Made by a program: the position numbers and the translations under genes. Below, one piece after another: positions 1 through 58,393 of a stretch of 58,393 nucleotides of DNA. Location of the stretch: assembly GCA_021779375.1 (NCBI GenBank), contig JAJYAT010000007.1, positions 1 through 58,393 of the forward strand. The letters run 5' to 3'. Within the stretch, counting starts at the first letter, position 1, and each line of letters opens with the position of its first letter. Source of the stretch: a bacterium. Its GTDB lineage: Bacteria; Patescibacteriota; Gracilibacteria; JAHISY01. The notes below the pieces were generated by a model. The model was not told the origin of the DNA and made no database searches. It saw only the letters and a list, made by a program, of their open reading frames with translations.

Positions 1-90
1 GGTAATCACAATGAAGCTGAGGTAAAGAAATATGTACAGAACCAACTTAAAACCCTCGATCGTGCTGAAGCACAGCTTCAGTTAATCTAA
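1..90 (+). CDS. C-terminal end of an unidentified protein (partial)
   Basis: The frame is open from the first base of the window to a TAA at 88-90 and gives 29 residues. They are charged, probably helical, and end in ...RAEAQLQLI. The window edge cuts the gene, so length and function are unknown. A GC-rich hairpin follows 9 bases after the stop, which supports a real gene end here. Nothing in the visible tail identifies a family. Confidence 0.5.
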   Translation, partial: GNHNEAEVKKYVQNQLKTLDRAEAQLQLI

Positions 91-99
91 CTTGAAAAT

Positions 100-119
100 C
101 TCGGGGGCTTGCCCCCGAG
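100..119. terminator. GC-rich hairpin, probable terminator
   Basis: An 8-bp perfect stem (CTCGGGGG / CCCCCGAG) with a 4-base loop lies between the end of the first partial gene and the 3' end of tmRNA, which converge on it. There is no long T run on either side. The minus strand reads ATTTTC after the stem, so it may serve both directions weakly. Confidence 0.5.
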
Positions 120-316
120 TGATTTAACCCAACCGCGCTAGATTAAAAAGACAAGACGATTAAAGCAGTCTATAAACAGTTTCCGAGCTCGCCCGTTCAT
201 TAAGACTCTCTCACAGCAAAACGCCAACCTTTTGGTGAGTGCTTTGTTGGTTTCGGCATGACTGCGAAAACGCATTCCGAAAACGGTCTGCCGTTCGAAG
301 CCCGGAGGGCGAAGAA

Positions 317-750
317 TGGTGGAGGTGGCGAGAATTGAACTCGCGTCCAAAAAGTTGTCAGCGAAACATCTACAAACTTAGTACGCTTTAATTAAAATTT
401 GAGAATAGAAAGCGAACGAAAAGCTCTCAAATTTTTTGCCCTAAATTTTCGCTAGTCCGACGGACGGGCGGATTCGCTATCCCGCTGAAGACGCTTTTCG
501 AAACTCGCGGGAGAAATTTCGTAAGCGACGGCGAGCCGAAGCTCAAGCCGATTTACGCAGCGAGAGCGTAGGCCGGAGCGAAAGCCGAAGCTTTCACGCG
601 GCTGACGAAGCTGCGGAGACCGCCATGACGGCGGTCAAGATTGGTAACAATGTTGCCAATTAGTTTTGTGCGCCCCGGATCTGACGGGAGAAGCGCATCC
701 CGTGATTGCAGTTTCGGCAACAAATCCTTTTGTCGAAGCCTGGCACCCCC
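317..750 (-). ncRNA. ssrA: tmRNA (transfer-messenger RNA)
   Basis: tmRNA rescues stalled ribosomes by acting as an alanine-charged tRNA and then as a short message for a degradation tag. Read on the minus strand, the RNA starts GGGGGTGCC and ends with a T-arm (GTTCAATTC) and CCACCTCCACCA, so CCA is encoded. The ends form a 7-bp acceptor stem with a G-U at position 3, the alanine identity pair. The tag frame closes with TAA at 553-555 and its visible C-terminus reads AFAPAYALAA, the usual ALAA degron. The resume codon cannot be assigned with certainty; an 8-bp hairpin (about 618-640) precedes the tag. At 434 nt it is long for the family because of internal hairpins. SmpB is not in the window. 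Confidence 0.95.
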
Positions 751-754
751 ATTT

Positions 755-789
755 TAGTTTTTAGTTCGTAGTTGATAGTTTTTAGTTTC
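755..789. repeat. TAGTTTT-type low-complexity repeat
   Basis: Imperfect repeats of TAGTT/TAGTTTTTAG fill the gap upstream of tmRNA (minus) and argD (plus). The same type of repeat lies upstream of yebC (53206-53234), and a related one upstream of frr. No protein is encoded. A TAAAAT on the minus strand (751-756) abuts the tmRNA 5' end, too close to be the promoter of the mature 5' end. Confidence 0.6.
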
Positions 790-794
790 CGGAA

Positions 795-810
795 TCCCGC
801 CTTGGCGGGA
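795..810. repeat. Small palindrome (TCCCGCC-TT-GGCGGGA)
   Basis: A 7-bp inverted repeat with a 2-base centre upstream of argD. A near-identical unit (TCCGCC-AC-GGCGGA) is found inside the broken tRNA-Tyr copy at 26264-26277, which suggests a dispersed short palindrome family and not a gene-specific operator. Confidence 0.5.
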
Positions 811-894
811 CAACTTTCAGCAACGAACCTAGACTAAGCTTTCAAAGAGCAGGCTCTTAGTTTAGAATGTTTTTATCTAATTTTCAAGTCTAAA

Positions 895-2043
895 ATGACA
901 GAATCGGATTTCACCGCTGGCTTTTATTCTGACGACGCGCTCGCGATCATCGGTGGCGAAGGTGCGTTCGTTTTCGACGCGGCTGGCAAAAAATACATCG
1001 ACTGCGTCGGTGGTCACGGCGTCGCGAATCTCGGCCACGCGAATAAAAAAATCGCGTCGGCAGTTCAAGCCGCCTGGGAAAATTTCGCCTTCACGACGGC
1101 GCGGCACCCGCACCCGATTCGCGCCAAATTTTTCGAAGTGCTCGCAGCCAAAATGCCTTTCAAAAAATCGAAATTTTTTCTTTGCAATTCTGGCGCAGAG
1201 TCAGTCGAAGCGGCGCTCAAGATGGCGCGACTCGCGACTGGTCGTTCCAAAATTCTCGCTGCGAAACGCTCATTTCATGGGCGCACTTTCGGCGCGCTTT
1301 CCGCGACTTGGCGACCCGAATTTCGCCAGCCTTTCGAGCCGCTTGTGCCCGATTTCGACTTCTTCGCTTTCAATAAAATTGAGACACTGAAAGAGAAAAT
1401 TGATGCCAAGACAGCGGCGGTGATTCTCGAAGTCGTGCAGGGTGAGGGTGGGATTTATCCAATCGATTCAGAATTCCTCGCGGGCGTTCGGAGGTTGTGC
1501 GACGAAAATGGTGCGCTGTTGATTCTCGACGAAGTGCAGTCTGGAATTTGTCGCACGGGTAAATTTCTCGCGCTCGAAAATTTCGGCGGTCAGCCCGACA
1601 TCGTTTGCATGGCGAAATCTTTGGGCGGCGGTTATCCGCTTGGTGCGACCGCCTTTCGCGCGGATCTTTTCGGCGGGCAAAATGTGCGCGGTCGCCACAA
1701 TTCCACTTTCGGCGGATCGGTGCCAGCGTGTGCGGCGGGACTCGCGGCACTCGAATTTTGCGCTGCGGAAAATTTGTGCGAGCAGGCGGCGGAGAAAGGC
1801 GCGTTTTTCAAAACCGAATTAGAAAGGCTTGCCTCACCCAAGATCGCCGAAGTGCGTGGCATCGGTCTGATGCTCGCCGTCGAATTCAAAATCCCAGCCG
1901 GCGAAATCGTAGCGAAGATGGAAGAAGCGGGAGTTTTAGTTCTGCCGACTGGTCCGAAAGTAATTCGTTTTTTACCGCCGCTAGTTATTTCAAAAGAAGA
2001 GATTTCTGAGGTAGTCGCGGTACTGGCGAAAGTTTTGGCGTAA
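895..2043 (+). CDS. argD: Class III PLP aminotransferase (ArgD/LysJ type)
   Basis: Transfers an amino group in the acetylornithine step of arginine synthesis or, in related enzymes, in the N-succinyl-DAP or LysW-linked lysine/ornithine routes. The 382 residues have the family length. Visible marks are LCNSGAESVEAALKMAR (cofactor phosphate region), ILDEVQSGICRTGKF (the PLP-nitrogen Asp) and CMAKSLGGGYPLGA, with the Schiff-base Lys. The first ATG overlaps a TAAAAT box (TAAAATG), so no leader is evident. A LysK/ArgE-like hydrolase gene follows on the same strand about 0.9 kb downstream, separated by two minus-strand accessory genes. That pairing hints at a LysW-type or arginine role, and the substrate cannot be fixed from sequence. 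Confidence 0.9.
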   Translation: MTESDFTAGFYSDDALAIIGGEGAFVFDAAGKKYIDCVGGHGVANLGHANKKIASAVQAAWENFAFTTARHPHPIRAKFFEVLAAKMPFKKSKFFLCNSGAESVEAALKMARLATGRSKILAAKRSFHGRTFGALSATWRPEFRQPFEPLVPDFDFFAFNKIETLKEKIDAKTAAVILEVVQGEGGIYPIDSEFLAGVRRLCDENGALLILDEVQSGICRTGKFLALENFGGQPDIVCMAKSLGGGYPLGATAFRADLFGGQNVRGRHNSTFGGSVPACAAGLAALEFCAAENLCEQAAEKGAFFKTELERLASPKIAEVRGIGLMLAVEFKIPAGEIVAKMEEAGVLVLPTGPKVIRFLPPLVISKEEISEVVAVLAKVLA

Positions 2044-2286
2044 AAAATTTAGGTAGAGACTTTTTATTGTGCAGCTGTGTCCTGCCGACAACAACGAGGC
2101 GATTTGTTGTCTGCTCGCATCGAAAAGAGTCTGTTGTCCCTCTGTAATTTCGAACACACGCCAGCCGCCATTTTTAGGCGTTATGGTTGCGATTATTTTT
2201 CCGTCGCTAAAAACATCAACAAGGTCGAGGGTTTTACCAGCCACTTTTCTTCGCTCGACGTAGCCAAGAGTCAGGTTGGTGTTCAC
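1990..2286 (-). CDS. Small hypothetical protein overlapping the argD 3' end
   Basis: 98 residues from a GTG start 9 bases after the stop of the upstream minus gene, so the two probably form one unit. The N-terminal two thirds (strand-rich; ...KIIATITPKNGGWRVFEI...) look like a real compact domain. The last 18 codons run antisense through the end of argD. No family is recognised. The convergent overlap suggests that the gene lost its own stop and now reads into argD, or that an insertion placed it here. Confidence 0.5.
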   Translation of the reverse strand: MNTNLTLGYVERRKVAGKTLDLVDVFSDGKIIATITPKNGGWRVFEITEGQQTLFDASRQQIASLLSAGHSCTIKSLYLNFLRQNFRQYRDYLRNLFF

Positions 2287-2295
2287 AGGCGCGAG

Positions 2296-2847
2296 TTAAA
2301 AATTTTCAGCGATTGCCAAATAGTTTTTGATTCGCTCGAGCCCTTCTTCTATGTCTCCTGTTACATTAATAGCCAAGCCGCCACCATAAAGTGAAACCAA
2401 GGCCTTGTGCTCTTCAGGCGAGACAGAGCCGTTGTGACTCCTGTCCCTAGGAATAAGCCTCTCTGCCAGCTTGAATAGTTCGGCTATTTTGTTCGCGACA
2501 ACGGTCATGTCAAGATATTCAGTGTCGGATTTTTGACTGGATTCGAGCAGTGAGGCGATCTCTTGCGCCAAGGGAACGATTTGGCCGTGGACAGAAAGAG
2601 CCATTTTGACTTCAGTCCTCAATTTTTGTGCCAAAAAACTAATTCCCTCGGCCAACTCTTCGGCGGCTTTTGTTCTGTGCAGGGCGGCTTCTTCCAAGTA
2701 AGAGTCGTCTGGCATAGCTCGTTCTTCTAAACCATTTAAAACATCAAGAGCTTCTTGCATTTTCTTTAGCGTAATTCGACCTCGCTGAATATCTTTTCGG
2801 TCAGGTAACTCTTCACCAGTGAGGTTTTGCTTTGCTTCGGCGTTCAT
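2296..2847 (-). CDS. Hypothetical helical protein
   Basis: 183 residues, almost all predicted helix, with no signal peptide or membrane segment. It contains a long amphipathic stretch (about residues 25-130) and a short C-terminal piece (ALVSLYGGGLAINVTGD). Base and codon use are more AT-rich and less CG-rich than argD or the hydrolase on either side, so it looks acquired. It leads a two-gene minus unit with the 98-residue gene. I do not recognise a family. Confidence 0.7.
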   Translation of the reverse strand: MNAEAKQNLTGEELPDRKDIQRGRITLKKMQEALDVLNGLEERAMPDDSYLEEAALHRTKAAEELAEGISFLAQKLRTEVKMALSVHGQIVPLAQEIASLLESSQKSDTEYLDMTVVANKIAELFKLAERLIPRDRSHNGSVSPEEHKALVSLYGGGLAINVTGDIEEGLERIKNYLAIAENF

Positions 2848-2866
2848 TATTTTTGGGTTAAATTTT

Positions 2867-2894
2867 TTGAGTTGAGACTTTATCGTGGTAAAAT
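2867..2894 (+). promoter_or_regulatory. Promoter of the M20 hydrolase gene
   Basis: TTGAGT (2867-2872), a 16-base spacer and TAAAAT (2889-2894). Transcription would start near 2901 and leave a leader of about 20 bases that lacks a Shine-Dalgarno site and is C/A-rich (ends GCACTCCC before ATG). Confidence 0.55.
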
Positions 2895-2920
2895 GCTTTT
2901 GTCAACCCTACTGCACTCCC

Positions 2921-3991
2921 ATGAATCCCGTCGAATTTCTCGAAAGAATCGTCTCGATTTACTCGCCCTCTGAGCGTGAGGATGAGCTCGCGAAATTTAT
3001 CGCCGCGACCGCGCAAGATTTGGGTTTCGCGAAAACTTCCGTCGATCACTTCAGCAATGTCGTGCTTGAGATTGGTGCGCCGACTGCGCAGAAAACCATT
3101 CTCTTGCTCGGGCACATCGACACAGTGCGACCGTTTTTGCCCGTGAAAATTAAAGACGGCAAATTATTCGGACGCGGCGCGGTCGATGCCAAGGGCCCCT
3201 TCGCGACTTTCGTTTTTGCGGCGCTGGCTGTTTCGAAAAAATTAAAAAATACGAAAATTATCGTCGCGGGTGCGAGTCAGGAAGAGCAGCACGGCACGGG
3301 TGCGCGCGTTCTCGCTGAAAAATTTTCTGCGCCAGATGCGATTGTAGTTGGCGAGCCGTCGGGATTCACAGGCATCACGCTCGGCTACAAAGGCACTTTC
3401 TCGATGGAATTTTTCAAGCGCAAAAACTCAGCGCACTCAGCGAACGACGCAGAAAGAAATGCGATTGAGGAGGCGATTGATTTCACCCAAAAAATTAAAA
3501 AGTTTTGCGACGATTTCAACTCCGGCAAATCGATCTGGGAAGGCTTGCAGCAGCGTGTCGTGAAATTCGTCTTCGATGAAGTGAATGGCGTGGAGCAGGT
3601 GAAGGTGCGCGTGAAATTTCGCACGCCAATCGGCTTCGACATCGCCGCGCTAAAAAAAGTCGTCGGCAAAAATTCGAAAGGTGGCGAGATTTCCTACCTG
3701 CAGAGCTGGGGCAGCGAGGAGGCTTGTCTCTCGCCCAAAAATTCGCCACTCGTCAAAGCTTTTCTCGCGGCGATTCGGGCGGAGGGCAGTGAGCCGGTTT
3801 TCAAAGTCAAAACCGGGACCGCCGATATGAACACGCTCGTCAAAGCTTTTCCAGGCGTGCCGATTGTTTCCTATGGTCCGGGCGACAGCAATCTCGACCA
3901 CACGCCCCAGGAACATATCGAACTCGCCGAACTTGAAAAAGCGATTAAGATTTTGGAAAAAGTTTTACTGAGGCTGGATGAAAGAGCATGA
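2921..3991 (+). CDS. M20 zinc peptidase, LysK/ArgE/DapE-like
   Basis: A cytosolic metallo-hydrolase that removes an acyl or carrier group from an amino acid. The 356 residues carry the M20 marks: GHIDTVRP (His and Asp metal ligands), GAVDAKGP (bridging Asp), SQEEQHGTGA (catalytic Glu pair) and a C-terminal YGPGDSNLDHTPQEHI (metal His). That last motif is closest to LysK, the [LysW]-lysine/ornithine hydrolase. A longer frame opens at 2885, but the ATG at 2921 matches family N-termini (MNPVEFLERIVSIYS) and lies downstream of the promoter. Proximity to the argD-like gene supports the last two steps of lysine/ornithine synthesis. A LysW carrier gene is not seen here, so dipeptidase or ArgE activity remains possible. 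Confidence 0.8.
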   Translation: MNPVEFLERIVSIYSPSEREDELAKFIAATAQDLGFAKTSVDHFSNVVLEIGAPTAQKTILLLGHIDTVRPFLPVKIKDGKLFGRGAVDAKGPFATFVFAALAVSKKLKNTKIIVAGASQEEQHGTGARVLAEKFSAPDAIVVGEPSGFTGITLGYKGTFSMEFFKRKNSAHSANDAERNAIEEAIDFTQKIKKFCDDFNSGKSIWEGLQQRVVKFVFDEVNGVEQVKVRVKFRTPIGFDIAALKKVVGKNSKGGEISYLQSWGSEEACLSPKNSPLVKAFLAAIRAEGSEPVFKVKTGTADMNTLVKAFPGVPIVSYGPGDSNLDHTPQEHIELAELEKAIKILEKVLLRLDERA

Positions 3992-4074
3992 AAGGAGTTG
4001 AGGCTCTAGTTTGTGGGATGAAAAATATGCCTTTGGTTTTGACAACTATTTTTTAGTAGCGAGAAATTCATGAC

Positions 4075-4102
4075 GTAGGGAACGGACATGTCCGTTCCCT
4101 AC
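4075..4102. repeat. 28-bp perfect palindrome, GTAGGGAACGGACA family
   Basis: Each half reads GTAGGGAACGGACA, so the unit can fold into a perfect 14-bp stem. It lies in the 337-base non-coding gap before hisG with a second, unrelated-core palindrome 57 bases on. This looks like a REP-type dispersed element and not a terminator, because no T run follows. Confidence 0.75.
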
Positions 4103-4159
4103 AAACTACCCTCAGGTTCCGCTTCCGCGCGGGAATTTTAGTTGCGGGTTGGTCTCGGT

Positions 4160-4187
4160 GTAGAGACGTTGCATGCAACGTCTCTAC
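4160..4187. repeat. 28-bp perfect palindrome, GTAGAGACG family
   Basis: Each half reads GTAGAGACGTTGCA. The outer arm TAGAGACG...CGTCTCTA is the same as the palindrome inside the first REP-associated transposase gene (21329-21354), with a different centre. The shared arm suggests that this is a target or product of that enzyme. Confidence 0.8.
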
Positions 4188-4328
4188 GGTTGCGAAATTT
4201 TGTCCGACGCGACCAGTTTTTGACCTTTTCACCAAAAAATGCCAAAATTAAAGCCTCTCGCTTAGTTATATAATTATCGAGCGGGATTGCTTCTTCCGGT
4301 ATTCGTCGGAATCGCAATGACAAACACC
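4188..4328 (+). promoter_or_regulatory. hisG upstream region
   Basis: The rest of the 337-base gap before hisG. A TATAAT box is at 4269-4274 without a convincing -35. No attenuator, T-box or terminator hairpin is visible and no His-codon leader peptide is seen. Two in-frame ATGs (4317 and 4329) lie about 45-55 bases after the box; neither has a Shine-Dalgarno site. Confidence 0.4.
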
Positions 4329-5192
4329 ATGACCACTCGTCTCAAAATCGCGCTCCAAAAAAAAGGTCGCCTCGCCGATGAGTCTTTCGCCCTGCTGCGC
4401 AAAATCGGGCTCACCTTCGTCGCGAACGGACACTATTTAGTTTTGAAATGCACCGATTTTCCGGCGGATATTTTGCTTTTACGCGATGACGATATTCCGG
4501 CCTTCGTCGCGCGCGGCTCGGCGGATCTCGGCATCGTCGGTCAAAATGTCGTGCGGGAGTCGGGCAAAAAAGTGCGCGAGATTGCGCCGCTCGGTTTCGG
4601 TGCGTGTCGGTTGGCGATTGCTGTTCCGAGAAATTCAAAATTCAAAAAAATCGCTGACCTCAAAAATTCCACTATCGCGACGGAATATCCGAACTCCACG
4701 AAAAAGTTTTTCCGCGAGCTCAAAATTCCAGTCAGTCTCGCTGAGCTTTCCGGCTCGGCCGAAATCGCACCGGAGATGGGCGTCGCCGATGCGATTGCCG
4801 ACATCGTCGATACAGGCACGACGCTCGAAGCGCACAATTTGATTCCGCTGGAGCCGCCGATTTTTCGCAGTGAAGCGATCCTCGTCGCCGATCCGAAACT
4901 CTCGTCTGCCAAAAAGAAATTGCTCGAAGATTTGATTGCGCGTATCGAAGCCGTACAAAAAGCCAGCGACAAAAAATATGTCGTGCTGAATTGTTCCGAG
5001 AAAAACTTGGCGAAAATCGAAAAACTTTTGCCGGCACTTGAAGCACCGACTATTCTGCCGCTCGCGAAAAATGGTGAGTTCGCGCTGCAATCCGTCGCCA
5101 CCGAAAAAGAATTTTGGGCGGCGCTGCCGCGACTCAAAGCCGCTGGTGCGAAAGACATTCTGCTGCTCAATGTCGAGAAAATCGTTCTTTAA
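4329..5192 (+). CDS. hisG: ATP phosphoribosyltransferase, long form
   Basis: Catalyses the first step of histidine synthesis (ATP + PRPP). The start chosen (MTTRLKIALQKKGRL) matches family N-termini; upstream in-frame starts at 4287 and 4317 are possible. It has 287 residues, with the catalytic periplasmic-binding-like fold (GSADLGIVGQNV about residues 65-75; the PRPP-binding stretch is read as ADIVDTGTTLEAHNL). A C-terminal PII-like regulatory domain covers about residues 210-287, so this is the long form that needs no HisZ and is feedback-inhibited by histidine in relatives. It leads the cluster hisG-RHH-hisD-hisC-hisK. Confidence 0.93.
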   Translation: MTTRLKIALQKKGRLADESFALLRKIGLTFVANGHYLVLKCTDFPADILLLRDDDIPAFVARGSADLGIVGQNVVRESGKKVREIAPLGFGACRLAIAVPRNSKFKKIADLKNSTIATEYPNSTKKFFRELKIPVSLAELSGSAEIAPEMGVADAIADIVDTGTTLEAHNLIPLEPPIFRSEAILVADPKLSSAKKKLLEDLIARIEAVQKASDKKYVVLNCSEKNLAKIEKLLPALEAPTILPLAKNGEFALQSVATEKEFWAALPRLKAAGAKDILLLNVEKIVL

Positions 5193-5202
5193 TTTTTTTC
5201 CA

Positions 5203-5412
5203 ATGCCAGCCAAAAAGTCCTCCGCCGAAAAAAGAGTCGCCGTCATCTTCAGTCTCTCGACCAAAATCCGGGACGAATTGAATAAGAAAATTCCGACGGG
5301 CTACCGCAGTCAATTCGTCGAAAAATTACTCGAACGAGAATTCAGCAAAGTTGCGACTGAGAAAAAAGCGGTCACGAAAAAAACTCTGCTCGCCCGACTT
5401 TTCCAAAAATAA
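5203..5412 (+). CDS. Small ribbon-helix-helix-like protein inside the his cluster
   Basis: 69 residues, very basic at the N-terminus (MPAKKSSAEKRVAVIFSLS). The pattern strand (VAVIFSLS), helix (TKIRDELNKKI), turn, helix (YRSQFVEKLLEREF) is that of MetJ/Arc-type ribbon-helix-helix DNA-binding proteins. The gene starts 10 bases after hisG and ends 6 bases before hisD, with no promoter between them, so it is co-transcribed. A toxin partner is absent. It could be a local regulator of the histidine genes, but this is inference from position. The assignment rests on pattern only. Confidence 0.65.
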   Translation: MPAKKSSAEKRVAVIFSLSTKIRDELNKKIPTGYRSQFVEKLLEREFSKVATEKKAVTKKTLLARLFQK

Positions 5413-5418
5413 TTCGCG

Positions 5419-6699
5419 ATGCAAATCCAAAAACTAGCTTCGCTCTGGACCAAGGAGCGCACCGCGATTCTCGCGCGCGGTGGCGCGGCTGCGCCTGCAA
5501 TCAAAAAAACAGTTGCCGCGATTTTGCAAAAAATTCGGCAGGATGGAGAAACGGCGGCGCTTGCCTTCACCAAAAAATTCGACGGCATCAAATTAAAAAG
5601 CCTCGCAGTTTCGGTGAAAGAACTAAAGGCAGTTGATGAGAAATCCGCCAAGTTTGATTTTCTCCGCAGCGCTGCGGAGAACATTCAAAAGTTTCACGAG
5701 AATCAGCTCGCCAATATTCGAGCTGAAAAAAAAGTTCAAACCGCAAAAGGCGTTCAGATTTGGCGCGAATGGCGACCGATTGCGCGAGTCGGGATTTATG
5801 CGCCGGGCGGACTCGCGACTTATCCGAGCTCGGTTTTGATGCAGGCGCTGCCAGCGCGGATCGCGGGCTGTACGGAAATCGTTCTCGCGACTCCTCCGCG
5901 GAAAGACGGTTCGATTTCGGAAGTGGTCATCGCGGCGGCGAAACTTTCCGGCGTGACGAAAATTCTCAAAGTCGGCGGAGCGCAGGCCATCGGCGCGCTC
6001 GCTTTCATCGAGAAGGTCGAGAAAATTACCGGACCAGGTAATCCCTGGGTGACCGAGGCGAAGTCCCAAATTTCATCCGAGATTCCGATCGACATGCCAG
6101 CGGGTCCGAGCGAGATTCTCATCTTGGCGGACGATTCGGCGGTGCCGCGATTTGTCGCGGCAGATTTGCTGAGCCAGGCGGAGCACGCCAGCGACTCGAC
6201 CGCGCTGCTCGTGACGACTTCCGCCAAGCTCGCCAAGGCAGTTGACCGGGAGCTTGCTATGCAAATCGTCAAACTTTCGCGTCGAGCAATCGCGCAAAAA
6301 AGTCTGGATTCGCGCGGTCGGATTCTCGTCGCGAAAAATCTGCCAAGCGCACTCGCTTTCGTGAATGAGTTTGCCGCAGAGCACCTCGAAATTTGTCTCG
6401 CTGCTGCAGAAAAAATTCTGCCGCAAATTCAAAACGCCGGTTCGATTTTCCTCGGCAATTTTTCCTCCGAGCCGGCGGGAGATTTTGCGACCGGCACGAA
6501 TCACGTCTTGCCGACGGCCGGCTTCGCCCGCAATTTCGCGCCGCTGTCGGTTGAGTCATTTGGCAAAAAAATTCAAATTCAGAAGATTTCCAAAGCCGGA
6601 CTCGCCGCGATTCGCGCGACCTGCGAAAAATTCGGCGCAGTCGAAGGTCTCGACGCGCACGCGCGTTCAATTTCAATTCGTTTCGATGCCAAAAATTAA
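5419..6699 (+). CDS. hisD: Histidinol dehydrogenase
   Basis: Oxidises histidinol to histidine in two NAD-dependent, zinc-requiring steps. 426 residues, the usual length. Visible family marks are ITGPGNPWVTEAK, LLSQAEHASDS (zinc Gln and His), FAAEHLEI (catalytic Glu-His) and LDAHARS (zinc His near the C-terminus). No second domain is present. The 3' end overlaps the hisC start by 14 bases, so the two are translationally coupled. The first 30 residues include a run of Ala (ARGGAAAPAIKK) but align in spirit with the usual helical N-terminus. Confidence 0.96.
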   Translation: MQIQKLASLWTKERTAILARGGAAAPAIKKTVAAILQKIRQDGETAALAFTKKFDGIKLKSLAVSVKELKAVDEKSAKFDFLRSAAENIQKFHENQLANIRAEKKVQTAKGVQIWREWRPIARVGIYAPGGLATYPSSVLMQALPARIAGCTEIVLATPPRKDGSISEVVIAAAKLSGVTKILKVGGAQAIGALAFIEKVEKITGPGNPWVTEAKSQISSEIPIDMPAGPSEILILADDSAVPRFVAADLLSQAEHASDSTALLVTTSAKLAKAVDRELAMQIVKLSRRAIAQKSLDSRGRILVAKNLPSALAFVNEFAAEHLEICLAAAEKILPQIQNAGSIFLGNFSSEPAGDFATGTNHVLPTAGFARNFAPLSVESFGKKIQIQKISKAGLAAIRATCEKFGAVEGLDAHARSISIRFDAKN

Positions 6700-7750
6700 T
6701 TTCACTAAGCTCGCCAAAAAATCCGTGCGTAGCAGCGCGGCTTATTCTTCAGCGCGTTCGCTCGTACGCGATGCTTCGATTTTTCTCGATGCGAATGAAA
6801 ACGCTTTCGGTTCGGTTCTGCCCAAAATTTCGAATGTTGATCTGTCGCGCTATCCGGATCCGCTGGCGCAAAAATTGCGTGAGCAATTTGGCAAATTTGT
6901 CGGCGCTTCAAAAGACAAAATTTTAGTCGGCAATGGCTCGGACGAAATTATTTGGCTTCTCTTGCTGGCGTTCGTCGAGGCAGATGAAGAGATTCTGACT
7001 TTCACGCCGACCTTTTCGATGTACCGCGTTTTCGCGGAGCTGCTCGGACTGCGCGTGCGCGAGGTCGCGCTCGAAGCGGACTACTCGCTTGATGCCGCGA
7101 AATTCTTGAAGCAGATTTCTGCCAAGACCAAACTGATTTTTCTCTGCTCGCCCAATAATCCAACCGGGCAAGTTTTGCCGCAGGCACAGCTGGAGCAAAT
7201 TCTCCGGACGGGAAAATTAGTCGTGCTCGACGAGGCGTATATAGAATTCGCGCCGGAGAAATCAACGGTTGATTTGCTCCGCAAATTTCCGAACTTAATT
7301 ATCCTGCGCACTTTCTCCAAGGCCTGGGGTCTCGCGGGACTACGCGTCGGCTGCGGCTTGATGGATGCGGCGGCGATTGCCGTTCTCCAAAAAGTCCGCG
7401 CACCTTATTCGGTCGACGCGCTTTCGCAAAAACTCGCGCTTGATGCTTTGGCGAATTCTAAAAAAATGCAGGCAACAGTTAAAAAGATTCTGGCAGAGAA
7501 AGAAAAACTTGCCGCCAAACTTTGGGAGCGGGGCTTGATCGTTTTCCCGAGCGATGCGAATTTTCTGCTCGTACGTTTTCCGGCGGAAGTCTCTGCTTCG
7601 CGTGTTCAGAAAAACTTGCTCGAAAAATTCGGCATCGTCGTGCGTGATTTCTCGCACAAAAAATTCCTGGAAAATTGTGTCCGCATAACAGTGGGCACGT
7701 CAGCCGAGAATTCGAAACTGCTATTGGCGCTTAGCAAAATTCTCAAATGA
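6686..7750 (+). CDS. hisC: Histidinol-phosphate aminotransferase
   Basis: PLP enzyme that transaminates imidazole acetol phosphate. The true start is the ATG at 6686 inside the end of hisD; a longer open frame upstream is hisD read in another frame. 354 residues with LDANENAFG at the N-terminus, LVGNGSDEIIWL, CSPNNPTGQV (cofactor Asn), VLDEAYIEF and TFSKAWGLAGLRVG (Schiff-base Lys). It overlaps hisK by an ATGA. TGA is the stop here, which shows that TGA is not recoded. Confidence 0.95.
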   Translation: MPKINFTKLAKKSVRSSAAYSSARSLVRDASIFLDANENAFGSVLPKISNVDLSRYPDPLAQKLREQFGKFVGASKDKILVGNGSDEIIWLLLLAFVEADEEILTFTPTFSMYRVFAELLGLRVREVALEADYSLDAAKFLKQISAKTKLIFLCSPNNPTGQVLPQAQLEQILRTGKLVVLDEAYIEFAPEKSTVDLLRKFPNLIILRTFSKAWGLAGLRVGCGLMDAAAIAVLQKVRAPYSVDALSQKLALDALANSKKMQATVKKILAEKEKLAAKLWERGLIVFPSDANFLLVRFPAEVSASRVQKNLLEKFGIVVRDFSHKKFLENCVRITVGTSAENSKLLLALSKILK

Positions 7751-8577
7751 TCTTCGACTTCCACACGCACACTCGACAACAAGACGGCGCGAATTCTGCG
7801 CGTGAAATGATTGAGGCGGCGATTGCAAAAGGCGTCGCGATTCTCGGAATTTCCGAACACGCGCCGCGGCTGCCAGGCTACCGCTATGCCGATGATCCAA
7901 TCGGTGAGGTGCGCGGACTTCAGGGCTGGTCAGAATTTCTGGCGGAAATCGATCAACTGAAAATTGAATACGCCGACCGAATCGAAATTCTCAAAGGCTG
8001 TGAGGTGGACTGGCTCGGCGAAGAGAATTTGGATTGGGTGAAAAAACTAATTACCGACGGTGATTTCGACTACACGATTGGCTCCGTGCATTTCCTCGGT
8101 CGCTGGGGCTTCGACTACCTGAAAGACTGGGAAAGCGGTTACAAAAAATTTAAAAACATTGAGGCAATTTATCGCGAGTATTTTCTCGAATACGCGCGCA
8201 TGGTGCGCTCGGGCTTGTTCGACATCGCGGGTCACCTCGATCTCATCAAAAAATTTAACGACCAATTTCCGCTGCCTGAAAATTCCAACATTTTAGAATT
8301 GGCGGAGCCAGCTTTTGTCGCTTTAGAAAATTCCAAAATGGTGCTCGAAATTTCTTCTGCTGGTCTGACGAAACCTTGTCAGGAATGGTATCCAGCGCTT
8401 GAGCTACTGAAGATGGCGCACAGTCGCGGAATTCCGATTACCTTTAATTCCGACGCGCACTCGGTGAATCGCATCGCCGAGAATTTCGCCGCCGCTCAAG
8501 ATTTCGCGAAGTCGGCGGGATATTCAGCCGTCACGATTTTTCACGCGAGTGGCGCGCGCGAGTCAGTTAAAATCTAA
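7747..8577 (+). CDS. hisK: Histidinol-phosphatase, PHP family
   Basis: Dephosphorylates histidinol phosphate. PHP-superfamily metal ligands are all visible: DFHTHTRQQDG (HxH), SEHAP, GSVHFLG, GHLDLIKKF and NSDAHSV near the C-terminus. 276 residues, typical of the HisK/HisJ branch rather than of PolC PHP domains. The ATGA overlap with hisC and the order hisC-hisK support the pathway role. The gene is followed 2 bases later by ribE, so the histidine and riboflavin genes share one transcript. Confidence 0.9.
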   Translation: MIFDFHTHTRQQDGANSAREMIEAAIAKGVAILGISEHAPRLPGYRYADDPIGEVRGLQGWSEFLAEIDQLKIEYADRIEILKGCEVDWLGEENLDWVKKLITDGDFDYTIGSVHFLGRWGFDYLKDWESGYKKFKNIEAIYREYFLEYARMVRSGLFDIAGHLDLIKKFNDQFPLPENSNILELAEPAFVALENSKMVLEISSAGLTKPCQEWYPALELLKMAHSRGIPITFNSDAHSVNRIAENFAAAQDFAKSAGYSAVTIFHASGARESVKI

Positions 8578-8579
8578 AA

Positions 8580-9167
8580 ATGTTCACAGGCATTATTACC
8601 GAACTCGGCGAAGTCAAAAAAATTTTTTGTGATGGCGAAAACACAGCTTTCACGATTGCTGCGCCGAAGACTGCGCGTACTTTGAAAATAGGTGATTCCA
8701 TCGCGATTAATGGCGCGTGCCACACAGTCGTCCAGAAAATTAAAAATACTTTCGTCGTCGAGTCGATGCCGGAGACTTTGCGCCGGACGAATTTCGGCGA
8801 TTTCAAAATCGGTTCGCAGGTAAATCTGGAGCGACCGGTCGGTGTGTCGGGTAGCTTCGACGGTCACTTCGTTTCGGGTCACGTCGACGGAGTGGCGACG
8901 ATTCTTACAATTAAAAAGGACAAGAATTCCAAAATTTTCACACTTGCGCTGCCGAAAAATCTGAATAGGTTCGTAGTTGAAAAGGGTTCCATTTCGCTCG
9001 ACGGCATTTCGCTTACAGTCATCTCGATTCACAGCAATAAAATTGAAGTCGGGATTATCCCGCACACCCTGCAAGAAACGAATTTGGGAATCAGAAAAGT
9101 TGGCGAGCGCGTGAATGTTGAGGCGGACTTACTTGCCAAACATGTTGCGAAATTAATTCGAAAATGA
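8580..9167 (+). CDS. ribE: Riboflavin synthase, alpha chain
   Basis: Dismutates two 6,7-dimethyl-8-ribityllumazine molecules to riboflavin. 195 residues made of two homologous lumazine-binding barrels: MFTGIITELGEV starts the first, and VNLERPVGVSGSFDGHFVSGHVDG leads to the second (from about residue 95; ISLDGISLTV, IPHTLQETNLG). The start follows the hisK stop by 2 bases and the end overlaps ribH by ATGA. No FMN riboswitch precedes it, as expected for an internal cistron. RibA/B/D are not in the window. Confidence 0.94.
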   Translation: MFTGIITELGEVKKIFCDGENTAFTIAAPKTARTLKIGDSIAINGACHTVVQKIKNTFVVESMPETLRRTNFGDFKIGSQVNLERPVGVSGSFDGHFVSGHVDGVATILTIKKDKNSKIFTLALPKNLNRFVVEKGSISLDGISLTVISIHSNKIEVGIIPHTLQETNLGIRKVGERVNVEADLLAKHVAKLIRK

Positions 9168-9580
9168 AATTTGCCATCATTACATCGCGATTTGCCGAAA
9201 AGGCGGGGAATTCCCTTGAGATTCTGAACGCGAGCTGCGAGCAAAAATTGCGCGAACTGAAAGTTGATTTCGAAAAGTTCACCGTCCCGGGTGCTTTCGA
9301 AATTCCCACACTCGCCAAGCAAATTCTGCTTACCAAGAAATTCGATGGCGTCATCGCGCTCGGTGTCGTCGTGCGTGGTGAGACGGCGCACTTCGATTTT
9401 GTCGCCGGGAATTGTGCTCGTAAATTAGCTGACCTCGGAGTCGAATTCGCACAGCCCGTGATTTTCGGCGTGCTGACGACCGAGACGACCGCGCAGGCGC
9501 TGGCGCGCGCGGCGCGCGGCGCGGAGTTTGCGACGGCGGCTTTTGAGCTCGCACACGAACTTGCTAAAATCCGCGCGTGA
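9164..9580 (+). CDS. ribH: 6,7-dimethyl-8-ribityllumazine synthase
   Basis: Condenses the butanone phosphate and ribitylamino-uracil precursors and forms icosahedral or pentameric shells in relatives. 138 residues, slightly short. Family marks: FTVPGAFEIPTLAKQIL, GVVVRGETAHFDFVAG (catalytic His) and PVIFGVLTTETTAQAL. It is coupled to ribE by overlap at the start and to pgk by GTGA at the end. The 3' end carries an internal GCTAAAAT promoter box for pgk. Confidence 0.93.
   Translation: MKFAIITSRFAEKAGNSLEILNASCEQKLRELKVDFEKFTVPGAFEIPTLAKQILLTKKFDGVIALGVVVRGETAHFDFVAGNCARKLADLGVEFAQPVIFGVLTTETTAQALARAARGAEFATAAFELAHELAKIRA
9563..9570 (+). promoter_or_regulatory. GCTAAAAT box for a leaderless pgk transcript
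   Basis: The box is inside the last codons of ribH. TAAAAT ends 6 bases before the pgk GTG, so initiation would fall at the start codon. It would let pgk be made separately from the his-rib transcript. Confidence 0.55.
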
Positions 9581-10755
9581 ATCTGAGAACACTGCGTGAT
9601 GCCGAAAACCTGTCCGGAAAAAGAGTTTTGGTGCGCGTCGATTTTGATGTTCCGATTGAAAATGGCGTGGTTATAAATGCTTCACGCATTCAGGCTGCGC
9701 TGCCGACGCTCGAATTTCTCCGCTCTGTCAGCGCAAAAATAATTCTTCTTGCGCATCTCGGTCGTCCCAAAAGCGTTGCTGATAAAAATTTACGGCTCGA
9801 TCCAGTCGCAGTGAGCTTGTCCGAGCTGCTCGGAATTCCAGTCAAAAAACTAGACGACTGCGTTGGTGTTTCAGTTGAGGTTGAAATTGCAAAAATGCAG
9901 CCGGGCGAAATAATCTTGCTTGAGAATACGCGCTTCCACGCAGGCGAAGAAAAAAATGATCCTGAGTTTGTTGCTGAGCTTGCGCGTCTCGGCGAAGTCT
10001 TCGTGAATGACGCTTTTGCTACCGCGCATCGGGCGCACGCTTCCAATTTCGGCGTTGCGCAAATTTTGCCGAGTTTCGCTGGATTCTCGCTCGAAAAAGA
10101 AGTTCAAAGCTTGTCGTCAGTTTTATTAAGTCCGAAAAAACCGCTTGTCGTGATTTTGGGTGGTGCGAAGATTGACACGAAGATTGGCGTGCTACGCCAA
10201 TTCGTCACGCTCGCTGACACGATTCTCCTCGGCGGTGGTCTCGCGAACACTTTTCTCGCGGCACAAAATTTCGCAGTCGGCGCGAGCCTGTACGAGCCGG
10301 AAAAATTAGAAACGGCGCGCGAGATTCTGGCGTTGGCGGAGAAATTCGGCTGCCGCATCGTGCTGCCGAGTGACGCCGTTTGTGCGCCGGACTTCGATTC
10401 GCCGAGCCAAACATTCGCGACTGCGGCAATTCCCGCAGAGCAAAAAATGCTCGACCTCGGGGCGGAATCAATGCGTCAATTTTCCGAGATTATTCAAAAT
10501 GCCGGAACAGTCGTCTGGAACGGACCGGTCGGAGTTTTCGAACAGCCAGCTTTCGCTGCGGGCACGCACGCGATTATCACCGCTTGCGCCGCGACATCGG
10601 TGGACACGATTTTAGGTGGTGGCGACACGCTCGCTGCGCTCGCGCAATTCGCAATCCCGCTCACCAAATTCACGCACGTCTCGACGGGCGGTGGAGCGAT
10701 GCTCGAATTACTCGAAAACAAAAAACTGCCCGCACTCGCAATTCTCGAAAAATAA
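9577..10755 (+). CDS. pgk: Phosphoglycerate kinase
   Basis: Glycolytic enzyme that makes ATP from 1,3-bisphosphoglycerate. 392 residues, the usual length. N-domain substrate residues: RVDFDVPIENG, LLAHLGRP, ENTRFHAGEEKNDPEF, NDAFATAHRAHAS. C-domain nucleotide residues: GGAKIDTKIGVL, WNGPVGVFE, GGGDTLAAL, STGGGAMLELL. The start is GTG, overlapping the ribH stop. The GCTAAAAT box 6 bases upstream supports this start over any internal ATG. The gene faces the HU gene with 8 bases between them. Confidence 0.96.
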   Translation: MNLRTLRDAENLSGKRVLVRVDFDVPIENGVVINASRIQAALPTLEFLRSVSAKIILLAHLGRPKSVADKNLRLDPVAVSLSELLGIPVKKLDDCVGVSVEVEIAKMQPGEIILLENTRFHAGEEKNDPEFVAELARLGEVFVNDAFATAHRAHASNFGVAQILPSFAGFSLEKEVQSLSSVLLSPKKPLVVILGGAKIDTKIGVLRQFVTLADTILLGGGLANTFLAAQNFAVGASLYEPEKLETAREILALAEKFGCRIVLPSDAVCAPDFDSPSQTFATAAIPAEQKMLDLGAESMRQFSEIIQNAGTVVWNGPVGVFEQPAFAAGTHAIITACAATSVDTILGGGDTLAALAQFAIPLTKFTHVSTGGGAMLELLENKKLPALAILEK

Positions 10756-10763
10756 TTCGAAAA

Positions 10764-11039
10764 CTAACGGATGGAATCCTTCAAAGTTTTGCCGGCGCGA
10801 AAGGCGGGCACTTTGAGTGCCGGGATTTCGATCCGCTGAGTCGGATCGCGCGGACTGACTCCGGAACGCGCGGCGCGTTTGCTCACGCGAAAAGTCCCGA
10901 AACCGGTGACAGTCACGTTGTTGCCCTTCTTGAGCTCGACGGTAATCGTCGCGACCAGACCTTCCAAAACTTCGGCGACGAGCCGTTTACTCAAACCGAG
11001 CCGCTCGGCGAGCGCGTCGATGAGTTCTTGACGATTCAT
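10764..11039 (-). CDS. hup: HU/IHF-type DNA-binding protein
   Basis: Nucleoid protein that bends DNA as a dimer. 91 residues with the full HU fold: MNRQELIDALAERLGLSKR (dimer helices), a long beta-arm region GFGTFRVSKRAAR...GVSPRDPTQRIEIPA, and C-terminal VPAFRAGKTLKDSIR. The arm tip retains Arg-Asp-Pro, where the intercalating proline sits. It is monocistronic on the minus strand between pgk and the kinase gene. The upstream region holds ACCTCCTT on the coding strand, the complement of a Shine-Dalgarno site, so it is not a ribosome site. Confidence 0.95.
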   Translation of the reverse strand: MNRQELIDALAERLGLSKRLVAEVLEGLVATITVELKKGNNVTVTGFGTFRVSKRAARSGVSPRDPTQRIEIPALKVPAFRAGKTLKDSIR

Positions 11040-11090
11040 CGAAGGAGGTTAATTGTCCCAATTTTGGGCGACAAAAATTCAAAATGCAAA

Positions 11091-11843
11091 TTACGCGACC
11101 TGCCAATTCGTGATTGTGTCGCTGCCGCGGATTTCCGTGTCCGGGAAGAGTGGCGCGACTTTTCCCCAGATCGCGCTCGCGACTTCTTTGATGGGTTGAT
11201 TCGCGTTCACTTTTTCCCAGTCGTATTTTTTCGCTAATTTCAAAAAACTGGCGCGCGCTTTCGCAATCAGTCGGTCGCTGGATTCGTGCAGGTGGACTTT
11301 TTCTTTGCCAATCAAGAAGCGCTCACCGTCAATCAAAACCTCAAGGTCGGGTTTTTGTAAAAATTTATTGACGCTTTCGAGCCAGTCGAGATCGGCACCT
11401 TTGGCAGCTCCCCAGGCGAGTCCGGTGCCGGTGTAATCTTCGGCGACAATCGAAATTCCGCTCGCGAGCTTGCGACGAATCTGCGGGTCGAATTGATAAC
11501 GATTCAGTGAATACCACATTTGCAGCTCTTCCTCGCTGACTTTTTGCCTGAGCTCTGGAGTCGAGATGGGTTGCCGCCGGAAGGAAATCGCGGGTTTGCG
11601 TTTCGGATTCGGTCGGCGCACTTTCGTCCCTTCGAAAAACTCAATCATCGATTGGACGCTGTGCCGTTGTTTGCCGCGCAGGATTTCATTCAGCATTTTG
11701 CCGGTCGGATCGAGATCGTAGAGCGGATATTTGAAATACTCGACGCGCACGCCGCGCCCAATCAGTCGCTGTACCAAGAGCGAAGTTTGGGTGCTTTTGC
11801 CAATGTTATTAATTCCGTAAACGGCGATAAATTTTCCACGCAT
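11091..11843 (-). CDS. tmk: Thymidylate-kinase-like P-loop kinase
   Basis: Probably phosphorylates dTMP to dTDP. 250 residues, about 40 more than usual. The P-loop is GINNIGKST (the usual form is GxDGxGKST), followed by a Lys/Tyr-rich substrate region (FKYPLYDLDPTGKML). The lid and DR-type region appear as NRYQFDPQIRRKL...VAEDYTGTGLAWG, and DLEVLIDGE is the core strand. The extra length lies around residues 70-110 (RRPNPKRKPAISFRRQP), a basic insert. TAAAAT lies 9 bases before the ATG. It could act on another nucleoside monophosphate, because the P-loop and insert are atypical. Confidence 0.75.
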   Translation of the reverse strand: MRGKFIAVYGINNIGKSTQTSLLVQRLIGRGVRVEYFKYPLYDLDPTGKMLNEILRGKQRHSVQSMIEFFEGTKVRRPNPKRKPAISFRRQPISTPELRQKVSEEELQMWYSLNRYQFDPQIRRKLASGISIVAEDYTGTGLAWGAAKGADLDWLESVNKFLQKPDLEVLIDGERFLIGKEKVHLHESSDRLIAKARASFLKLAKKYDWEKVNANQPIKEVASAIWGKVAPLFPDTEIRGSDTITNWQVA

Positions 11844-11889
11844 CGGACACCCATTTTACTCGAAAAATTTGGTGCGCGGAAAATTAAAT

Positions 11890-13602
11890 TTAAATACTCT
11901 CCGCATAGGCGCTCGCTCCCGTCACGCGCAACATGAGCACACGGTAAATCGTCTCGGCGACCTCAGCGCGCGTCACGCCACTCGTTCCTTCAAACAAGTT
12001 CGAATCGAGCGGGAAGATATTTTTGAGCTTCGAATAATTCGCGAAGGCCGAATACCAGTCATCCGCTGGGACATCCGGGTAGGGATTTTCGCTCACACTA
12101 TCGGGCGAGATGCCTGCCGAGAAGAGCAGAATTTTCAAATACTCGGCGCGATTAATCGTGTTGCTTGGGCGGAAAGTGCTGTCAGGATAGCCATTCGCGA
12201 TTCCGTGCATGACGGCTGTTCCGACGAAGTTGGCGTACCACTGCTGATCACTGGTATCTTTGAAGCCGAGTGCCGGGTTTTGGTCCATGGCAATTCCAAA
12301 TCCCAGAATCAACATTTTGAGTGCCTCGACACGATTCACGGTTTTATTTGGTTTGAAAGTACCATCATCATATCCGCCAATAATTCCATTGTCCTTCAGA
12401 TATTTAATGGCTTTGGCGTTTGGATGGGTTGAGTCGACGTCGCTAAAGATTTTTTCAGCACTAATTGTCTCGACAACTTCCGGTGTCTCGACGACCTCCG
12501 GAGTTTCTGTGGTTAAGTTGGTGTTAGTGACAGTGTTAGTGTTAGTGTTGGTCTCAGTCTCAGTGGTAGCCGTGTCCGCGGCATTGTCAGTAGCGTCCGG
12601 CGTCGTGACGGTGGCGGAAGTATCAGCAACAGTCGTGGTCGTGACGGTTTCCGTGCTTATGTTCGTAGCCGCATCGGTCGTCGTGGTTGTGGTTGTCGTT
12701 GTTTCGCTCGCGTGGAGATCGCTCGGAGTTGTATTGCCAGAAGTGTCCGTGACCAGATAACGCTGCACCCAGAGCATCGGATTGATGGTATTCGCGATGG
12801 CTCCCGCCTGACCGATGCCAGCCGACACGCCGTCGAAGAAGCTCACACCGGCGGCAGCGCAGTCTGCGCTCGTAAATGGCCACCAGGGATGCCACGGCGC
12901 GCTGTCTTTGTCGATTTGAAAATGTAGATGGGGCGTGGTCGAAGTGCCGCTGCTGCCGGACTGACCGATGACTTGACCGCGCGTCACGATGTCGCCGACA
13001 TTCACATTCGTCGCGGAGAGATGACCGTAAGCCGAATAAAGCGTGACGGTTTCATTGCTGTCGAGACTTGGCACATTGGGGTGTTTGATGACGATGTGCA
13101 TGCCGAAGCCGCTCGAAGCCGCCGCGACTTTCACGACCTTACCATTCGCGACGGCGTGGACGGGTGTGCCGGTCGGCGTGCGAATATCGACGGCGAGATG
13201 ACTGCCCTGATATTCCTTGCTGCCGGATTCGTAGCTGCCCATGTACGGCACAGCGTAGGTCACCAATTTGTTGGCGAGATTTTTGTCAGCTTTCCAATTC
13301 AAATCCGCGACCATCACGCCGAAAGCCGCCGGATCATAATTCGGCAGAGGAATCATTTTGTCGAGCGGAATCTGCGCTGCGAGTAAAGTCGAGCGACCGC
13401 CGACATCGGTCCAGTCGGGGACTTCCGTAATCGGTAAGCTCGTCCCGTCGAAGGGTGCGGGCTGCTCGAGATCGAGAACCGAAGCCATGAAATTCCCGGT
13501 CGATTCACCGAAGATGCCGACGACTGCGGTAATTACGAGTGTGACCGCGAGAGCATTTAGCGCGTGCTTATGGGCGCGGTAAAAGTTCCAAAAGTTTTGC
13601 AT
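11890..13602 (-). CDS. Secreted M23 peptidase with SLH repeats
   Basis: Envelope protein of 570 residues. Residues about 12-32 form a signal/anchor helix. An M23 (LytM/Gly-Gly endopeptidase) domain follows with all zinc residues: HLAVDIRTP (HxxxD), YGHLS and PHLHF (HxH), so peptidoglycan cleavage is likely. A Thr/Asn-rich linker (about residues 300-375, many TT/NT/VET repeats) leads to three SLH modules (FSDVDSTHPNAKAIKYL, FKDTSDQQWYANFV, YPDVPADDWYSAFA), which anchor proteins to cell-wall polymers in S-layer bacteria. The linker DNA is low-complexity and carries GTGTTAGT units like those before frr. An ATTAAA/TTTAAT box ends 8 bases before the ATG. Confidence 0.9.
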   Translation of the reverse strand: MQNFWNFYRAHKHALNALAVTLVITAVVGIFGESTGNFMASVLDLEQPAPFDGTSLPITEVPDWTDVGGRSTLLAAQIPLDKMIPLPNYDPAAFGVMVADLNWKADKNLANKLVTYAVPYMGSYESGSKEYQGSHLAVDIRTPTGTPVHAVANGKVVKVAAASSGFGMHIVIKHPNVPSLDSNETVTLYSAYGHLSATNVNVGDIVTRGQVIGQSGSSGTSTTPHLHFQIDKDSAPWHPWWPFTSADCAAAGVSFFDGVSAGIGQAGAIANTINPMLWVQRYLVTDTSGNTTPSDLHASETTTTTTTTTDAATNISTETVTTTTVADTSATVTTPDATDNAADTATTETETNTNTNTVTNTNLTTETPEVVETPEVVETISAEKIFSDVDSTHPNAKAIKYLKDNGIIGGYDDGTFKPNKTVNRVEALKMLILGFGIAMDQNPALGFKDTSDQQWYANFVGTAVMHGIANGYPDSTFRPSNTINRAEYLKILLFSAGISPDSVSENPYPDVPADDWYSAFANYSKLKNIFPLDSNLFEGTSGVTRAEVAETIYRVLMLRVTGASAYAESI

Positions 13603-13663
13603 TTTTTTGTATTAAAATTTGTTTTGGTTTTTATAAATCCGTCTATTTTACCATCTTTCCCCT

Positions 13664-14104
13664 TTGAAATCAATCTACCAAACCGGCGATGCGGAGGCGA
13701 CGGAGACACTCGGTGAGTCGCTCGCCCCTAGGCTTCGCGGGCAAAAAGTTTTTCTCTTCGGCGATCTCGGTCTCGGCAAGACGACTTTTCTGCGCGGGCT
13801 CGCGCGCGGTCTTGGCATCCAATCCAAAATTAAATCTCCGACTTTCGTCGGCGAACATGTCCACCAAATTTCTACTGACGAGAAATTAATTCACCTCGAT
13901 CTGTATCGTGCCGAATCTTTGGAAGTCGAGAAAATCGAACGCTTGCAAGAATTATTCGCTTCGCGAGACACAGTCGTGGTCGAATGGAGTGAGCGTCTGC
14001 CGAAAAAACTTCTCCCCAAAAAAAGAATCGAACTACGATTTAGCGAGCTGAAGAGTGAGGGGAGGAAGATTAGATTTGTAAAGTTACCCCAACAGCAAAG
14101 CTAA
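13664..14104 (+). CDS. tsaE: tRNA threonylcarbamoyladenosine ATPase TsaE
   Basis: ATPase that works with TsaB/TsaD in the t6A37 modification of tRNA. 146 residues with Walker A GDLGLGKTTFLRGLARGLG, SPTFVGEHV (switch region) and HLDLYRAESLEVEKI...VVVEWSERLP (Walker B-like and the conserved W-E/P tail). The start is TTG, preceded by a C/T-rich stretch with no Shine-Dalgarno site; no ATG fits the conserved N-terminus. Its last 21 bases overlap the end of a convergent small gene, which may have been placed here secondarily. Confidence 0.92.
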   Translation: MKSIYQTGDAEATETLGESLAPRLRGQKVFLFGDLGLGKTTFLRGLARGLGIQSKIKSPTFVGEHVHQISTDEKLIHLDLYRAESLEVEKIERLQELFASRDTVVVEWSERLPKKLLPKKRIELRFSELKSEGRKIRFVKLPQQQS

Positions 14105-14404
14105 GGCAGCAACTAAAAGCAATCCTGTTGAGATAATGTTGGCAATCATTCCGATTCGCGTGTGTTCTTCTTGAATTCTTAGGGATGCTTCTTGTGCGCT
14201 TGTTTGGTCCAGAGTGCATTTTTCTATGAGAGTGACCTCGTTACCACACGCATCACAAATAAAAAAACTGTTCCCTGCGGCTGGTCCACCTGAGCGTCCA
14301 GCGTCAATATGAAATTTCCATTGATGTTTACAGTTGTCGAATTTGCTGACGCCTTCGAATGTGTCCATGATTATTTTTTGATTAGCTAATTTTATTCTCG
14401 CCAC
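14084..14404 (-). CDS. Small membrane protein with a Cys pair (purL-tail cargo B)
   Basis: 106 residues from a GTG; an internal ATG (MDTFEGVSK) is an alternative start. The body holds CKHQWKFH and FFICDACGNEV, a probable metal-binding Cys/His set, and ends in a strongly hydrophobic helix (GMIANIISTGLLLVAALALLLG), so it is a tail-anchored membrane protein. The GTG lies inside a decayed duplicate of the purL 3' end, at exactly the position where the next cargo gene starts in the intact purL end. AT-rich composition and unusual codons suggest acquisition. No family is recognised. Confidence 0.7.
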   Translation of the reverse strand: MARIKLANQKIIMDTFEGVSKFDNCKHQWKFHIDAGRSGGPAAGNSFFICDACGNEVTLIEKCTLDQTSAQEASLRIQEEHTRIGMIANIISTGLLLVAALALLLG

Positions 14405-14514
14405 ATCTTCCTAAAACTCTCCTCCTAGATTTTCTCCCAATCGTGGCGCGGCTTGGAATTAACCGCGCCGACTTTCGCAATTTTCACGCCAAGTTTTGTC
14501 GCGAGTGTTTTTTT
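14392..14514 (-). pseudogene. Duplicate of the purL 3' end (decayed)
   Basis: About 121 bases align without gaps to the last 121 bases of purL (14887-15007) with 15 differences (about 88% identical). The encoded tail is still readable (TLATKLGVKIAKVGAV...EESFRKMWRE) and most differences are synonymous, but one Trp codon has become TAG. The copies therefore diverged under selection, probably in two lineages, before this one decayed. The homology ends abruptly near 14514. It lies 62 bases downstream of cargo gene A. Confidence 0.85.
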
Positions 14515-14575
14515 TAACCTCGATTTGGTGCATTTTATGAACTGATATTAAGTGTTATTGGGGCAGCTATTTTTA

Positions 14576-14899
14576 TTATACAATTTCTATTGTTTCGATT
14601 TTTTCAACTTTTGATTTTGAGCTTGTGAAGCCAAATAAATGTGTTTTTTCTATAATTTGAAAGAAGCTTGGGTCTTCGTCTATAAACTCAAGAACGTAAT
14701 TATTTCCCAGTTCATATCTTGTCGCATCGTGACCAAATTCATCTTTGGGGTCAGCTTTGTAAAAAAATCTTTCTTGTATCGTGAAAGTCTTGCCGTTTAT
14801 TTTAATGCGGTCATTTTCTTTTAATCGTAGCAATCCTTTGGTCAATCCTTTATTCATATCATTAGCTGATGATTTAATCGTAACAATTATTCTCTCCAC
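14576..14899 (-). CDS. Small hypothetical protein, DUF4178-like (purL-tail cargo A)
   Basis: 107 residues. The GTG start overlaps the last codons and stop of purL (purL ends at 14887), so it is coupled to purL. The sequence (LKENDRIKINGKTFTIQERFFY, then YELGNNYVLEFIDEDPSFFQII) has the strand pattern of DUF4178-like small beta domains, a resemblance by eye only. It is much more AT-rich than purL. It sits between the intact purL tail and a second, decayed purL tail, which marks it as inserted cargo. Confidence 0.75.
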   Translation of the reverse strand: MERIIVTIKSSANDMNKGLTKGLLRLKENDRIKINGKTFTIQERFFYKADPKDEFGHDATRYELGNNYVLEFIDEDPSFFQIIEKTHLFGFTSSKSKVEKIETIEIV

Positions 14900-17160
14900 A
14901 TCCTCCTAAAGCTCTCCTCCCAGATTTTTTCTAAATCGTGCCGCGGCTTGGAATTCACTGCGCCGACTTTCGCGATTTTCACACCAAATTTCGTCGCGAG
15001 CGTTTTTAGCTTCGCGAAATTCGCTGGTGTGACTTCGAGTAAAAAGCCTGGATTTTCCGAGAATAATTCGGCGTTCGAAAGTCCGGCGAGTTCAAAACCA
15101 AAATTCGTGCCGAAGCCGGATTCCGCTGCTGCGACTGAGACGCCGCCGCGATGCAGGTCGCGATTCGAGACCAGGAATTTGCGCGCTGCCAAAACAAACT
15201 TAATTTCTTTGGCGAACATTTTCGCGTCGAATTCAAAGGCTAGACCAAATTTCTCACCAAGTGCTTTTTCTAGCTCGCTGCCGCCGAGATTTTCACTGCG
15301 CTTGCCGATGAGGATTAGGAGATTGCCCGCGGTTTGGAATTTTTGCGGGACGAATTTTGCGGCATCATTTAATTTCCCCACACACGCCACGAGTGCGCTC
15401 GGATTAATCGAGTCGCGACCATTTTCATTGTAGAGACTGACATTGCCACTGACGAAAGGCGTGCCAAAAAGCTCGGCTGTATTGCGCAAGCCCTCAATCG
15501 CCGCGACGAATTCACCCATTTGCGCAGGCTTCTCGGGATTCCCGAAATTCAGACAGTCGGTGAGGGCGAGCGGCTGCGCGCCGAGCGCGACGACGTTGGC
15601 GATGGCTTCCGCGACAGCGTGCTCGGCCTGGAGTTTCGCCGAATATTTGCCGAGGCTGGCGTCGCCGCCCGTGCCGATCGTGATGCCGATTTTTTTCAAT
15701 TCATCCGGCGCGGTCGTATTCACAAGCGGACGAATAATGGCGCTGCCGCCACAGCCCGCGTCGCGCAGCGTTCCGCCTTGGACTTGTTTGTCGTATTTTT
15801 CGTAGATCGGTTTGCGCGAAGAGATGTTTTCGCTCGCGAGTAATTTCCGCAGAGTTTTCTCGACATTTATTTTTGTGAAATCAAAACTCACCGCAGGAAA
15901 CACTTTATTCTCAGGTACGAAAGCGCGGTCGTAGAGCAGACCCTCGGTCAGGACTCTAGCTGGTGCGTCGATGACTTTCGTGCCGCCGAATTTCAAAACA
16001 TAATTGCCGTGCGTCACTTTGCCGACGACACTCGCGCGCGCGCCGTTTGAGACAGTCGGCAGTGCCCATTTTTCATTGTAATTCGCGAGAATCAGCGGCG
16101 TGATTTGCGGATCGCAAATCCAGCAAAAGCGTTCCTGCGTCTCGGCGGCGGCTATGATTTGCGGTGGGAGATTTTTTTCGCCGACGTGAATTTTTTCCAG
16201 GTCGATTTCTGCGCCGAAATTATTGCGGTCGAGCTGCTCGACGCTCGCGCAGACATTGCCGCCTGCGCCCATGTCTTTGAAACTCACTTTGCCCAAAAGT
16301 TTCCGGCGCTTCAATTCACCGAACAAATCGTAAGTCGAGGCGAGCAACATTCTCTCCAAAAACGGATTCGGTTCCTGCACCGCGCCCTTATTCGTCTCGG
16401 CGTCTTCCTCTTTCAGTTCACCGCTCGCGAAGCTCGCACCGCCGAAGCCACTGCGGTCGGTCGCTTTGCCGATGATGATGATGTCGTATTTTTTATCAGC
16501 TGCTTCTTCCGGTGCGAAAGAATGAATGATTTCATCGTCACTCAGGACACCGAGCGCAATCACATTCACGAGACAATTCGAATCGAAACTTTTTTCGAAT
16601 TCGATATCGCCGCCGAGATTCGGCACGCCGAGCGGATTGCCGTAACCCGCGATGCCCGCGACGACTTCGCGCGCGAGCCAGCGATTCGTGGGTTTCTCGA
16701 TTGCGCCGAAACGCAGCACATCGAGACAGCCGATTACGCGCGCACCCATGCAGAGAATGTCGCGGACGATGCCGCCGACACCAGTCGCCGCGCCTTCGAA
16801 AGGCACGATTTGGCTCGGGTGATTGTGGCTCTCGTGACCGATGACAAGTCCCCACTTTTTGCCTGTTTTCTCCTTCGCAATTTCGACAATGCCCGCATCC
16901 TCGCCCGGTCCGAGAATCACAGACTTTCCGCGCGTCGGTAGTTTTTTCAAATAATTACGGCTGGAACGGTAACTGCAATGCTCGCTACCCTGAATGCCCA
17001 AAATCGTTAGCTCGGTGAGCGTGAGCGGCCGCCCGATTTTCTTTTGAAAATATTTTGCCTCGGCGATTTTTAGCGCGATGCGATTTTGCACCAAAAAAAT
17101 TTCCGCCTCTTTTTCCGGCGAATTCTCGAAATCGAAAACGGGCTCAACATGTTTTTTCAC
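14887..17160 (-). CDS. purL: Phosphoribosylformylglycinamidine synthase, PurL subunit
   Basis: ATP-dependent amidation of FGAR in purine synthesis, working with PurQ and PurS in bacteria with the split enzyme. 757 residues, the size of the small PurL. Visible: GHESHNHPSQIVPFEGAATG (catalytic His and substrate loop), CMGARVIGCLDVLRFG, KDMGAGGNVCASVEQL, a second AIRS-like half with TIGTGGDASLGKYS and DCLNFGNPEKP. The start is GTG with TAAAAT 7 bases upstream, a leaderless arrangement. Its 3' end is present twice (see 14392-14514). PurQ and PurS are not in the window. Confidence 0.95.
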   Translation of the reverse strand: MKKHVEPVFDFENSPEKEAEIFLVQNRIALKIAEAKYFQKKIGRPLTLTELTILGIQGSEHCSYRSSRNYLKKLPTRGKSVILGPGEDAGIVEIAKEKTGKKWGLVIGHESHNHPSQIVPFEGAATGVGGIVRDILCMGARVIGCLDVLRFGAIEKPTNRWLAREVVAGIAGYGNPLGVPNLGGDIEFEKSFDSNCLVNVIALGVLSDDEIIHSFAPEEAADKKYDIIIIGKATDRSGFGGASFASGELKEEDAETNKGAVQEPNPFLERMLLASTYDLFGELKRRKLLGKVSFKDMGAGGNVCASVEQLDRNNFGAEIDLEKIHVGEKNLPPQIIAAAETQERFCWICDPQITPLILANYNEKWALPTVSNGARASVVGKVTHGNYVLKFGGTKVIDAPARVLTEGLLYDRAFVPENKVFPAVSFDFTKINVEKTLRKLLASENISSRKPIYEKYDKQVQGGTLRDAGCGGSAIIRPLVNTTAPDELKKIGITIGTGGDASLGKYSAKLQAEHAVAEAIANVVALGAQPLALTDCLNFGNPEKPAQMGEFVAAIEGLRNTAELFGTPFVSGNVSLYNENGRDSINPSALVACVGKLNDAAKFVPQKFQTAGNLLILIGKRSENLGGSELEKALGEKFGLAFEFDAKMFAKEIKFVLAARKFLVSNRDLHRGGVSVAAAESGFGTNFGFELAGLSNAELFSENPGFLLEVTPANFAKLKTLATKFGVKIAKVGAVNSKPRHDLEKIWEESFRRMWRE

Positions 17161-17167
17161 GCAAGAG

Positions 17168-17185
17168 ATTTTATCACGCTAAAAT
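17168..17185. promoter_or_regulatory. Back-to-back promoter boxes between purL and DUF4112
   Basis: Only 32 bases separate the two divergent start codons. A minus-strand TAAAAT (17168-17173) ends 7 bases before the purL GTG, and a plus-strand TAAAAT (17180-17185) ends 7 bases before the DUF4112 ATG. Both transcripts would start at the start codon, and each -35 would lie in or near the other gene. Polymerase can hardly serve both at once, so expression may be mutually exclusive. Confidence 0.65.
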
Positions 17186-17192
17186 TATCCCG

Positions 17193-17756
17193 ATGACTAC
17201 ACCAATCACTCCCGAAAAAAACTTCCCGGAGAATTTGCCACCGGCGGAGCTCCTGCGCCGCGACTTCGAAAACCAAAAGCAGGCGGTCCACCGGAGGACG
17301 ATTGAGCAGCTGCAAAAAATCGCGGGCGCGGAGGCGCGTGTACGGACTTTCGCGAAATTGATGGATAAATACGGCGTGGACGTGCTCGTCGGACTTTTTC
17401 CCGAAATCGGCGACGCCGCGAGTTCGACGATTGCCGGAATCTACTTACTTTTCGAAGCGCAAAACGCCGAGCTCTCGAAATTCGCTTGTCTCAAAATCAT
17501 CGGACTGCAGACTGCGGATTTTTTCGTCGGGGCCGTGCCAATCGCGGGCGATGTTTTGGATTATCTTTTCAAGGCGAATAAATGGTCGGCCGAACTTTTC
17601 ACTCGCAAAAAAGCTGATCTAATTGCGAAGGCCCGCGCGGCGGGAATTCCGGAAAACGAAATCGCGGCAATCGACCAGTCAGCCGAAAAATTGCCGCAAC
17701 TCGCGCAGAGGATTGTCTCGGCAGTGATGGAGCAGAATGCGGAAAAATTGATTTGA
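17193..17756 (+). CDS. DUF4112 family protein
   Basis: 187 residues. The DUF4112 core is clear: FAKLMDKYGVDVLVGLFPEIGDAASSTIAGIYLLFEA, then GAVPIAGDVLDYLFKANKWSAEL. It has two hydrophobic, Gly/Asp-containing segments that may insert in the membrane. The N-terminal 50 residues and C-terminal 50 are charged and helical. Function is unknown in the family. The start is set by the TAAAAT box 7 bases upstream and by the family boundary; a longer frame to 17055 is the antisense of purL. Confidence 0.85.
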   Translation: MTTPITPEKNFPENLPPAELLRRDFENQKQAVHRRTIEQLQKIAGAEARVRTFAKLMDKYGVDVLVGLFPEIGDAASSTIAGIYLLFEAQNAELSKFACLKIIGLQTADFFVGAVPIAGDVLDYLFKANKWSAELFTRKKADLIAKARAAGIPENEIAAIDQSAEKLPQLAQRIVSAVMEQNAEKLI

Positions 17757-17829
17757 ATTTTGGGTTTTAACCTAGCTGTAAAAAAGCTCAGTGAAGATTT
17801 TTTAGCTTTGCTAAAATCTGCCACTCCCC

Positions 17830-18441
17830 ATGGATCAATTTGAAAAATTTTCGATCCTGATTTCCCACTGCAGCTTTCCCCAAAAGCTAGCTGGGGGAAT
17901 GCGGCGTGCAGTTGCGGCGGCACTTGGTCGCGACTGTAAAGTCAAAGTTTTTTGTCCTTCGCAGCATGAAAAATTTATAACTGAGCAAGAGAGGCGGCAA
18001 GAATTATATTGGCCCAAGCAAAAAACAATCGAAACTTTGCTGAAAATAATTCAGCGCCACCAAATATCAGTTTTGCTTGCGTCTGACCAGGTTTGTGAAT
18101 CCATGCAAGATTTTTTACCACCACCATTAAAAGCCAATAAACTAGGAGGTGATGCTCAGCAGCAATTGGAGCTGCTTCCGAAATACCTCGAGAGGACATT
18201 TTCTGAGAGAGGAATTCCTTTCGATCAGAATCGATTTAATCAGGAATTTGTAATTCTAAAAATAGAAATACTAAAATGGGTGCTGATTAAAGTTGCAAGG
18301 CGGCGAGCGAGTCTTTTGCGATGCCACTTAGACACAAGGATGCCACTACATAATTTTAATTTGAAGTTGGCTCATTTACTTGCAGAAGAGGAGACGATTC
18401 AGAAATTGCTCGACGAGCTAGAGACTAAAAAAAATGCCTAA
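17830..18441 (+). CDS. Hypothetical protein upstream of rarA
   Basis: 203 residues, soluble, with a Cys-containing N-terminal part (ILISHCSFPQKLAGGMRRAVAAALGRD, KVKVFCPSQHEKF) and a helical C-terminal half. Codon use is AT-richer than its neighbours. The promoter TAAAAT (17812-17817) lies 12 bases upstream of the ATG, and the 3' end overlaps the rarA start by 8 bases, so it drives rarA co-translation. I do not recognise the family; the N-terminus is faintly like nucleotide-binding folds but has no P-loop. Confidence 0.75.
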   Translation: MDQFEKFSILISHCSFPQKLAGGMRRAVAAALGRDCKVKVFCPSQHEKFITEQERRQELYWPKQKTIETLLKIIQRHQISVLLASDQVCESMQDFLPPPLKANKLGGDAQQQLELLPKYLERTFSERGIPFDQNRFNQEFVILKIEILKWVLIKVARRRASLLRCHLDTRMPLHNFNLKLAHLLAEEETIQKLLDELETKKNA

Positions 18442-19699
18442 AAAAATTCCTCAGACCGACGATCTTTTCGAGCAGGGTTTTCGCGCGGAACTCGAAAAAT
18501 CCGCTCCGCTGGCTGACCGCATGCGCCCGCGGGATTTCGCTGATTTCGTCGGGCAGCAAAAAATCGTTGGCACGGGCTCGCCGCTGCGCAAGCAGATCGA
18601 ATCGGATTCGCTCGCCTCACTCGTTTTCTGGGGACCGCCGGGGAGTGGCAAGACGACGCTCGCGAAAATCATTTCCGTCAAAACTAATTCCTACTTTCAG
18701 CCGATGTCCGCGATTGGTTTCGCGACGGCGGAATTTCGCAAAACGATTCAGCAAATTCTCGAGCGCCGGAAAATGCAAAAGCAAAAAACGATTCTCTTCA
18801 TCGACGAAATTCACCGCCTCAACCGCGCCCAGCAAGATCAGCTTTTACCCTATCTCGAAAAAGGCGTGATTACTTTGATCGGGGCGACGACGGAGAATCC
18901 GAGTTTCGAGCTGAATTCGGCGATTCTCTCGCGCTCGCAAGTCTATGTTTTAAATTCGCTCCAAATTTCCGATCTCAAAATTTTGGCGAAAAACGCGCTC
19001 CAAAATTCCGAACGCGGTCTCGGCAAGTTCGCTCTTCAAATCACGGACGAGGCGCTCGACCGGATTTGCGAACTGGCGAATGGCGATGCGCGGATTCTTT
19101 TCAATATTCTCGAGCGCGCAGCTTTCTCTGTCGATGGGCAAAAAATTGACCTCGCTTTTGTCGAAAAATTAGTCGCGAATCTCGTTCTGTTCTACGATAA
19201 AAAAGGCGAGGAACATTACAATCTGATTTCCGCGTTGCACAAATCCATGCGCGACGGCGATGCGGACGCGGCGCTTTATTGGCTCGTCAGAATGCTCGAG
19301 GGCGGCGAGGATCCACTCTACATCGCGCGGCGTGTCGTGCGCTTCGCGTCAGAAGATGTCGGGCTCGCTGATCCGGTCGCTCTGCAAATTGCTTTGGCAG
19401 CAAAGCAAACTGTTGAATTTCTCGGACTGCCGGAAGCCGACACGGCACTCGGGCAGGCGGTGGTTTACTGCGCGCGGGCGCAGAAATCGAATTCGGTTTA
19501 CGTCGCGCTCGGACAGGTACGCGCCGACATTCAAAAATTCGGTAATCTGCCCGTGCCACTCGACCTGCGCAATGCGCCGACCAAGCTGATGCAGGAATTG
19601 GACTATGGCAAAAATTATAAATATTTTCACAACGACCCGAGTGCGGCGCAGCAGCAACACTTGCCCGACGAGCTAAGGGGTCGGAAATATTTGAAGTGA
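18434..19699 (+). CDS. rarA: Replication-associated recombination ATPase RarA/MgsA
   Basis: AAA+ clamp-loader-like ATPase that acts at stalled forks. 421 residues: N-terminal MRPRDFADFVGQQKIVG, Walker A WGPPGSGKTTLAKI, Walker B LFIDEIHRLNRAQQD, sensor 1 IGATTENPSFELN, arginine finger region SRSQVY. The C-terminal tetramerisation domain includes DGDADAALYWLVRMLEGGEDPLYIARRVVR, typical of the family, and RKYLK at the end. The start at 18434 follows a poly-A run inside the previous gene. Confidence 0.95.
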   Translation: MPKKIPQTDDLFEQGFRAELEKSAPLADRMRPRDFADFVGQQKIVGTGSPLRKQIESDSLASLVFWGPPGSGKTTLAKIISVKTNSYFQPMSAIGFATAEFRKTIQQILERRKMQKQKTILFIDEIHRLNRAQQDQLLPYLEKGVITLIGATTENPSFELNSAILSRSQVYVLNSLQISDLKILAKNALQNSERGLGKFALQITDEALDRICELANGDARILFNILERAAFSVDGQKIDLAFVEKLVANLVLFYDKKGEEHYNLISALHKSMRDGDADAALYWLVRMLEGGEDPLYIARRVVRFASEDVGLADPVALQIALAAKQTVEFLGLPEADTALGQAVVYCARAQKSNSVYVALGQVRADIQKFGNLPVPLDLRNAPTKLMQELDYGKNYKYFHNDPSAAQQQHLPDELRGRKYLK

Positions 19700-19704
19700 A
19701 ATTT

Positions 19705-20172
19705 TTACGAAACTTGATGCGGTGTGCCAGTGGTTTTGCCTGAGCCTTTGACCAGCACAGCGACGAAATTCGCGAGCGCGATTCCGCCGAGCGCGACGAG
19801 TCCGCCGATGATTACATTCGGGACATAGCGCAAGACGCTGTCGAGGAAGCTAGCGATTTTGGGCAGACCAAACGTATTTACCGCCAGCACGAAAATGATG
19901 GTCAGGACAAATAATTTAAAAATAATTCCCCGGTGGCTTTGTCTAAAAAAATTCGCCACGCCAGTTTTTGTGAGCCAGCGTTTCAGTCGCATGACGGGTG
20001 CGGTTTTGCCGGTGAGCCAGACAAAAATTTTGCCGGCAAGCCAACCAACAACCAAAACAAAAAATCCTTCGACGATATTGGGGAAAGTATCGACGAGGGC
20101 GAGCCAGAGTTGTCCGAGTGATTCCCGGACGTTTTCGACGAGGCTCTGGAAAAAAGAAGGGGCGGGAAGCAT
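19705..20172 (-). CDS. Conserved-TM-helix membrane protein (MscS-related N-terminus)
   Basis: 155 residues with three or four membrane helices: about 27-47 (NIVEGFFVLVVGWLAGKIFVWL), 80-100 (KLFVLTIIFVLAVNTFGL) and 115-140 (VIIGGLVALGGIALANFVAVLV). The repeated helix with Gly/Asn spacing resembles the conserved TM helix module of MscS-related proteins, but no MscS beta domain follows, so it may be a small channel-like or scaffold protein. It converges with rarA, 5 bases apart. Confidence 0.7.
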   Translation of the reverse strand: MLPAPSFFQSLVENVRESLGQLWLALVDTFPNIVEGFFVLVVGWLAGKIFVWLTGKTAPVMRLKRWLTKTGVANFFRQSHRGIIFKLFVLTIIFVLAVNTFGLPKIASFLDSVLRYVPNVIIGGLVALGGIALANFVAVLVKGSGKTTGTPHQVS

Positions 20173-20311
20173 CTTGGGAGTTAAGAACCGAACAAAAAAT
20201 TAGTTCAGGGGAATTTTAAAGCTCTTGGCGGATTTGTCAAAATAGGGCGTTTGCGCGCGGCTCGGCAAAAGAACAGCACGGCGTTTTGTTGACGAAAGCA
20301 CTTAAAAATTG

Positions 20312-20320
20312 TGCTAAAAT
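20312..20320 (+). promoter_or_regulatory. Extended -10 (TGCTAAAAT) of efp
   Basis: TGCTAAAAT preceded by TTGACG (20289-20294). The spacing is 20 bases, longer than ideal, but the extended -10 may compensate. Unlike most genes here, efp would have a leader of about 35 bases; it carries no Shine-Dalgarno site. Confidence 0.5.
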
Positions 20321-20360
20321 CCCGCGGCTCGCATTTCAGCGGCAAATTTAATTTCATAAA

Positions 20361-20921
20361 ATGTACGAAATCACTGACCTTAAAATCGGCACGAATATCG
20401 CAATCGACGGCGAGCCGTTTCGCATCGTCTGGAATCAATTCAGCAAAACCGGACGACAGGGCGGCGTGATGGCGGTCAAGATGAAGAATTTGCTGAACGG
20501 CAAAGTCATTCCCAAGACCTTCCAGGGTGCGGACAAAATCACGCCAGCGGAGATCGCGATGAAGACCGCGCAATTTCTCTACAAAGATGCGATGGGCTTC
20601 AACTTCATGAATTTGGAAGACTTTGAGCAATTCGCGCTTTCGGAGGATGCGGTCGGCGCCGCCGGACAATTTCTCCAAGACGGCGAGGAATATGATTTGA
20701 TGTATTTCGACGGCACGCCGATCAATGTCAACTTGCCAATCAAAATGGAATTCACAGTCAAAGAGACGATGCCAGGCGTCAAAGGCGACACTGCTTCGGG
20801 CGGCAGCAAGCCAGCCTTGCTCGACTGCGGCATCACGGTCGCCGTGCCGCTCTTCATTTCCGAAGGTGAAAAAATTCGTATCAACACGGACACTTTGGAT
20901 TACGTCGAGCGCGCGAATTAA
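20361..20921 (+). CDS. efp: Elongation factor P
   Basis: Relieves ribosome stalling at proline runs. 186 residues, three-barrel tRNA-mimic: N-terminal KOW-like domain, OB domains with DAVGAAGQFLQDGEEYDLMYFDGTPI and the C-terminal signature GDTASGGSKPALLDCGITVAVPLFI. The loop that reaches the peptidyl centre reads SKTGRQGGV with Arg at residue 32, where E. coli has the modified Lys34. This resembles the Arg32 type that EarP rhamnosylates, but no EarP gene is in the window. The prolines usual beside the tip are also absent. Confidence 0.96.
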   Translation: MYEITDLKIGTNIAIDGEPFRIVWNQFSKTGRQGGVMAVKMKNLLNGKVIPKTFQGADKITPAEIAMKTAQFLYKDAMGFNFMNLEDFEQFALSEDAVGAAGQFLQDGEEYDLMYFDGTPINVNLPIKMEFTVKETMPGVKGDTASGGSKPALLDCGITVAVPLFISEGEKIRINTDTLDYVERAN

Positions 20922-20969
20922 TTCCTGCAAAAAGCCGCAAACGTGCTAAAATCAAGAGAATCTTTTTTT

Positions 20970-21599
20970 GTGAATAAGCTTTTTCAGAAAAAATACCGCA
21001 TCGCTTCTGCGCGCCTAAGCGGTTTTGATTATTCCCAGGACGGATATTATTTCGTGACGATTTGTACGAACGGTCGAAAAAATTTTTTTGGTGAAATTAA
21101 AAATCAACAAATGTTTCTGTCGCCAATCGGCAGAATCGCTAGACAATCTTGGCAGGAAATTCCGCAACATTTTCCATTTGTGCAGCTGGATCAATTTGTC
21201 GTGATGCCAGATCATGTTCACGGAATTGTGGTTATTGATAATTGGACCGGCAGCAATGAAAACATCGACACAGATAGAGACGCAAACATTGGCACAGATA
21301 GAGATAGAGACGCAAACATGGGCACAGATAGAGACGCAAAATTTTGCGTCTCTACTACGAGTACGGGAAATAAATTCGGACCTCAGTCCAAAAATCTCGC
21401 CTCAGTTATTCGAGGTTTCAAAGTCGGCGTAAAAAAATACGCGACACTGAACAAAATTCCTTTTGCTTGGCAGCCGCGCTTTTTCGATAGAATCATTCGC
21501 GACGATGCCGAATTTAATCGTGTCCAAGATTACATCAGCACGAATGTGGCAAACTGGGAAAAAGATGCAGGTAGCAGAGATGCTAATCTTTACGAATGA
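20970..21599 (+). CDS. REP-associated tyrosine transposase (RAYT), Y1/HUH type
   Basis: IS200-like single-strand DNA transposase domesticated or co-mobile with REP palindromes. 209 residues from GTG. Visible are DGYYFVTICTNGRKNFFGEI (family N-terminus), MPDHVHGIVVI (HUH metal site) and VQDYISTNVANW (helix with the nucleophile Tyr). Between the HUH strand and the next conserved block (NLASVIRGFKVGVKKYA) lies an in-frame, tandemly repeated insert (21270-21354) ending in a perfect palindrome. TAAAAT is 17 bases upstream. The stop overlaps the uvrB start by ATGA. A start at 20943 is possible. Confidence 0.85.
   Translation: MNKLFQKKYRIASARLSGFDYSQDGYYFVTICTNGRKNFFGEIKNQQMFLSPIGRIARQSWQEIPQHFPFVQLDQFVVMPDHVHGIVVIDNWTGSNENIDTDRDANIGTDRDRDANMGTDRDAKFCVSTTSTGNKFGPQSKNLASVIRGFKVGVKKYATLNKIPFAWQPRFFDRIIRDDAEFNRVQDYISTNVANWEKDAGSRDANLYE
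21270..21354 (+). repeat. In-frame tandem repeat and palindrome inside the RAYT gene
   Basis: Three units of ACAGATAGAGACGCAAA (the second with an extra GATAGA) encode TDRDAN-type repeats. The last unit runs into a 26-bp perfect palindrome (21329-21354; half TAGAGACGCAAAA). Its outer arm TAGAGACG matches the palindrome before hisG (4160-4187). The reading frame is kept throughout. Confidence 0.85.
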
Positions 21600-23590
21600 A
21601 TAAATTTAAACTCGTCTCGAAATTCGCCCCGGCGGGCGATCAGCCGAAAGTCATCAAACAACTTTCGGAGAATATTAAAAAAGGCGTGCACGACCAGACT
21701 TTGCTGGGTGTGACGGGCTCGGGCAAAACCTTTGCGATTGCGAACGTGATTCAAAATCTGCAAAAACCTGCGCTGATCATTTCCCAAAACAAAACGCTGA
21801 CGGCGCAGCTCTGCTCCGAGTTCCGCGAATTTTTCCCAGACAACGCTGTCCACTATTTCGTGAGTTATTACGACTACTACCAGCCGGAGGCCTACATGCC
21901 GGCGACGGATACTTACATCGAAAAAGATGCGTCGATCAATGAGGAAATTGCGAAATTTCGCCACGCCGCGACGCAATCACTGGTGACGCGCAAAGATGTC
22001 ATCATCGTCGCTTCAGTTTCCTGCATTTACGGACTTGGTGACGTCGAGTCTTACCGCAATCTCAAATTTGACATCAGGCTCGGCGAAAAAATCGCGCGCG
22101 ACAAATTGCTACGTCGGCTCGTCGATCTCCAATTCACGCGCGCGCAGTTCGATTTCAAGCGCGGTCAGTTCAATGTCCTTGGCGATGTCGTCGAGATTTA
22201 TCCGCCGGATTCGGACATGGAAATTATTCGCCTCGATTTCTTCGGTGACGAAGTCGAACGCATCACGCGCGCCGACCATTTCACGGGCGAGATTCTCGCC
22301 GAGATGGAGGTGGTGACAATTTTCCCTGCGAAGCACGATGTGACCACGCCCGAAAAAATTCAGTCGGCAGTTGCCCAAATCAAAATTGACCTTAACCAAA
22401 GATTGGCAGAATTGAAGCAGCTTGGTAAAAATCTGGAAGCGGAGCGATTGAAAACGAAAACCGAATACGATATCGAGATGCTGCTCGAAGTCGGTTATGT
22501 CTCAGGCATCGAAAATTACACACGCTATCTTTCCGGCAAAGCGCCGGGCGAGCCACCTTCGACTTTGCTCGACTATTTCCCGAAGGATTATCTTTTGTTC
22601 GTCGATGAATCGCATGTGACGGTGCCGCAAATCGGCGGTATGTATTCCGGCAATCTTTCGCGTAAGCAAACATTGATCGAACACGGCTTCCGCCTGCAGT
22701 CTGCACTCGACAACCGTCCGCTGAATTTCTCCGAATTCGAGGCGCGCATGGGTCCGACGGTTTACATTTCCGCGACGCCCAACGATTACGAAATAGAAAA
22801 ATCTGGTAAAAAAGTTGCCGAGATGATTGTCCGCCCGACGGGATTGCTCGATCCGCCAATCGAAGTGAAGCCGACAGCTGGGCAGATGGACGTCGTTTTT
22901 GACGAAATCGAGAAAACTATTGCACGCAAAGAAAGAGTCCTGATCACGACACTGACCAAGAAATCGTCCGAGAGCCTGACTGAATTTTTGACTGAGAATG
23001 GCATTCGCGTGCGCTATCTTCATTCTGACGTGGTCACGATGGAGCGCATCGAAATTCTGCGCGATCTGCGCCTCGGCAAATTCGATGTCTTGGTCGGCAT
23101 CAACCTCTTGCGCGAAGGTCTCGATTTGCCGGAGGTTTCGACGATTCTCATTCTCGATGCGGACAAAGAAGGTTTCCTGCGTTCGACGCGTTCGCTCATT
23201 CAGACCATCGGGCGCTGCGCGCGCAACGTCCACGGTCATGTCATCATGTTCGCCGACCGGATTACTCGGTCGATGCAGGGTGCGCTCGACGAGACCGACC
23301 GCCGCCGCAAAATTCAAAAAGCCTACAACAAGCAGCACGGCATCACACCGAAGACGATTGAAAAAGCCGTCCTCGACATCGCGGGCGAGAAGCACGATTT
23401 TGGTTTGCGCAAAATCGACCCAAACAAAATTCCAACCGAGGCGCTCGACGGAGTCATCGGCGAGCTGGAAGTCGAGATGGACATGGCTTCGCAAAATCTC
23501 GAATTCGAAAAAGCCGCTGACCTGCGCGATCAGATCGACGAATTGGTGCGCCTGAAGAATGCGGGGAAGACGAGGATGAGGAAAAAATAG
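21596..23590 (+). CDS. uvrB: Excinuclease ABC subunit B
   Basis: Damage-verifying helicase of nucleotide excision repair. 664 residues: Walker A LGVTGSGKTFAIANV near the N-terminus, the beta-hairpin region HYFVSYYDYYQPEAYMP, helicase motifs DESHVTVPQIGGMY, RARVL-type ATTLTKKSSE, INLLREGLDLPEVS and QTIGRCARN, and a C-terminal UVR motif (LEFEKAADLRDQIDEL) that binds UvrC. The ATGA overlap with the upstream transposase makes translation coupled and suggests that the transposase landed directly before uvrB. UvrA and UvrC are not present. Confidence 0.97.
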   Translation: MNKFKLVSKFAPAGDQPKVIKQLSENIKKGVHDQTLLGVTGSGKTFAIANVIQNLQKPALIISQNKTLTAQLCSEFREFFPDNAVHYFVSYYDYYQPEAYMPATDTYIEKDASINEEIAKFRHAATQSLVTRKDVIIVASVSCIYGLGDVESYRNLKFDIRLGEKIARDKLLRRLVDLQFTRAQFDFKRGQFNVLGDVVEIYPPDSDMEIIRLDFFGDEVERITRADHFTGEILAEMEVVTIFPAKHDVTTPEKIQSAVAQIKIDLNQRLAELKQLGKNLEAERLKTKTEYDIEMLLEVGYVSGIENYTRYLSGKAPGEPPSTLLDYFPKDYLLFVDESHVTVPQIGGMYSGNLSRKQTLIEHGFRLQSALDNRPLNFSEFEARMGPTVYISATPNDYEIEKSGKKVAEMIVRPTGLLDPPIEVKPTAGQMDVVFDEIEKTIARKERVLITTLTKKSSESLTEFLTENGIRVRYLHSDVVTMERIEILRDLRLGKFDVLVGINLLREGLDLPEVSTILILDADKEGFLRSTRSLIQTIGRCARNVHGHVIMFADRITRSMQGALDETDRRRKIQKAYNKQHGITPKTIEKAVLDIAGEKHDFGLRKIDPNKIPTEALDGVIGELEVEMDMASQNLEFEKAADLRDQIDELVRLKNAGKTRMRKK

Positions 23591-23653
23591 TAAATTATTT
23601 TTTGACATAAAAGCCTAAAACCTATAGGCTGGGGTCTTTTAATAATTTATTCT

Positions 23654-24118
23654 ATGTCTTTACAGCGACTTGAACCAGAACGATATCTCAAGGGTGAGGT
23701 AATTCAGCCACCGTTTCCGAAAGAACCATCAGACGTTGTTTGTATTGGAAGCCTTCGTGTTTCTGACGATGGCGAAACAGCTTTAGACAATCCAGAGGAA
23801 ATGGGGAAAACAATGGCAGAGATTTACACTGAGTGCCCACGAATAGACGAACTAAAAGGCGAGTATTGCGATCATCCAGTTTTTGAGAATGATCATGATA
23901 CTTTACGTTTCCCTTGTCCTGAGGCTAAAACAAAGCGCAATAGAGCAGAAGGGCGTTTTGATTTTTTTTGCCAAAGACTCTCGCTAAGAGGAGAAATGAA
24001 AAAGTGCTTAATTGAAGACGAATCAAAAAACATTAGAGATTTTGGCGTGCCTAATTCAGATGGTGAAGGCGGTGTGCGTTGTTTCGTTCAAATTATTCCG
24101 AATAAATTCGAATATTAA
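23654..24118 (+). CDS. Hypothetical protein, Cys-containing
   Basis: 154 residues, soluble, acidic. Five Cys are spread in pairs with neighbouring Pro (YTECPRIDELKGEYCDHPVF, RFPCPEAK, FFCQRL, KKCLIED). A TTGACA lies at 23604 and a TTTAAT about 10 bases before the ATG. Codon use (AGA, ATA, fewer CGC) differs from uvrB and queA on either side, so it seems acquired. Family and function unknown; a metal site is possible. Confidence 0.65.
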   Translation: MSLQRLEPERYLKGEVIQPPFPKEPSDVVCIGSLRVSDDGETALDNPEEMGKTMAEIYTECPRIDELKGEYCDHPVFENDHDTLRFPCPEAKTKRNRAEGRFDFFCQRLSLRGEMKKCLIEDESKNIRDFGVPNSDGEGGVRCFVQIIPNKFEY

Positions 24119-24138
24119 ATCAGAACCGCTCTTCCATG

Positions 24139-24163
24139 AAAAATCTCCCCGACAAGCGGGGAG
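24139..24163 (-). terminator. Intrinsic terminator of tRNA-Ile2
   Basis: On the minus strand a 7-bp stem (CTCCCCG / CGGGGAG, 5-base loop) is followed by ATTTTT, 8 bases after the tRNA 3' end. This is a normal Rho-independent terminator. Confidence 0.75.
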
Positions 24164-24171
24164 AACCTTCG

Positions 24172-24247
24172 TGGTGGGCCCTCCTGGACTTGAACCAGGG
24201 ACCAACAGATTATGAGTCCGCTGCTCTAACCACTGAGCTAAGGGCCC
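24172..24247 (-). tRNA. ileX: tRNA-Ile2 (anticodon CAT, lysidine type)
   Basis: 76 nt with encoded CCA; acceptor GGGCCCT / GGGCCC, D-arm AGCTCAGTGGTTAGAGC, anticodon loop CTCATAA, T-loop TTCAAGT. The anticodon CAT could mean Met, but the sequence follows the E. coli ileX-type tRNA closely (GGTTAGAGCAG, CATAATC, TTGGTCCCTGGTTCAAGTC). So it should read AUA after TilS modification. Confidence 0.88.
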
Positions 24248-24301
24248 GAGATGGACGAATTTTAGCACGCGTTTTTCCCTGTTTCCGCTAAAATTCGCGA
24301 A

Positions 24302-25336
24302 ATGCAGACTGCGGATTTCGATTACGATTTGCCCAAAAAATTTATCGCGCAGCGGCCAGCGAGTCCGCGCGATTCGTCCAAGCTGCTCGTTTACGAGCGC
24401 GCAACGGGCGCGATTCGGCACAAAAAATTCTCGGACTTGCCCGATCTGCTCGAGCCCGGCGATGTTTTGGTTTTGAATGAATCGAAGGTGATTCCGGCGC
24501 GGCTCGCGACAGTCGAAGGGCGCGAGGTTTTTCTCGCGAAAAAAATCCCCCCCGACCCCCCCTTGCAAGGGGGGGGAGCTGAGGAGATTTGGGAGTGCCT
24601 GGTTCGTGGCGGGAAGCATTTTCAAGTTGGCGATAAATTTAAAATTTCAAAAAGCTTCACAGGCGAGGTTCTCGAAATTTTGCCGGACGGCGAGCGCGTG
24701 ATTCGCTTTAATTCTCGCCATTTTCAAAAAGATTTGGCGAAATATGGGGCGACTCCGCTGCCGCCCTACATCGAACAGACGGCGAAAAAAGTGCCGCAAT
24801 ACCAGACGGTTTACGCGAAACGCACGGGTTCGGTCGCGGCGCCGACGGCGGGGTTGCACTTCACGCCGCGGATTTTCCAGAAGCTCAAAGCCAAAAAAAT
24901 TCAGATTGAAAAAGTCACGCTGCACGTCGGGCTCGGGACTTTCGCGCCGGTCAAAGTCGATCAAATTGAAAAACACCCGATGCACGCCGAATTTTTCACT
25001 TTGCCGGAATCAGTCGCATCGCGCCTGAATACCGCGAAAAAAGCGGGACGGCGAATTATTGCGGTTGGCTCGACGAGCTGCCGCGTGCTCGAAAGTTGCG
25101 TGAACCCCAAGGGTGTTTTGAAAGCGCAAACAGGGGAGACGGACATTTTCATTTTCCCGGGTAAAAAATTCAAATTCATCGATGCGCTGCTGACTAATTT
25201 CCATTTGCCGAAGTCGACGCTGATCATGCTGGTCGCGGCTTTGGTCGGGCGGGAAAAAGTTCTCGAGCTTTATGAGCTGGCGAAACGGAAAAATTACCGC
25301 TTCTTTTCGTTCGGCGATGCGACACTTTTACTGTAA
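24302..25336 (+). CDS. queA: S-adenosylmethionine:tRNA ribosyltransferase-isomerase
   Basis: Late queuosine step that adds the cyclopentane ring from SAM to 7-aminomethyl-7-deazaguanine in tRNA. 344 residues: N-terminal [35 protein letters not shown], central [38 protein letters not shown]-terminal [22 protein letters not shown] and the [10 protein letters not shown] end. Residues about 83-93 ([11 protein letters not shown]) are an in-frame insert encoded by a C-run/G-run palindrome, not part of the family core. TAAAAT (24289-24294) ends 7 bases before the ATG, so the mRNA is probably leaderless. Confidence 0.95.
24546..24577. repeat. In-frame palindromic element in queA (CCCCCCCTTGCAAGG family)
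   Basis: Core palindrome CCCCCCCTTGCAAGGGGGGG (24556-24575) preceded by TCCCCCCCGA. It encodes a Pro/Gly-rich insert between two conserved strands of QueA. A related element (AAATCCCTCCCAGCC... with a CTTTCGCAAAG centre) is inside the 5-formyl-THF cyclo-ligase gene at 55042-55075, read in a different phase. Confidence 0.8.
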
Positions 25337-25350
25337 AATGTCGCCCTCGC

Positions 25351-25440
25351 GGAGAGATGGCCGAGTGGTTGAAGGCGCACGACTCGAAATCGTGTAGGCG
25401 GGAAACCGTCTCGAGGGTTCGAATCCCTCTCTCTCCGCCA
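25351..25440 (+). tRNA. tRNA-Ser (anticodon CGA)
   Basis: 90 nt class II tRNA with encoded CCA. Acceptor GGAGAGA / TCTCTCC, discriminator G (serine identity), anticodon loop CTCGAAA, long variable arm (GTAGGCGGGAAACCGTCTC) and T-loop TTCGAAT. TAAAAT at 25334-25339 ends 11 bases before the mature 5' end, a plausible own promoter. Confidence 0.95.
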
Positions 25441-25454
25441 CCTAAAAAATTTTT

Positions 25455-25955
25455 ATGTCCAAAATCTTCCTACGCACGGCAACAGTCTTACTTGCGGCGC
25501 TCCTGCTCGCTGGCTGTGAAAAGCCTGCGCCGATTGCCACCGAACCAGTTGCTACCGAGCCGACCGTCGATTTGCCCAGTGTGGATGTGCCAGCTGTCGA
25601 CGATTCAGTCGTTCAACCAGCCACGAAAGACGATTTGATTCGTCTCGATAGTCCGTTGACCGGGCAAACTATTAGCAGTCCGCTTAGTATCGATGGCGCG
25701 GCGCGCGGCAATTGGTTTTTCGAAGGCAGCTTCCCAGTTGTTCTGACTGATTGGGACGGACTCATCATCGCTCAGGGCACTGCTACAGCGGAGAGCGATT
25801 GGATGACTTCGGACTACGTTAATTTTCACGCGGAACTGACTTTCGAAAAACCGGCAGGCGCTTCGAATCGCGGCACATTGATTCTCAAGAAAGACAATCC
25901 GTCCGGCTTACCGGCGAACGACAATGCGCTCGAAGTCACGGTCTTCTTTGAATAA
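25455..25955 (+). CDS. Lipoprotein with a Gmad2-type immunoglobulin-like domain
   Basis: 166 residues. Signal peptide with lipobox LLAGC (Cys about residue 22), then a Pro/Thr/Val linker ([19 protein letters not shown]). The C-terminal domain (from about residue 62) reads [20 protein letters not shown]...[24 protein letters not shown]...DWMT...FHAELTF, the Gmad2 pattern of extracellular Ig-like folds. It is probably anchored in the outer leaflet of the cell membrane. It lies between two tRNA genes and may share their transcript. Ligand unknown. Confidence 0.85.
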
Positions 25956-25980
25956 AAATTTTTGTTAAAATCCAGCAAAC

Positions 25981-26056
25981 GCCACCTTAGCTCAGTTGGT
26001 AGAGCGCCCGCCTTGTAAGCGGATTGTCGTCGGTTCAATTCCGACAGGTGGCTCCA
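25981..26056 (+). tRNA. tRNA-Thr (anticodon TGT)
   Basis: 76 nt with encoded CCA. Acceptor GCCACCT / AGGTGGC, D-arm AGCTCAGTTGGTAGAGC, anticodon loop CTTGTAA, T-loop TTCAATT. TAAAAT at 25966-25971 ends 9 bases before the 5' end, so it may have its own promoter and carry tRNA-Tyr behind it. Confidence 0.95.
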
Positions 26057-26129
26057 TCCTTCATTTTCGCTTCGCTCAAACTACGGACGGCTACGCCACG
26101 GCGAAAATAATTTTCACATCTAAAATCAT

Positions 26130-26214
26130 GGGCAGGTTCCCGAGCGGTCAAAGGGGACAGACTGTAAATCTGTTGGCTCCGCCTTCGGAGGTTCAAATCC
26201 TCCCCTGCCCACCA
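26130..26214 (+). tRNA. tRNA-Tyr (anticodon GTA)
   Basis: 85 nt class II tRNA with encoded CCA. Acceptor GGGCAGG / CCTGCCC, discriminator A, anticodon loop CTGTAAA, variable arm GCTCCGCCTTCGGAG, T-loop TTCAAAT. A TAAAAT at 26121-26126 is only 3 bases upstream, too close to be its promoter. It is 73 bases after tRNA-Thr and probably co-transcribed. Part of it is repeated downstream (26247-26320). Confidence 0.95.
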
Positions 26215-26246
26215 TCTTTAAAAACAGCTTCTTTTTAATAAAAAAC

Positions 26247-26320
26247 TAAATCCCTTGGCTCCGTCCGCCACGGCGGATTCAAATCCCTGCCTGCCGGCAG
26301 GCAGGCTTCCCTGCCCACCA
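26247..26320 (+). pseudogene. Broken second copy of the tRNA-Tyr 3' half, with palindromic insert
   Basis: Starting in the anticodon region, TAAATC, TTGGCTCCG, TTCAAATCC and CCCTGCCCACCA occur in the same order as in tRNA-Tyr. The variable arm is replaced by TCCGCCACGGCGGA, and the T-stem contains a 20-bp perfect palindrome (CCTGCCTGCC and its complement, 26286-26305). No 5' half is present, so it cannot fold as a tRNA. It looks like a displaced 3' end left by an insertion at the tRNA, later hit by palindromic repeats. Confidence 0.75.
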
Positions 26321-26360
26321 ATCTTCGTCTCGCTAGGCGGGATTTCGACCGGCTTTGCCA

Positions 26361-27446
26361 CTATATTTTCCTCGCTGCGCCGTTTTCGATTTGCCAAACT
26401 GTTTTCTCCGTGAGGACATCGAGGTGCTCGAGCTTCGTCGTAGTTAGAAAGGTTTGGTGGGAGCGAATCATTTGCATCAGGCTTTTTTGGCGGTTGGCAT
26501 CGAGCTCGCTGAAAACATCATCGAGTAGCAAGACCGGTTTTTCACCCAGAATTTTTTCGAGGAATTCGAGCTCGACAAATTTCAACGCGAGCACGCTCGA
26601 ACGAATTTCGCCGCGGCTGCCATTTTCACTCAGGAGTTCGCCATCAATCTCGAAAACTAAATCGGCGCGGTGCACGCCGTAATTCGTCACGCCAAAACGC
26701 AAATCCTTGGCGCGCATTTTCGCCAGATTCGCGAGGTACTTTTCGACTGAGATTTCCTCGCCGTGAAAATTCACGAGGCGGGCAGTCAGCTGCTTCGGCG
26801 CATTCGCGATTCGCTCGAAATTTTCCGTGAGCGGCTTAGCTGCGAACGCCAAAAACTCCGCACGCATTTGACCAATCAGCGTGCCATTCATCGCGAGTTC
26901 ATGATCCCAAAATTCCAACTCATCCGCTTGCGCCAAATTTTCAATGATGCGGGTGAGCAAGGCATTGCGATTTTTCAGTGATTTATTATAGGCACGGAGC
27001 GCGCGGAGATATTTCCGCGAAGTCTGTGCGAGCAGGATGTCGAGGTAACGCCGCCGCAGGCTTGGCGTGAGCAGGAGCAGATTCAAATCTTCCGGCGCAA
27101 AACTTACAATCGGAAAATTCCCGACCAGTTCGCTCGCGGTAATTTTTTTGCCATTCAGCTTCAAACTCTTGGCAGTCGTCGTCACGGCGATTTCGATTTT
27201 CAGCCTCTCCGTTTGTGAATTTTCCGCTTGCCCCTCGACGCGAAAAAAATCCGTTCCGATTTTACGCAAACTTTGTTCGGCGCTCGCTCGAAAACTTTTA
27301 CCAAAAGCGAGGAGTGCGATTGCCTCGAGGATGTTGGTTTTACCTTGAGCATTTTTGCCGACGAAGGCATTCACATGCTGCTCGAAAGCGAGATCGAGTT
27401 GCTCGAAATTCCGAAAATTTTGCGCGTGCAGCGAAAGCAGTTTCAC
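26361..27446 (-). CDS. recF: DNA replication and repair protein RecF
   Basis: SMC-like ATPase that loads RecA at gaps with RecO/RecR. 361 residues: MKLLSLHAQNFRNFEQLDLAF, Walker A VGKNAQGKTNILEAI, ABC signature region ENGSRGEIRSSVLALKF, Walker B PVLLLDDVFSELDANRQ and D-loop, then the switch His region (MIRSHQTFLTTT). The start is GTG with TAAAAT 6 bases upstream. It stands alone, not in the classic dnaA-dnaN-recF order, and a 70-residue gene precedes it on the same strand. Confidence 0.95.
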   Translation of the reverse strand: MKLLSLHAQNFRNFEQLDLAFEQHVNAFVGKNAQGKTNILEAIALLAFGKSFRASAEQSLRKIGTDFFRVEGQAENSQTERLKIEIAVTTTAKSLKLNGKKITASELVGNFPIVSFAPEDLNLLLLTPSLRRRYLDILLAQTSRKYLRALRAYNKSLKNRNALLTRIIENLAQADELEFWDHELAMNGTLIGQMRAEFLAFAAKPLTENFERIANAPKQLTARLVNFHGEEISVEKYLANLAKMRAKDLRFGVTNYGVHRADLVFEIDGELLSENGSRGEIRSSVLALKFVELEFLEKILGEKPVLLLDDVFSELDANRQKSLMQMIRSHQTFLTTTKLEHLDVLTEKTVWQIENGAARKI

Positions 27447-27455
27447 GCCAGTATT

Positions 27456-27668
27456 TTAATTGATAATTTGCTCCAAGCGCTGGCGGGCTGCGGCATCGGG
27501 ATCAGGTTCTGATTCAGAAATTTCCAAATGCAGTTTCTTTTCAGGCCTGATTTCAGGCGGTAAGTCCGCGCAGGGCAAAACAAATTCGGTCGAACCATCG
27601 ACCGTCACCAAAGTCGCTTTGCCGCGTGTGATTTTTTTGACGAAAAGTTCGAGTAATTTATAAGGCAT
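27456..27668 (-). CDS. Small hypothetical protein before recF
   Basis: 70 residues from the ATG at 27668 (MPYKLLELFVKKITRGKATL), overlapping the end of the NUDIX gene by 11 bases. A longer frame to 27710 is NUDIX gene sequence. The pattern is a small beta barrel (FVKKITRGKATLVTVDGSTEFVLPCADLPPEI), somewhat like DUF3006-type proteins, followed by an acidic helix. Function unknown; position suggests co-expression with the NUDIX hydrolase, perhaps with recF. Confidence 0.65.
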   Translation of the reverse strand: MPYKLLELFVKKITRGKATLVTVDGSTEFVLPCADLPPEIRPEKKLHLEISESEPDPDAAARQRLEQIIN

Positions 27669-28089
27669 CGAGAATCGCCAGGATTTTAGCAAGATATTCC
27701 GGCGACTCAATTAAATCTTGCAGCTCGACGCGGTCGACCCACTTCCATTCCACGACTTCAGCGTTATCAAGCTGGATGGCAGTATCGTCTGCCAAAAAAT
27801 CGGCGAGGAAGATATGGACCTCCTGCCCGCGAAATTTTTCCAAGCGTGGATCAATTTCAATGTTGTCGGGCCAGTCGTAAAAATAAACTCCGCGTTCGCC
27901 GAGAATTTTGATTTGGTCCGTCCCGACTTCTTCCTGGAACTCGCGCAGACCAGCTTCCAAAAAACTTTCCCCGCTCTCGACGCCGCCTTGCGGTAGCTGC
28001 CAGGCGTGATGTTCGCGTGGTTTGCGCACGAGCAGAAATTTCCCATTTCTCCGTGCGAGAATCGAGGCGTTGAGTCGAAACGGCTTCAT
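27658..28089 (-). CDS. NUDIX hydrolase, RppH-like
   Basis: 143 residues with the full NUDIX box GGVESGESFLEAGLREFQEEVG and the preceding WQLPQGG that is typical of the RppH/Ap4A hydrolase group. RppH removes pyrophosphate from mRNA 5' ends; a dinucleoside polyphosphate role is also possible. If many transcripts here are leaderless, RppH-type 5' processing would act right at start codons. It starts by ATGA overlap with the small transporter gene. Confidence 0.85.
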   Translation of the reverse strand: MKPFRLNASILARRNGKFLLVRKPREHHAWQLPQGGVESGESFLEAGLREFQEEVGTDQIKILGERGVYFYDWPDNIEIDPRLEKFRGQEVHIFLADFLADDTAIQLDNAEVVEWKWVDRVELQDLIESPEYLAKILAILDAL

Positions 28090-28421
28090 CGGACTGCCAA
28101 GATTATGCCGCCGAAAATTAGCGCAATGCCGAAAATCTGCGGGAAGCTGAGCGTCTCACGCAGGATGAAAAAAGAAAGCGCGAGGACGATGGCGAAAGTC
28201 CCGCCGACGAAAGCTGGGTAACCGATGGCGAGATTCGTGCGTTGCAAAAAGAGTGCGTAGAAAATGACATTCATGCCAAACAGGAAAATCGCGAGCCAAA
28301 ACAGCGGTTCGCGCAGTGTCGCGAGAGAAGCGAGGTGATCGGTTCTCTCGCCGAGGAGTTTCAGTGCGAAGCTGGCGAAACCATTGAAAGCGATGCCGAC
28401 AATAAAAATTAGGTAACTCAT
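28086..28421 (-). CDS. EmrE/ArnE-like four-helix membrane protein
   Basis: 111 residues, four membrane helices (about 1-21, 37-57, 63-83, 90-110), the SMR/EamA half-size fold. The longer frame upstream belongs to the glycosyltransferase end in another frame. The helix-1 Glu of drug-exporting EmrE is not at the usual place (MSYLIFIVGIAFNGFASFALK), which argues against drug export. ArnE/ArnF-type proteins flip lipid-linked sugars, and the neighbours here are a prenyl-phosphate sugar synthase and a GT-C enzyme, so a flippase role is a reasonable inference. Confidence 0.7.
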   Translation of the reverse strand: MSYLIFIVGIAFNGFASFALKLLGERTDHLASLATLREPLFWLAIFLFGMNVIFYALFLQRTNLAIGYPAFVGGTFAIVLALSFFILRETLSFPQIFGIALIFGGIILAVR

Positions 28422-29992
28422 GGCGTGAATTTTACTGCAAAAATCCACCAGAAATAATCGCTCGAAAAGTTCGAGCAACTTTTGGGGTCGCCTGACTTCA
28501 GCTTGGCGCGTAGCGTGAAACTGACTCCGTCCAAAATTTTCGTGTCCCCAATTTTCAAATTCGCGTCGGCGAGCGATAGGACGTTGGATTTTTTCCAAGC
28601 TGGATATTCGCGATACATTTCTTCCTCCAGTACGAAAAAATTTGGTCGTTCGTTTTTCAAGAATTGCAGCTGATCGCCGGATTGTACGAAAGGAATTGCG
28701 CGGGCATCAAGTGTGCCGTCGAGCGAAAGCATTCGACGCTCGCCAAAAAAGGCAGACTGATCGACTTCTTTCAGCGCAATCAGGCTGTCGGTGGGCGTAT
28801 TTTCTTCGAGCCACAGTCCGACATCACGGCGCGCCTGGTCGAGGAAAGGCTGTTCGCAGCTCGCGATTGACGCGCGGCGTTCCAAAAATTGTTGACCGGA
28901 AATAAGGAGACTTCCCAGAAGTACCAAAACTAAAATGGGAGTTTGCCACTTTTTGGGTAAGCGAAAAACTCCGAGAATTGAGATTAAATAAAAAAACGGC
29001 AGAGCCGCGAGAATGTAGCGGTAGCCTTCCGTCGTCGGGAAAATCACCGAGAAGAAAATCGCGTGAAAAGCGAGCCACGCGAAGATTGGATAGGAAATGC
29101 TCGAGTTAACCCACCACCTAGGTGGTGGGTTAACGGGTTTATAAAAAAAGAACAACAGGAAAAAAGGAGTGAGTGGTAAGAATTTTGTCACGAGAATCTT
29201 CGGAATTTCGAGCGTGAAGAAGATACCGCCGAATTCGTGCGCCCACTGCCGTGCGCGCAGAATCCTTGCAATCGTCGAAGGAAAAATCGAACCGGTGTTC
29301 GCAAAGAGCCAAAAGTAGTAAGGCGCAAAAATCAAAGCAGTAGGTAGACCGACAGTTAGAAGCGCGCGCCATTTTTTCTGCGCGAGTAGTCCGATCCCGA
29401 GGAAAGCCGTGAGAAACCAGGCTTCCGGGCGCGTCAAAATCGCGACTCCCAAAATCAAGCCTAAGGTTAACTCGCCAGATATCTGGGGGGTTAACGAGCT
29501 TGATGTAGATTTAGCCGGAGGGTTAACGAGTTCCAAGTAAACCAAAAAACTTCCGAGTACGAGACAGACGAAGAGCGGTGTCTCCATGCCCTTCGCTGCC
29601 CAAAACGGCAGCACGAAATTGGTCGCGAGGAGTGCGGCAGTCGCGAGTGCAGCAATGCGGTTGCTAGAAATTTTTTCGGCGAACTTAAATGCCAAAACAA
29701 TCGCGAGCGCGACAAAGAAGCTGGCTAAAATTTTGACTGCCCAGATTATTTGCATGCCAAAAATTTTCCAGACGGGCGCGAGCAGCAGACTCCAAAAGGG
29801 TGAAGTCGAACCGGCGGAAAACTGTCCATTGTAAAAAAAGAACTGACCGTCGGCGATACCGCGTGCGAAAACGAAGTGGATGAAAGCGTCGCCCATCACG
29901 ACGTTCCGTAAAAAATAAACTTGGGCAAATGCCAGCAAAACCAAAAGCGCGAGCCACACGGAATTCGGAATTCGAGCTAAAAATTTTTTCAC
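28418..29992 (-). CDS. GT-C fold membrane glycosyltransferase
   Basis: 524 residues from the GTG at 29992, which forms a GTGA overlap with the upstream gene (a frame reaches to 30028). About ten membrane helices in the first 400 residues; the first loop carries VVMGDAFIHFVFARGIADG with the Asp expected for a GT-C base and AGSTSPFWSLLLAP. A soluble C-terminal part follows (about 400-524). It should transfer sugar from a polyprenyl-phosphate donor on the outer face. Two loop regions hold in-frame inserts from the GTTAAC palindrome family (VNPPPRWWVNSS; VNPPAKSTSSSLTPQ). Arabinofuranosyl- or mannosyl-transfer cannot be told apart. Confidence 0.75.
   Translation of the reverse strand: MKKFLARIPNSVWLALLVLLAFAQVYFLRNVVMGDAFIHFVFARGIADGQFFFYNGQFSAGSTSPFWSLLLAPVWKIFGMQIIWAVKILASFFVALAIVLAFKFAEKISSNRIAALATAALLATNFVLPFWAAKGMETPLFVCLVLGSFLVYLELVNPPAKSTSSSLTPQISGELTLGLILGVAILTRPEAWFLTAFLGIGLLAQKKWRALLTVGLPTALIFAPYYFWLFANTGSIFPSTIARILRARQWAHEFGGIFFTLEIPKILVTKFLPLTPFFLLFFFYKPVNPPPRWWVNSSISYPIFAWLAFHAIFFSVIFPTTEGYRYILAALPFFYLISILGVFRLPKKWQTPILVLVLLGSLLISGQQFLERRASIASCEQPFLDQARRDVGLWLEENTPTDSLIALKEVDQSAFFGERRMLSLDGTLDARAIPFVQSGDQLQFLKNERPNFFVLEEEMYREYPAWKKSNVLSLADANLKIGDTKILDGVSFTLRAKLKSGDPKSCSNFSSDYFWWIFAVKFTP
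29105..29134. repeat. 30-bp palindrome inside the GT-C gene (GTTAACCCACCACCT family)
   Basis: Perfect palindrome whose half is GTTAACCCACCACCT. It is translated in frame as a loop insert (VNPPPRWWVN). An identical copy lies between genes at 31115-31144, and a diverged copy is at 29466-29495. Confidence 0.85.
29466..29495. repeat. Diverged member of the GTTAAC palindrome family in the GT-C gene
   Basis: Same length (30) and same GTTAAC ends, with two mismatches between the halves (GTTAACTCGCCAGAT / ATCTGGGGGGTTAAC). A further half-site (GGTTAACGAG) begins at 29521. The whole patch encodes a Ser/Pro/Thr-rich loop. Confidence 0.6.
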
Positions 29993-30834
29993 GCGAAATA
30001 CAAAATGGCGAAGACGGCGAACATCCACGCGACGACGCTCCCGAGGAGCGGGAGATCATGAAAAAGTAAATCAGTCGGATTTTCATGCGCGGACTTACGT
30101 TCAATCAGTAGCAAGTAACGCAGCAGGCCGAAGACGACGATGGGCGCTGTCCAGAAAAAGTTGGCGGATTCGCTCGCCTGAAATGAGTAAAAAAGGTAGC
30201 TCACCAGAATCGCCGGCAATAAAATTTTGATCGTTGATTGCAGAAAAGCGGGCGGATATTTCGCGAGGACTTTGCGCGAGACGTGTCCAGCCGTCTCGAT
30301 TTCGCGCAATCTTTTGCCGGCGGCGAGCAGGAGGGCGAGGAGAAAAGTAATCGCGAGTAGCCAACCAGAGAGCGTGACACTGGCAGCGATACCACCGGCG
30401 AAGATTCGTAAAATAAATCCGAGCGAAATGCTGAGCAGGTCGATGATTGCCAAATGCTTCAGCCATAGCGAGTAGGCGATTTGTAAAAGAATGTAGCTGC
30501 CGACAATTACAATCAATGTTCCAAAATTTGCTGCGAGAAAAAGTGCCGCGAGGAGGAGCGCTCCGCTCAAGACGATGGCGATTCTTTTCGGCAGTCGCCC
30601 GCTGGCGATGGGACGCGTTTTTTTGGTGTGGTGGTGGCGGTCGGATTCACAGTCCAGGATGTCATTCAAAACATAGACACCGCTCGACGCGAGACAGAAA
30701 ATACCGAAAGTCGCAGCGACTTTGGCGATCGAATCAAGATTTAAGAATTCGCGTGCGAAAACCAGCGGAACGAAAATTAACAGATTTTTGATCCACTGTT
30801 TTGGTCGGAGCGTTTCCAAAATCGCGAAAAACAT
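29989..30834 (-). CDS. UbiA-family polyprenyl-phosphate phosphoribosyltransferase-like protein
   Basis: 281 residues, 8-9 membrane helices. The N-terminus RPKQWIKNLLIFVPLVFA and the motif YVLNDILDCESDRHHHTKKTRPIASG are those of decaprenyl-phosphate phosphoribosyltransferases, which join PRPP to a polyprenyl phosphate as the first step to the lipid-linked arabinose donor. The Asp-rich motif binds Mg-diphosphate. TAAAAT is 7 bases before the ATG. It heads a unit with the GT-C enzyme and the SMR-like protein (overlapping ends). DprE1/DprE2-like epimerase genes are not in the window, so the final sugar is unknown. Confidence 0.85.
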   Translation of the reverse strand: MFFAILETLRPKQWIKNLLIFVPLVFAREFLNLDSIAKVAATFGIFCLASSGVYVLNDILDCESDRHHHTKKTRPIASGRLPKRIAIVLSGALLLAALFLAANFGTLIVIVGSYILLQIAYSLWLKHLAIIDLLSISLGFILRIFAGGIAASVTLSGWLLAITFLLALLLAAGKRLREIETAGHVSRKVLAKYPPAFLQSTIKILLPAILVSYLFYSFQASESANFFWTAPIVVFGLLRYLLLIERKSAHENPTDLLFHDLPLLGSVVAWMFAVFAILYFA

Positions 30835-30844
30835 TGCCGTGATT

Positions 30845-31096
30845 TTAGCAATTTTTGGCGCGAATTAATCTCAGCTTCTGAGCGCGTGAGAGTTTTTTCA
30901 CAGCCGCTTCGCGCCGCAAAGCTTCCGATTTGGTTAAAAATTTTTCCGTATAAACAATCTTGACTGGCCGGCGCCCGGCTGTATATTTCGCACCTTTGCC
31001 CGAATTGTGGGCCTTTTCACGCTCGACGACGTCAAGCGTGTAGCCCGAATAAAGCGAGCCATCACGGCAGCGCGCGAGATAAAAGAAGTGAAACAA
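30845..31096 (-). CDS. GIY-YIG domain protein, YhbQ-like
   Basis: 83 residues, a minimal GIY-YIG nuclease fold: FFYLARCRDGSLYSGYT (the GIY and YIG pair appears as LYSGYT), VVEREKAHNSGKGAKYTAGRRPVKIVY with the conserved Arg/His region, and EALRREAAVKKLSRAQKLRLI. Single-domain members are widespread and mostly uncharacterised, sometimes linked to DNA damage. The start is TTG (31096). It ends 10 bases before ubiA and contains that gene's promoter box. Confidence 0.85.
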   Translation of the reverse strand: MFHFFYLARCRDGSLYSGYTLDVVEREKAHNSGKGAKYTAGRRPVKIVYTEKFLTKSEALRREAAVKKLSRAQKLRLIRAKNC

Positions 31097-31114
31097 GGAA
31101 GGAGTAAGGATTAA

Positions 31115-31144
31115 GTTAACCCACCACCTAGGTGGTGGGTTAAC
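31115..31144. repeat. 30-bp palindrome, intergenic copy (GTTAACCCACCACCT family)
   Basis: Identical to the copy inside the GT-C gene at 29105-29134. It lies between the GIY-YIG gene and tRNA-Met. No T run follows, so it is a dispersed repeat and not a simple terminator. The stretch 31145-31222 is AT-rich and shows nothing else. Confidence 0.85.
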
Positions 31145-31222
31145 GGAAGAGAGCTGAGAAAATTAAATTTTTCAAAATCTTTTGATAACTCAAAATATCA
31201 TTATTTAGTCGAATGATGAATG

Positions 31223-31299
31223 TGGTGGCACGGGGTGGAATTGAACCACCGACCTTGGGTTTATGAGTCCCACGCTCTAACCATCTGAGCTACCGTGCC
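31223..31299 (-). tRNA. tRNA-Met (elongator, anticodon CAT)
   Basis: 77 nt with encoded CCA. Acceptor GGCACGG / CCGTGCC, discriminator A, D-arm AGCTCAGATGGTTAGAGC, anticodon loop CTCATAA, T-loop TTCAATT. G1-C72 pairing and the lack of three G-C pairs in the anticodon stem argue against the initiator. It differs clearly from the Ile2 tRNA at 24172. Confidence 0.9.
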
Positions 31300-31418
31300 A
31301 TATCGTCAAAATTTTTTGCGGACAGATTGAGATTTTCTCACACATGGGCTCATAAGTCTCGTGCGCACCACGACTGACGACCGTGCCGAGGTTCGCTTAT
31401 TTTATTAAAATGCTACCC

Positions 31419-32897
31419 GTGCGACAACCCAAAAAGTCGGCGCTCACGATTATCTTCTTCGGCGCGTTTTTAGTTGGTGCTGGTCTTGCGGAATTCATCC
31501 GGCTTGATTTTCGAATTTTAATTTTCGCTTTAGTTGTCGCGCTGGTTCTCAGCTTGCTGCGTAAAAAACTGCCGCCAATTTTATTCGCGACTTGCGTGCT
31601 TATCGGGTTGGTTTTAGGTTTTGTGCGTTTTCAGTTTTCCATGAGTGAGGCACCTGATGCGTTGGTGCACTTCAATGATCGCGACCAGAAAATTGAGCTT
31701 GTCGGGACTGTCGCCGAGGAGCCCGATCGACGGAGCGACCATGCGAAATACACCATCGAAGTTGCCTCGGTGCGCGACGGCGAGGTTACAGAAAGCGCGA
31801 GTGGGCGAGTCTTGATCAAGACGGACTTACTGCCTGAATATTTTTATGGCGACGAGCTGCGATTGACGGGCAAACTCGAAACGCCTTTCGAAACAGACGA
31901 ATTCAGCTACCGCGATTATCTCGATCGCTTCGGTATCGGTTCGGTGCTTTATCGTCCGACGATTGAAAAAATTTCCGCTAACAATCGAAACCCGATTCTC
32001 ACTTGGCTGTTCGCCTTCAAAAAAAGTTTCGAAGATAAGATCAATCAAATTTTTCCTGAACCGACGGCGAGTCTCGAGGCAGGGCTTTTGATTGGCTCGC
32101 GCCGCGGAATTCCGGACGCTGTTTTAGCAGACTTCAATGCTGCCGGACTCACGCACATCATCGCCATCAGCGGTTACAATATTTCGCTCGTGATTGCTTT
32201 CATCACTGCGCTCTTCGGCTCATTCGTGCCACGGAAATACCAATTTCCACTCGCGGTTGTTTTGGTCACCGCGTTCACTCTGCTCGTCGGGGCGGGACCG
32301 GCGGTCGTGCGCGCCGCCATCATGGGTTTGCTCGCTTTCTTCGCGCTGACGAGCGGGCGGCAGTATCATGTCGGGCTCGCTTTCGTGCTCACCGCGGCGG
32401 CGATGGTTTTTTGGAACCCAAAAATTTTATTGCACGACGTTTCCTTCCAGCTTTCGTTCGCTGCCGTCGCGGGTTTGATTTTCGTCGGTCCGATATTGGA
32501 AAAATATTTCGCCAAAGTTCCGAATAAGTTTGCGATTCGGGATAGCTTATTACTCACGCTGTCCGCCCAGATTACGGCTGTGCCGCTCATCGTCTTTTAC
32601 TTCGCGCGGTTCTCGCTCGTCGCGCCACTCGCGAATCTGCTCGTTGCACCGGCAATCCCGCTCGCGATGCTGACGGGATTCATCGCGGTCGGTCTCGGCA
32701 CGATTTTTCTCCCAGCGGGCATGCTCGTCGGTTTCGTCGCCTACGGTTTGCTCGAATATATTCTTTTCGTTGCCCGAGAATTGGCAGCGCTGCCGCTCGC
32801 GAGTGTCGAGGTGGGGAATTTTGGAATCGCAGCGTTGGTGATTTATTACCTCGCGCTAATTGGATTTTTGATTTGGTATTTTAAAAAGAAGAAATGA
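31419..32897 (+). CDS. comEC: ComEC/Rec2-type DNA uptake channel, short form
   Basis: 492 residues. About ten membrane helices: N-terminal DUF4131-like part, then the competence domain with EAGLLIGSRRGIPDAVLADFNAAGLTHIIAISGYNISLVIAF and GAGPAVVRAAIMGLLAFFAL. It ends with the membrane part; the C-terminal metallo-beta-lactamase nuclease domain of full ComEC is absent. Frames open upstream at 31383 and 31410, but TAAAAT (31406-31411) ends 7 bases before the GTG at 31419, so I take that start. A prepilin peptidase at 57462 fits the same uptake system. It overlaps the next gene by ATGA. Confidence 0.88.
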   Translation: MRQPKKSALTIIFFGAFLVGAGLAEFIRLDFRILIFALVVALVLSLLRKKLPPILFATCVLIGLVLGFVRFQFSMSEAPDALVHFNDRDQKIELVGTVAEEPDRRSDHAKYTIEVASVRDGEVTESASGRVLIKTDLLPEYFYGDELRLTGKLETPFETDEFSYRDYLDRFGIGSVLYRPTIEKISANNRNPILTWLFAFKKSFEDKINQIFPEPTASLEAGLLIGSRRGIPDAVLADFNAAGLTHIIAISGYNISLVIAFITALFGSFVPRKYQFPLAVVLVTAFTLLVGAGPAVVRAAIMGLLAFFALTSGRQYHVGLAFVLTAAAMVFWNPKILLHDVSFQLSFAAVAGLIFVGPILEKYFAKVPNKFAIRDSLLLTLSAQITAVPLIVFYFARFSLVAPLANLLVAPAIPLAMLTGFIAVGLGTIFLPAGMLVGFVAYGLLEYILFVARELAALPLASVEVGNFGIAALVIYYLALIGFLIWYFKKKK

Positions 32898-33709
32898 ATA
32901 AAACCAGAAAGAATCATTTTTTACCCGAATTTTATTTAAAAGGATTTTTGAACGAAAGTCAGAAGTTATTCTCTTGCAGGAAAGTTAGGGGCAGCTGGCA
33001 ATACTATGGAGAAAAAGATCCTGGAGAAATTTTCTTTAAGAAAAAAATGCATCCCCAGCTTCATGAAGATTTTTTGAGTACGAGAGAATCTATTTGGAAC
33101 AAAATTTTTGAGAAGTTAAGAAAAAAAGACCTCTTCTCCATAAAGGAAGATGAATATTACAAAATTGGAGAGTTTGCGGCTTGGCAGTTTTTGAGACTGC
33201 CAAATTCAATGAAAATTGCGAAAGATTTTAATGATGAGCAAGTGCAGAAATCATTATCAAAAATTGACGCAGAAGTGCGACTGAGTGAAAAGCAAAAGTT
33301 ATTCACAAAAGACTTGTTTCCCAAAATAATTAATAGCCCAGAGGTTCAACTTCACTTTAGAAGTAATTCTGTCAAAGAATTTTCAAAGATGATTTTTTAT
33401 AGGGGCTGGGTTTTTTTGGTTGCCCCGAATGATATTAATTTTCTAACAAGTGATTCTCCATTTTATGCAGGAGGGGCTGTTGGCAATCAGCATTTTATTC
33501 CTCTGACAAAAACAGTAATGCTTCTTATTGGCAATAAGCCTTTAGAAAAACTTGAAATAATTCCATATTTTCCCGCTTGTGAAAAAATGGTTAATAATCT
33601 CAATTTCCATATAGCAAAATTAGCTTCGGAATATATTGCTGGTCCAAACAGAATTCAAGTCGAAAAAAACGCTAACGAAATTAATAAAATTTTTCAGGAG
33701 GATAAATGA
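32894..33709 (+). CDS. DUF4238 family protein
   Basis: 271 residues. The N-terminus KNHFLPEFYLKGFLNE and the later FLTSDSPFYAGG and HFIPLTKTVMLLIG are DUF4238 marks; the family function is unknown. The sequence is markedly AT-rich with AAA/ATA/AGA codons, unlike comEC, whose stop it overlaps by ATGA. This tight joint with a foreign-looking gene parallels the cargo genes at the purL 3' end. It is followed within 14 bases by the convergent malic enzyme gene. Confidence 0.85.
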   Translation: MNKTRKNHFLPEFYLKGFLNESQKLFSCRKVRGSWQYYGEKDPGEIFFKKKMHPQLHEDFLSTRESIWNKIFEKLRKKDLFSIKEDEYYKIGEFAAWQFLRLPNSMKIAKDFNDEQVQKSLSKIDAEVRLSEKQKLFTKDLFPKIINSPEVQLHFRSNSVKEFSKMIFYRGWVFLVAPNDINFLTSDSPFYAGGAVGNQHFIPLTKTVMLLIGNKPLEKLEIIPYFPACEKMVNNLNFHIAKLASEYIAGPNRIQVEKNANEINKIFQEDK

Positions 33710-33722
33710 CAGATAGTTATAT

Positions 33723-34880
33723 TTAGCACTTCACTGCCACACGGCGGACGGCGGCAGCGACTTTCTTCGCGACAGTTTTGTCGAGCGCAGACGGCACGAT
33801 TTTGTTCGCTGACGGATTCGGCACGCAACGCGCGATGGCGAGCGCGACTTCCATTTTCACTTTCTCGGTGATCCAGCAGCGGCAGTCGAGCGCACCGCGG
33901 AAGATTCCGGGGAAGGCGAGGACATTATTGATCTGATTCGGGAAGTCGGAGCGACCGGTCGCGATGACGGCGGCGCCGGCTTTCTTCGCAGCGTCAGGGT
34001 GGATTTCCGGGTCGGGATTTGCCATCGCGAAGATGATGGCCTTGTCCGCCATCGACTGTACCATTTTCGGCGTGACGGCGTCTTTCGCGCTTACTCCGAT
34101 GAAGACATCGGCGCCTTTGAGCGCGTCGGCGAGCGAGCCTTTCGTCATGGAGCGATTGGTCACTTTCGCGAGCTCGACTTTGAAATGATTCATGTTGTCC
34201 TGGCGACCTTCATAAATCGCACCGGCGCGGTCGCACATCACGACATCTTTCACGCCGTATTTCAAAAGCAATTTCGCGCAGGCCGTGCCAGCCGCGCCAG
34301 CGCCATTGAACACGACATGCAGGTCGGAGATTTTTTTGCCGACGACTTTCGCGGCGTTGATGAGTCCGGCGAGTACGACGATAGCGGTGCCGTGTTGGTC
34401 ATCGTGGAAAATTGGAATTTTGGGCAGGCGTTTTTTCAATTCATTCTCGATCTCAAAACAACGCGGCGCGGAGATGTCTTCCAGATTGATGCCGCCGTAG
34501 GCCGGGGCGATTTTCGTGACGATTTCGATAATTTCTTTGGGATCTTTCGTCGAAAGACAGATGGGCACGCAGTCCACGCCGCCGAACATTTTGAACAAAA
34601 CCGACTTGCCTTCCATCACGGGCAGCGCGGCTTCCGGTCCGATGTCGCCGAGTCCGAGTACGGCTGTGCCATCAGTCACGATTAGAATCGTGTTACCTTT
34701 CCAGCAATAATCGTAAGCTTTTTCTGCGTCTTGCGCGATTTCGAGACAAGGTTTCGCGACGCCGGGTGTGTAGGCGAGACCGAGCTCCTCTTTGCTGCGG
34801 ATTTTTTTCTTCAGACTGATTTCGATTTTGCCGCGTAATTTTTTGTGATAATCGAGTGCGAGTTTTTTGAGGTCGGCCAT
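33723..34880 (-). CDS. NAD(P)-dependent malic enzyme
   Basis: Oxidative decarboxylation of malate to pyruvate. 385 residues, the short bacterial form without the phosphotransacetylase domain. Visible: LGLAYTPGVAKPCLEI, ILIVTDGTAVLGLGDIGPEAALPVMEGK, INLEDISAPRCFEIE (metal Glu/Asp), FHDDQHGTAIVVLAGL, a Rossmann VFNGAGAAGTACAKLLL and ANPDPEIHPDAA. The C-terminus is Lys/Val-rich. It is last in the minus-strand series rseP-trxB-malic enzyme, 9 bases after trxB. Confidence 0.93.
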   Translation of the reverse strand: MADLKKLALDYHKKLRGKIEISLKKKIRSKEELGLAYTPGVAKPCLEIAQDAEKAYDYCWKGNTILIVTDGTAVLGLGDIGPEAALPVMEGKSVLFKMFGGVDCVPICLSTKDPKEIIEIVTKIAPAYGGINLEDISAPRCFEIENELKKRLPKIPIFHDDQHGTAIVVLAGLINAAKVVGKKISDLHVVFNGAGAAGTACAKLLLKYGVKDVVMCDRAGAIYEGRQDNMNHFKVELAKVTNRSMTKGSLADALKGADVFIGVSAKDAVTPKMVQSMADKAIIFAMANPDPEIHPDAAKKAGAAVIATGRSDFPNQINNVLAFPGIFRGALDCRCWITEKVKMEVALAIARCVPNPSANKIVPSALDKTVAKKVAAAVRRVAVKC

Positions 34881-34889
34881 TTTAAAAAA

Positions 34890-35783
34890 TTAAGAATTTA
34901 AAAATTCAAAAACTTCGTGGGCGGCGTGCGCACCTTCCGCTACTCCCGTGATGACTTGCTTCCAGTCTGAATCGGTGACATCGCCTGCGGCGAAGACGCC
35001 CGGTACGTTGGTGTGCGCATAGCGGTCGATTTTGATTTCGCCTTTTGTGTTCAGCGCGACGCCCAATTTTTCTGCGAGGGTGCTGCGCGGGATGCGTCCG
35101 ATTTGGACAAAGACGCCATCGAGTTTTAATTCTTCGCCGTTGTCGAGTCGTACACCTTCGACTTTTTCTCCACCAAAAATTTCAACCACATTCACGTTGG
35201 TTTTTACTTCGATTTTCTTCTTGCCCTCAAGTCGGCGGAGATTGATAGGCTCGGCGCGCAGCTTGTCACCGCGGTACAAAATCCAAACTTTCGCAGCGTG
35301 TTCTGCCAAAATCAAACTTTCATTCACACACGAATCGCTGCCACCGACGAGTGCGACAACTTTGCCATTGTAAAAAGGCGCATCACAGGTAGCGCAATAG
35401 CTCACGCCTTTATTCTCGAACTCGATGCCGCCGGGGACATCTGCGAGTCGACGATGACTGGTGCCCGTCGCAAGAATGATACTTTTCGCCTCGAAGGTTT
35501 CGTTTGCTGTCTCCACCACAAATTTATTTTTTACTTTCTCGACTGACTTGACGCGTGTATTTTTGAATTCGGCACCGACGCCTTTGGCGTGCTCGATCAA
35601 ATTGCGCGCGAGCTGAAATCCGCTCAGGCTGCGTGAACCGGGATAATTTTCCACGAGATGCGTAGCAGCTATCGCGCCGCCTTCTGCATCACCGAGCACG
35701 AGCGTCTTGAGCTCGAAACGGCGCGCATAAATCGCCGCGCCGCATCCGGCGACCCCGCTGCCGATGATAATCAGGTCGTACAT
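34890..35783 (-). CDS. trxB: Thioredoxin-disulfide reductase-like flavoprotein
   Basis: Moves electrons from NADPH through FAD to a redox Cys pair. 297 residues: FAD loop IIIGSGVAGCGAAIYARR, active site YCATCDAPFYNG (CxxC), NADPH loop VALVGGSDSCVNESL, and C-terminal GVFAAGDVTDSDWKQVITGVAEGAHAA. The annotated frame opens 3 codons earlier (MTEM). TAAAAT (35791-35796) overlaps that first ATG and sits 7 bases before the second, which also matches family N-termini, so the start is 35783. Thioredoxin itself is not in the window. Confidence 0.92.
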   Translation of the reverse strand: MYDLIIIGSGVAGCGAAIYARRFELKTLVLGDAEGGAIAATHLVENYPGSRSLSGFQLARNLIEHAKGVGAEFKNTRVKSVEKVKNKFVVETANETFEAKSIILATGTSHRRLADVPGGIEFENKGVSYCATCDAPFYNGKVVALVGGSDSCVNESLILAEHAAKVWILYRGDKLRAEPINLRRLEGKKKIEVKTNVNVVEIFGGEKVEGVRLDNGEELKLDGVFVQIGRIPRSTLAEKLGVALNTKGEIKIDRYAHTNVPGVFAAGDVTDSDWKQVITGVAEGAHAAHEVFEFLNS

Positions 35784-35793
35784 TTCCGTCATT

Positions 35794-36900
35794 TTAGCGG
35801 AAAATATCTTGCCATGAAATCACGACGAGTAGCGTGAGCAAAAGAATATAACCCGCCGCATGGATTTTGGCTTCTAATTTCACGCTCGGTTTTTTGCGGA
35901 AAATTCCTTCGAAAATCAGAAACAAAAGTCGACCGCCGTCGAGCGCGGGAATGGGCAGAATATTGAAAATGGCGAGCGTAATCGAGAGCAGGGCAGCGAA
36001 ATTTAGCAGCGCGAGTAGGCTGCTCGCACGGTAGTAAGTTTCTTTCGCGATGGCGACCGGTCCGCCGATACCAGCGGGCATTTGTCCGTGAATCAGCCCG
36101 CCGAAAAGTCCGCCGATTGATTGGACGATTAAGACCGTGAGTCGTCCGGTCTCCTTGCCCGCTTCGATGACCGAGATTGGAAAAGGATAACGCAACTCGA
36201 TGGCCGTGAGTGGTCCGGAAATTTCCACGCCGATTTCGCCAGCGGCATTCGGTGTGAGTGTTGTCTCTAGGTTCGCTTTGCGACGAATGATGGAAATTGT
36301 GGTTGGCTCATTCGCATGTTTCCGCAGCAGGCTTTTGAATTCGGTCGCATCGGCAAATGTTTCACCGTTTACGGCCGAGATGAAATCGTAAGGTTTCAGC
36401 TCGCTTTGTGCTGCGGTGCCGTCTTTCAAAACCTCACTCACGAGCATGCCGAGCGGTTCGGAGCTGACGAATTCCGCCTGGGGATTCCCCGTGAGTGTCG
36501 CGTCAATCTGGTCACTCGGAGCAAGCACAGTCATCCCGACCGAGAAGACAATCGTGAGCAGGATGAAACCAGTCAATAAATTCATCGTCACGCCGGCACA
36601 GACAATCACGATACGTTGCCAAACTTTTTTTGTCGCGAAAGAATCTTTACCTTGTAAAAATTTACGCTCGCTCGCATCCTCGCCCTTCATGCGCACGAAT
36701 CCGCCGAGCGGGAGCCAATTCAAAGTGTATTCGGTCTTCTTCTTGTCGCGCCAGAGTTTCTTCGCCTGTGGCGGGAGACCGAGCCCGAATTCCTCGACTT
36801 TGACCCCGAAAAAGCGCGCCATCGTGAAGTGTCCAAATTCGTGCACTAAGATCAGCAACGAAAAAATAACAATAAAAGCGATGATGGCAGCAAACAGCAT
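35794..36900 (-). CDS. rseP: Site-2 intramembrane metalloprotease RseP/RasP
   Basis: Cleaves membrane-spanning regulators and signal-peptide remnants. 368 residues: first helix with zinc site ILVHEFGHFTMARFFGVKVEEFGLGL, LNWLPLGGFVRMKGED, one PDZ domain (about residues 170-250), and the last helices with FNILPIPALDGGRLLFL (third zinc ligand Asp). TAAAAT lies 10 bases before the ATG. The gene ends 10 bases before trxB, whose promoter box overlaps its stop. Confidence 0.94.
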   Translation of the reverse strand: MLFAAIIAFIVIFSLLILVHEFGHFTMARFFGVKVEEFGLGLPPQAKKLWRDKKKTEYTLNWLPLGGFVRMKGEDASERKFLQGKDSFATKKVWQRIVIVCAGVTMNLLTGFILLTIVFSVGMTVLAPSDQIDATLTGNPQAEFVSSEPLGMLVSEVLKDGTAAQSELKPYDFISAVNGETFADATEFKSLLRKHANEPTTISIIRRKANLETTLTPNAAGEIGVEISGPLTAIELRYPFPISVIEAGKETGRLTVLIVQSIGGLFGGLIHGQMPAGIGGPVAIAKETYYRASSLLALLNFAALLSITLAIFNILPIPALDGGRLLFLIFEGIFRKKPSVKLEAKIHAAGYILLLTLLVVISWQDIFR

Positions 36901-36916
36901 AGCAAAAATGATTTTA

Positions 36917-37477
36917 TCAAATTTTCAGCATCTCGTCGGTCTTTTGCTTGGCGGTCGCTTCGATTTGTTCGTTGGTCACATTGATTTTTTCTTGCAGTTT
37001 CTTGTCGAAGAGTTTTTCTTCGTCTTCGCCAATTTGTTCAGTTTCCGTTGCTGCCTTGGCTTTTTTCCGCAAATCTTCGCGGATGCGGCGTACCGCAATT
37101 TTCGCGTTTTCGGCGAACTCGCTGACGAGCTTCGTGAGAGTTTTACGTCGTTCCTCCGTGAGTGGCGGAATATTCAGAATAATCCGCAGGCCGTCATTAT
37201 TCGGATTCAGCCCGAGTGCGGAATCACGCAAACCTTTTTCGACGGCAGCGAGATTCGATTTGTCCCAGGGTTCGATAAAAATGGTTTTCGGATCGGGGAT
37301 ACCGATGTTCGCGATATTACGAATTGGCTGCGAGGCACCGTAAATCTCCACTTGTAGGTTTTCCACCAGCGTCGCGCTCGCACGACCGATTTGCAATCCG
37401 CTGAGCTCGGTCTTGAGCCGTTCCAGTGCTTTCGCGAGATGGTCGTCAGCGAGGTCGAGAAGTTCAGAAATACTCAT
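36917..37477 (-). CDS. frr: Ribosome recycling factor
   Basis: Splits post-termination ribosomes with EF-G. 186 residues, L-shaped helical bundle; marks LERLKTELSGLQIGRASATLVENLQVEIYG, PIRNIANIGIPDPKTIFIEPWDKS, GLNPNNDGLRIILNIPPLTEERRKTL, and AVRRIREDLRKKAKAA. A G-free repeat leader (37478-37522) separates it from pyrH and replaces a ribosome site. Confidence 0.96.
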   Translation of the reverse strand: MSISELLDLADDHLAKALERLKTELSGLQIGRASATLVENLQVEIYGASQPIRNIANIGIPDPKTIFIEPWDKSNLAAVEKGLRDSALGLNPNNDGLRIILNIPPLTEERRKTLTKLVSEFAENAKIAVRRIREDLRKKAKAATETEQIGEDEEKLFDKKLQEKINVTNEQIEATAKQKTDEMLKI

Positions 37478-37522
37478 TGGTAGGTAGTGTTAGGGGATAG
37501 TGTTAGTGAATAGTGTTAGTGT
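37478..37522 (-). repeat. ACTAACACT repeats directly before frr
   Basis: On the coding strand the 45 bases before the ATG consist of (C)ACTAACACTA units (three near copies) and contain almost no G and no Shine-Dalgarno site. The complementary GTGTTAGT units also fill the linker DNA of the M23-SLH gene (about 12515-12550). It could be an unstructured translation leader or a dispersed low-complexity repeat. Confidence 0.6.
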
Positions 37523-37527
37523 TTAAC

Positions 37528-38226
37528 TCAGTTTTTACTGTAAATTAGGCTGCCGATATTCTCACCCGCCACGGCTTTTTTTAAAAGTCCCGTTTTCGCG
37601 AAATTGAAAATACGGATGGAAACATTTTTCTTTGCCAAAATTTCAAAAGCTTCGCGATCCATGACGCCGAGATTTTGCGCGAGGACTTCGGCGAAACTGA
37701 CTTTTTTCAAAAGCTTGGCGGACTTCGCTTGGCGCGGGTCGCGGTCGAAGACGCCGGCGACATTGGTCGCCTTCACGACCAGCTCACAACCTAGCTCCAC
37801 CGCGCGCAGTGCCGCGGCTGTGTCCGTCGTCACACCGGATTTGCCGGTGCCGCCCGCGAGAATGGCGACACCTTTTTTCTCTAAAAATTTACGTGCCGCT
37901 TGGGCGGAATATTTTGCCGCGAGCTCATCCGCGACTTTCACGGCGGAAAATACTTGCACGCGCAGTCCGAGCGCCGCGAGCGTGTTTTTCAAAACTACGG
38001 CATTAAACACCGTCGCCGTCATACCAAGGAAATCCGACTCGACGCGCCCGATTGCCAAATTTTTCTTATCGCGAAAACGCCAAATATTGCCACCGCCGAT
38101 GACGATGGCGAGTGAACATTTTTCCGCGGCGGCGGCAATCTCACGCACAGTTCTTTGTAAAATTTTCGCTTCGACACCACCACTGCCCAGCGCTTCGCCC
38201 GATAATTTCAGGAGGATTTTCTTCAT
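37528..38226 (-). CDS. pyrH: UMP kinase
   Basis: Phosphorylates UMP; a hexameric amino-acid-kinase fold protein. 232 residues: KILLKLSGEALG, VIGGGNIWRF, FLGMTATVFNAVVLKNTLAALG, VAILAGGTGKSGVTTDTAAALRAVELGCELVVKATNVAGVFDRDPR (substrate and Mg residues), and C-terminal IRIFNF. Its start overlaps the lysA stop (ATGA) and it is followed by frr. The usual partners rpsB and tsf are absent here. Confidence 0.95.
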   Translation of the reverse strand: MKKILLKLSGEALGSGGVEAKILQRTVREIAAAAEKCSLAIVIGGGNIWRFRDKKNLAIGRVESDFLGMTATVFNAVVLKNTLAALGLRVQVFSAVKVADELAAKYSAQAARKFLEKKGVAILAGGTGKSGVTTDTAAALRAVELGCELVVKATNVAGVFDRDPRQAKSAKLLKKVSFAEVLAQNLGVMDREAFEILAKKNVSIRIFNFAKTGLLKKAVAGENIGSLIYSKN

Positions 38227-39524
38227 TTCAGGCGAGTAGGAATTTTTTGCTTGCCGATGATTTCCGCGCTGCCCTCACGTTCACGAATAATTTCGGCATT
38301 TTTTCCATTTACCAAAATTTCCGCCGGTCGCGCGCGGGTGTTGTAATTACTCGCCATACCAAAACCGTAGGCACCGGCGTCGAGCAAGATGAGCAAATCT
38401 TTTTCTGCAATTTTCGGCAGCAGGCGGTCACGAGCAAGCTGATCCGTGTTTTCACAAATTGGACCGACGACTGAGACAGTTTGCGGATTCTTCTTTTCCA
38501 ATTTTCCATCGACCAAAATCTCGTGCCAGGCATCGTAAAGCATCGGACGTAAAAGCGTCTGCATGCCAGCATCCACACCGACAAAAGTTTTCGCTGCTTG
38601 TTTAATAGTATTTACGCGTGTCAATAAAATTCCGGCATCGCCGACGAGGTAGCGTCCGGGCTCGAGCATCAGCTTCGGATTGCCGAGCTCAAATTTTTTC
38701 ACGCCCTCCGTGAAGACCTCGGCAGTTTTTTTAATCGCTTGTTCGAGGTCGAGAATTTTTTCACTGGCGCGATAGGGAATGCCGAGTCCGCCGCCGAGGT
38801 CAATGAATTCAAATTCGATGCCGACCTTTTGGCGAATCACACCCGCGAATTCCAAAAGCTTCTGCGTCGCGCTTGAAAAGTAATTCTCATCGAGTACGCA
38901 GCTGCCCGTCATCATGTGCAATCCAAATTTTTTCACCCCTGCCTTTTTCGCGATTTGAAAAGCTTTAACAGCGTTTGCCAAACTCTCGCCAAACTTCGCG
39001 TCTTTGCCTGCGAAGACCAACTTCTTAATTTTCCCGCCGGAAATTCCTGGGTTCACGCGCATCGAGAAGAGCGGCGGTTTCCCAAACTGCAAAAGTCTAG
39101 TTGCCGCCGAGAGCGAGTCGACATTGATGGCGACGCCTGCTTTCAGTCCGAATTTCAGTTCTTCGTCAGAGTGGAAAACGCCGGAGTACAAAATTTTATC
39201 TTTGGCGAAGCCGACTTTCCGTGCGAGCTCGATTTCAAACGGTCCCGCCGCGTCCGCTCCCAAATTTTCACTGCGCAAAATTGCAAGCACCGAAAGATTG
39301 TTGTTCGCTTTCACGGCGTAATAAAGCTGCGAGTGAGGCATGAATTTCGCGAGCGCAGTTTTGACACGGCGTGCGTTCGCGCGAATTCGACTTTCGGAAT
39401 AAACGTAAAGTGGCGTGCCGAATTTCTCCGCCAAACTCTTCGCGCTCACTTGCTCAACAAAAATTTTGCCAGTCTGCGCTGACAAAAAATCGCGGTTACG
39501 GAAAAATTTATTGCTTGGTGGCAT
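38223..39524 (-). CDS. lysA: Diaminopimelate decarboxylase
   Basis: PLP enzyme of fold III that makes lysine from meso-DAP. 433 residues from the ATG at 39524 (MPPSNKFFRNRDFLSAQ); the longer frame is the TPR gene end read in another phase. Marks: YVYSESRIRANARRVK, YYAVKANNNLSVLAIL (Schiff-base Lys), GADAAGPFEIELARK, HMMTGSC, IDLGGGLGIPY, LEPGRYLVGDAG, GPICENTDQLARDRLLP (active Cys-Glu) and DAGAYGFGMASNYNTRARPAEILV. This supports a DAP route to lysine. It overlaps the TPR gene by 17 bases. Confidence 0.93.
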   Translation of the reverse strand: MPPSNKFFRNRDFLSAQTGKIFVEQVSAKSLAEKFGTPLYVYSESRIRANARRVKTALAKFMPHSQLYYAVKANNNLSVLAILRSENLGADAAGPFEIELARKVGFAKDKILYSGVFHSDEELKFGLKAGVAINVDSLSAATRLLQFGKPPLFSMRVNPGISGGKIKKLVFAGKDAKFGESLANAVKAFQIAKKAGVKKFGLHMMTGSCVLDENYFSSATQKLLEFAGVIRQKVGIEFEFIDLGGGLGIPYRASEKILDLEQAIKKTAEVFTEGVKKFELGNPKLMLEPGRYLVGDAGILLTRVNTIKQAAKTFVGVDAGMQTLLRPMLYDAWHEILVDGKLEKKNPQTVSVVGPICENTDQLARDRLLPKIAEKDLLILLDAGAYGFGMASNYNTRARPAEILVNGKNAEIIREREGSAEIIGKQKIPTRLK

Positions 39525-40995
39525 CGGTCGGAGGATTAGCAGTGCTCTTGTCGGGATTCGTCGCGCTGAGTAGGCGGTTGTAATTTTGCGCGGCGAGCGC
39601 ACCCGCTGGTCCATTCGAATCGAGCTCAAAAGCACTATGGTAGGCGCTCAGCGCCGCAGCCGTGTCGCCGCTTTTTTCAAAAACTTGTCCGAGATTGTAA
39701 TACGGCCAAGGTGATTTCGGATCAAGCTTGATGGCGTGTTCGAGCTGTGTGCGCGCCTTCGCGAGCTGATTATTTTTGAGACTGACCCAGCCGGCGAGAT
39801 TCCACGCCGGGCTTGATTCGGGTAGCCGCGTGACGGCGAGACTCGCGACTGCCCAAGCTTTCTGTCCGTCATTGAGCTTCTCGAGGTACAGTGAAATAGC
39901 GCGCGTGAAGTCGTCAATCGAAGCGGACTCGTCAGCATTGATTTTCTCCGACAACAGGTCGGCAGCGGCGCGGTACTTGCCGCTCGTCAAATAAATTTCA
40001 ATCAACTTCTCGTCGAGGTCGTCCGGTTCAAAGTGATTGCCACGGGCGAGCAGGAAAAATTTTTCCGCGTCATCCCAATTTTTCAGTTCGAAACTCACGA
40101 GTCCGAGAAAATACTGCGTCTCCGGCTTACTAGAGTCGAGTGCGTAGGCTGTCTGCCACGACTCGCGGGCGAGCTCGAATTTTTGCTCGGCGAATTGAGC
40201 GTAGCCGGTCAAAATCCAGGCATCGCGATAATTCGCGTCGTCTTCCAACACGGGACCAATTTTCGCGAGTGCGAGCTGGTATTCACCAATTGCGACGAAA
40301 GCGCGTGTGAGTAGTGTGTCGAGATGTGTTTTAGGCGAGTCGGGATATTTGCTGTACTCGTCGAAGGCGGCGAGAATCTCCGGGGCGCGAGCGTCCGTCG
40401 TCGCTTTCAAAAGCTTCACGGCTTCATCGCGTCGGTCGAAGAATGCCGCTAGCGCACCGCTCCAAAAATCAGCTTTGTCGCCAGCCTGCGAGAAGGCTTT
40501 TTCTGCCTCTAGGAAATTATTTTCGCGTAGGAAAATGATGCCGCGCAAAATGAAAATGTCGGAATTGCTCGCATCAAGCTGTTCGGCGGCGAGGAGATTG
40601 GCGCGCGCTTTCTCGTAATCTTTCAATTGGACCTGCGCCTCGGCGAGATTCAGCAGTGGCTCAATCGCGCTTGGTTCGAGTGCCACGGCTGCGGCGAATT
40701 CGCTTGCGGCTTGCTCGTAATTTTCGAGTGCCAAAAATTCCGCACCAGAACGCATGTGTTCGTCAAAAGTTTTGTTGCGCGTGACCGATGTGGCGCCAGC
40801 GGTAGTTGTCGTCTCCGTCGTCTCCGTCGTCGGAGTGACTGTCGCAGTGTTGTCCACCGAGGTCGTGGTGACAGGCGGAATCGCTGTATCTGTCGGAGCT
40901 TTGGCTTTCTGAAAACTACTGACGACAATCCACACGGAAACCGAGACGATCAGAACCGCAAGCGCGATAGCGAGGCCAAGGAGATGTTTTCGCAC
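39508..40995 (-). CDS. Membrane-anchored TPR protein
   Basis: 495 residues. One N-terminal membrane helix (about 5-28, LGLAIALAVLIVSVSVWIVV), a Thr/Val linker (TTTSVDNTATVTPTTETTETTTT, written here only in part by type), then about ten TPR-like helix pairs from residue 75 to 480, such as LENYEQAASEFAAAVALEPS and LEHAIKLDPKSPWPYYNLGQVFEKSGD. It should act as an exported scaffold. The start is GTG with TAAAAT 6 bases upstream. It lies 17 bases downstream of the PP2C-like/propeller gene, so the two may work together. Confidence 0.85.
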   Translation of the reverse strand: MRKHLLGLAIALAVLIVSVSVWIVVSSFQKAKAPTDTAIPPVTTTSVDNTATVTPTTETTETTTTAGATSVTRNKTFDEHMRSGAEFLALENYEQAASEFAAAVALEPSAIEPLLNLAEAQVQLKDYEKARANLLAAEQLDASNSDIFILRGIIFLRENNFLEAEKAFSQAGDKADFWSGALAAFFDRRDEAVKLLKATTDARAPEILAAFDEYSKYPDSPKTHLDTLLTRAFVAIGEYQLALAKIGPVLEDDANYRDAWILTGYAQFAEQKFELARESWQTAYALDSSKPETQYFLGLVSFELKNWDDAEKFFLLARGNHFEPDDLDEKLIEIYLTSGKYRAAADLLSEKINADESASIDDFTRAISLYLEKLNDGQKAWAVASLAVTRLPESSPAWNLAGWVSLKNNQLAKARTQLEHAIKLDPKSPWPYYNLGQVFEKSGDTAAALSAYHSAFELDSNGPAGALAAQNYNRLLSATNPDKSTANPPTDATKQ

Positions 40996-41012
40996 CCACG
41001 CATTTTAACTTA

Positions 41013-42959
41013 TTAAATCGTGACTTCGTAAATTTTTTGTGAGTCGACGACATAAATCTTTTGCTCCGCTGGATCTACCCAGAAATCACGCACTTCCTTG
41101 AGGTCTTGGAAGAGATACTGCATGTTATAAGTCAGCGCGCGGTTCTCCGTGCCAGCTTCCGGTGGATCTTTGTAAAAGCGCAGGATGCGTTTGTTGACTG
41201 GGTCCAGCACGTAGACAAATTTGAGTGCGTCATTCGTAAAGATTTTGGTCGGATTGGTCCATTTGTCTGTCGGCAAATCCGAGATAGTGAGCGGCATGCG
41301 TTGACCTTTGCGGATACGAATGATGTCGTTCGACATGTCGTTGTCTAGATCATTCGCGAGCAGCCACAAATCGCCATCGATGGCGATTGAGACGGCTTTC
41401 GTGAGGTCGGCATTTTCATTGTAGGTCGTGGCTGGGCCATAGTTGTCACGGTTGCGTTGGTATTTCCAAACTTGATTATTAATCGGATCAAGCATGTAGA
41501 GATACTGAGAATAAGTCGCGAAATCGACACCGGACTTCCAAGTCTCATCAGTCGTGTCCATGCTAGTCGCCGTGCCGTCACGCCACTCGATGATTTTGGA
41601 ATCGGCGGTGAGGAAGGTGATGGCATCGCGGTCAGCAAAATAATTGGCGGCGCGAATCGTGCTGGTCGCATCGATTGATTGCGGCGCAGAAATCACGTCG
41701 AGTGTGGTGTCAAAAACAGAATGTGCGTCGAAGGCAATTTTGCGACCGTGGTAATCCTCGAGTCCAGCGAGTGAAACTTCCGGAACGGCTTTCGAAATGT
41801 CAGCAATCGGAGTCAGCTTCGAGTAGCGGCGGATATTGTCGAGCTCGTCGCGCATGGCCTGAATTTCCAAAATCTTGGTATTGGCTTCATCAATCGCGAG
41901 TCCGGATTTCACGAGATCGGTCGCAGTCGCTTCGGCGGTTTTCAAAAGATCGTAAGCCTGGGCTTTGTCACCGATGTTGCGGCGAGTCTTCGCCATGTCG
42001 ATATTCGTCTGGACACTCTCGAGCGCAGTCTGCACCTCTTCCATCTTCACGCTCGAGCGTTTGCCAGCAAGTGTCCACGACACTGATAGCAGAATCAAAA
42101 TTGAAACGACAAGGAAGCCGAGAATCACGTAATTTTTGTCGATATTCAAATTTTTGGCATTCGGCACGCGCGTACCTTCCGGCAGCTTGTCGCGCAACCA
42201 ATTCACGCCATGGTTGATGTGTTTAGTTACGCGGACGAGCAAATCTTTCTTACCGTCAGCAGTGACCGGGGCGGCGCTTGCGCGCGCGGCAATCGCTTCA
42301 GTCACGGTGTCGAGCGCGAGAATTCCGGTCGTCTGCGCGCCCTCCAGCACGATGATTTCATCAAGCTCCTCGAGCGCACTCGCGATTTCTTTGTGTGGCG
42401 AGAAAATTTTTGTGAGTTCGTTTTTCGTCGCGTAGCGCAGCAGTCGTTCCGTCGCGAGTAATACCTTGTCACGGTTCTCCGTGCGTCCGCTCGCGATATT
42501 TACAAATGCGTCGACCGCAGTCGCATCGCCGGAAAGCCCTTCCGTCACGGTCGTGAGTGCTCCTTTGCGTATCAAATACGCTTCGGCTTCGCCGGCTTGA
42601 GTGATGTGCAATTCGCGTCCGCTCAAGAATCCAATCACCGCATTCAGTCGTCCGAGATTTTTATTCGACAGACTTTCGCGGAATTCCGCGACGACGGCAT
42701 TTACCTCCTTGAGCGCGGTTTCGAATCTTTCGTAGGCGTCCTGATCGGGACCGACAAAACAAATTTCCTGCAGTGTTTGAAAAATTGTACGAATCAAATC
42801 TTCGCCGCCGCTCGGACGATCCGCGAGCTCGATGATCGCAAAGACTTCCTCACGGGGCATTTCGCCGTTGCCATCGCGTGCGTAAGAAAAACTCCGAATG
42901 AGCGTTTGCGAATCGGTACCGAGACGCAGCTCTTCGGAAATTGTGTGGAGGGAAGCCAT
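41013..42959 (-). CDS. Degenerate PP2C-like domain, membrane helix and beta-propeller protein
   Basis: 648 residues. The cytoplasmic part (about 1-230) follows the PP2C/SpoIIE strand order: FAIIELADRP, AVIGFLSGRELHITQAGEAEAYLIRKGALTTVTEGLSGD and VLLATERLLRYATKNEL. At the positions of the metal residues of active PP2C (GDSR, SDGL) it has GEAE and ATERL, so it is probably a pseudophosphatase. A membrane helix follows (about 273-295), then an external coiled coil (about 300-370) and a propeller-like repeat region (AITFLTADSKIIEWRD, YLYMLDPINNQVWKYQ, FVYVLDPVNKRILRFYK, KIYVVDSQKIYEV). No family name fits all of it. It precedes the TPR gene. Confidence 0.8.
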   Translation of the reverse strand: MASLHTISEELRLGTDSQTLIRSFSYARDGNGEMPREEVFAIIELADRPSGGEDLIRTIFQTLQEICFVGPDQDAYERFETALKEVNAVVAEFRESLSNKNLGRLNAVIGFLSGRELHITQAGEAEAYLIRKGALTTVTEGLSGDATAVDAFVNIASGRTENRDKVLLATERLLRYATKNELTKIFSPHKEIASALEELDEIIVLEGAQTTGILALDTVTEAIAARASAAPVTADGKKDLLVRVTKHINHGVNWLRDKLPEGTRVPNAKNLNIDKNYVILGFLVVSILILLSVSWTLAGKRSSVKMEEVQTALESVQTNIDMAKTRRNIGDKAQAYDLLKTAEATATDLVKSGLAIDEANTKILEIQAMRDELDNIRRYSKLTPIADISKAVPEVSLAGLEDYHGRKIAFDAHSVFDTTLDVISAPQSIDATSTIRAANYFADRDAITFLTADSKIIEWRDGTATSMDTTDETWKSGVDFATYSQYLYMLDPINNQVWKYQRNRDNYGPATTYNENADLTKAVSIAIDGDLWLLANDLDNDMSNDIIRIRKGQRMPLTISDLPTDKWTNPTKIFTNDALKFVYVLDPVNKRILRFYKDPPEAGTENRALTYNMQYLFQDLKEVRDFWVDPAEQKIYVVDSQKIYEVTI

Positions 42960-43024
42960 TTTTGAGAGCGATTAAATGCTTTGCTGAATTTTAAAGCGGG
43001 GTGTGGGGTAAAGCAAACTTGCGC

Positions 43025-43030
43025 TAAAAT
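43025..43030 (+). promoter_or_regulatory. TAAAAT box of the pabA/trpG-like gene
   Basis: GCTAAAAT, with TAAAAT ending 7 bases before the GTG at 43038. One of the clearest leaderless arrangements, since the upstream in-frame ATG at 42981 lies before the promoter box and cannot be the start. Confidence 0.65.
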
Positions 43031-43037
43031 TACTTTC

Positions 43038-43622
43038 GTGGCGACAAAAAAAACCTTAATTATCGACAATTACGATTCCTTCACTTTCAATTTGTTCCAA
43101 TTTATCGGCGAACTGAAGGGTTGTCCGGTTGTTTTTCGCAATGACGAACTTTCACTCGAAAAGATTCGCGCGCTATCTCCAAGCCACATCGTGATTTCCC
43201 CGGGACCTGGACGACCCGACGACCCGGAATATTTTGGCGTCAATTCGGCTGTGATTCGGGAAATGACCGATACGCCGATTCTCGGGGTTTGCCTCGGACA
43301 TCAGGGGATTTGCCACGTGCTCGGTGGCAAAGTCGTGCGCGCGCCGCAGGTCATGCATGGCAAAACTTCCGCAATCAGCCACAACCAAAAAGGCCTGTTC
43401 CGCGGTATAGCTTCACCGCTTACAGGGATGCGTTACCACTCCCTGATTGTCGAGCGCGCTAGTTTGCCGCCGGAACTCGCAATCACCGCCTGCGAAGAAA
43501 AATCCAAAATCGTGATGGCAGTCGAGCATGTTGCACGTCCGCTTTTTGGCATTCAGTTTCATCCCGAATCTGTCGGTACACCGTCAGGTAAAAAAATTCT
43601 CGCGAATTTCCTTGCGGTTTAA
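43038..43622 (+). CDS. Glutamine amidotransferase, PabA/TrpG type
   Basis: Class I amidotransferase that feeds ammonia to an anthranilate or aminodeoxychorismate synthase. 194 residues: LIIDNYDSFTFNLFQFIGE, ISPGPGRPDDPEYFG, nucleophile GVCLGHQGICHVLGG, HSLIVERASLP, and FGIQFHPESVGTPSGKKILANFL (His and Glu of the triad). The synthase subunit (TrpE or PabB) is not adjacent, so the partner is elsewhere or absent; folate (PabA) is favoured because a folate gene lies at 54798, but this is weak. An intrinsic terminator follows. Confidence 0.88.
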   Translation: MATKKTLIIDNYDSFTFNLFQFIGELKGCPVVFRNDELSLEKIRALSPSHIVISPGPGRPDDPEYFGVNSAVIREMTDTPILGVCLGHQGICHVLGGKVVRAPQVMHGKTSAISHNQKGLFRGIASPLTGMRYHSLIVERASLPPELAITACEEKSKIVMAVEHVARPLFGIQFHPESVGTPSGKKILANFLAV

Positions 43623-43772
43623 GTTCAGCGCTGAGATTGCCAGATTCCTCATAGTCAGCAGAAATAAAACCATAAAATAATCCGCGGTTTTTCCGTTTTC
43701 CGCGAGTAAAACCAGAGACCAACAAAACACCGATTGTTATTCTCAGAAAGACAACAATCTTAGTTTTGTTAG

Positions 43773-43797
43773 GCTGGAAGAAATCCAGCGTTTTTTT
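43773..43797 (+). terminator. Intrinsic terminator after the amidotransferase gene
   Basis: 6-bp stem GCTGGA / TCCAGC with a 5-base loop, then GTTTTTTT. It ends at the 3' end of the convergent large surface-protein gene. The 150 bases between the amidotransferase stop and this hairpin contain no gene. Confidence 0.85.
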
Positions 43798-46700
43798 AAA
43801 TCTCGTTGCTGCTGCTTGAGCCGACAGATTCAAATAGCGGTGGCGTATTGTTCTGGATGCGCGCATCGTATTCCACCACGAAGGAGGCTGGGCTTGTTCC
43901 TAGGGCGGTAACGCCACCTGAGTTTGGATGGAAAGTGCGTAAATAGGCGAAGTCGTAAATTCGCGCTATTGCCTGAGAGCTGCAATCAGCTGCGGCGATG
44001 TTCGAGGCGCACTCGAAAGGAGTTTTGTCTGATCCGCCGATTGTGTTTGCCGTCGCAAGCAAGCCCTTCCAGTAAAGTTGATTGCGTAGCTCATAACTGC
44101 GGTCACAGAAACCATTTGTTCCGGTACAAGACGAACTCGAATCTTCACCATATTTCCCAAGGGTATTCACAGAGATTACTCCGCCTTCGGCGTACACTGC
44201 TCCTACAAGATTCGTTACATTTGGATAAACAAGGATGTTTCCGCCAGCATGTGTTGTTTTGTCTTTCAGAACAATAATTCCGAAGGAGCCTAATGAACCT
44301 GGGACAGTCGGATATTTGAGATTCGATTTAACCAGAAGGTTGCCGCCCTCGATTACGATTGTGCGCGGGCTATTTGGCAAGGTTTCGTCGGCGAGCTCAA
44401 GCGTGACGTCCGTGTCTTTGAAATAAATGACGCTGCCGTTATTGAATTTGCAGGGCAAATCCGGATCGTTAGCTTCAAACTGAGCTGCGCTTGTGATTTT
44501 CGTGATGCCGGTAGTGCATGCAGCTCCGCTTGGGCTGGCGCGCAGAGAGGCGAGTGCGCGATTCATCGCATTGCGGAATTCGCTTTGGACGAAGTCGCCG
44601 ATAGACTGATTAATTGGCGTATCAGTTTGTCGTGAAGCGGTGCCAGCAATCGAGCGCAGAGTACCGATGATTTCGATGCCCGGATTGTAGAGGGTGGCAT
44701 CATTCCCGGCATTGGTTAGTCTTTCGCTGCGATGGCAAACTTCTTGTCCGGCAATCGTGTAGCACGGGTAAGTCTGAAGAGTCGTGACTAAATTTTCTGG
44801 AGCCGAAGCGGCTAGTAATTGCGGAGTTGCGTGAAAACGCAGCGAATTAGTTCCGCTAGCCAAAATTGACGCGATCCAGCTAGTTAAATTCTCCAAAACG
44901 GAGTTGAAAGTCAAATTACCATCAGTATCCAAACTTAAACCTTCATCGAGTCCAGAACTACCACCAGCGGTTTCGATTTCGCCGCTACTCCACTTCACAA
45001 CAGATTCATCGCCGCTATCAAGCGCTATGCCGATTTTTGGATTAGTGATGCCAATGCTCGCACTCTGATTTTGTAAGCTTGTGTTGAAGCGCTTAGCCGC
45101 ATTGACAGTGATATTGTTCACGCCGTCCGGATCAGGTTCATACTTAAGTGTTGTTGAGTTCCAAATCAGCGCGGTGGGAGTGGCGACGATGGTCGGTCTG
45201 AAAGCGAAAATGCGGCGAGTGTCGCTGGTAGACACATCTTGCTGTGGATATTCGCCTATGCCTGAATAACCACCGAGAGCTTCTACCTCGAAAGTAATTT
45301 TTTCGAAGTTAAGATCAATGCCGTCGCCGATGATTGGGTACCCCTTGCTAGTCGGAGCGAGTGAGGCGACATCGACTTCGAAGACACCGTCGCCGTTGTT
45401 TGCTTCTGTCAAAACACCAGTCGAGCTACCGCCAGGGAATTTGCTTAGTCCAAATTCACTCGAACTGAAAATCGCTGAATCGCCAGTGTTAGCGATTTGG
45501 TTGAGGTGGGTGGTATTCTCGAAAACAAATTCCGATTGCACACTCTTGATTCCCGCGACGGAAATGACAGGATTACCGAACTCATCAGAGAGAATGACCT
45601 GCACACCGTGATTTTCTGCTCCGTCAGAAACGATTGCGGCATCGGGAGTGAAATAAAACCCCGCCGAAAGGCATCCGACGCTTGGGTGAGTTGTTGAACA
45701 ATCAGCGCTGTTCCAGACCGGTACATTTGCGACTACGCGGAAGAAGGCGCCAAGAGTGACATCTCCCGAACAATTGCCGGCACTGTCGCAGACTGAATAA
45801 ACCAAATCATAATCACCAGCGATGTGGAAATCGAAATTATTAATTGCAATACCTGCAGAAGTTAGGTCAGGGAAATCGGCATCGGCTGTGGAATAGGTTT
45901 GGAGGAGGGTGCCGCTAGGGCTATAAATTTTGACGCTTAATGAAACGACCGGAAGATCGTCGTCTGCAAACAATAAATAATCGTTGCGGGATTCTGTTGC
46001 CGCGAAAACTCTTGCTGGGGTCGTCAGTATCGGTGCGCCAGGGACAGGAGGTATAGAAGAGCAAGTACAGGAGCCGGTACAGAGTCCAGGACAAGCCGCA
46101 TCAGCGCTCCCATCACAAACTTCTGAGAACCCAGCTCCATTTGGCGACTGCACAGTATTGTCACCGCAAGTCCCGGATCCTACTGGCTGACAAGTGCAAG
46201 AGCTAGTGCAGATTCCACTAGCGCAAGCGGCATGTGAGGTACCATCGCAAACTTCGGGCGACTGAATGACGTTATCGCCGCAAGAAGCCGGAGTGCTTAC
46301 TGTCGTTCCCATGTAGACGGCGTAGGTATTCCAATTAAAGCCCGGGACCAAAACATTATTAGGCGCACGTTCTTTTGTCTGTGGATCGCAAAAACTAATG
46401 TAGCCGACCTGATCGCTGTAGGCGAAACCGCAGAAATAAGCTTCGGGATTGTAATAATGTACGCCCGGGTTAAAAGCATTCGGAGTACCCGCCCCAAAGT
46501 AAGTTGTGCCGAAATTGTAAAGTGTAAATGCACTTCCGTTTGATGAACCTGTCACCGGGACGACATTTGAGGTTTCGGTTGGAGGGACCATGTGAAGTTG
46601 GCTCATGTCGAGCCAGCCGTAATTACTCGAATAAGCTACCCCAAAAAAATTTCCCGTTGATGTGTCGTATCCTGTTTGGTACGAGACCGAGCCACAGGCG

Positions 46701-46948
46701 TCAGGCATTGTTGCCACGCCACCAGATTTGCCTGACGGTATGGTGTTGCCCGTTGTGCCATCGCAATAAAAATTAATCCAACCAACATTTGGACTATAGG
46801 CTTGTCCCCATATGACCTCAGAACCAGGAATTGGTTGATTTAGATAAGCTTTTAAGTTGTTGAAGCCCAATTTTGGTAAAAAAATAATCACCAAAAGAAT
46901 TACGAGTAGCGCGATCTGCAAAGCTCGTTTTTTAATTAGCGACTTCAT
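43796..46948 (-). CDS. Large Cys-rich surface protein
   Basis: 1050 residues. N-terminal membrane/signal helix (about 8-28, LQIALLVILLVIIFLPKLG). Residues about 45-215 hold three related units: WGQAYSPNVGWINFYC, FGVAYSSNYGWLDMS, CGFAYSDQVGYISFCD. Next come two Cys-rich repeats (CGDNVIQSPEVCDG...CTC; CGDNTVQSPNGAGFSEVCDG...CTC) of the DUF4215/Myxococcus Cys-rich kind, then Ig-like segments. Near the C-terminus is a hydrophobic beta region (NLLVKSNLKYPTV...FGIIVLKDKT, NVTNLVGAVYAEGGVI), which suggests a beta-helix or adhesin fold. Likely a cell-surface or pilus-tip-type protein; no catalytic motif seen. It overlaps the upstream gene by 17 bases. Confidence 0.85.
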   Translation of the reverse strand: MKSLIKKRALQIALLVILLVIIFLPKLGFNNLKAYLNQPIPGSEVIWGQAYSPNVGWINFYCDGTTGNTIPSGKSGGVATMPDACGSVSYQTGYDTSTGNFFGVAYSSNYGWLDMSQLHMVPPTETSNVVPVTGSSNGSAFTLYNFGTTYFGAGTPNAFNPGVHYYNPEAYFCGFAYSDQVGYISFCDPQTKERAPNNVLVPGFNWNTYAVYMGTTVSTPASCGDNVIQSPEVCDGTSHAACASGICTSSCTCQPVGSGTCGDNTVQSPNGAGFSEVCDGSADAACPGLCTGSCTCSSIPPVPGAPILTTPARVFAATESRNDYLLFADDDLPVVSLSVKIYSPSGTLLQTYSTADADFPDLTSAGIAINNFDFHIAGDYDLVYSVCDSAGNCSGDVTLGAFFRVVANVPVWNSADCSTTHPSVGCLSAGFYFTPDAAIVSDGAENHGVQVILSDEFGNPVISVAGIKSVQSEFVFENTTHLNQIANTGDSAIFSSSEFGLSKFPGGSSTGVLTEANNGDGVFEVDVASLAPTSKGYPIIGDGIDLNFEKITFEVEALGGYSGIGEYPQQDVSTSDTRRIFAFRPTIVATPTALIWNSTTLKYEPDPDGVNNITVNAAKRFNTSLQNQSASIGITNPKIGIALDSGDESVVKWSSGEIETAGGSSGLDEGLSLDTDGNLTFNSVLENLTSWIASILASGTNSLRFHATPQLLAASAPENLVTTLQTYPCYTIAGQEVCHRSERLTNAGNDATLYNPGIEIIGTLRSIAGTASRQTDTPINQSIGDFVQSEFRNAMNRALASLRASPSGAACTTGITKITSAAQFEANDPDLPCKFNNGSVIYFKDTDVTLELADETLPNSPRTIVIEGGNLLVKSNLKYPTVPGSLGSFGIIVLKDKTTHAGGNILVYPNVTNLVGAVYAEGGVISVNTLGKYGEDSSSSCTGTNGFCDRSYELRNQLYWKGLLATANTIGGSDKTPFECASNIAAADCSSQAIARIYDFAYLRTFHPNSGGVTALGTSPASFVVEYDARIQNNTPPLFESVGSSSSNEI

Positions 46949-47525
46949 GTTTTGGGATTAAATTGACATAGCTTTGACAACGTGATTTCAGAGGCTGATT
47001 AATAATCTTCGCACAAATCTCACTATTTTTTGAAGATATTGCTTTTTGGAAATAAATTTCATCACGACAATTTTGGGACGAATATTTGTTCTCAATTGCA
47101 GCACAGTCATTTGGATCTTTTGACTTCAAAGCTGATTTGCGAGTGACGAGTTCGTCAAGAGCCGCTTGCTTGTCATCATGCGCAACAGCGGCGAGATTTT
47201 CCGAGACAGTGACAAATTCCTCTGAGCTGTGAGTGAACCTGAGTGGAGCAATCGTTGCTTTTTGATCAGTTCGTAAGCGCGCAATTTTTTTGTTGGATTG
47301 CTCGGCTACAGTCCGACTAAGATTGAACTGTAAAAAATCGAAGACATTTTCTTCGCCCGGTTTTGCGAGCGGCTCTTTAATATCTTTGTATGCGAACTGA
47401 AGATCGCCGACAGCTTTGATTTTTGAGTTTTCTCGATCGACTGGCAGGAACGAAGCCACGGCTGCCGCCACGACTGCGATTGCCGCAAAGGTGAGAATCG
47501 TAGGGAGGGGCGAAGAATCAGCCAT
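46932..47525 (-). CDS. Membrane-anchored hypothetical protein with Cys motifs
   Basis: 197 residues: N-terminal membrane helix (about 8-27, PTILTFAAIAVVAAAVASFL), an exported helical region, and a C-terminal part with paired Cys in DCAAIENKYSSQNCRDEIYF and NSEICAKIINQPLKSRCQSY, a helical Cys repeat common in surface proteins of uncultured bacteria. It is the first gene of a two-gene unit with the 1050-residue protein, so it probably assists its assembly or anchoring. A TAAAAT-type box is about 24-30 bases upstream of the ATG. Confidence 0.75.
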   Translation of the reverse strand: MADSSPLPTILTFAAIAVVAAAVASFLPVDRENSKIKAVGDLQFAYKDIKEPLAKPGEENVFDFLQFNLSRTVAEQSNKKIARLRTDQKATIAPLRFTHSSEEFVTVSENLAAVAHDDKQAALDELVTRKSALKSKDPNDCAAIENKYSSQNCRDEIYFQKAISSKNSEICAKIINQPLKSRCQSYVNLIPKHEVAN

Positions 47526-47646
47526 TTGATTGCGGTGAGTGCTCGGCGAATTTTAACAAGTCTTTATTTAAAACGCACATTTTTTTTCGCGACTTCCATC
47601 GGTTCGCAATCCACGCTAAAATCCCATTCCAAAATAACCCCATCAA

Positions 47647-49242
47647 ATGTTCAAAATTTTTATTGCCGACGGACTTTCCGCCAAAACAGTCGATTTTTTC
47701 CGCGCACAAAAAGACTGCGAAGTCGAAGTCGAGACCGGGCTTTCCGAGGAAAAATTAGTCGCCAAGATTCCGGCGTTTGACGCACTCGTCGTGCGCAGTG
47801 CGACGACAGTGACACCGGCGATTATTGCTGCGGGCAAAAATCTCAAAATCATCGGTCGCGCGGGAGCAGGCACAGACAATATCGACAAGAAAGCGGCGAC
47901 GGCGGCTGGTGTGCTCGTCGTGAACGCGCCGACTGGGAACCTGACTAGTGTCGCAGAGCTCGTTTTCGGACAAATTTTTTCTGCTTTTCGCCGATTGCCC
48001 GAAGCGAATCTTTCCACTAAAAATGGCGAGTGGAAAAAAGATGTACTGGGCAAAGTCGGTCGTGAGCTTGACGGCAAGACGCTCGGCATCGTTGGCCTCG
48101 GCAAGATTGGTCAGCTCGTCGCCGAGCGCGCGAAAGGCTTCAATCTCAAAGTTCTCGCTTATGATCCGGTCGTGACGGCGGAGATTGCTGATGCGGTCGG
48201 CGCTGAGCTCGTCGATCTCGAGACCTTGCTCAAGAATTCCGATGTAATCACGCTGCATGTTCCGCTGATTCCCCAAACCAAAAATTTAATTTCGACCAAA
48301 CAGTTCGCCCTGATGAAATCCGACGCGATGATTCTCAATCTTGCGCGCGGCGGAGTCGTCGACGAAGAGGCGCTGCTCGCTTGGCTCCAAAAAAATCCCA
48401 AAGCTTTCGCTGCCCTCGACACTTTCGTCGTCGAGCCGGTCGCGGCGGAAAATCCACTGCTCGCGCTGCCCAATTTTTTCGTCACGCCGCACCTCGGTGC
48501 CTCCACGATTGAAGCGCAGGAAAAGGTTGGACTGCAGCTCGCTGATCAGGTCGTCCGTGCACTGCGCGGTGAGGTCGTCGAGTACGTCGTCAATTTGCCG
48601 GCGCGGGAGGGCGGGAGTCTCAAAGATCAAAAAATCTGGAATGAGTTGGCTGAAAAAATCGCGCGTCTCACAGCGCAAATGCTCGGCGGTGCGAAATTGA
48701 AAAAAGCCACGCTGACTTTCACGGGCGAGATCGCTGCGGCTGACGCCAAGATGCCGGAGGCTTCGATTCTGAAAGGTCTGCTCGAGACGCTCACCGATGC
48801 GACGAATGTTAATTTCACTAATGCGAGCGAGCTCGCCGAGAAGCAGGGACTCAAGTTGACGATTGAAAAAGAAAAAAATTCGGAAAATTACAAAAGCCAA
48901 ATTGGACTCAAATTGGCAGCCGACAAAGCGACGGTCGAAGTGCGTGGCACGATCGTCGAAGGTGAACCGCGAATTACTTTGGTTCAGAATTTCAAAGTCA
49001 ATTTCCGGCCAAATGAACATCTGCTTCTGACTCGGCACCACGACCAACCAGGCATCATCGGACGCGTCGGCACATTGCTCGGTGAGAATTCCATCAATAT
49101 TGCCAATATGGATCTCGGTCGCAATGAAGTCGGTGGAGAAGCACTCATGATTCTCGATGTCGACGATGCGATTCCCGAGCCGATTCTTGCCGAGCTCAAA
49201 AGCTGGGATGATTTCGACGAGGTGATTTGCGCGGATTTGTAA
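47647..49242 (+). CDS. serA: D-3-phosphoglycerate dehydrogenase
   Basis: First step of serine synthesis. 531 residues, the long form: NAD domain with GRAGAGTDNIDKKAATAAGV, GIVGLGKIGQLVAERAKGF (dinucleotide loop), HVPLIPQTKNLI, NLARGGVVDEEALLAWL and FVTPHLGASTIEAQEKVG (catalytic His); an intervening domain (about 320-450) and a C-terminal ACT domain (HHDQPGIIGRVGTLLGENSINIANMDLGR) for serine inhibition. GCTAAAAT lies at 47615-47622; the leader of about 20 bases is C/A-rich and G-free. Confidence 0.96.
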   Translation: MFKIFIADGLSAKTVDFFRAQKDCEVEVETGLSEEKLVAKIPAFDALVVRSATTVTPAIIAAGKNLKIIGRAGAGTDNIDKKAATAAGVLVVNAPTGNLTSVAELVFGQIFSAFRRLPEANLSTKNGEWKKDVLGKVGRELDGKTLGIVGLGKIGQLVAERAKGFNLKVLAYDPVVTAEIADAVGAELVDLETLLKNSDVITLHVPLIPQTKNLISTKQFALMKSDAMILNLARGGVVDEEALLAWLQKNPKAFAALDTFVVEPVAAENPLLALPNFFVTPHLGASTIEAQEKVGLQLADQVVRALRGEVVEYVVNLPAREGGSLKDQKIWNELAEKIARLTAQMLGGAKLKKATLTFTGEIAAADAKMPEASILKGLLETLTDATNVNFTNASELAEKQGLKLTIEKEKNSENYKSQIGLKLAADKATVEVRGTIVEGEPRITLVQNFKVNFRPNEHLLLTRHHDQPGIIGRVGTLLGENSINIANMDLGRNEVGGEALMILDVDDAIPEPILAELKSWDDFDEVICADL

Positions 49243-49257
49243 TTTAATTTTTCTACT

Positions 49258-49461
49258 ATGTCTTGCAAAACTCCGCCGCAAAAATGTTTCGGCATCGCGA
49301 CAATCGTTTTCACGATTACGACTGCGCTCTTTTTGCTCACGGCGATTTGGGTCGTTCGCCCGGAGGATCATCAAATTCTCGGGCAACTAATCGCGACCTC
49401 AGTCACGCTCGCCGCGTTTTCGTTTGTGTTTTTCCTAGTTACGACTTTTTGGAAGAAATAA
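49258..49461 (+). CDS. Small two-helix membrane protein
   Basis: 67 residues starting 15 bases after serA: a Cys-containing N-terminus (MSCKTPPQKCFGIA), a membrane helix (about 11-31), a short polar loop (VVRPEDHQ) and a second helix (about 41-62). It ends with FWKK. Composition matches the host genes. Function unknown; position suggests co-transcription with serA. Confidence 0.6.
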   Translation: MSCKTPPQKCFGIATIVFTITTALFLLTAIWVVRPEDHQILGQLIATSVTLAAFSFVFFLVTTFWKK

Positions 49462-49466
49462 GGGAA

Positions 49467-49991
49467 CTACTTATATTGCACAGATTTTAAGGTTGAAGGT
49501 CTTTCTCCAAATTCCAGAGCGTAGCAAACGTCTTCAACTATTCGATGAAACTCTTTGCTTCCGATAGCCTCTTTGCAGAGACCAGTATGAATTTTTGCAA
49601 TTTGTCTCCTCAAGAATATTGCTAAAGTTTCTCTGTCCTTACTAATTCTGCTTAATGCTGCTGCTCGGGCATAAGCTTCATCCGCGTTTGTATGATTAAT
49701 TTGGTGTGCTGTTTTAGGTTTTTTAGCTTTCAGTGACCTTTTTACATCACAGGCTATTTGCGCAAAATCAACGATGTATTTTTTAGCAGGATCTACTTTC
49801 GGTTTTTCTGCTAAAAAATCACTTAGTTTAGAAAAATCAGAAATATTACTTCTGGCATCTTTCATCGCTGCTTGAAATTCCCGGGAATGAAAAATAGGAT
49901 TGTCTAAATCACTAGATTCAAATAAATGATTGAGCAATTCAGGATTTTTTTGTCGCAGGTTGCGGATATCTCCTAAGTCAATTTTTTTCAT
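49467..49991 (-). CDS. Hypothetical helical protein
   Basis: 174 residues, basic, mostly helical; no membrane segment. It contains DIRNLRQKNPELLNHLF at the N-terminus and KIHTGLCKEAIGSKEFHRIVEDVCYALEFGERPS at the C-terminus. AT-rich codons stand out from serA and dnaG. It faces the small membrane-protein gene with 5 bases between them. Family not recognised. Confidence 0.7.
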   Translation of the reverse strand: MKKIDLGDIRNLRQKNPELLNHLFESSDLDNPIFHSREFQAAMKDARSNISDFSKLSDFLAEKPKVDPAKKYIVDFAQIACDVKRSLKAKKPKTAHQINHTNADEAYARAAALSRISKDRETLAIFLRRQIAKIHTGLCKEAIGSKEFHRIVEDVCYALEFGERPSTLKSVQYK

Positions 49992-50117
49992 TATAATTAA
50001 AGGTAAGGTTTAATTGTATCTTGTTTTTTATTATTGTCAAATATATCTCAAGCCCAAAACCCGGATTTTTAGCTTAAAAATCATCTAGTCTAGGTGTTTG
50101 CTAAAATCATTTTCCCA

Positions 50118-51755
50118 ATGGACCCAGTTGTTGAAATCAAATCTCGTCTCTCGATTGTCGATGTGGTCGGCCAGTATTGCCAGCTCAAAAAAGCCGGGCG
50201 CAATTTCAAAGCCTGCTGCCCGTTTCATTCTGAGAAAACGCCGAGCTTCATCATCTCGCCCGAGCGGCAATTTGCCTGGTGTTATGGCTGTCAGACGGGT
50301 GGCGACATTTTCAAAATAGTCGAACTTTTAGAAGGCGTCGATTTCAAAGAAGCGCTCAAGATTCTCGCCGACAAAGCGGGCGTCGAATTGCCGACCAATT
50401 TTTCGGGTGGCGTGAAAAAAGAAAAGAAAGATCTGCTGATTGAGATTAATGAAAAGACGGCGGATTTTTTCATCCAAAAATTGAAAGACAATGAGCTCGC
50501 GCAAAAATATTTAGCCGGGCGCGGTTTGCGAAGCGAGACGATTGAGGAGTGGCAAATTGGCTTCGCGCCGGATTCATTTGACGCGCTGCACTCTGAGCTC
50601 GAAAAAGATTTTTCCAAAAAAGACATTGTCGAGGCGAGCGTCGCGGGACTGAAGGAGCTCGGCGACGACAAACTCTTCGACAAATTTCGCAATCGCATCA
50701 TGTTTCCGATCGCTGACCACCGTGGACGCACAGTCGCTTTCACCGGGCGCGTGCTTGATTCCTCTGAGCCGAAATATTTGAATTCATCCGAGTCGCCGAT
50801 TTTTCAAAAGGGCGCGATTTTATTCGGCTTCGCGAAAGCGCGTGAAGCGATTCGCGCCCAGAAATTCGCGGTCATCGTCGAAGGTCAGCTCGATGTGATT
50901 TCCGCCCATGCCGCCGGATTCCAAAATGTCGTCGCGACGAGCGGTACGGCGCTGACGGAGATGCACCTGAAAGCACTGCAAAATTTAGTCGAGAGTGTGA
51001 CTTTTTGTTTCGATGGTGATTCTGCCGGCATCGAGTCGACCCGGCGGGCGCTCGAGATTGCGGCTGCGCTGGATCTCAATGCAAAAGTTGCCTTGCTGCC
51101 AAATGAATTCAAAGACCCAGACGAAGCAATTCGCCAGGATCAGCAAATTTTCGCTGACGCGATTACCACAGCGGTCGCGCCACTCGATTTTTTCTTCCAG
51201 AAAGTTTTTGCCAAAACCGATTTTTTAAATGCCTCGGAAAAGAAAAAAGCAGTGAGAACCTTGCTCGCGTATGCTGCGCAGATTTTTTCCGCAGTCGAAC
51301 GGGAAGACTTCATTCGTGCGGTGGCTCTGCGACTCGGCAGCTCGGAGGCGGCGCTCGCTGAGGAGTTCGCGAATTTCGCGCCGCGTGATTTCGCAGTGAC
51401 CGGTTCGCAGAATTCGCCCGAGAAAGTTGAAAATAAAAATGCGTTGGATTCGACCAAAATTTTGCGCGGGCTGGCGCTCGCTTTTCCTGAGCTCGCCGCT
51501 GAGTCTGATTTCGCTGCTAAATCTGAAAACGAAGAAGACGAAAAATTAGCCTTGCTCGTGAGCGACAAGTACGCGGAATTTTCCGAAGACAAAATACGTG
51601 AAGAAATTCAAAATTTGAAAAATAAAATTTCTATCAAAAGTTTAACGGCACAAAAATACGAGTTGAAATTGGCGATGCAAAAAGCCGAAGAGGCTGGTGA
51701 TGAGGAGTTAGCAGCAGAGCTTTTTGAAAAATATCAGAAATTATTAAAGGAGTAA
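50118..51755 (+). CDS. dnaG: DNA primase
   Basis: Makes RNA primers at the fork. 545 residues from the ATG at 50118 (MDPVVEIKSRLSIVDVVGQY); an in-frame start at 50094 lies upstream of the promoter box. Zinc domain: CCPFHSEKTPSFIISPERQFAWCYGCQTGGDIF. RNA polymerase/TOPRIM core: FAVIVEGQLDVISAHAAGF (Glu) and CFDGDSAGIESTRRAL (Asp-x-Asp). The C-terminal helicase-binding part (about 400-545) is divergent. TAAAAT (50102-50107) ends 10 bases before the ATG. The 126-base gap upstream holds only this box and AT-rich DNA. Confidence 0.95.
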   Translation: MDPVVEIKSRLSIVDVVGQYCQLKKAGRNFKACCPFHSEKTPSFIISPERQFAWCYGCQTGGDIFKIVELLEGVDFKEALKILADKAGVELPTNFSGGVKKEKKDLLIEINEKTADFFIQKLKDNELAQKYLAGRGLRSETIEEWQIGFAPDSFDALHSELEKDFSKKDIVEASVAGLKELGDDKLFDKFRNRIMFPIADHRGRTVAFTGRVLDSSEPKYLNSSESPIFQKGAILFGFAKAREAIRAQKFAVIVEGQLDVISAHAAGFQNVVATSGTALTEMHLKALQNLVESVTFCFDGDSAGIESTRRALEIAAALDLNAKVALLPNEFKDPDEAIRQDQQIFADAITTAVAPLDFFFQKVFAKTDFLNASEKKKAVRTLLAYAAQIFSAVEREDFIRAVALRLGSSEAALAEEFANFAPRDFAVTGSQNSPEKVENKNALDSTKILRGLALAFPELAAESDFAAKSENEEDEKLALLVSDKYAEFSEDKIREEIQNLKNKISIKSLTAQKYELKLAMQKAEEAGDEELAAELFEKYQKLLKE

Positions 51756-51786
51756 GTCATAAGTCATAAGTCATAAGTCATAAGTA
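51753..51786 (+). repeat. TAAGTCA tandem repeat at the dnaG stop
   Basis: Four exact heptamers TAAGTCA and one partial copy. The first unit supplies the dnaG TAA stop. Heptamer spacing means that stop codons fall in all three frames in succession. No hairpin; not a CRISPR. Confidence 0.8.
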
Positions 51787-51815
51787 TAGATTTTGGTTTT
51801 ATTGCTCGGCGGGCA

Positions 51816-51837
51816 GGCGCGGTCACGTGACCACGCC
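51816..51837. repeat. 22-bp palindrome before the second RAYT gene (GGCGCGGTCAC family)
   Basis: Halves GGCGCGGTCAC / GTGACCACGCC, one mismatch. It contains a possible GTG start (51827) of the transposase frame. A perfect copy is inside the same gene at 52171-52192, also preceded by GCA. Confidence 0.8.
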
Positions 51838-51856
51838 TACGTCTGCACAACAGAAA

Positions 51857-52468
51857 ATGCTAAGCAAAAAATCTCCTCGACGGATACACGAAGACGACGC
51901 GATTTATTTCGCGACCAGTAAAACGCAAAACAATTTTCCATTTTTTCGCGAAGAAATTCTGGGAGATTTGTGGATTGCAGAATTGAGCTTGGTGAAGCAG
52001 ATTAAAAAGTTTGAGCTCTATGCTTTTTGTTTGCTGCCGGATCATTTTCATATTTTGTTGCGACCGCGTTCAACAGCAAATCTTTCGGAAGTTATGCGTT
52101 CGTTCAAAACAAATTTTTCGAGAAATGCCAATCGGGTTTTGGGTTTTTCAGATTCACCATTTCCGCTGCAGGCGCGGTCACGTGACCGCGCCCACAAAAA
52201 TAGTACCCACAAAAACATTGCTCCATTATTAGCCCAAGCGGACGTTGGCGAAAAATTAGCGCAATTTTTTTTGGAAAAACACGGAGCAAACAATCACTTT
52301 CCCAAATTCGCGTGGCAGAAATCTTTTCACGATCACGGTCTGCGCGGCGAGTGTGATTTCGAAAATCATTTTGTTTACTGTACGCAAAATTTCATCAAAC
52401 ACGGTTTGGCGGCGAACTGGAAATTCACATCGCTTAATTTTCCCGAGCTGATTGATTTGCTCGGCTGA
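51857..52468 (+). CDS. Second REP-associated tyrosine transposase (RAYT)
   Basis: 203 residues from the ATG at 51857 (a GTG at 51827 within the palindrome would add 10). Marks: RRIHEDDAIYFATSKT, FCLLPDHFHILLRP (HUH metal site), a central AWQKSFHDHGLRGECDFENHFVYCTQNFIKHGL with the nucleophile Tyr in HFVYCTQNFIKHG. Between the HUH and Tyr blocks is an in-frame copy of the GGCGCGGTCAC palindrome (encoding ARSRDRAH). It is distinct in sequence from the first RAYT, so the two are separate lineages, each with its own palindrome. It converges with yebC, 2 bases apart. Confidence 0.82.
   Translation: MLSKKSPRRIHEDDAIYFATSKTQNNFPFFREEILGDLWIAELSLVKQIKKFELYAFCLLPDHFHILLRPRSTANLSEVMRSFKTNFSRNANRVLGFSDSPFPLQARSRDRAHKNSTHKNIAPLLAQADVGEKLAQFFLEKHGANNHFPKFAWQKSFHDHGLRGECDFENHFVYCTQNFIKHGLAANWKFTSLNFPELIDLLG
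52171..52192. repeat. 22-bp perfect palindrome inside the second RAYT gene
   Basis: Half GGCGCGGTCAC. It is translated in frame and does not disrupt either catalytic block. Same family as 51816-51837. Confidence 0.85.
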
Positions 52469-52470
52469 AA

Positions 52471-53205
52471 TTACTCGGCGAGCAGGCTTTCCTCGATGTC
52501 GAAATTCGCGGCGACGGAATCGATGTCATCGTCTTCCTCGAGCGCCTCGATGAGTTTCAAAATTTTGCGCGCGGTTTCGGCATCTTCGATTTTCACTTCG
52601 CTCGTTGGTTCGAAATTTAATTCAGCGGATTCGATTTTCAGATTCTGTTCCGCCAATTTACGACGTACTGCCATCAATTGCGTCGGCTCAGTTTTAACAA
52701 TTAAAAATTCTCCGGCGGGTTCGAGATCGGCAGCACCGGCTTCGATTGCCGCCATTTCGGTGGCCTCCGAATTTTCGGCGAGCGTGATGATGCCTCTCTT
52801 TTCAAATTGAAAAATGACGCTGCCACTCTCGGCAATTTTCCCACCATTCTTCGCGAGGAGGTGCCGTACATTTGCAATCGTGCGTGTCGGATTGTCGGTG
52901 AGTGCGCGAATCAAGAGCGCGACTCCGCCCGGGGCGTAACCCTCATAAACTTTTTCTTCAATCTTCTGACCTTCGAGTGCGCCGATGCCTTTCTTGATGG
53001 CGCGTTCGATATTTTCTTTCGGAAAATTATCCGCCTTCGCGCTTTCGATTGCGCCTGCGAGTGTCGCATTCATCGTCGGGTCGCCGCCGCCTTCGCGTGC
53101 CGCGAGTTCAATATTTTTCGCGTGGCGCGTGAAGATCTGTCCGCGTTTCGCGTCGGCTACGCCTTTGGCGCGTTTGATTGTGCTCCATTTGGAATGTCCA
53201 GACAT
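52471..53205 (-). CDS. yebC: YebC/TACO1 family protein
   Basis: DUF28 protein; members act as transcription regulators or as translation aids at proline stretches. 244 residues: MSGHSKWSTIKRAKGVADAKRGQIFTRHAKNIELAAREGGGDP, then NFPKENIERAIKKGIG and EGYAPGGVALLIRALTDNPTRT. The gene is preceded by a repeat leader without a Shine-Dalgarno site. If the translation role applies, it would complement EF-P in this window. Confidence 0.94.
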   Translation of the reverse strand: MSGHSKWSTIKRAKGVADAKRGQIFTRHAKNIELAAREGGGDPTMNATLAGAIESAKADNFPKENIERAIKKGIGALEGQKIEEKVYEGYAPGGVALLIRALTDNPTRTIANVRHLLAKNGGKIAESGSVIFQFEKRGIITLAENSEATEMAAIEAGAADLEPAGEFLIVKTEPTQLMAVRRKLAEQNLKIESAELNFEPTSEVKIEDAETARKILKLIEALEEDDDIDSVAANFDIEESLLAE

Positions 53206-53234
53206 GGTAGTTGGTAGTTAGTAGTTTTTAGTTG
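53206..53234 (-). repeat. ACTA/AACT repeat leader before yebC
   Basis: On the coding strand the bases before the ATG read as CTA/AACTA/ACTACC units, nearly free of G. It resembles the leader of frr and, on the other strand, the TAGTTTT repeats at 755-789. Confidence 0.6.
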
Positions 53235-53822
53235 CTAGTTTTTTGGAAAATAGAAGTCGTCGAATTTTCTCACAAAATCAGTTTCCGTAGAGCCGTCATT
53301 TGCTGGATCGGCAAAACCGCAAGCGAAAATTAATTCCGCCGTATAGCCTTGCGGTAATTTTAATTCCGCAGTTGCGACCTGTCGGTCGAAGCCGCCGATC
53401 AGGCAACCCGCTGCACCGCTCGCTTCGAGAGTCGCCGCAAAAAATCCGGCAGTGAGATAAGTCTGCTGTCGCGCCCATTCTTCGCGCTTGGCGACCACGC
53501 GCGTGATTGTGGCGTTGACGCGCGCATCGTCAATTTCCGAATCAAATCGTGCCGCCAAAAATTTGCGCGCGTTCATTTCTCCTGCTTCCGGGCTGACGGC
53601 GAAAAGAAAAAGGTGCGGGGCAGTGGCGACTGCGGGCTGTGATTTGATCCAGTTCGCATTTCGCCTATTTGAAATATCGAGCAAAATTGTCGGTCGTGAA
53701 TTCAGACTAGTCGGGGCGCGATAAGCGACCTTAATCGCATTCTCCAAAGTCGCGGTTGGAATTTTCTCCGGCAAGAAGTTCTTGACTGTCCGTCGTCGTA
53801 AAAGATTTTCGATTTCAAACAT
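53235..53822 (-). CDS. Nitroreductase-family flavoprotein
   Basis: FMN-dependent oxidoreductase; physiological substrate unknown. 195 residues from the ATG at 53822 (MFEIENLLRRRTVKNFLPEKIP); the TTG two codons upstream is less likely. Marks: RRRTVKNF (FMN-phosphate Arg), AYRAPTSLNSRPTILLDIS, TAGFFAATLEASGAAGCLIGGFDRQ and ELIFACGFADP near the end. A TTAAAT box ends 6 bases before the ATG. It is divergent from dcd, and the two share an 18-bp GGTAAAATCGATTTTACC palindrome-like stretch. Confidence 0.85.
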   Translation of the reverse strand: MFEIENLLRRRTVKNFLPEKIPTATLENAIKVAYRAPTSLNSRPTILLDISNRRNANWIKSQPAVATAPHLFLFAVSPEAGEMNARKFLAARFDSEIDDARVNATITRVVAKREEWARQQTYLTAGFFAATLEASGAAGCLIGGFDRQVATAELKLPQGYTAELIFACGFADPANDGSTETDFVRKFDDFYFPKN

Positions 53823-53833
53823 TTCCAAATTTA

Positions 53834-53851
53834 AGTAAAATCGATTTTACC
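53834..53851. promoter_or_regulatory. Symmetric TAAAATCGATTTTA promoter region between dcd and the nitroreductase gene
   Basis: GTAAAATCGATTTTAC is a perfect palindrome that holds a TAAAAT box on each strand. The plus-strand box (53836-53841) is 22 bases from the dcd ATG. It could be a shared bidirectional -10 or an operator. Confidence 0.45.
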
Positions 53852-53863
53852 AAACCTCCCAAA

Positions 53864-54469
53864 ATGATTCTCTCTGACCATGACATCCGCGATGCGATCA
53901 ATTCCGGTCGTATCAAAATCGAGTCGCCCGACCAGAAGCACCTCGAAAATATCGGACCGAGTTCGCTCGATTTGCGCTGCGGTTACCATTTCAAAGTTTA
54001 CGAGCACACGAAATTTCCACTGCTCGATCCGGCTAATCCGGCGACTTTCGAAAATTGTTCGCGCATGCTCGAGATCAAAAATCCGAACGAAGCTTTCATC
54101 ATTCAGCCCGGTGATTTCGCGCTCGGCGTCACACTCGAAAAAGTCGCGTTGCCAGATGACCTGGTCGCGCGTGTCGAAGGTCGTTCGAGTCTGGGTCGGC
54201 TTGGCATCATCGTGCATTCGACCGCCGGCTTCGTCGATCCGGGATTCGCTGGCACGATTACTTTGGAAATCACCAATATCAATCGCATGCCCGTCGCGCT
54301 CTATCCGGGGATGCGCGTTTGCCAGCTCGCTTTCGAGACGCTGACTTCGCCCGCCGAGGTGGATTATTCCAAGAAGGCGACACAAAAATATCAGAACCAA
54401 GTTTTTCCGGAGGAGTCGCGCATCTGTCGCGATCCGGAAATGATCGCCATTCAAAAATCCCGCCAATGA
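53864..54469 (+). CDS. dcd: dCTP deaminase
   Basis: Deaminates dCTP to dUTP (or to dUMP in bifunctional forms). 201 residues: MILSDHDIRDAINSGRIKI, GPSSLDLRCGYHFKVYE, VARVEGRSSLGRLGIIVHSTAGFVDPGFAGTITLEI (catalytic Glu and nucleotide site), LYPGMRVCQLAFE. The Gly-rich GRSSLGRLG and the length fit the plain deaminase. It overlaps the following lipoprotein gene by ATGA. Confidence 0.94.
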   Translation: MILSDHDIRDAINSGRIKIESPDQKHLENIGPSSLDLRCGYHFKVYEHTKFPLLDPANPATFENCSRMLEIKNPNEAFIIQPGDFALGVTLEKVALPDDLVARVEGRSSLGRLGIIVHSTAGFVDPGFAGTITLEITNINRMPVALYPGMRVCQLAFETLTSPAEVDYSKKATQKYQNQVFPEESRICRDPEMIAIQKSRQ

Positions 54470-54801
54470 AAAAATTTTGTGCCACGCTTTTCGCGCTGAT
54501 TTTGCTCGCGGGTTGTGCCGCGACGGAAGTCACGATTTCCAAAACGGAGTACGAGCAAACACTCGGCAAAGCTGTCTGTGAAGTCGTCAAAGAATTGAAT
54601 GCGCGCGGCGAGCTCAAAGACAAGGCGGCACTGGAGCGTGATTTCGATCCGCTGCTGCAGCAGGCGGTCGCGAAGCTCGGTTACTCGGCGGATGACTGGC
54701 TCGCGGCGAAAGCGAAATATTTCCCTGATGAAGCCGAGCACACGAAGCTCGTGAAACTGCATTTCACTTGGTGTCTCGTCGGTGATTCGATTCCTGAATG
54801 A
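54466..54801 (+). CDS. Small lipoprotein
   Basis: 111 residues from the ATG overlapping the dcd stop. Signal peptide MKKFCATLFALILLAGC with lipobox LLAGC, then a helical domain (KTEYEQTLGKAVCEVVKELNARGELKDKAALERDFDPLL and KYFPDEAEHTKLVKLHFTWCLVGD). Two Cys beyond the lipobox may form a disulfide. Function unknown. Overlaps at both ends show that it is translated with dcd and the cyclo-ligase. Confidence 0.8.
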   Translation: MKKFCATLFALILLAGCAATEVTISKTEYEQTLGKAVCEVVKELNARGELKDKAALERDFDPLLQQAVAKLGYSADDWLAAKAKYFPDEAEHTKLVKLHFTWCLVGDSIPE

Positions 54802-55379
54802 TTGCAGCAGAAAAAGCCCGACTCCGCGTCGCGCTGCTCGCGCAGTTGCAAAATTTCACTGACCCAGAGCGAGCGCGGCAGAATCAAATTCTGGCGCAGA
54901 AATTTCTCGCGCTGCCCGAATTCATCAGCGCAAAGACTATCGCCTTTTTCGCGAGCGAACCATTCGAAGTCGCGACGGATTTTCTGATTGCGGAAAGTTT
55001 AAATTTGAAAAAAAGAGTTGCGCTGCCGCGCGTGAAAAAAAAATCCCTCCCAGCCCCCCTTTCGCAAAGTGGGGAGAATAATTTGGTTTTTCACCAAGTT
55101 AAAAATTTAAATGAATTGGAGGTCGGCTGTTTCGGGATTAATTGTCCGAGTGTAGCAGCTCCGGAAATTCCGCTCAGCGAAATTGATCTGCTCGTCGTGC
55201 CGGCGCTTGCTTTCGACCGTGCGGGCAATCGCCTCGGTCGCGGCGGCGGATTCTTCGACCGCGTTTTAGAAAAATTTACCGGCGTGTCCGTCGGTCTGGC
55301 TTTCGATTTTCAAATGCTCGAGAAAATTCCGACTGAGGATTTTGATCAAAAGGTTAATTTGGTTCTAACAGGTGAATAA
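54798..55379 (+). CDS. 5-formyltetrahydrofolate cyclo-ligase
   Basis: ATP-dependent conversion of 5-formyl-THF to methenyl-THF (MTHFS/YgfA). 193 residues: AEKARLRVALLAQL, FFASEPFEVATDFLI, LLVVPALAFDRAGNRLGRGGGFFDRVL (ATP and folate site) and GLAFDFQMLEKIPTEDFDQKVNLV. Residues about 75-95 (KKKSLPAPLSQSGENNLVF) contain an in-frame insert from a C-run palindrome related to the one in queA; it replaces a loop between the substrate strands. Confidence 0.88.
   Translation: MIAAEKARLRVALLAQLQNFTDPERARQNQILAQKFLALPEFISAKTIAFFASEPFEVATDFLIAESLNLKKRVALPRVKKKSLPAPLSQSGENNLVFHQVKNLNELEVGCFGINCPSVAAPEIPLSEIDLLVVPALAFDRAGNRLGRGGGFFDRVLEKFTGVSVGLAFDFQMLEKIPTEDFDQKVNLVLTGE
55042..55075. repeat. In-frame palindromic element in the cyclo-ligase gene
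   Basis: AAATCCCTCCCAGCC followed by CCCCTTTCGCAAAGTGGGG, a near-palindrome. It shares AAATCCC(C/T)CCC, the C run, a TT..CAA centre and the G run with the queA element, but is translated in a shifted phase. Confidence 0.65.
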
Positions 55380-55410
55380 TTTTTCGGTTCGTGCATTATC
55401 TCTGCGGTTT

Positions 55411-55986
55411 TTATACGTTTGACTCTTTGCACCAACGAAGTGCCTTTGGCAGCAGTCGCGTTTGACCATGGCTACGCTCTACGAACCCTTTTTCTTCTAG
55501 AGTGCCTAATGTGCGAGAGATATCTGATTCGGATGGAGGATTTTCAGAGCCTGACCAATTTTCCAATATGGTGCTGATGTTTGATGCTTGTCCATCTTGA
55601 CCAGAAAGTATCCTCAATATGTTCTCTCCATTCTCTATCAGGACGACAGCACTTTTAGGATTATCAGTTTCCATTATGGAAAGTACGCTTGATAGTAAGT
55701 TTCTTAAGGCAACGACTTCCATGGCTTGTCTGCGAGGGAGGGGAATTTTTTTAATGGTTTCTTCTTTGCGTAGACTAGTAGCGCTTGGTGCAATCCTATC
55801 CATGATTAGTTTTAGTTTTTCATAGTCTTGGTCGTAAATGCCTCTTGCCAAGACGCTTCTTATTCCAGATAAAGTTTCAGCACGAAGCGCGACATCTTGG
55901 TTGCCAAAATTTTCTGCCCATGAATCAATATCTTGTAGAATTTGTGCGAGACAAGCGTCGTTAAGAGGATTTTTTTCTAGTGGCAT
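55411..55986 (-). CDS. Hypothetical protein with C-terminal winged-helix
   Basis: 191 residues. The N-terminal 130 are helical. The last 60 (NISTILENWSGSENPPSESDISRTLGTLEEKGFVERSHGQTRLL, given in parts: SESDISRTLGTLEEKGFVE, then GQTRLLPKA) follow the winged-helix recognition-helix and wing pattern, so DNA binding is likely. AT-rich and with codons unlike tyrS or the cyclo-ligase. It is a lone gene; its target is unknown. Confidence 0.7.
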   Translation of the reverse strand: MPLEKNPLNDACLAQILQDIDSWAENFGNQDVALRAETLSGIRSVLARGIYDQDYEKLKLIMDRIAPSATSLRKEETIKKIPLPRRQAMEVVALRNLLSSVLSIMETDNPKSAVVLIENGENILRILSGQDGQASNISTILENWSGSENPPSESDISRTLGTLEEKGFVERSHGQTRLLPKALRWCKESNV

Positions 55987-56096
55987 AAGTTTTAATTATT
56001 AAGTCTGCATTTTATCAAGCTAATAAAGATTTTGTCAAATATCCTTCTAGGTCTGAATATTAGTTCTCGTTTTTGAAATCAAGTAAAATCCCAGAA

Positions 56097-57455
56097 ATGA
56101 ATTTGAAAAAAATCTTAGCGCGCGGGGTGGTCGAGCTGATTGGCGAAAGCGATTTGCAAAAAAAGCTGACTGCCGACCCGACCAAAGTCGTGATCAAATA
56201 CGGCGTCGATCCGACGCGGCCGGACATTCACCTCGGACATGCGGTCTGTCTGCGCAAGCTGCGTGAATTCCAGGATCTCGGCTGTCGCGTCGTTTTCTTG
56301 ATTGGGGATTTCACAGCGCGCATCGGCGATCCGACGGGCAAATCCAAAATTCGACCGGAGCTCGATCAGGCGGAAGTCGAAGCAAATGTGAAAACTTATC
56401 TCGAGCAGGCGGGCAAGATTCTCAAGACGACGCCGGAAAATTTTTCTTGGATTCGCAATTCCGATTGGTTCGTCTCGATGCACGATGTGCGTGCGCCGGA
56501 CGGGATGAAGCTCACGATTGAGGCCGAAGGGCAAAAAATTCAAACACCGCCGCTTCCCGGCAATCATTTCCTGGCGCGGGCGAATGCCTGGGTCGCGAGT
56601 CGCATGCAAAAAGGCAGTATTCGGCATTACTCTTTCATCAATGTGCTTGCCGTGCTGCGCAAAATTACGCACGCGCGGCTGATCGAGCGCGATATGTTCC
56701 AGGATCGAATTAAAAAAGGCGAGCCGATTTTCATGCACGAGATGCTTTATCCCGTGATTCAGGGAATTGATTCCAATGTGATCGCGGATATTTTCGGCAG
56801 CTGTGATTTGGAAGTCGGTGGCACGGATCAGCACTTCAATATGCTGATGGGACGCGAAGTGATGGAGATGAATTCCAAAAAGCCGCAGGCTGTTTTGACT
56901 TTGCCGATTCTCGTGGGTACGGATGGCAAAGAGAAAATGTCGAAGAGTCTGGATAATTTCATCGGCATTGCCGAATCGCCGACTGATATTTTCGGCAAGA
57001 CGATGCGTATCGCGGACGAGCTGATTCCGCGCTGGGTGGAGCTATGCACGGATTTGGACGAAAAAGATTTCGCGCAGCGCCTAAAAAAAGAAAACCCGCG
57101 CGATCTCAAGATTGAGCTGGCGCAGGAGCTCGTCAAAATCTATCACGGGGAAGCGGCTGCCACCAAAGCAGTCGAAGAATTCGCGCGACTTTTTTCCGCG
57201 GATTCGAAAAGCGGTCGCCCGGATGAGATTCCCGAAATCGCCATCGAAGAAGGCAGCTGGGGGATCGTCGAGCTGCTCAATTCCGCCAAACTGGTCGCTT
57301 CCAAAAGTGAGGCGCGACGTTTGATCGAGGCGGGCGGCGTGCGCATGAATGATCAAAAAGTTGAGAAAATTGACGCGACTTTCGAGGTCGGCAAGTCCGA
57401 ATTGATTCTGCAAATTGGCAAACGGCGCTGGGCGAAAATCGTGAGCGGTTCGTAA
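56097..57455 (+). CDS. tyrS: Tyrosyl-tRNA synthetase
   Basis: Charges tRNA-Tyr. 452 residues from the ATG at 56097; the in-frame ATG at 56073 lies upstream of the TAAAAT box (56084-56089), which ends 7 bases before this start. Class I signature: GVDPTRPDIHLGHAVCLRKL (HIGH) and KEKMSKSLDNFIG (KMSKS). FLIGDFTARIGDPTGKS and GGTDQHFNML lie between. A C-terminal S4 RNA-binding domain (about 385-450; ASKSEARRLIEAGGVRMNDQKVEKID). It is the TyrZ-like subtype by length. Confidence 0.95.
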   Translation: MNLKKILARGVVELIGESDLQKKLTADPTKVVIKYGVDPTRPDIHLGHAVCLRKLREFQDLGCRVVFLIGDFTARIGDPTGKSKIRPELDQAEVEANVKTYLEQAGKILKTTPENFSWIRNSDWFVSMHDVRAPDGMKLTIEAEGQKIQTPPLPGNHFLARANAWVASRMQKGSIRHYSFINVLAVLRKITHARLIERDMFQDRIKKGEPIFMHEMLYPVIQGIDSNVIADIFGSCDLEVGGTDQHFNMLMGREVMEMNSKKPQAVLTLPILVGTDGKEKMSKSLDNFIGIAESPTDIFGKTMRIADELIPRWVELCTDLDEKDFAQRLKKENPRDLKIELAQELVKIYHGEAAATKAVEEFARLFSADSKSGRPDEIPEIAIEEGSWGIVELLNSAKLVASKSEARRLIEAGGVRMNDQKVEKIDATFEVGKSELILQIGKRRWAKIVSGS

Positions 57456-57461
57456 ATTCCC

Positions 57462-58232
57462 ATGGAAATTTTTTTGCTTGTCGTGATTGGCGCGCTCGGT
57501 CTCGCGGTCGGCAGCTTCATCAATGCCGCGGTTTATCGTTTGCGCGCCGGTAAATTTAAAAGCATTTTGACGGGGCGCAGTTTTTGTCCGAAGTGCAAAA
57601 AAAACTTGGCGGCGCGCGATCTCATTCCTCTCGTGAGTTTCCTCTGGTTGCGTGGGAAGTGCCGTTTCTGCCACAAAAAAATCGCCGTCCACTATTTCAT
57701 TATTGAGCTCACGACGGCAGTGGCTTTCCTGCTTGTCGCGCTTTTCGGCGCAAGCGGCACAGAGTCGCTTTTGTGGAATTTATTTTTTGTTTCCATTCTT
57801 ATTTTCATTGCGAGCTTCGACGCCCAATTCGGCGAAATCCCGGATGAGGTCGCGCTGCCGGCGATTGTGCTCGCGCTCGCCGGGAGTTTTCTCGCTTTCA
57901 CACTTGCACCACTCACGGCGCTCATTGGCGCACTTGTCGGCGGCGGATTTTTCACAGCACTCGTTTTGATTTCCGATGGTAAATGGATGGGCGGCGGAGA
58001 CATCCGCGTCGGACTTTTGCTCGGTGCGCTCACGGGCTGGCGCGGTTTCATCGTCGCACTTTTCGTCGCGTCATTCTTGGGCTCAGTCGTCGGCACCATC
58101 CAGATTCTCCGCAAAAAGAAAAAGCTGAAATCAGCTTTGCCTTTCGCGCCATTCCTCGCGTTCGGTGGCATCGTGGCGATTTTATTTTCCCAACAAATCT
58201 GCGCCTGGTATCTCGCTTATCTGCTGCCGTAA
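57462..58232 (+). CDS. Type IV prepilin peptidase/methylase
   Basis: Cleaves and N-methylates prepilins. 256 residues, about eight membrane helices. N-terminal methylase part with two Cys pairs (FCPKCKKNL...CRFCHKK), then the two aspartate motifs of the peptidase, SFDAQFGEIPD and GGGDIRVGLLLGALTGW. It starts 6 bases after tyrS. It fits the ComEC-based DNA-uptake or pilus system in the window; no prepilin gene is here. Confidence 0.93.
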   Translation: MEIFLLVVIGALGLAVGSFINAAVYRLRAGKFKSILTGRSFCPKCKKNLAARDLIPLVSFLWLRGKCRFCHKKIAVHYFIIELTTAVAFLLVALFGASGTESLLWNLFFVSILIFIASFDAQFGEIPDEVALPAIVLALAGSFLAFTLAPLTALIGALVGGGFFTALVLISDGKWMGGGDIRVGLLLGALTGWRGFIVALFVASFLGSVVGTIQILRKKKKLKSALPFAPFLAFGGIVAILFSQQICAWYLAYLLP

Positions 58233-58280
58233 AAATCAGCTCGGATTACTTTTTTTCAGTTGTTAGGCAAACATAGAACT

Positions 58281-58319
58281 CCACCAGCGAAAGCTGGTGG
58301 TCTCCATTAGGCTTTAGCC
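58281..58319. other. Hairpin pair near the window end (IS200/IS605-like end?)
   Basis: A perfect 8-bp stem CCACCAGC / GCTGGTGG with a GAAA tetraloop (58281-58300), followed by TCTCCATTA and a small hairpin GGCT-TT-AGCC (58310-58319). Paired imperfect hairpins with such spacing are seen at the ends of IS200/IS605 elements and in their guide RNAs. No transposase is visible before the window ends, so the assignment is tentative. The rest of 58233-58393 shows no gene. Confidence 0.3.
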
Positions 58320-58393
58320 GTTCCAGCGTGTTTTAGAATATCAAGGTCAGGAAAGCCCCCGTATCTTTCCTAACCCTCTTTAACATGCATAAC

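Follow-up and report, generated by a model that had tools for sequence, protein, structure and literature searches.

The variable core of the palindrome that many RAYT (TnpA_REP) genes carry within their own reading frame co-varies, across phyla, with residues 60–68 and 142–153 of the encoded protein, unlike with the HUH block that adjoins the linker in which the palindrome lies. One such gene is located in the 58,393-nt stretch of DNA analysed here (the window), and we consider it likely that it encodes a TnpA_REP/RAYT of the subclass with in-gene double-foot REPs, that the hairpin is read by two helices of the enzyme and that the copy in the gene is kept as a cognate substrate or seed. Because the rules that connect residues with bases also held on new genes, the in-gene REP is predicted to be, most likely, the enzyme's own substrate.

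The window gene and the palindrome in its linker

The gene (20970..21599, + strand, 209 aa) is a RAYT, as the sequence-only reading had proposed. It starts with GTG at 20970 (alternative GTG at 20943), its frame is flanked by genes ending at 20921 and starting at 21596, and its 3′ end overlaps the latter by 4 nt. Judged by their sequences, these neighbours are presumably an elongation factor P-like gene and uvrB, respectively. An HUH motif (HxH; H82 and H84, 21213..21221, +) and a single candidate catalytic tyrosine, Y188 in YISTN (21531..21533, +), are placed in a Y1 fold, and both are invariant in the alignments A1–A3. The NCBIfam RAYT model NF047646 matched the protein with E 1.3e-14 and 54.3 bits (cut-off 80) and Pfam Y1_Tnp with E 0.0014 and 19.2 bits (cut-off 23), both under the cut-off; the long linker splits the match. 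For the AlphaFold model (mean pLDDT 81.6, pTM 0.73, linker pLDDT about 50), the top fold match was 4er8, a RAYT with a REP hairpin (Foldseek E 8.9e-6; Z 12.9 over 130 residues, 3.2 A), followed by the IS608 TnpA (Z 11.3).

The palindrome that had been noticed in the linker between the blocks was confirmed as well: TAGAGACGCAAAATTTTGCGTCTCTA at 21329–21354 is a perfect 26-bp palindrome with a 13-bp stem, located in frame downstream of the HxH block and ahead of the IIxxFK/Tyr blocks, in a linker that is predicted to be disordered. The entire REP (21328..21355, +) reads ATAG-AGACG-CAAAA and then TTTTG-CGTCT-CTAC and encodes D-R-D-A-K-F-C-V-S-T. Its foot is ATAG on the + strand and GTAG on the − strand, i.e., the 3′ foot is intact and the 5′ foot is one mismatch away from the canonical double foot GT[AG]G...C[TC]AC, to which we count it; most relatives have GTAG/CTAC. 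The three tandem units described for the same linker (21270..21340, +) are direct left-half copies (ACAGATAGAGACGCAAA), two of which are exact (21270–21286 and 21324–21340), whereas the middle one (21294–21316) carries 6 extra nt. In the window, TAGAGACG occurs six times vs 0.79 times expected, a number that none of 100 shuffles reached. Similar half-repeat expansions are present in other RAYT linkers. There, 44 extra left halves were counted beside the full palindrome in 34 of 217 genes (e.g., L013, L163 and L217), 42 of them upstream. Extra right halves numbered 35, distributed over 25 genes, and the controls with reversed words gave 1 and 0.

Linker palindromes, defined by a stem length minus twice the number of mismatches of at least 10, were found in 217 of 334 RAYT genes from many phyla, vs 7 in the preceding and 3 in the following block. 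The first of three sets, from the class of the window genome, comprised 118 near-full-length genes, among the matches listed, from the 77 of 242 class genomes with a match; fragments were left out, as was the full-length row G240:C89. Here, the linker contained a palindrome in 91 genes, the preceding block in none and the following block in one, and palindromes occurred within 300 nt upstream in 43 and downstream in 27 cases. Dinucleotide shuffles of these 118 linkers yielded a palindrome in 0.6%. The set from named genomes consisted of 80 loci, mostly from Bacteroidota but also from Planctomycetes, Chlorobiota, Chloroflexota, Proteobacteria and others, and had 54 palindromes in the linker, six in the preceding and one in the following block. 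The later, held-out set contained 136 genes, from which fragments, the short rows L270 and L271, the repeats L327, L315 and L310 (of L191, L175 and L226) and L292–L307 (repeats of first-set loci) had been excluded. Its 72 linker palindromes came from other classes of the phylum (27 of 39 genes), from paralogs in named genomes (16 of 28) and from the phylum to which a Caenarcanales genome belongs, taken as Cyanobacteria (29 of 66; a match in 56 of 244 genomes), and none from the three viral genes. Altogether, 117 of the 334 genes were without a linker palindrome, including 37 of 66 in Cyanobacteria and all three on viral contigs. Relatives were also noticed in three plasmid records.

The outer sequence of these palindromes is nearly always GTAGRGACG-like, and the inner five bases, the core, are variable. 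The three reading phases were used 67, 23 and 1 times among the first 91 and 45, 27 and 0 times among the 72 held-out palindromes. The avoided phase is the one in which GTAG would be read as TAG (1 of 91, in a gene without this TAG, and 0 of 72).

Covariation between two helices and the palindrome core

For the analysis of covariation, 137 genes were used after 8 of 145 palindromes had been dropped for lack of a recognisable foot. The core was identical to that of the nearest protein from another genome in 50 of the 137 genes (shuffle mean 4.0, maximum 13). Segments of 12 residues predicted the core in 20–27 of 137 genes at residues 53–76 and in 31–61 at residues 86–162, with the best segment, N142–G153, reaching 61.3 of 137 where about 3.9 were expected. 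Segments elsewhere reached 4–16 of 137, and the HUH block (residues 74–88) only 8–10, although it adjoins the linker.

Two elements of the model stand out in the single alignment columns. Helix A with the following turn (residues 52–68, 21123..21173, +; model helices 52–62 and 64–67) contains residues 60, 63, 64, 67 and 68, which change together with the palindrome's innermost base. Helix B (residues 143–160, 21396..21449, +; model helix 143–160) and its surroundings contribute residues 142, 145, 148, 149, 152 and 153, which co-vary with core positions 1–4, bases 2–4 going especially with 148, 149, 152, 153 and their neighbours. With F68, the innermost base was A in 60 genes, T in 7 and G in none, and with R68 it was G in 37, T in 2 and A in none; Y68 had no clear base. 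G153 was accompanied by A at core position 4 in 19 of 19 genes. Compensatory changes inside the palindromes are not claimed here, since the palindromes were selected for being palindromic.

Independent contrasts were calculated on a tree from columns outside the helices and the linker. For residue 68, 22 of 24 contrasts were concordant and none was reversed (shuffle mean 5.1, maximum 13 of 24). Residue 64 followed with 20 of 24, G153 with 15 of 16 and R153 with 7 of 7, while Q149 (12 of 19) and S149 (15 of 23) had one reversed contrast each. Five residue quartets of helix B, RSSA and NQSI among them, were seen with both F68 and R68, and in each of them the innermost base tracked residue 68. 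The same association was found within single genomes, where 23 of 24 F/H68–R68 pairs from 12 genomes were concordant and none was reversed.

The residues had been chosen on the first data set; the new genes therefore tested the rules, not the choice of residues. These residue-to-base rules were written down before the test on the 136 new genes with their 72 linker palindromes. Arg68 predicted an innermost G in 18 of 18 cases (base rate 0.32), and with Phe, His, Ala or Asn68 the predicted A or T was present in 33 of 35 (0.68). For helix B, Gly153 was followed by A in 4 of 5 (0.08), Arg153 by T in 7 of 7 (0.24) and Gln149 by C in 9 of 9 cases (0.26), whereas Ser149 to G was a weak rule (15 of 24; 0.24). 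Such plain counts ignore the kinship of the genes, for which the contrasts correct: on a tree of the held-out genes only, residue 68 gave 9 of 11 concordant contrasts with none reversed, none of 5000 shuffles was as good, and the other rules were without reversed contrasts, too. Trained on the first set over all 159 columns, the best predictors of the innermost base (core position 5) were columns 64, 68, 67, 60 and 63, which were correct for 55 to 51 of the 72 held-out genes vs 37 for the majority rule. For core base 3, the best held-out columns were 152, 148, 149 and 145.

REPs outside the genes

The window is contig C10 of a genome of 1.07 Mb in 14 contigs (98% complete). A genome-wide count of the palindrome, as TAGAGACG followed after 4–24 nt by CGTCTCTA, gave seven occurrences vs none for the reversed control. 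GTAG-type palindromes numbered 26 (24 by pattern, the one in the window gene and one with ATAG feet); seven of them lie within an open frame of at least 110 aa, all seven in RAYT linkers, and the other 19 in none. Seven RAYTs of this genome align to most of the window protein, each with a perfect linker palindrome, and their cores are CAAAA (the window gene), CCCCA, GCAGA (twice), GGTCG, CCCCG and GAAAA. The window RAYT has F68, G149 and G153, for which the core CAAAA is predicted, and the RAYT on contig C14 has R68, with CCCCG as the predicted core. An eighth, more distant Y1 gene, a different RAYT, is located in the window at 51770–52465 (+), scores over the cut-off of NF047646 (93.3 bits) and contains its own palindrome GGCGCGGTCACGTGACCGCGCC at 52171–52192; the same GGTCACGTGACC centre is also present at 51821, not far into the frame.

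The sequence-only reading had matched the in-gene palindrome with one before hisG. The double-foot REP GTAGAGACGTTGCATGCAACGTCTCTAC at 4160..4187 does possess the same 9-nt arm, but its core is TTGCA, not CAAAA, and we rejected it as a copy. Judged by its core, it is the REP of another RAYT subtype (SLSxIIRSFKS) and not that of the window gene; in the window, palindromes with the same arm and another core would generally belong to different enzymes. A second intergenic REP with the GTAGGGAAC arm, GTAGGGAACGGACATGTCCGTTCCCTAC at 4075..4102, has the core GGACA. The genome contains four TTGCA REPs (4160–4187, C2:117622, C4:82250 and C12:159793) and none of the RAYTs found in it is of the TTGCA type; the congeners G001 and G004 do carry such a RAYT (core TTGCG). 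A tie between the enzyme and a REP family, likewise proposed, stands insofar as the family is carried in frame in the enzyme's own linker; besides this copy, a search of the whole genome with up to one mismatch found no dispersed CAAAA-core REP, and none flanks the gene. The suggestion that the enzyme inserts such units into its own gene found no support, as neither an empty linker site nor an insertion event was found. A further observation in the window is a 30-bp perfect palindrome, GTTAACCCACCACCTAGGTGGTGGGTTAAC, present at 29105–29134 and at 31115–31144, the former copy in frame in a membrane-protein-like ORF (28418–30028, −).

Other genomes carried cognate REPs near the genes and dispersed. 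Around genes with a linker REP, up to a distance of 1 kb, 110 canonical REPs were counted, 69 of them with the 5-nt core of that linker REP (2.5 expected). Of the 117 genes without a linker palindrome, 13 had a canonical flanking REP; for these, the two residue-68 rules held in 2 of 2 and in 9 of 9 cases, the G153 rule in 0 of 1 and the S149 rule in 5 of 6. Comparing genomes with and without a RAYT gave a mixed result. Dispersed CAAAA REPs were present in 7 of the 9 class genomes with a CAAAA RAYT vs 6 of 233 others (p 6.7e-9; RAYTs among the matches listed), and GTAG-type palindromes averaged 10.05 per genome in the 77 genomes with a RAYT among the matches listed vs 3.55 in the 165 without, with a control pattern equal in both. 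Only this contrast was used, because the background of the broad pattern GTAGRRR is high, the control being present 5 to 8 times in a genome. For TTGCR, however, the dispersal was weak and the comparison not clean (dispersed copies in 2 of the 4 genomes that have a RAYT of this type vs 12 of 238 others, the present genome included).

Proposed reading of the hairpin and possible reasons for a target within the gene

The covariation would assign the reading of the innermost base to helix A and that of the following bases to helix B. In the mechanism we propose, the enzyme would fold one REP strand into a hairpin with the innermost bases forming its loop, and loop and upper stem would be read directly; the symmetrical feet would permit the use of either strand. 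Less surely, the in-gene copy may be kept as a co-inherited cognate substrate or seed copy, with which the target would travel wherever the gene goes. For RAYTs with in-gene REPs in general, we lean towards a modular two-helix code by which the loop of a perfect hairpin and its upper stem are read, each gene carrying its own copy of the target. If this is true, the target of any such enzyme could be read from its gene, and a swap of the few residues of the code should give the enzyme another hairpin as its target. A gene with its target inside allows enzyme and REP to be paired by sequence in many phyla, and yields point predictions on how RAYTs recognise perfect-palindrome REPs.

Alternatively, the copy could be regulatory instead of a seed: the finished enzyme would bind the hairpin in its own single-stranded DNA or mRNA and thereby limit its expression, or cut its own gene. 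The in-gene hairpin has the core type of its own enzyme and forms part of the gene's transcript, and no other cognate REP was found in this genome; therefore, the only predicted target of the window RAYT is itself. Nevertheless, short-linker RAYTs without an in-gene palindrome exist, and we regard such self-control as possible but on the unlikely side. As reasons for keeping the site within the gene, we would rank the seed copy first and self-control second.

It is rather improbable that the window gene is just an ordinary RAYT of subclass 2.4 with an in-gene REP as published, adding only a new lineage. In-gene REPs in RAYTs are known already, and the window gene adds a case: according to the accessible part of Quentin 2018 (PMC6006769), subclass 2.4 is marked by REPs inserted in frame into tnpA_REP genes, between HuH and Y, and by their double-foot form. 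The window gene resembles this subclass in its HUH Y1 type, its long HuH–Y spacing, its double-foot GT[AG]G...C[TC]AC REP and the in-frame location of the latter between HuH and Y. According to the same part, subclass 2.4 is spread over Cyanobacteria, Bacteroidetes and other phyla, while the window gene belongs to a Patescibacteria-like class; the motifs given there are NH[IFV]H, WQ and YIxNNP, compared with DHVH, WQ and YISTN in the window gene and NHVH, WQ and YIxxNP in its relatives. In the accessible text, the insert is regarded as a peripheral extension that affects the protein little, whereas here the core of the insert tracks the protein's helices. RAYT–REP coevolution is stated in general terms there and in the abstract of Corneloup 2021 (PMC8266576), which, as far as its accessible part goes, offers no more than speculation about the group 3 contacts. 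Residue-to-base rules and their success out of sample were found neither in the accessible part of Quentin 2018 nor in the other literature searched; for a residue-to-base code of subclass 2.4, this literature was open-access, with most subscription papers outside it.

Comparison with E. coli TnpA_REP (4er8), the top fold match, is instructive in this respect. Its hairpin has a GTAG foot as well, and the helix before its WQ block is the DNA-binding alpha3 with K82 (accessible part of PMC8266576), the place of which corresponds to helix B by sequence order, not by superposed coordinates. According to the same source, the E. coli REP is bulged, the enzyme recognises only the structure of its upper stem-loop, and REPs flank the gene with none inside; here, a perfect palindrome lies within the gene and its inner bases are apparently read. 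The IS200/IS605 TnpA proteins (IS608, ISDra2) share the fold (Z 10–11), HUH and Tyr; they differ in that the predicted target of the window RAYT is a REP and not IS ends, and neither IS ends nor TnpB were noticed adjoining the gene.

That any genomic REP may have landed in a tolerant, loose linker, with a palindrome meaningless to its enzyme, appears very unlikely. The predicted disorder of the linker would fit this, as would the little effect on the protein proposed in the accessible part of Quentin 2018 (PMC6006769), the in-frame palindrome at 29105–29134 and REPs known from other genes. For the latter, the accessible part of Di Nocera 2013 (PMC3733652) reports GTAG-footed palindromes in many phyla, in-frame genic REPs and REP-flanked RAYTs; its intragenic cases concern repair and other genes, and none is named there within a RAYT. 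Against it, the in-gene core tracks the protein's own helices, even within one genome, and the 19 other GTAG-type REPs are all outside open frames of at least 110 aa. As the sole cause, neutral insertion was rejected on the match between core and residues. Least probable is that palindrome and neighbouring helix codons merely travel together by descent or gene conversion, so that the match would reflect ancestry and not contact: helix B is encoded just downstream of the linker, and plain shared descent accounts for part of the whole-protein signal, but helix A has a signal beyond the silent HUH block, the nearest 5′ of the linker, the contrasts for residue 68 are concordant with none reversed, the innermost base shifts with residue 68 on the same helix B quartets, and flanking REPs outside the gene match, too, and linkage as the sole cause was therefore rejected.

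Two side observations were made. On contig C3, outside the window, a Y1_Tnp domain (residues 354–431, E 1.9e-11) is nested in one uninterrupted frame in an isoleucyl-tRNA-synthetase-like gene (L018:445-3231; Pfam tRNA-synt_1 at residues 24–839), and no report of such a tRNA-synthetase gene was found in the literature searched. In addition, TGA is read as sense in the RAYT genes of several class relatives, which presumably fits Gracilibacteria-like Patescibacteria.

Follow-up and report, generated by a model that had tools for sequence, protein, structure and literature searches.

The locus considered here raises the question of why a perfect palindrome is found in frame inside queA, and whether it belongs to the enzyme or to an element that has moved into it. 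The window (the whole stretch of DNA that was analyzed, 58,393 nucleotides) is one entire contig, C10, of the 1.07 Mb genome, 98% complete, of a tiny uncultured bacterium (Gracilibacteria, Patescibacteria), and perfect 20-bp palindromes are unusually common in it, as 10 are observed versus 0.06 expected from composition. When the window is shuffled 100 times, the element is not matched once. Probably, the QueA insert is one copy of a small C-rich, REP-like element that has spread in this Gracilibacteria family, landing both inside and between genes; this assessment applies to the explanation as a whole, including the survival of the copy as a roughly neutral loop and its mobilization by a Y1/HUH transposase. 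The coordinates are collected in Table 1. The window also has a direct repeat of 121 nt (88% identical, 14392-14512 and 14887-15007, spacing 495 nt), of which the second copy lies at the 3' end of an ORF of 757 aa on the reverse strand (14887-17160).

Table 1. Features of the window, with positions counted from its first nucleotide and the basis of each assignment.
Feature	Position	Strand	Basis
RAYT-like transposase gene, HUH motif PDHVHG; palindrome TAGAGACGCAAAATTTTGCGTCTCTA in frame at 21329-21354	20943..21599	+	Below Pfam threshold; motifs and relatives such as L265
queA, host gene	24302..25336	+	344 aa; Pfam PF02547 (Queuosine_synth), E 3.8e-124; 75% identity to sister species
C-rich palindromic element, full model match (head AAATC, tail, hairpin), in frame	24541..24580	+	Covariance model R1, 49.8 bits
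Pyrimidine tail TCCCCCCCGA	24546..24555	+	Read from sequence; mirrors 5' arm
Perfect 20-bp palindrome CCCCCCCTTGCAAGGGGGGG (hairpin stem), directly after tail	24556..24575	+	Read from sequence; shuffles; palindrome count
Palindrome of another family (GTTAAC), GTTAACCCACCACCTAGGTGGTGGGTTAAC, in frame in membrane-protein-like ORF 28418-30028 (VNPPPRWWVN)	29105..29134	-	Sequence
RAYT gene (Y1_Tnp); GGCGCGGTCACGTGACCGCGCC in frame at 52171-52192; copy at 51815-51838, at its 5' end	51827..52468	+	Pfam PF01797, E 2e-7
5-formyl-THF cyclo-ligase gene, second host	54798..55379	+	193 aa; Pfam PF01812 (5-FTHF_cyc-lig), E 2.7e-39
Second C-rich element, in frame, other phase (KKSLPAPLSQSGEN)	55039..55078	+	Model R1, 46.0 bits; relatives empty or filled otherwise

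The initial annotation described the palindrome as adding about 11 residues to QueA between conserved strands, and this is borne out by comparison with relatives: the stretch from E75 to W97 counts 23 residues, one fewer than in the sister species (24) but more than in G005 (18, same family) or in other families (13). A candidate right-hand head of the queA copy, GAGATTTGG, was rejected, being conserved queA sequence that is also present in the element-free gene of G005. In the predicted structure of QueA (34 sequences, mean pLDDT 89.5, pTM 0.88) the insert forms the turn of a β-hairpin, between strands 75-82 and 95-101, where the confidence is lower than elsewhere in this otherwise confident model. 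This geometry supports the description of the insert as a translated extra surface loop, and the predicted turn would place it in a solvent-exposed region, as is characteristic of RPEs; for the cyclo-ligase, the same is suggested by alignment.

When the 16-base core is searched for strictly, the queA copy alone is matched, so that the tail and a covariance model are needed to define the family. Searching with tail and arm finds more copies in the own genome and shows that, within the genus, four of five genomes have the element, the own one included. The covariance model R1, built from 15 copies, has 17 matches in the own genome, 32 in the other genus of the family, 23, 20, 12 and 1 in the congeners and 30 in G037, which is of another family; most close relatives thus have 12 to 32 matches, and the many weaker matches farther out, beyond the family, may be plain terminators. 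Copies are found both between genes and in frame within them. The strong copies are either single, as in queA and in the cyclo-ligase gene, or arranged in inverted pairs with the tails pointing outward. Ten such pairs are observed, of 93-128 nt, five of which, in G032, are exactly 128 nt long, and within a pair one hairpin is usually of the subtype CCCCTCTTT and the other of CCCTCCTTT. No target-site duplication is established for the C-rich element.

The relative of the queA palindrome in the cyclo-ligase gene, which had been noticed as being translated in another phase, is confirmed by sequence. As the single model R1 detects both copies, they are assigned to one family. From 55044 onward the cyclo-ligase element reads TCCCTCCCAG-CCCCCCTTTCGCAAAGTGGGG, and the peptide made from it is KSLPAPLSQSGE. 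In the closest relative, G004, this site is empty (PRVEKDS-RDLEFHE), and the protein of the present genome is about 10 residues longer; the loop is shorter still in G003 and G005, and the solved cyclo-ligase structures, when aligned, are without most of these inserted residues. In G001 (L148) the same loop is filled by an unrelated palindrome, CCCTCCTCCGCTGAAGCTACGGAGGG. From the empty site in G004 and the foreign palindrome in G001 it follows that this loop is a tolerant target for different palindromes. In L148, CCCTCCTCCGCTGAAGCTACGGAGGG is flanked by the repeated GCATTCAG, which could be a target-site duplication.

In the queA gene of the sister species (L023), TCTCCCCCGACCCCTCTTTACAAAAGAGGGG is found at the same site, in a different reading phase. 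The alignments of both proteins are thus in agreement with the initial view of inserted rather than shared residues, and the three states of one loop among sister species, empty, filled and filled by something else, constitute a natural series for tests of loop gain. That a single old insertion into QueA has been inherited vertically in both species, its phase drifting by compensating indels, and that the element is now inert, is a real possibility, if not a probable one. The shared site is in its favor, as is the frequent conservation of RPEs at one site across Rickettsia species (PMC3767692). However, the flanks of the two queA copies differ by several bases on each side, their stems are of different subtypes, and the cyclo-ligase loop, having been hit by two unrelated palindromes, shows that repeated hits on one loop occur.

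Under the preferred explanation, that of an element that has spread, a copy would survive within a gene if the frame is kept, if the phase used is free of stops and if the roughly 10 extra residues lie in a surface turn. The host enzyme would then bear a roughly neutral loop, as is suggested by structure and conservation. The agent of mobilization would most likely be a Y1/HUH transposase of the REP type that works on single-stranded DNA, to judge from the anatomy of tail plus hairpin, from the occurrence of inverted pairs and from the presence of RAYT genes in this genome. Five RAYT-type transposases are present (including L021 and L022), each with a palindrome in frame inside its own ORF, next to a weaker sixth candidate at C2:121699; the two in the window are reported as context, and an action on the C-rich element is not implied. 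Two neighboring double-foot palindromes of the form GTAG...CTAC, of the type seen in the RAYTs of this genome, are present at 4075-4102 and 4160-4187. The GTTAAC palindrome has an identical copy at 31115-31144 and a variant at 29466-29495; further members of its family are found at L142:964 and L253:2320, and the family also occurs in frame in the fumarase gene.

Against the preferred explanation stand the missing GTAG or CGTC tag, copy numbers that are modest for an active element, and the finding that the RAYT loci examined, which are a part of all such loci, include none with the C-rich element on its flanks. The missing tag and the missing cognate RAYT would also be expected if the copying follows a route that does not involve a RAYT, such as template switching at hairpins, another kind of transposase, or recombination of foreign DNA that has been taken up, the anatomy being only REP-like. 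In agreement with such a route, G003 has many C-rich copies and two RAYTs, and the one that is near a C-rich pair has its own, different palindrome. It is nevertheless rather unlikely, as REP/RAYT systems typically show this pattern of outward-tailed inverted pairs and of hairpins preceded by a single-stranded 5' tail.

The consensus of the C-rich element has a head AAATC, followed by TCTCCCC-NAA-CCCCTCTTT-NNN-AAAGAGGGG, with the TC common to head and tail, and in every copy the foot consists of AAATC and the C/T tail. A short hairpin with a 5' foot, as in REPs, is found with model R1 and in the folds, and the folds of the queA and cyclo-ligase copies are no more stable than those of shuffles of equal composition. 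The 5' tail is a mirror of the 5' arm and can therefore be matched in parallel to the purine 3' arm, T to A and C to G. Tail and stem vary together: TCTCCCC occurs with the stem CCCCTCTTT, TCCTCCC with CCCTCCTTT and TCCCCCC with stems that are nearly all C, and the register is kept in the tails TCACCCC and TCCACCC of G032, which include an A. For 15 distinct combinations the mirror match extends over 88 of 102 positions, compared with 78 expected when the partners are shuffled (p ~0.0009, a value that is optimistic as the copies are related, and that was computed on a hand-corrected list of tails). This covariation is not explained by Watson-Crick pairing between tail and 3' arm in antiparallel orientation (mean best 3.75 of 7). 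It fits a triplex-like fold-back, or a protein that would read tail and stem together. Against a free triplex stands the weakness of C+GC triad runs at neutral pH. By analogy, the tail of the C-rich element would take the role of the REP foot, and its covariation with the stem is a concrete hint at how untagged palindromes may be recognized. In known REPs this foot is a tetranucleotide beside the hairpin (PMC6006769).

In-frame copies of the C-rich element are found in at least eight genes, in three phases and in both orientations. In the own genome the hosts are queA and the genes for the cyclo-ligase, fumarase and NAD(P)HX epimerase/dehydratase, and in the relatives they are queA, alanine racemase, an aminotransferase and an ORF of 531 aa resembling a DNA methyltransferase; fumarase, dehydratase and racemase are backed by Pfam, and the aminotransferase and methyltransferase are putative, being named by reading. 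Phase +1 is used in the methyltransferase, phase +2 in the queA gene studied here and in fumarase, and phase +3 in the cyclo-ligase, the sister queA and the racemase, and in two genes the element is read backwards, from the reverse strand. The boundary of the fumarase insert is less clear, as the relative 7xky aligns across it with small gaps. In the queA and cyclo-ligase copies six of six frames are open, as was initially proposed for every phase, but this does not extend to those copies of G005 that have a TAA linker and an ACG loop and therewith stops in three frames. Among shuffles of the same composition, all six frames are open in 19% (queA) and 3% (cyclo-ligase), so that this openness is partly due to composition.

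Many intergenic copies terminate in GGGGCTTT and are terminator-like. It is nevertheless very unlikely that the family represents terminators or regulatory RNA hairpins that are conserved because of a role in the transcript, as the in-frame copies lie in the middle of genes, lack the T run and are read through, as the constant length of the inverted pairs points to a mobile unit, and as tail-stem covariation is no feature of terminators. Since the same DNA is found between genes and, in other phases, in other proteins, it is the DNA that is conserved and not the peptide. It is hardly credible that this is an ordinary variable loop of the protein whose codons happen to form a palindrome: both sites are loops, and the QueA loop of G005 is five residues longer than in other families yet without the element, but the chance expectation is negligible and the phase change at the orthologous QueA site contradicts it. 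The search of the genome supports the initial comparison with the selfish DNA of Rickettsia; the selfish nature of the C-rich element itself we infer.

More surprising than the palindromes is a side finding, the transposase domains inside tRNA synthetases. The IleRS of this genome (L019/L279, G000:C3:18553-21324) has a complete REP-type Y1/HUH transposase domain of 169 residues in frame in its editing (CP1) region, and this domain is one of the five RAYTs, not having a separate gene. Pfam places Y1_Tnp (PF01797) within tRNA-synt_1. The HUH motif, the catalytic tyrosine and the Y1 fold identify the insert as a RAYT: H54, H56 and Y133 are invariant and common to the free RAYTs, and the domain model matches IS200/IS605 transposases and the Escherichia coli RAYT 4er8. 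The same fusion is present in G001 (L166) and G005 (L165/L280), and the site is empty in the congeners G002 (L284) and G003 (L281), which reads KPLFNYFADKKN-EGAFRVVAADF, and in the aligned relatives of other families. The dN of the transposase domain is about as low as that of the IleRS core, a rough comparison as dS is saturated. An assembly error is ruled out by the occurrence of the fusion in three genomes with low dN. Inside the IleRS transposase domain lies, in frame, GTTAACCCACCAGATATCTGGTGGGTTAAC, of the same GTTAAC family as the palindromes at 29105 and 31115 of the window. In the LeuRS of G005 (L172), G115 (L339), G086 (L342) and G262 (L343), which span several families of the class, a RAYT is found in frame before or in the editing domain. 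In G256 (L340) and G267 (L341) a RAYT is fused in frame ahead of an RdgB/Ham1 NTP pyrophosphatase, and the transposase half of the fusion contains a palindrome.

It is possible, although somewhat doubtful, that this lineage hides a REP-type system in essential proteins, with palindromes as surface loops and with transposases as domains of the IleRS and LeuRS editing regions, from which they would be hard to lose, and that recognition or folding of the C-rich element proceeds by the parallel tail-stem match (a triplex-like fold-back) and not by a GTAG tag. The embedding in IleRS and LeuRS is shown by sequence; that the embedded transposases are active, and that the fold-back forms, is putative. 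The fusions raise the directly testable question of whether a transposase secures itself inside an essential enzyme. In the open-access papers no report of a transposase inside a tRNA synthetase was found, and sequence-string searches of this literature for the elements returned nothing relevant.

RPEs are palindromic repeats that have entered established ORFs while leaving the frame intact, at places exposed to solvent; in different Rickettsia species one site can be occupied by different groups of RPEs, and the Rickettsia QueA is itself a host (PMC3767692). The C-rich element resembles RPEs and the palindromic elements of Wolbachia in being a palindromic repeat in frame within existing protein genes, with QueA among its hosts. 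It differs from RPEs in length, being about 35-40 bp when single, compared with 100-150 bp (PMC3767692), in lacking the ATGAC motif of RPE-4/6/7, having a C-rich hairpin and a pyrimidine tail of unrelated sequence, and in belonging to a different phylum. REPs are mostly intergenic, with some in ORFs, and different REPs are found at about the same recB site in two Xanthomonas (PMC3733652). Like intragenic REPs, the C-rich element is a short hairpin with a 5' foot and has some copies in ORFs; unlike REPs, it has as its foot AAATC and the stem-mirroring pyrimidine tail in place of a GTAG/GTGG or CGTC tag, and no cognate RAYT was found at the loci examined. The inverted pairs form a unit of near-constant length, as in REPINs and BIMEs, but usually combine two subtypes of hairpin, and mobilization of the C-rich pair as a unit is putative. 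Subclass 2.4 TnpA-REP genes have REPs inserted in their own ORF (PMC6006769), and the RAYT genes described here likewise have palindromes in frame inside themselves; they differ from this subclass in that one is embedded in IleRS and others in the LeuRS of relatives. The C-rich element works like RPEs and intragenic REPs and is filed as neither, as length and motif differ from those of RPEs, and as the REP tag and the cognate RAYT are missing. Selfish palindromes that are read in frame are familiar mainly from Rickettsia and from a small number of genomes rich in REPs; this is a second, unrelated case, and its occurrence in a reduced Patescibacterium shows that protein-coding mobile DNA can build up in streamlined genomes.
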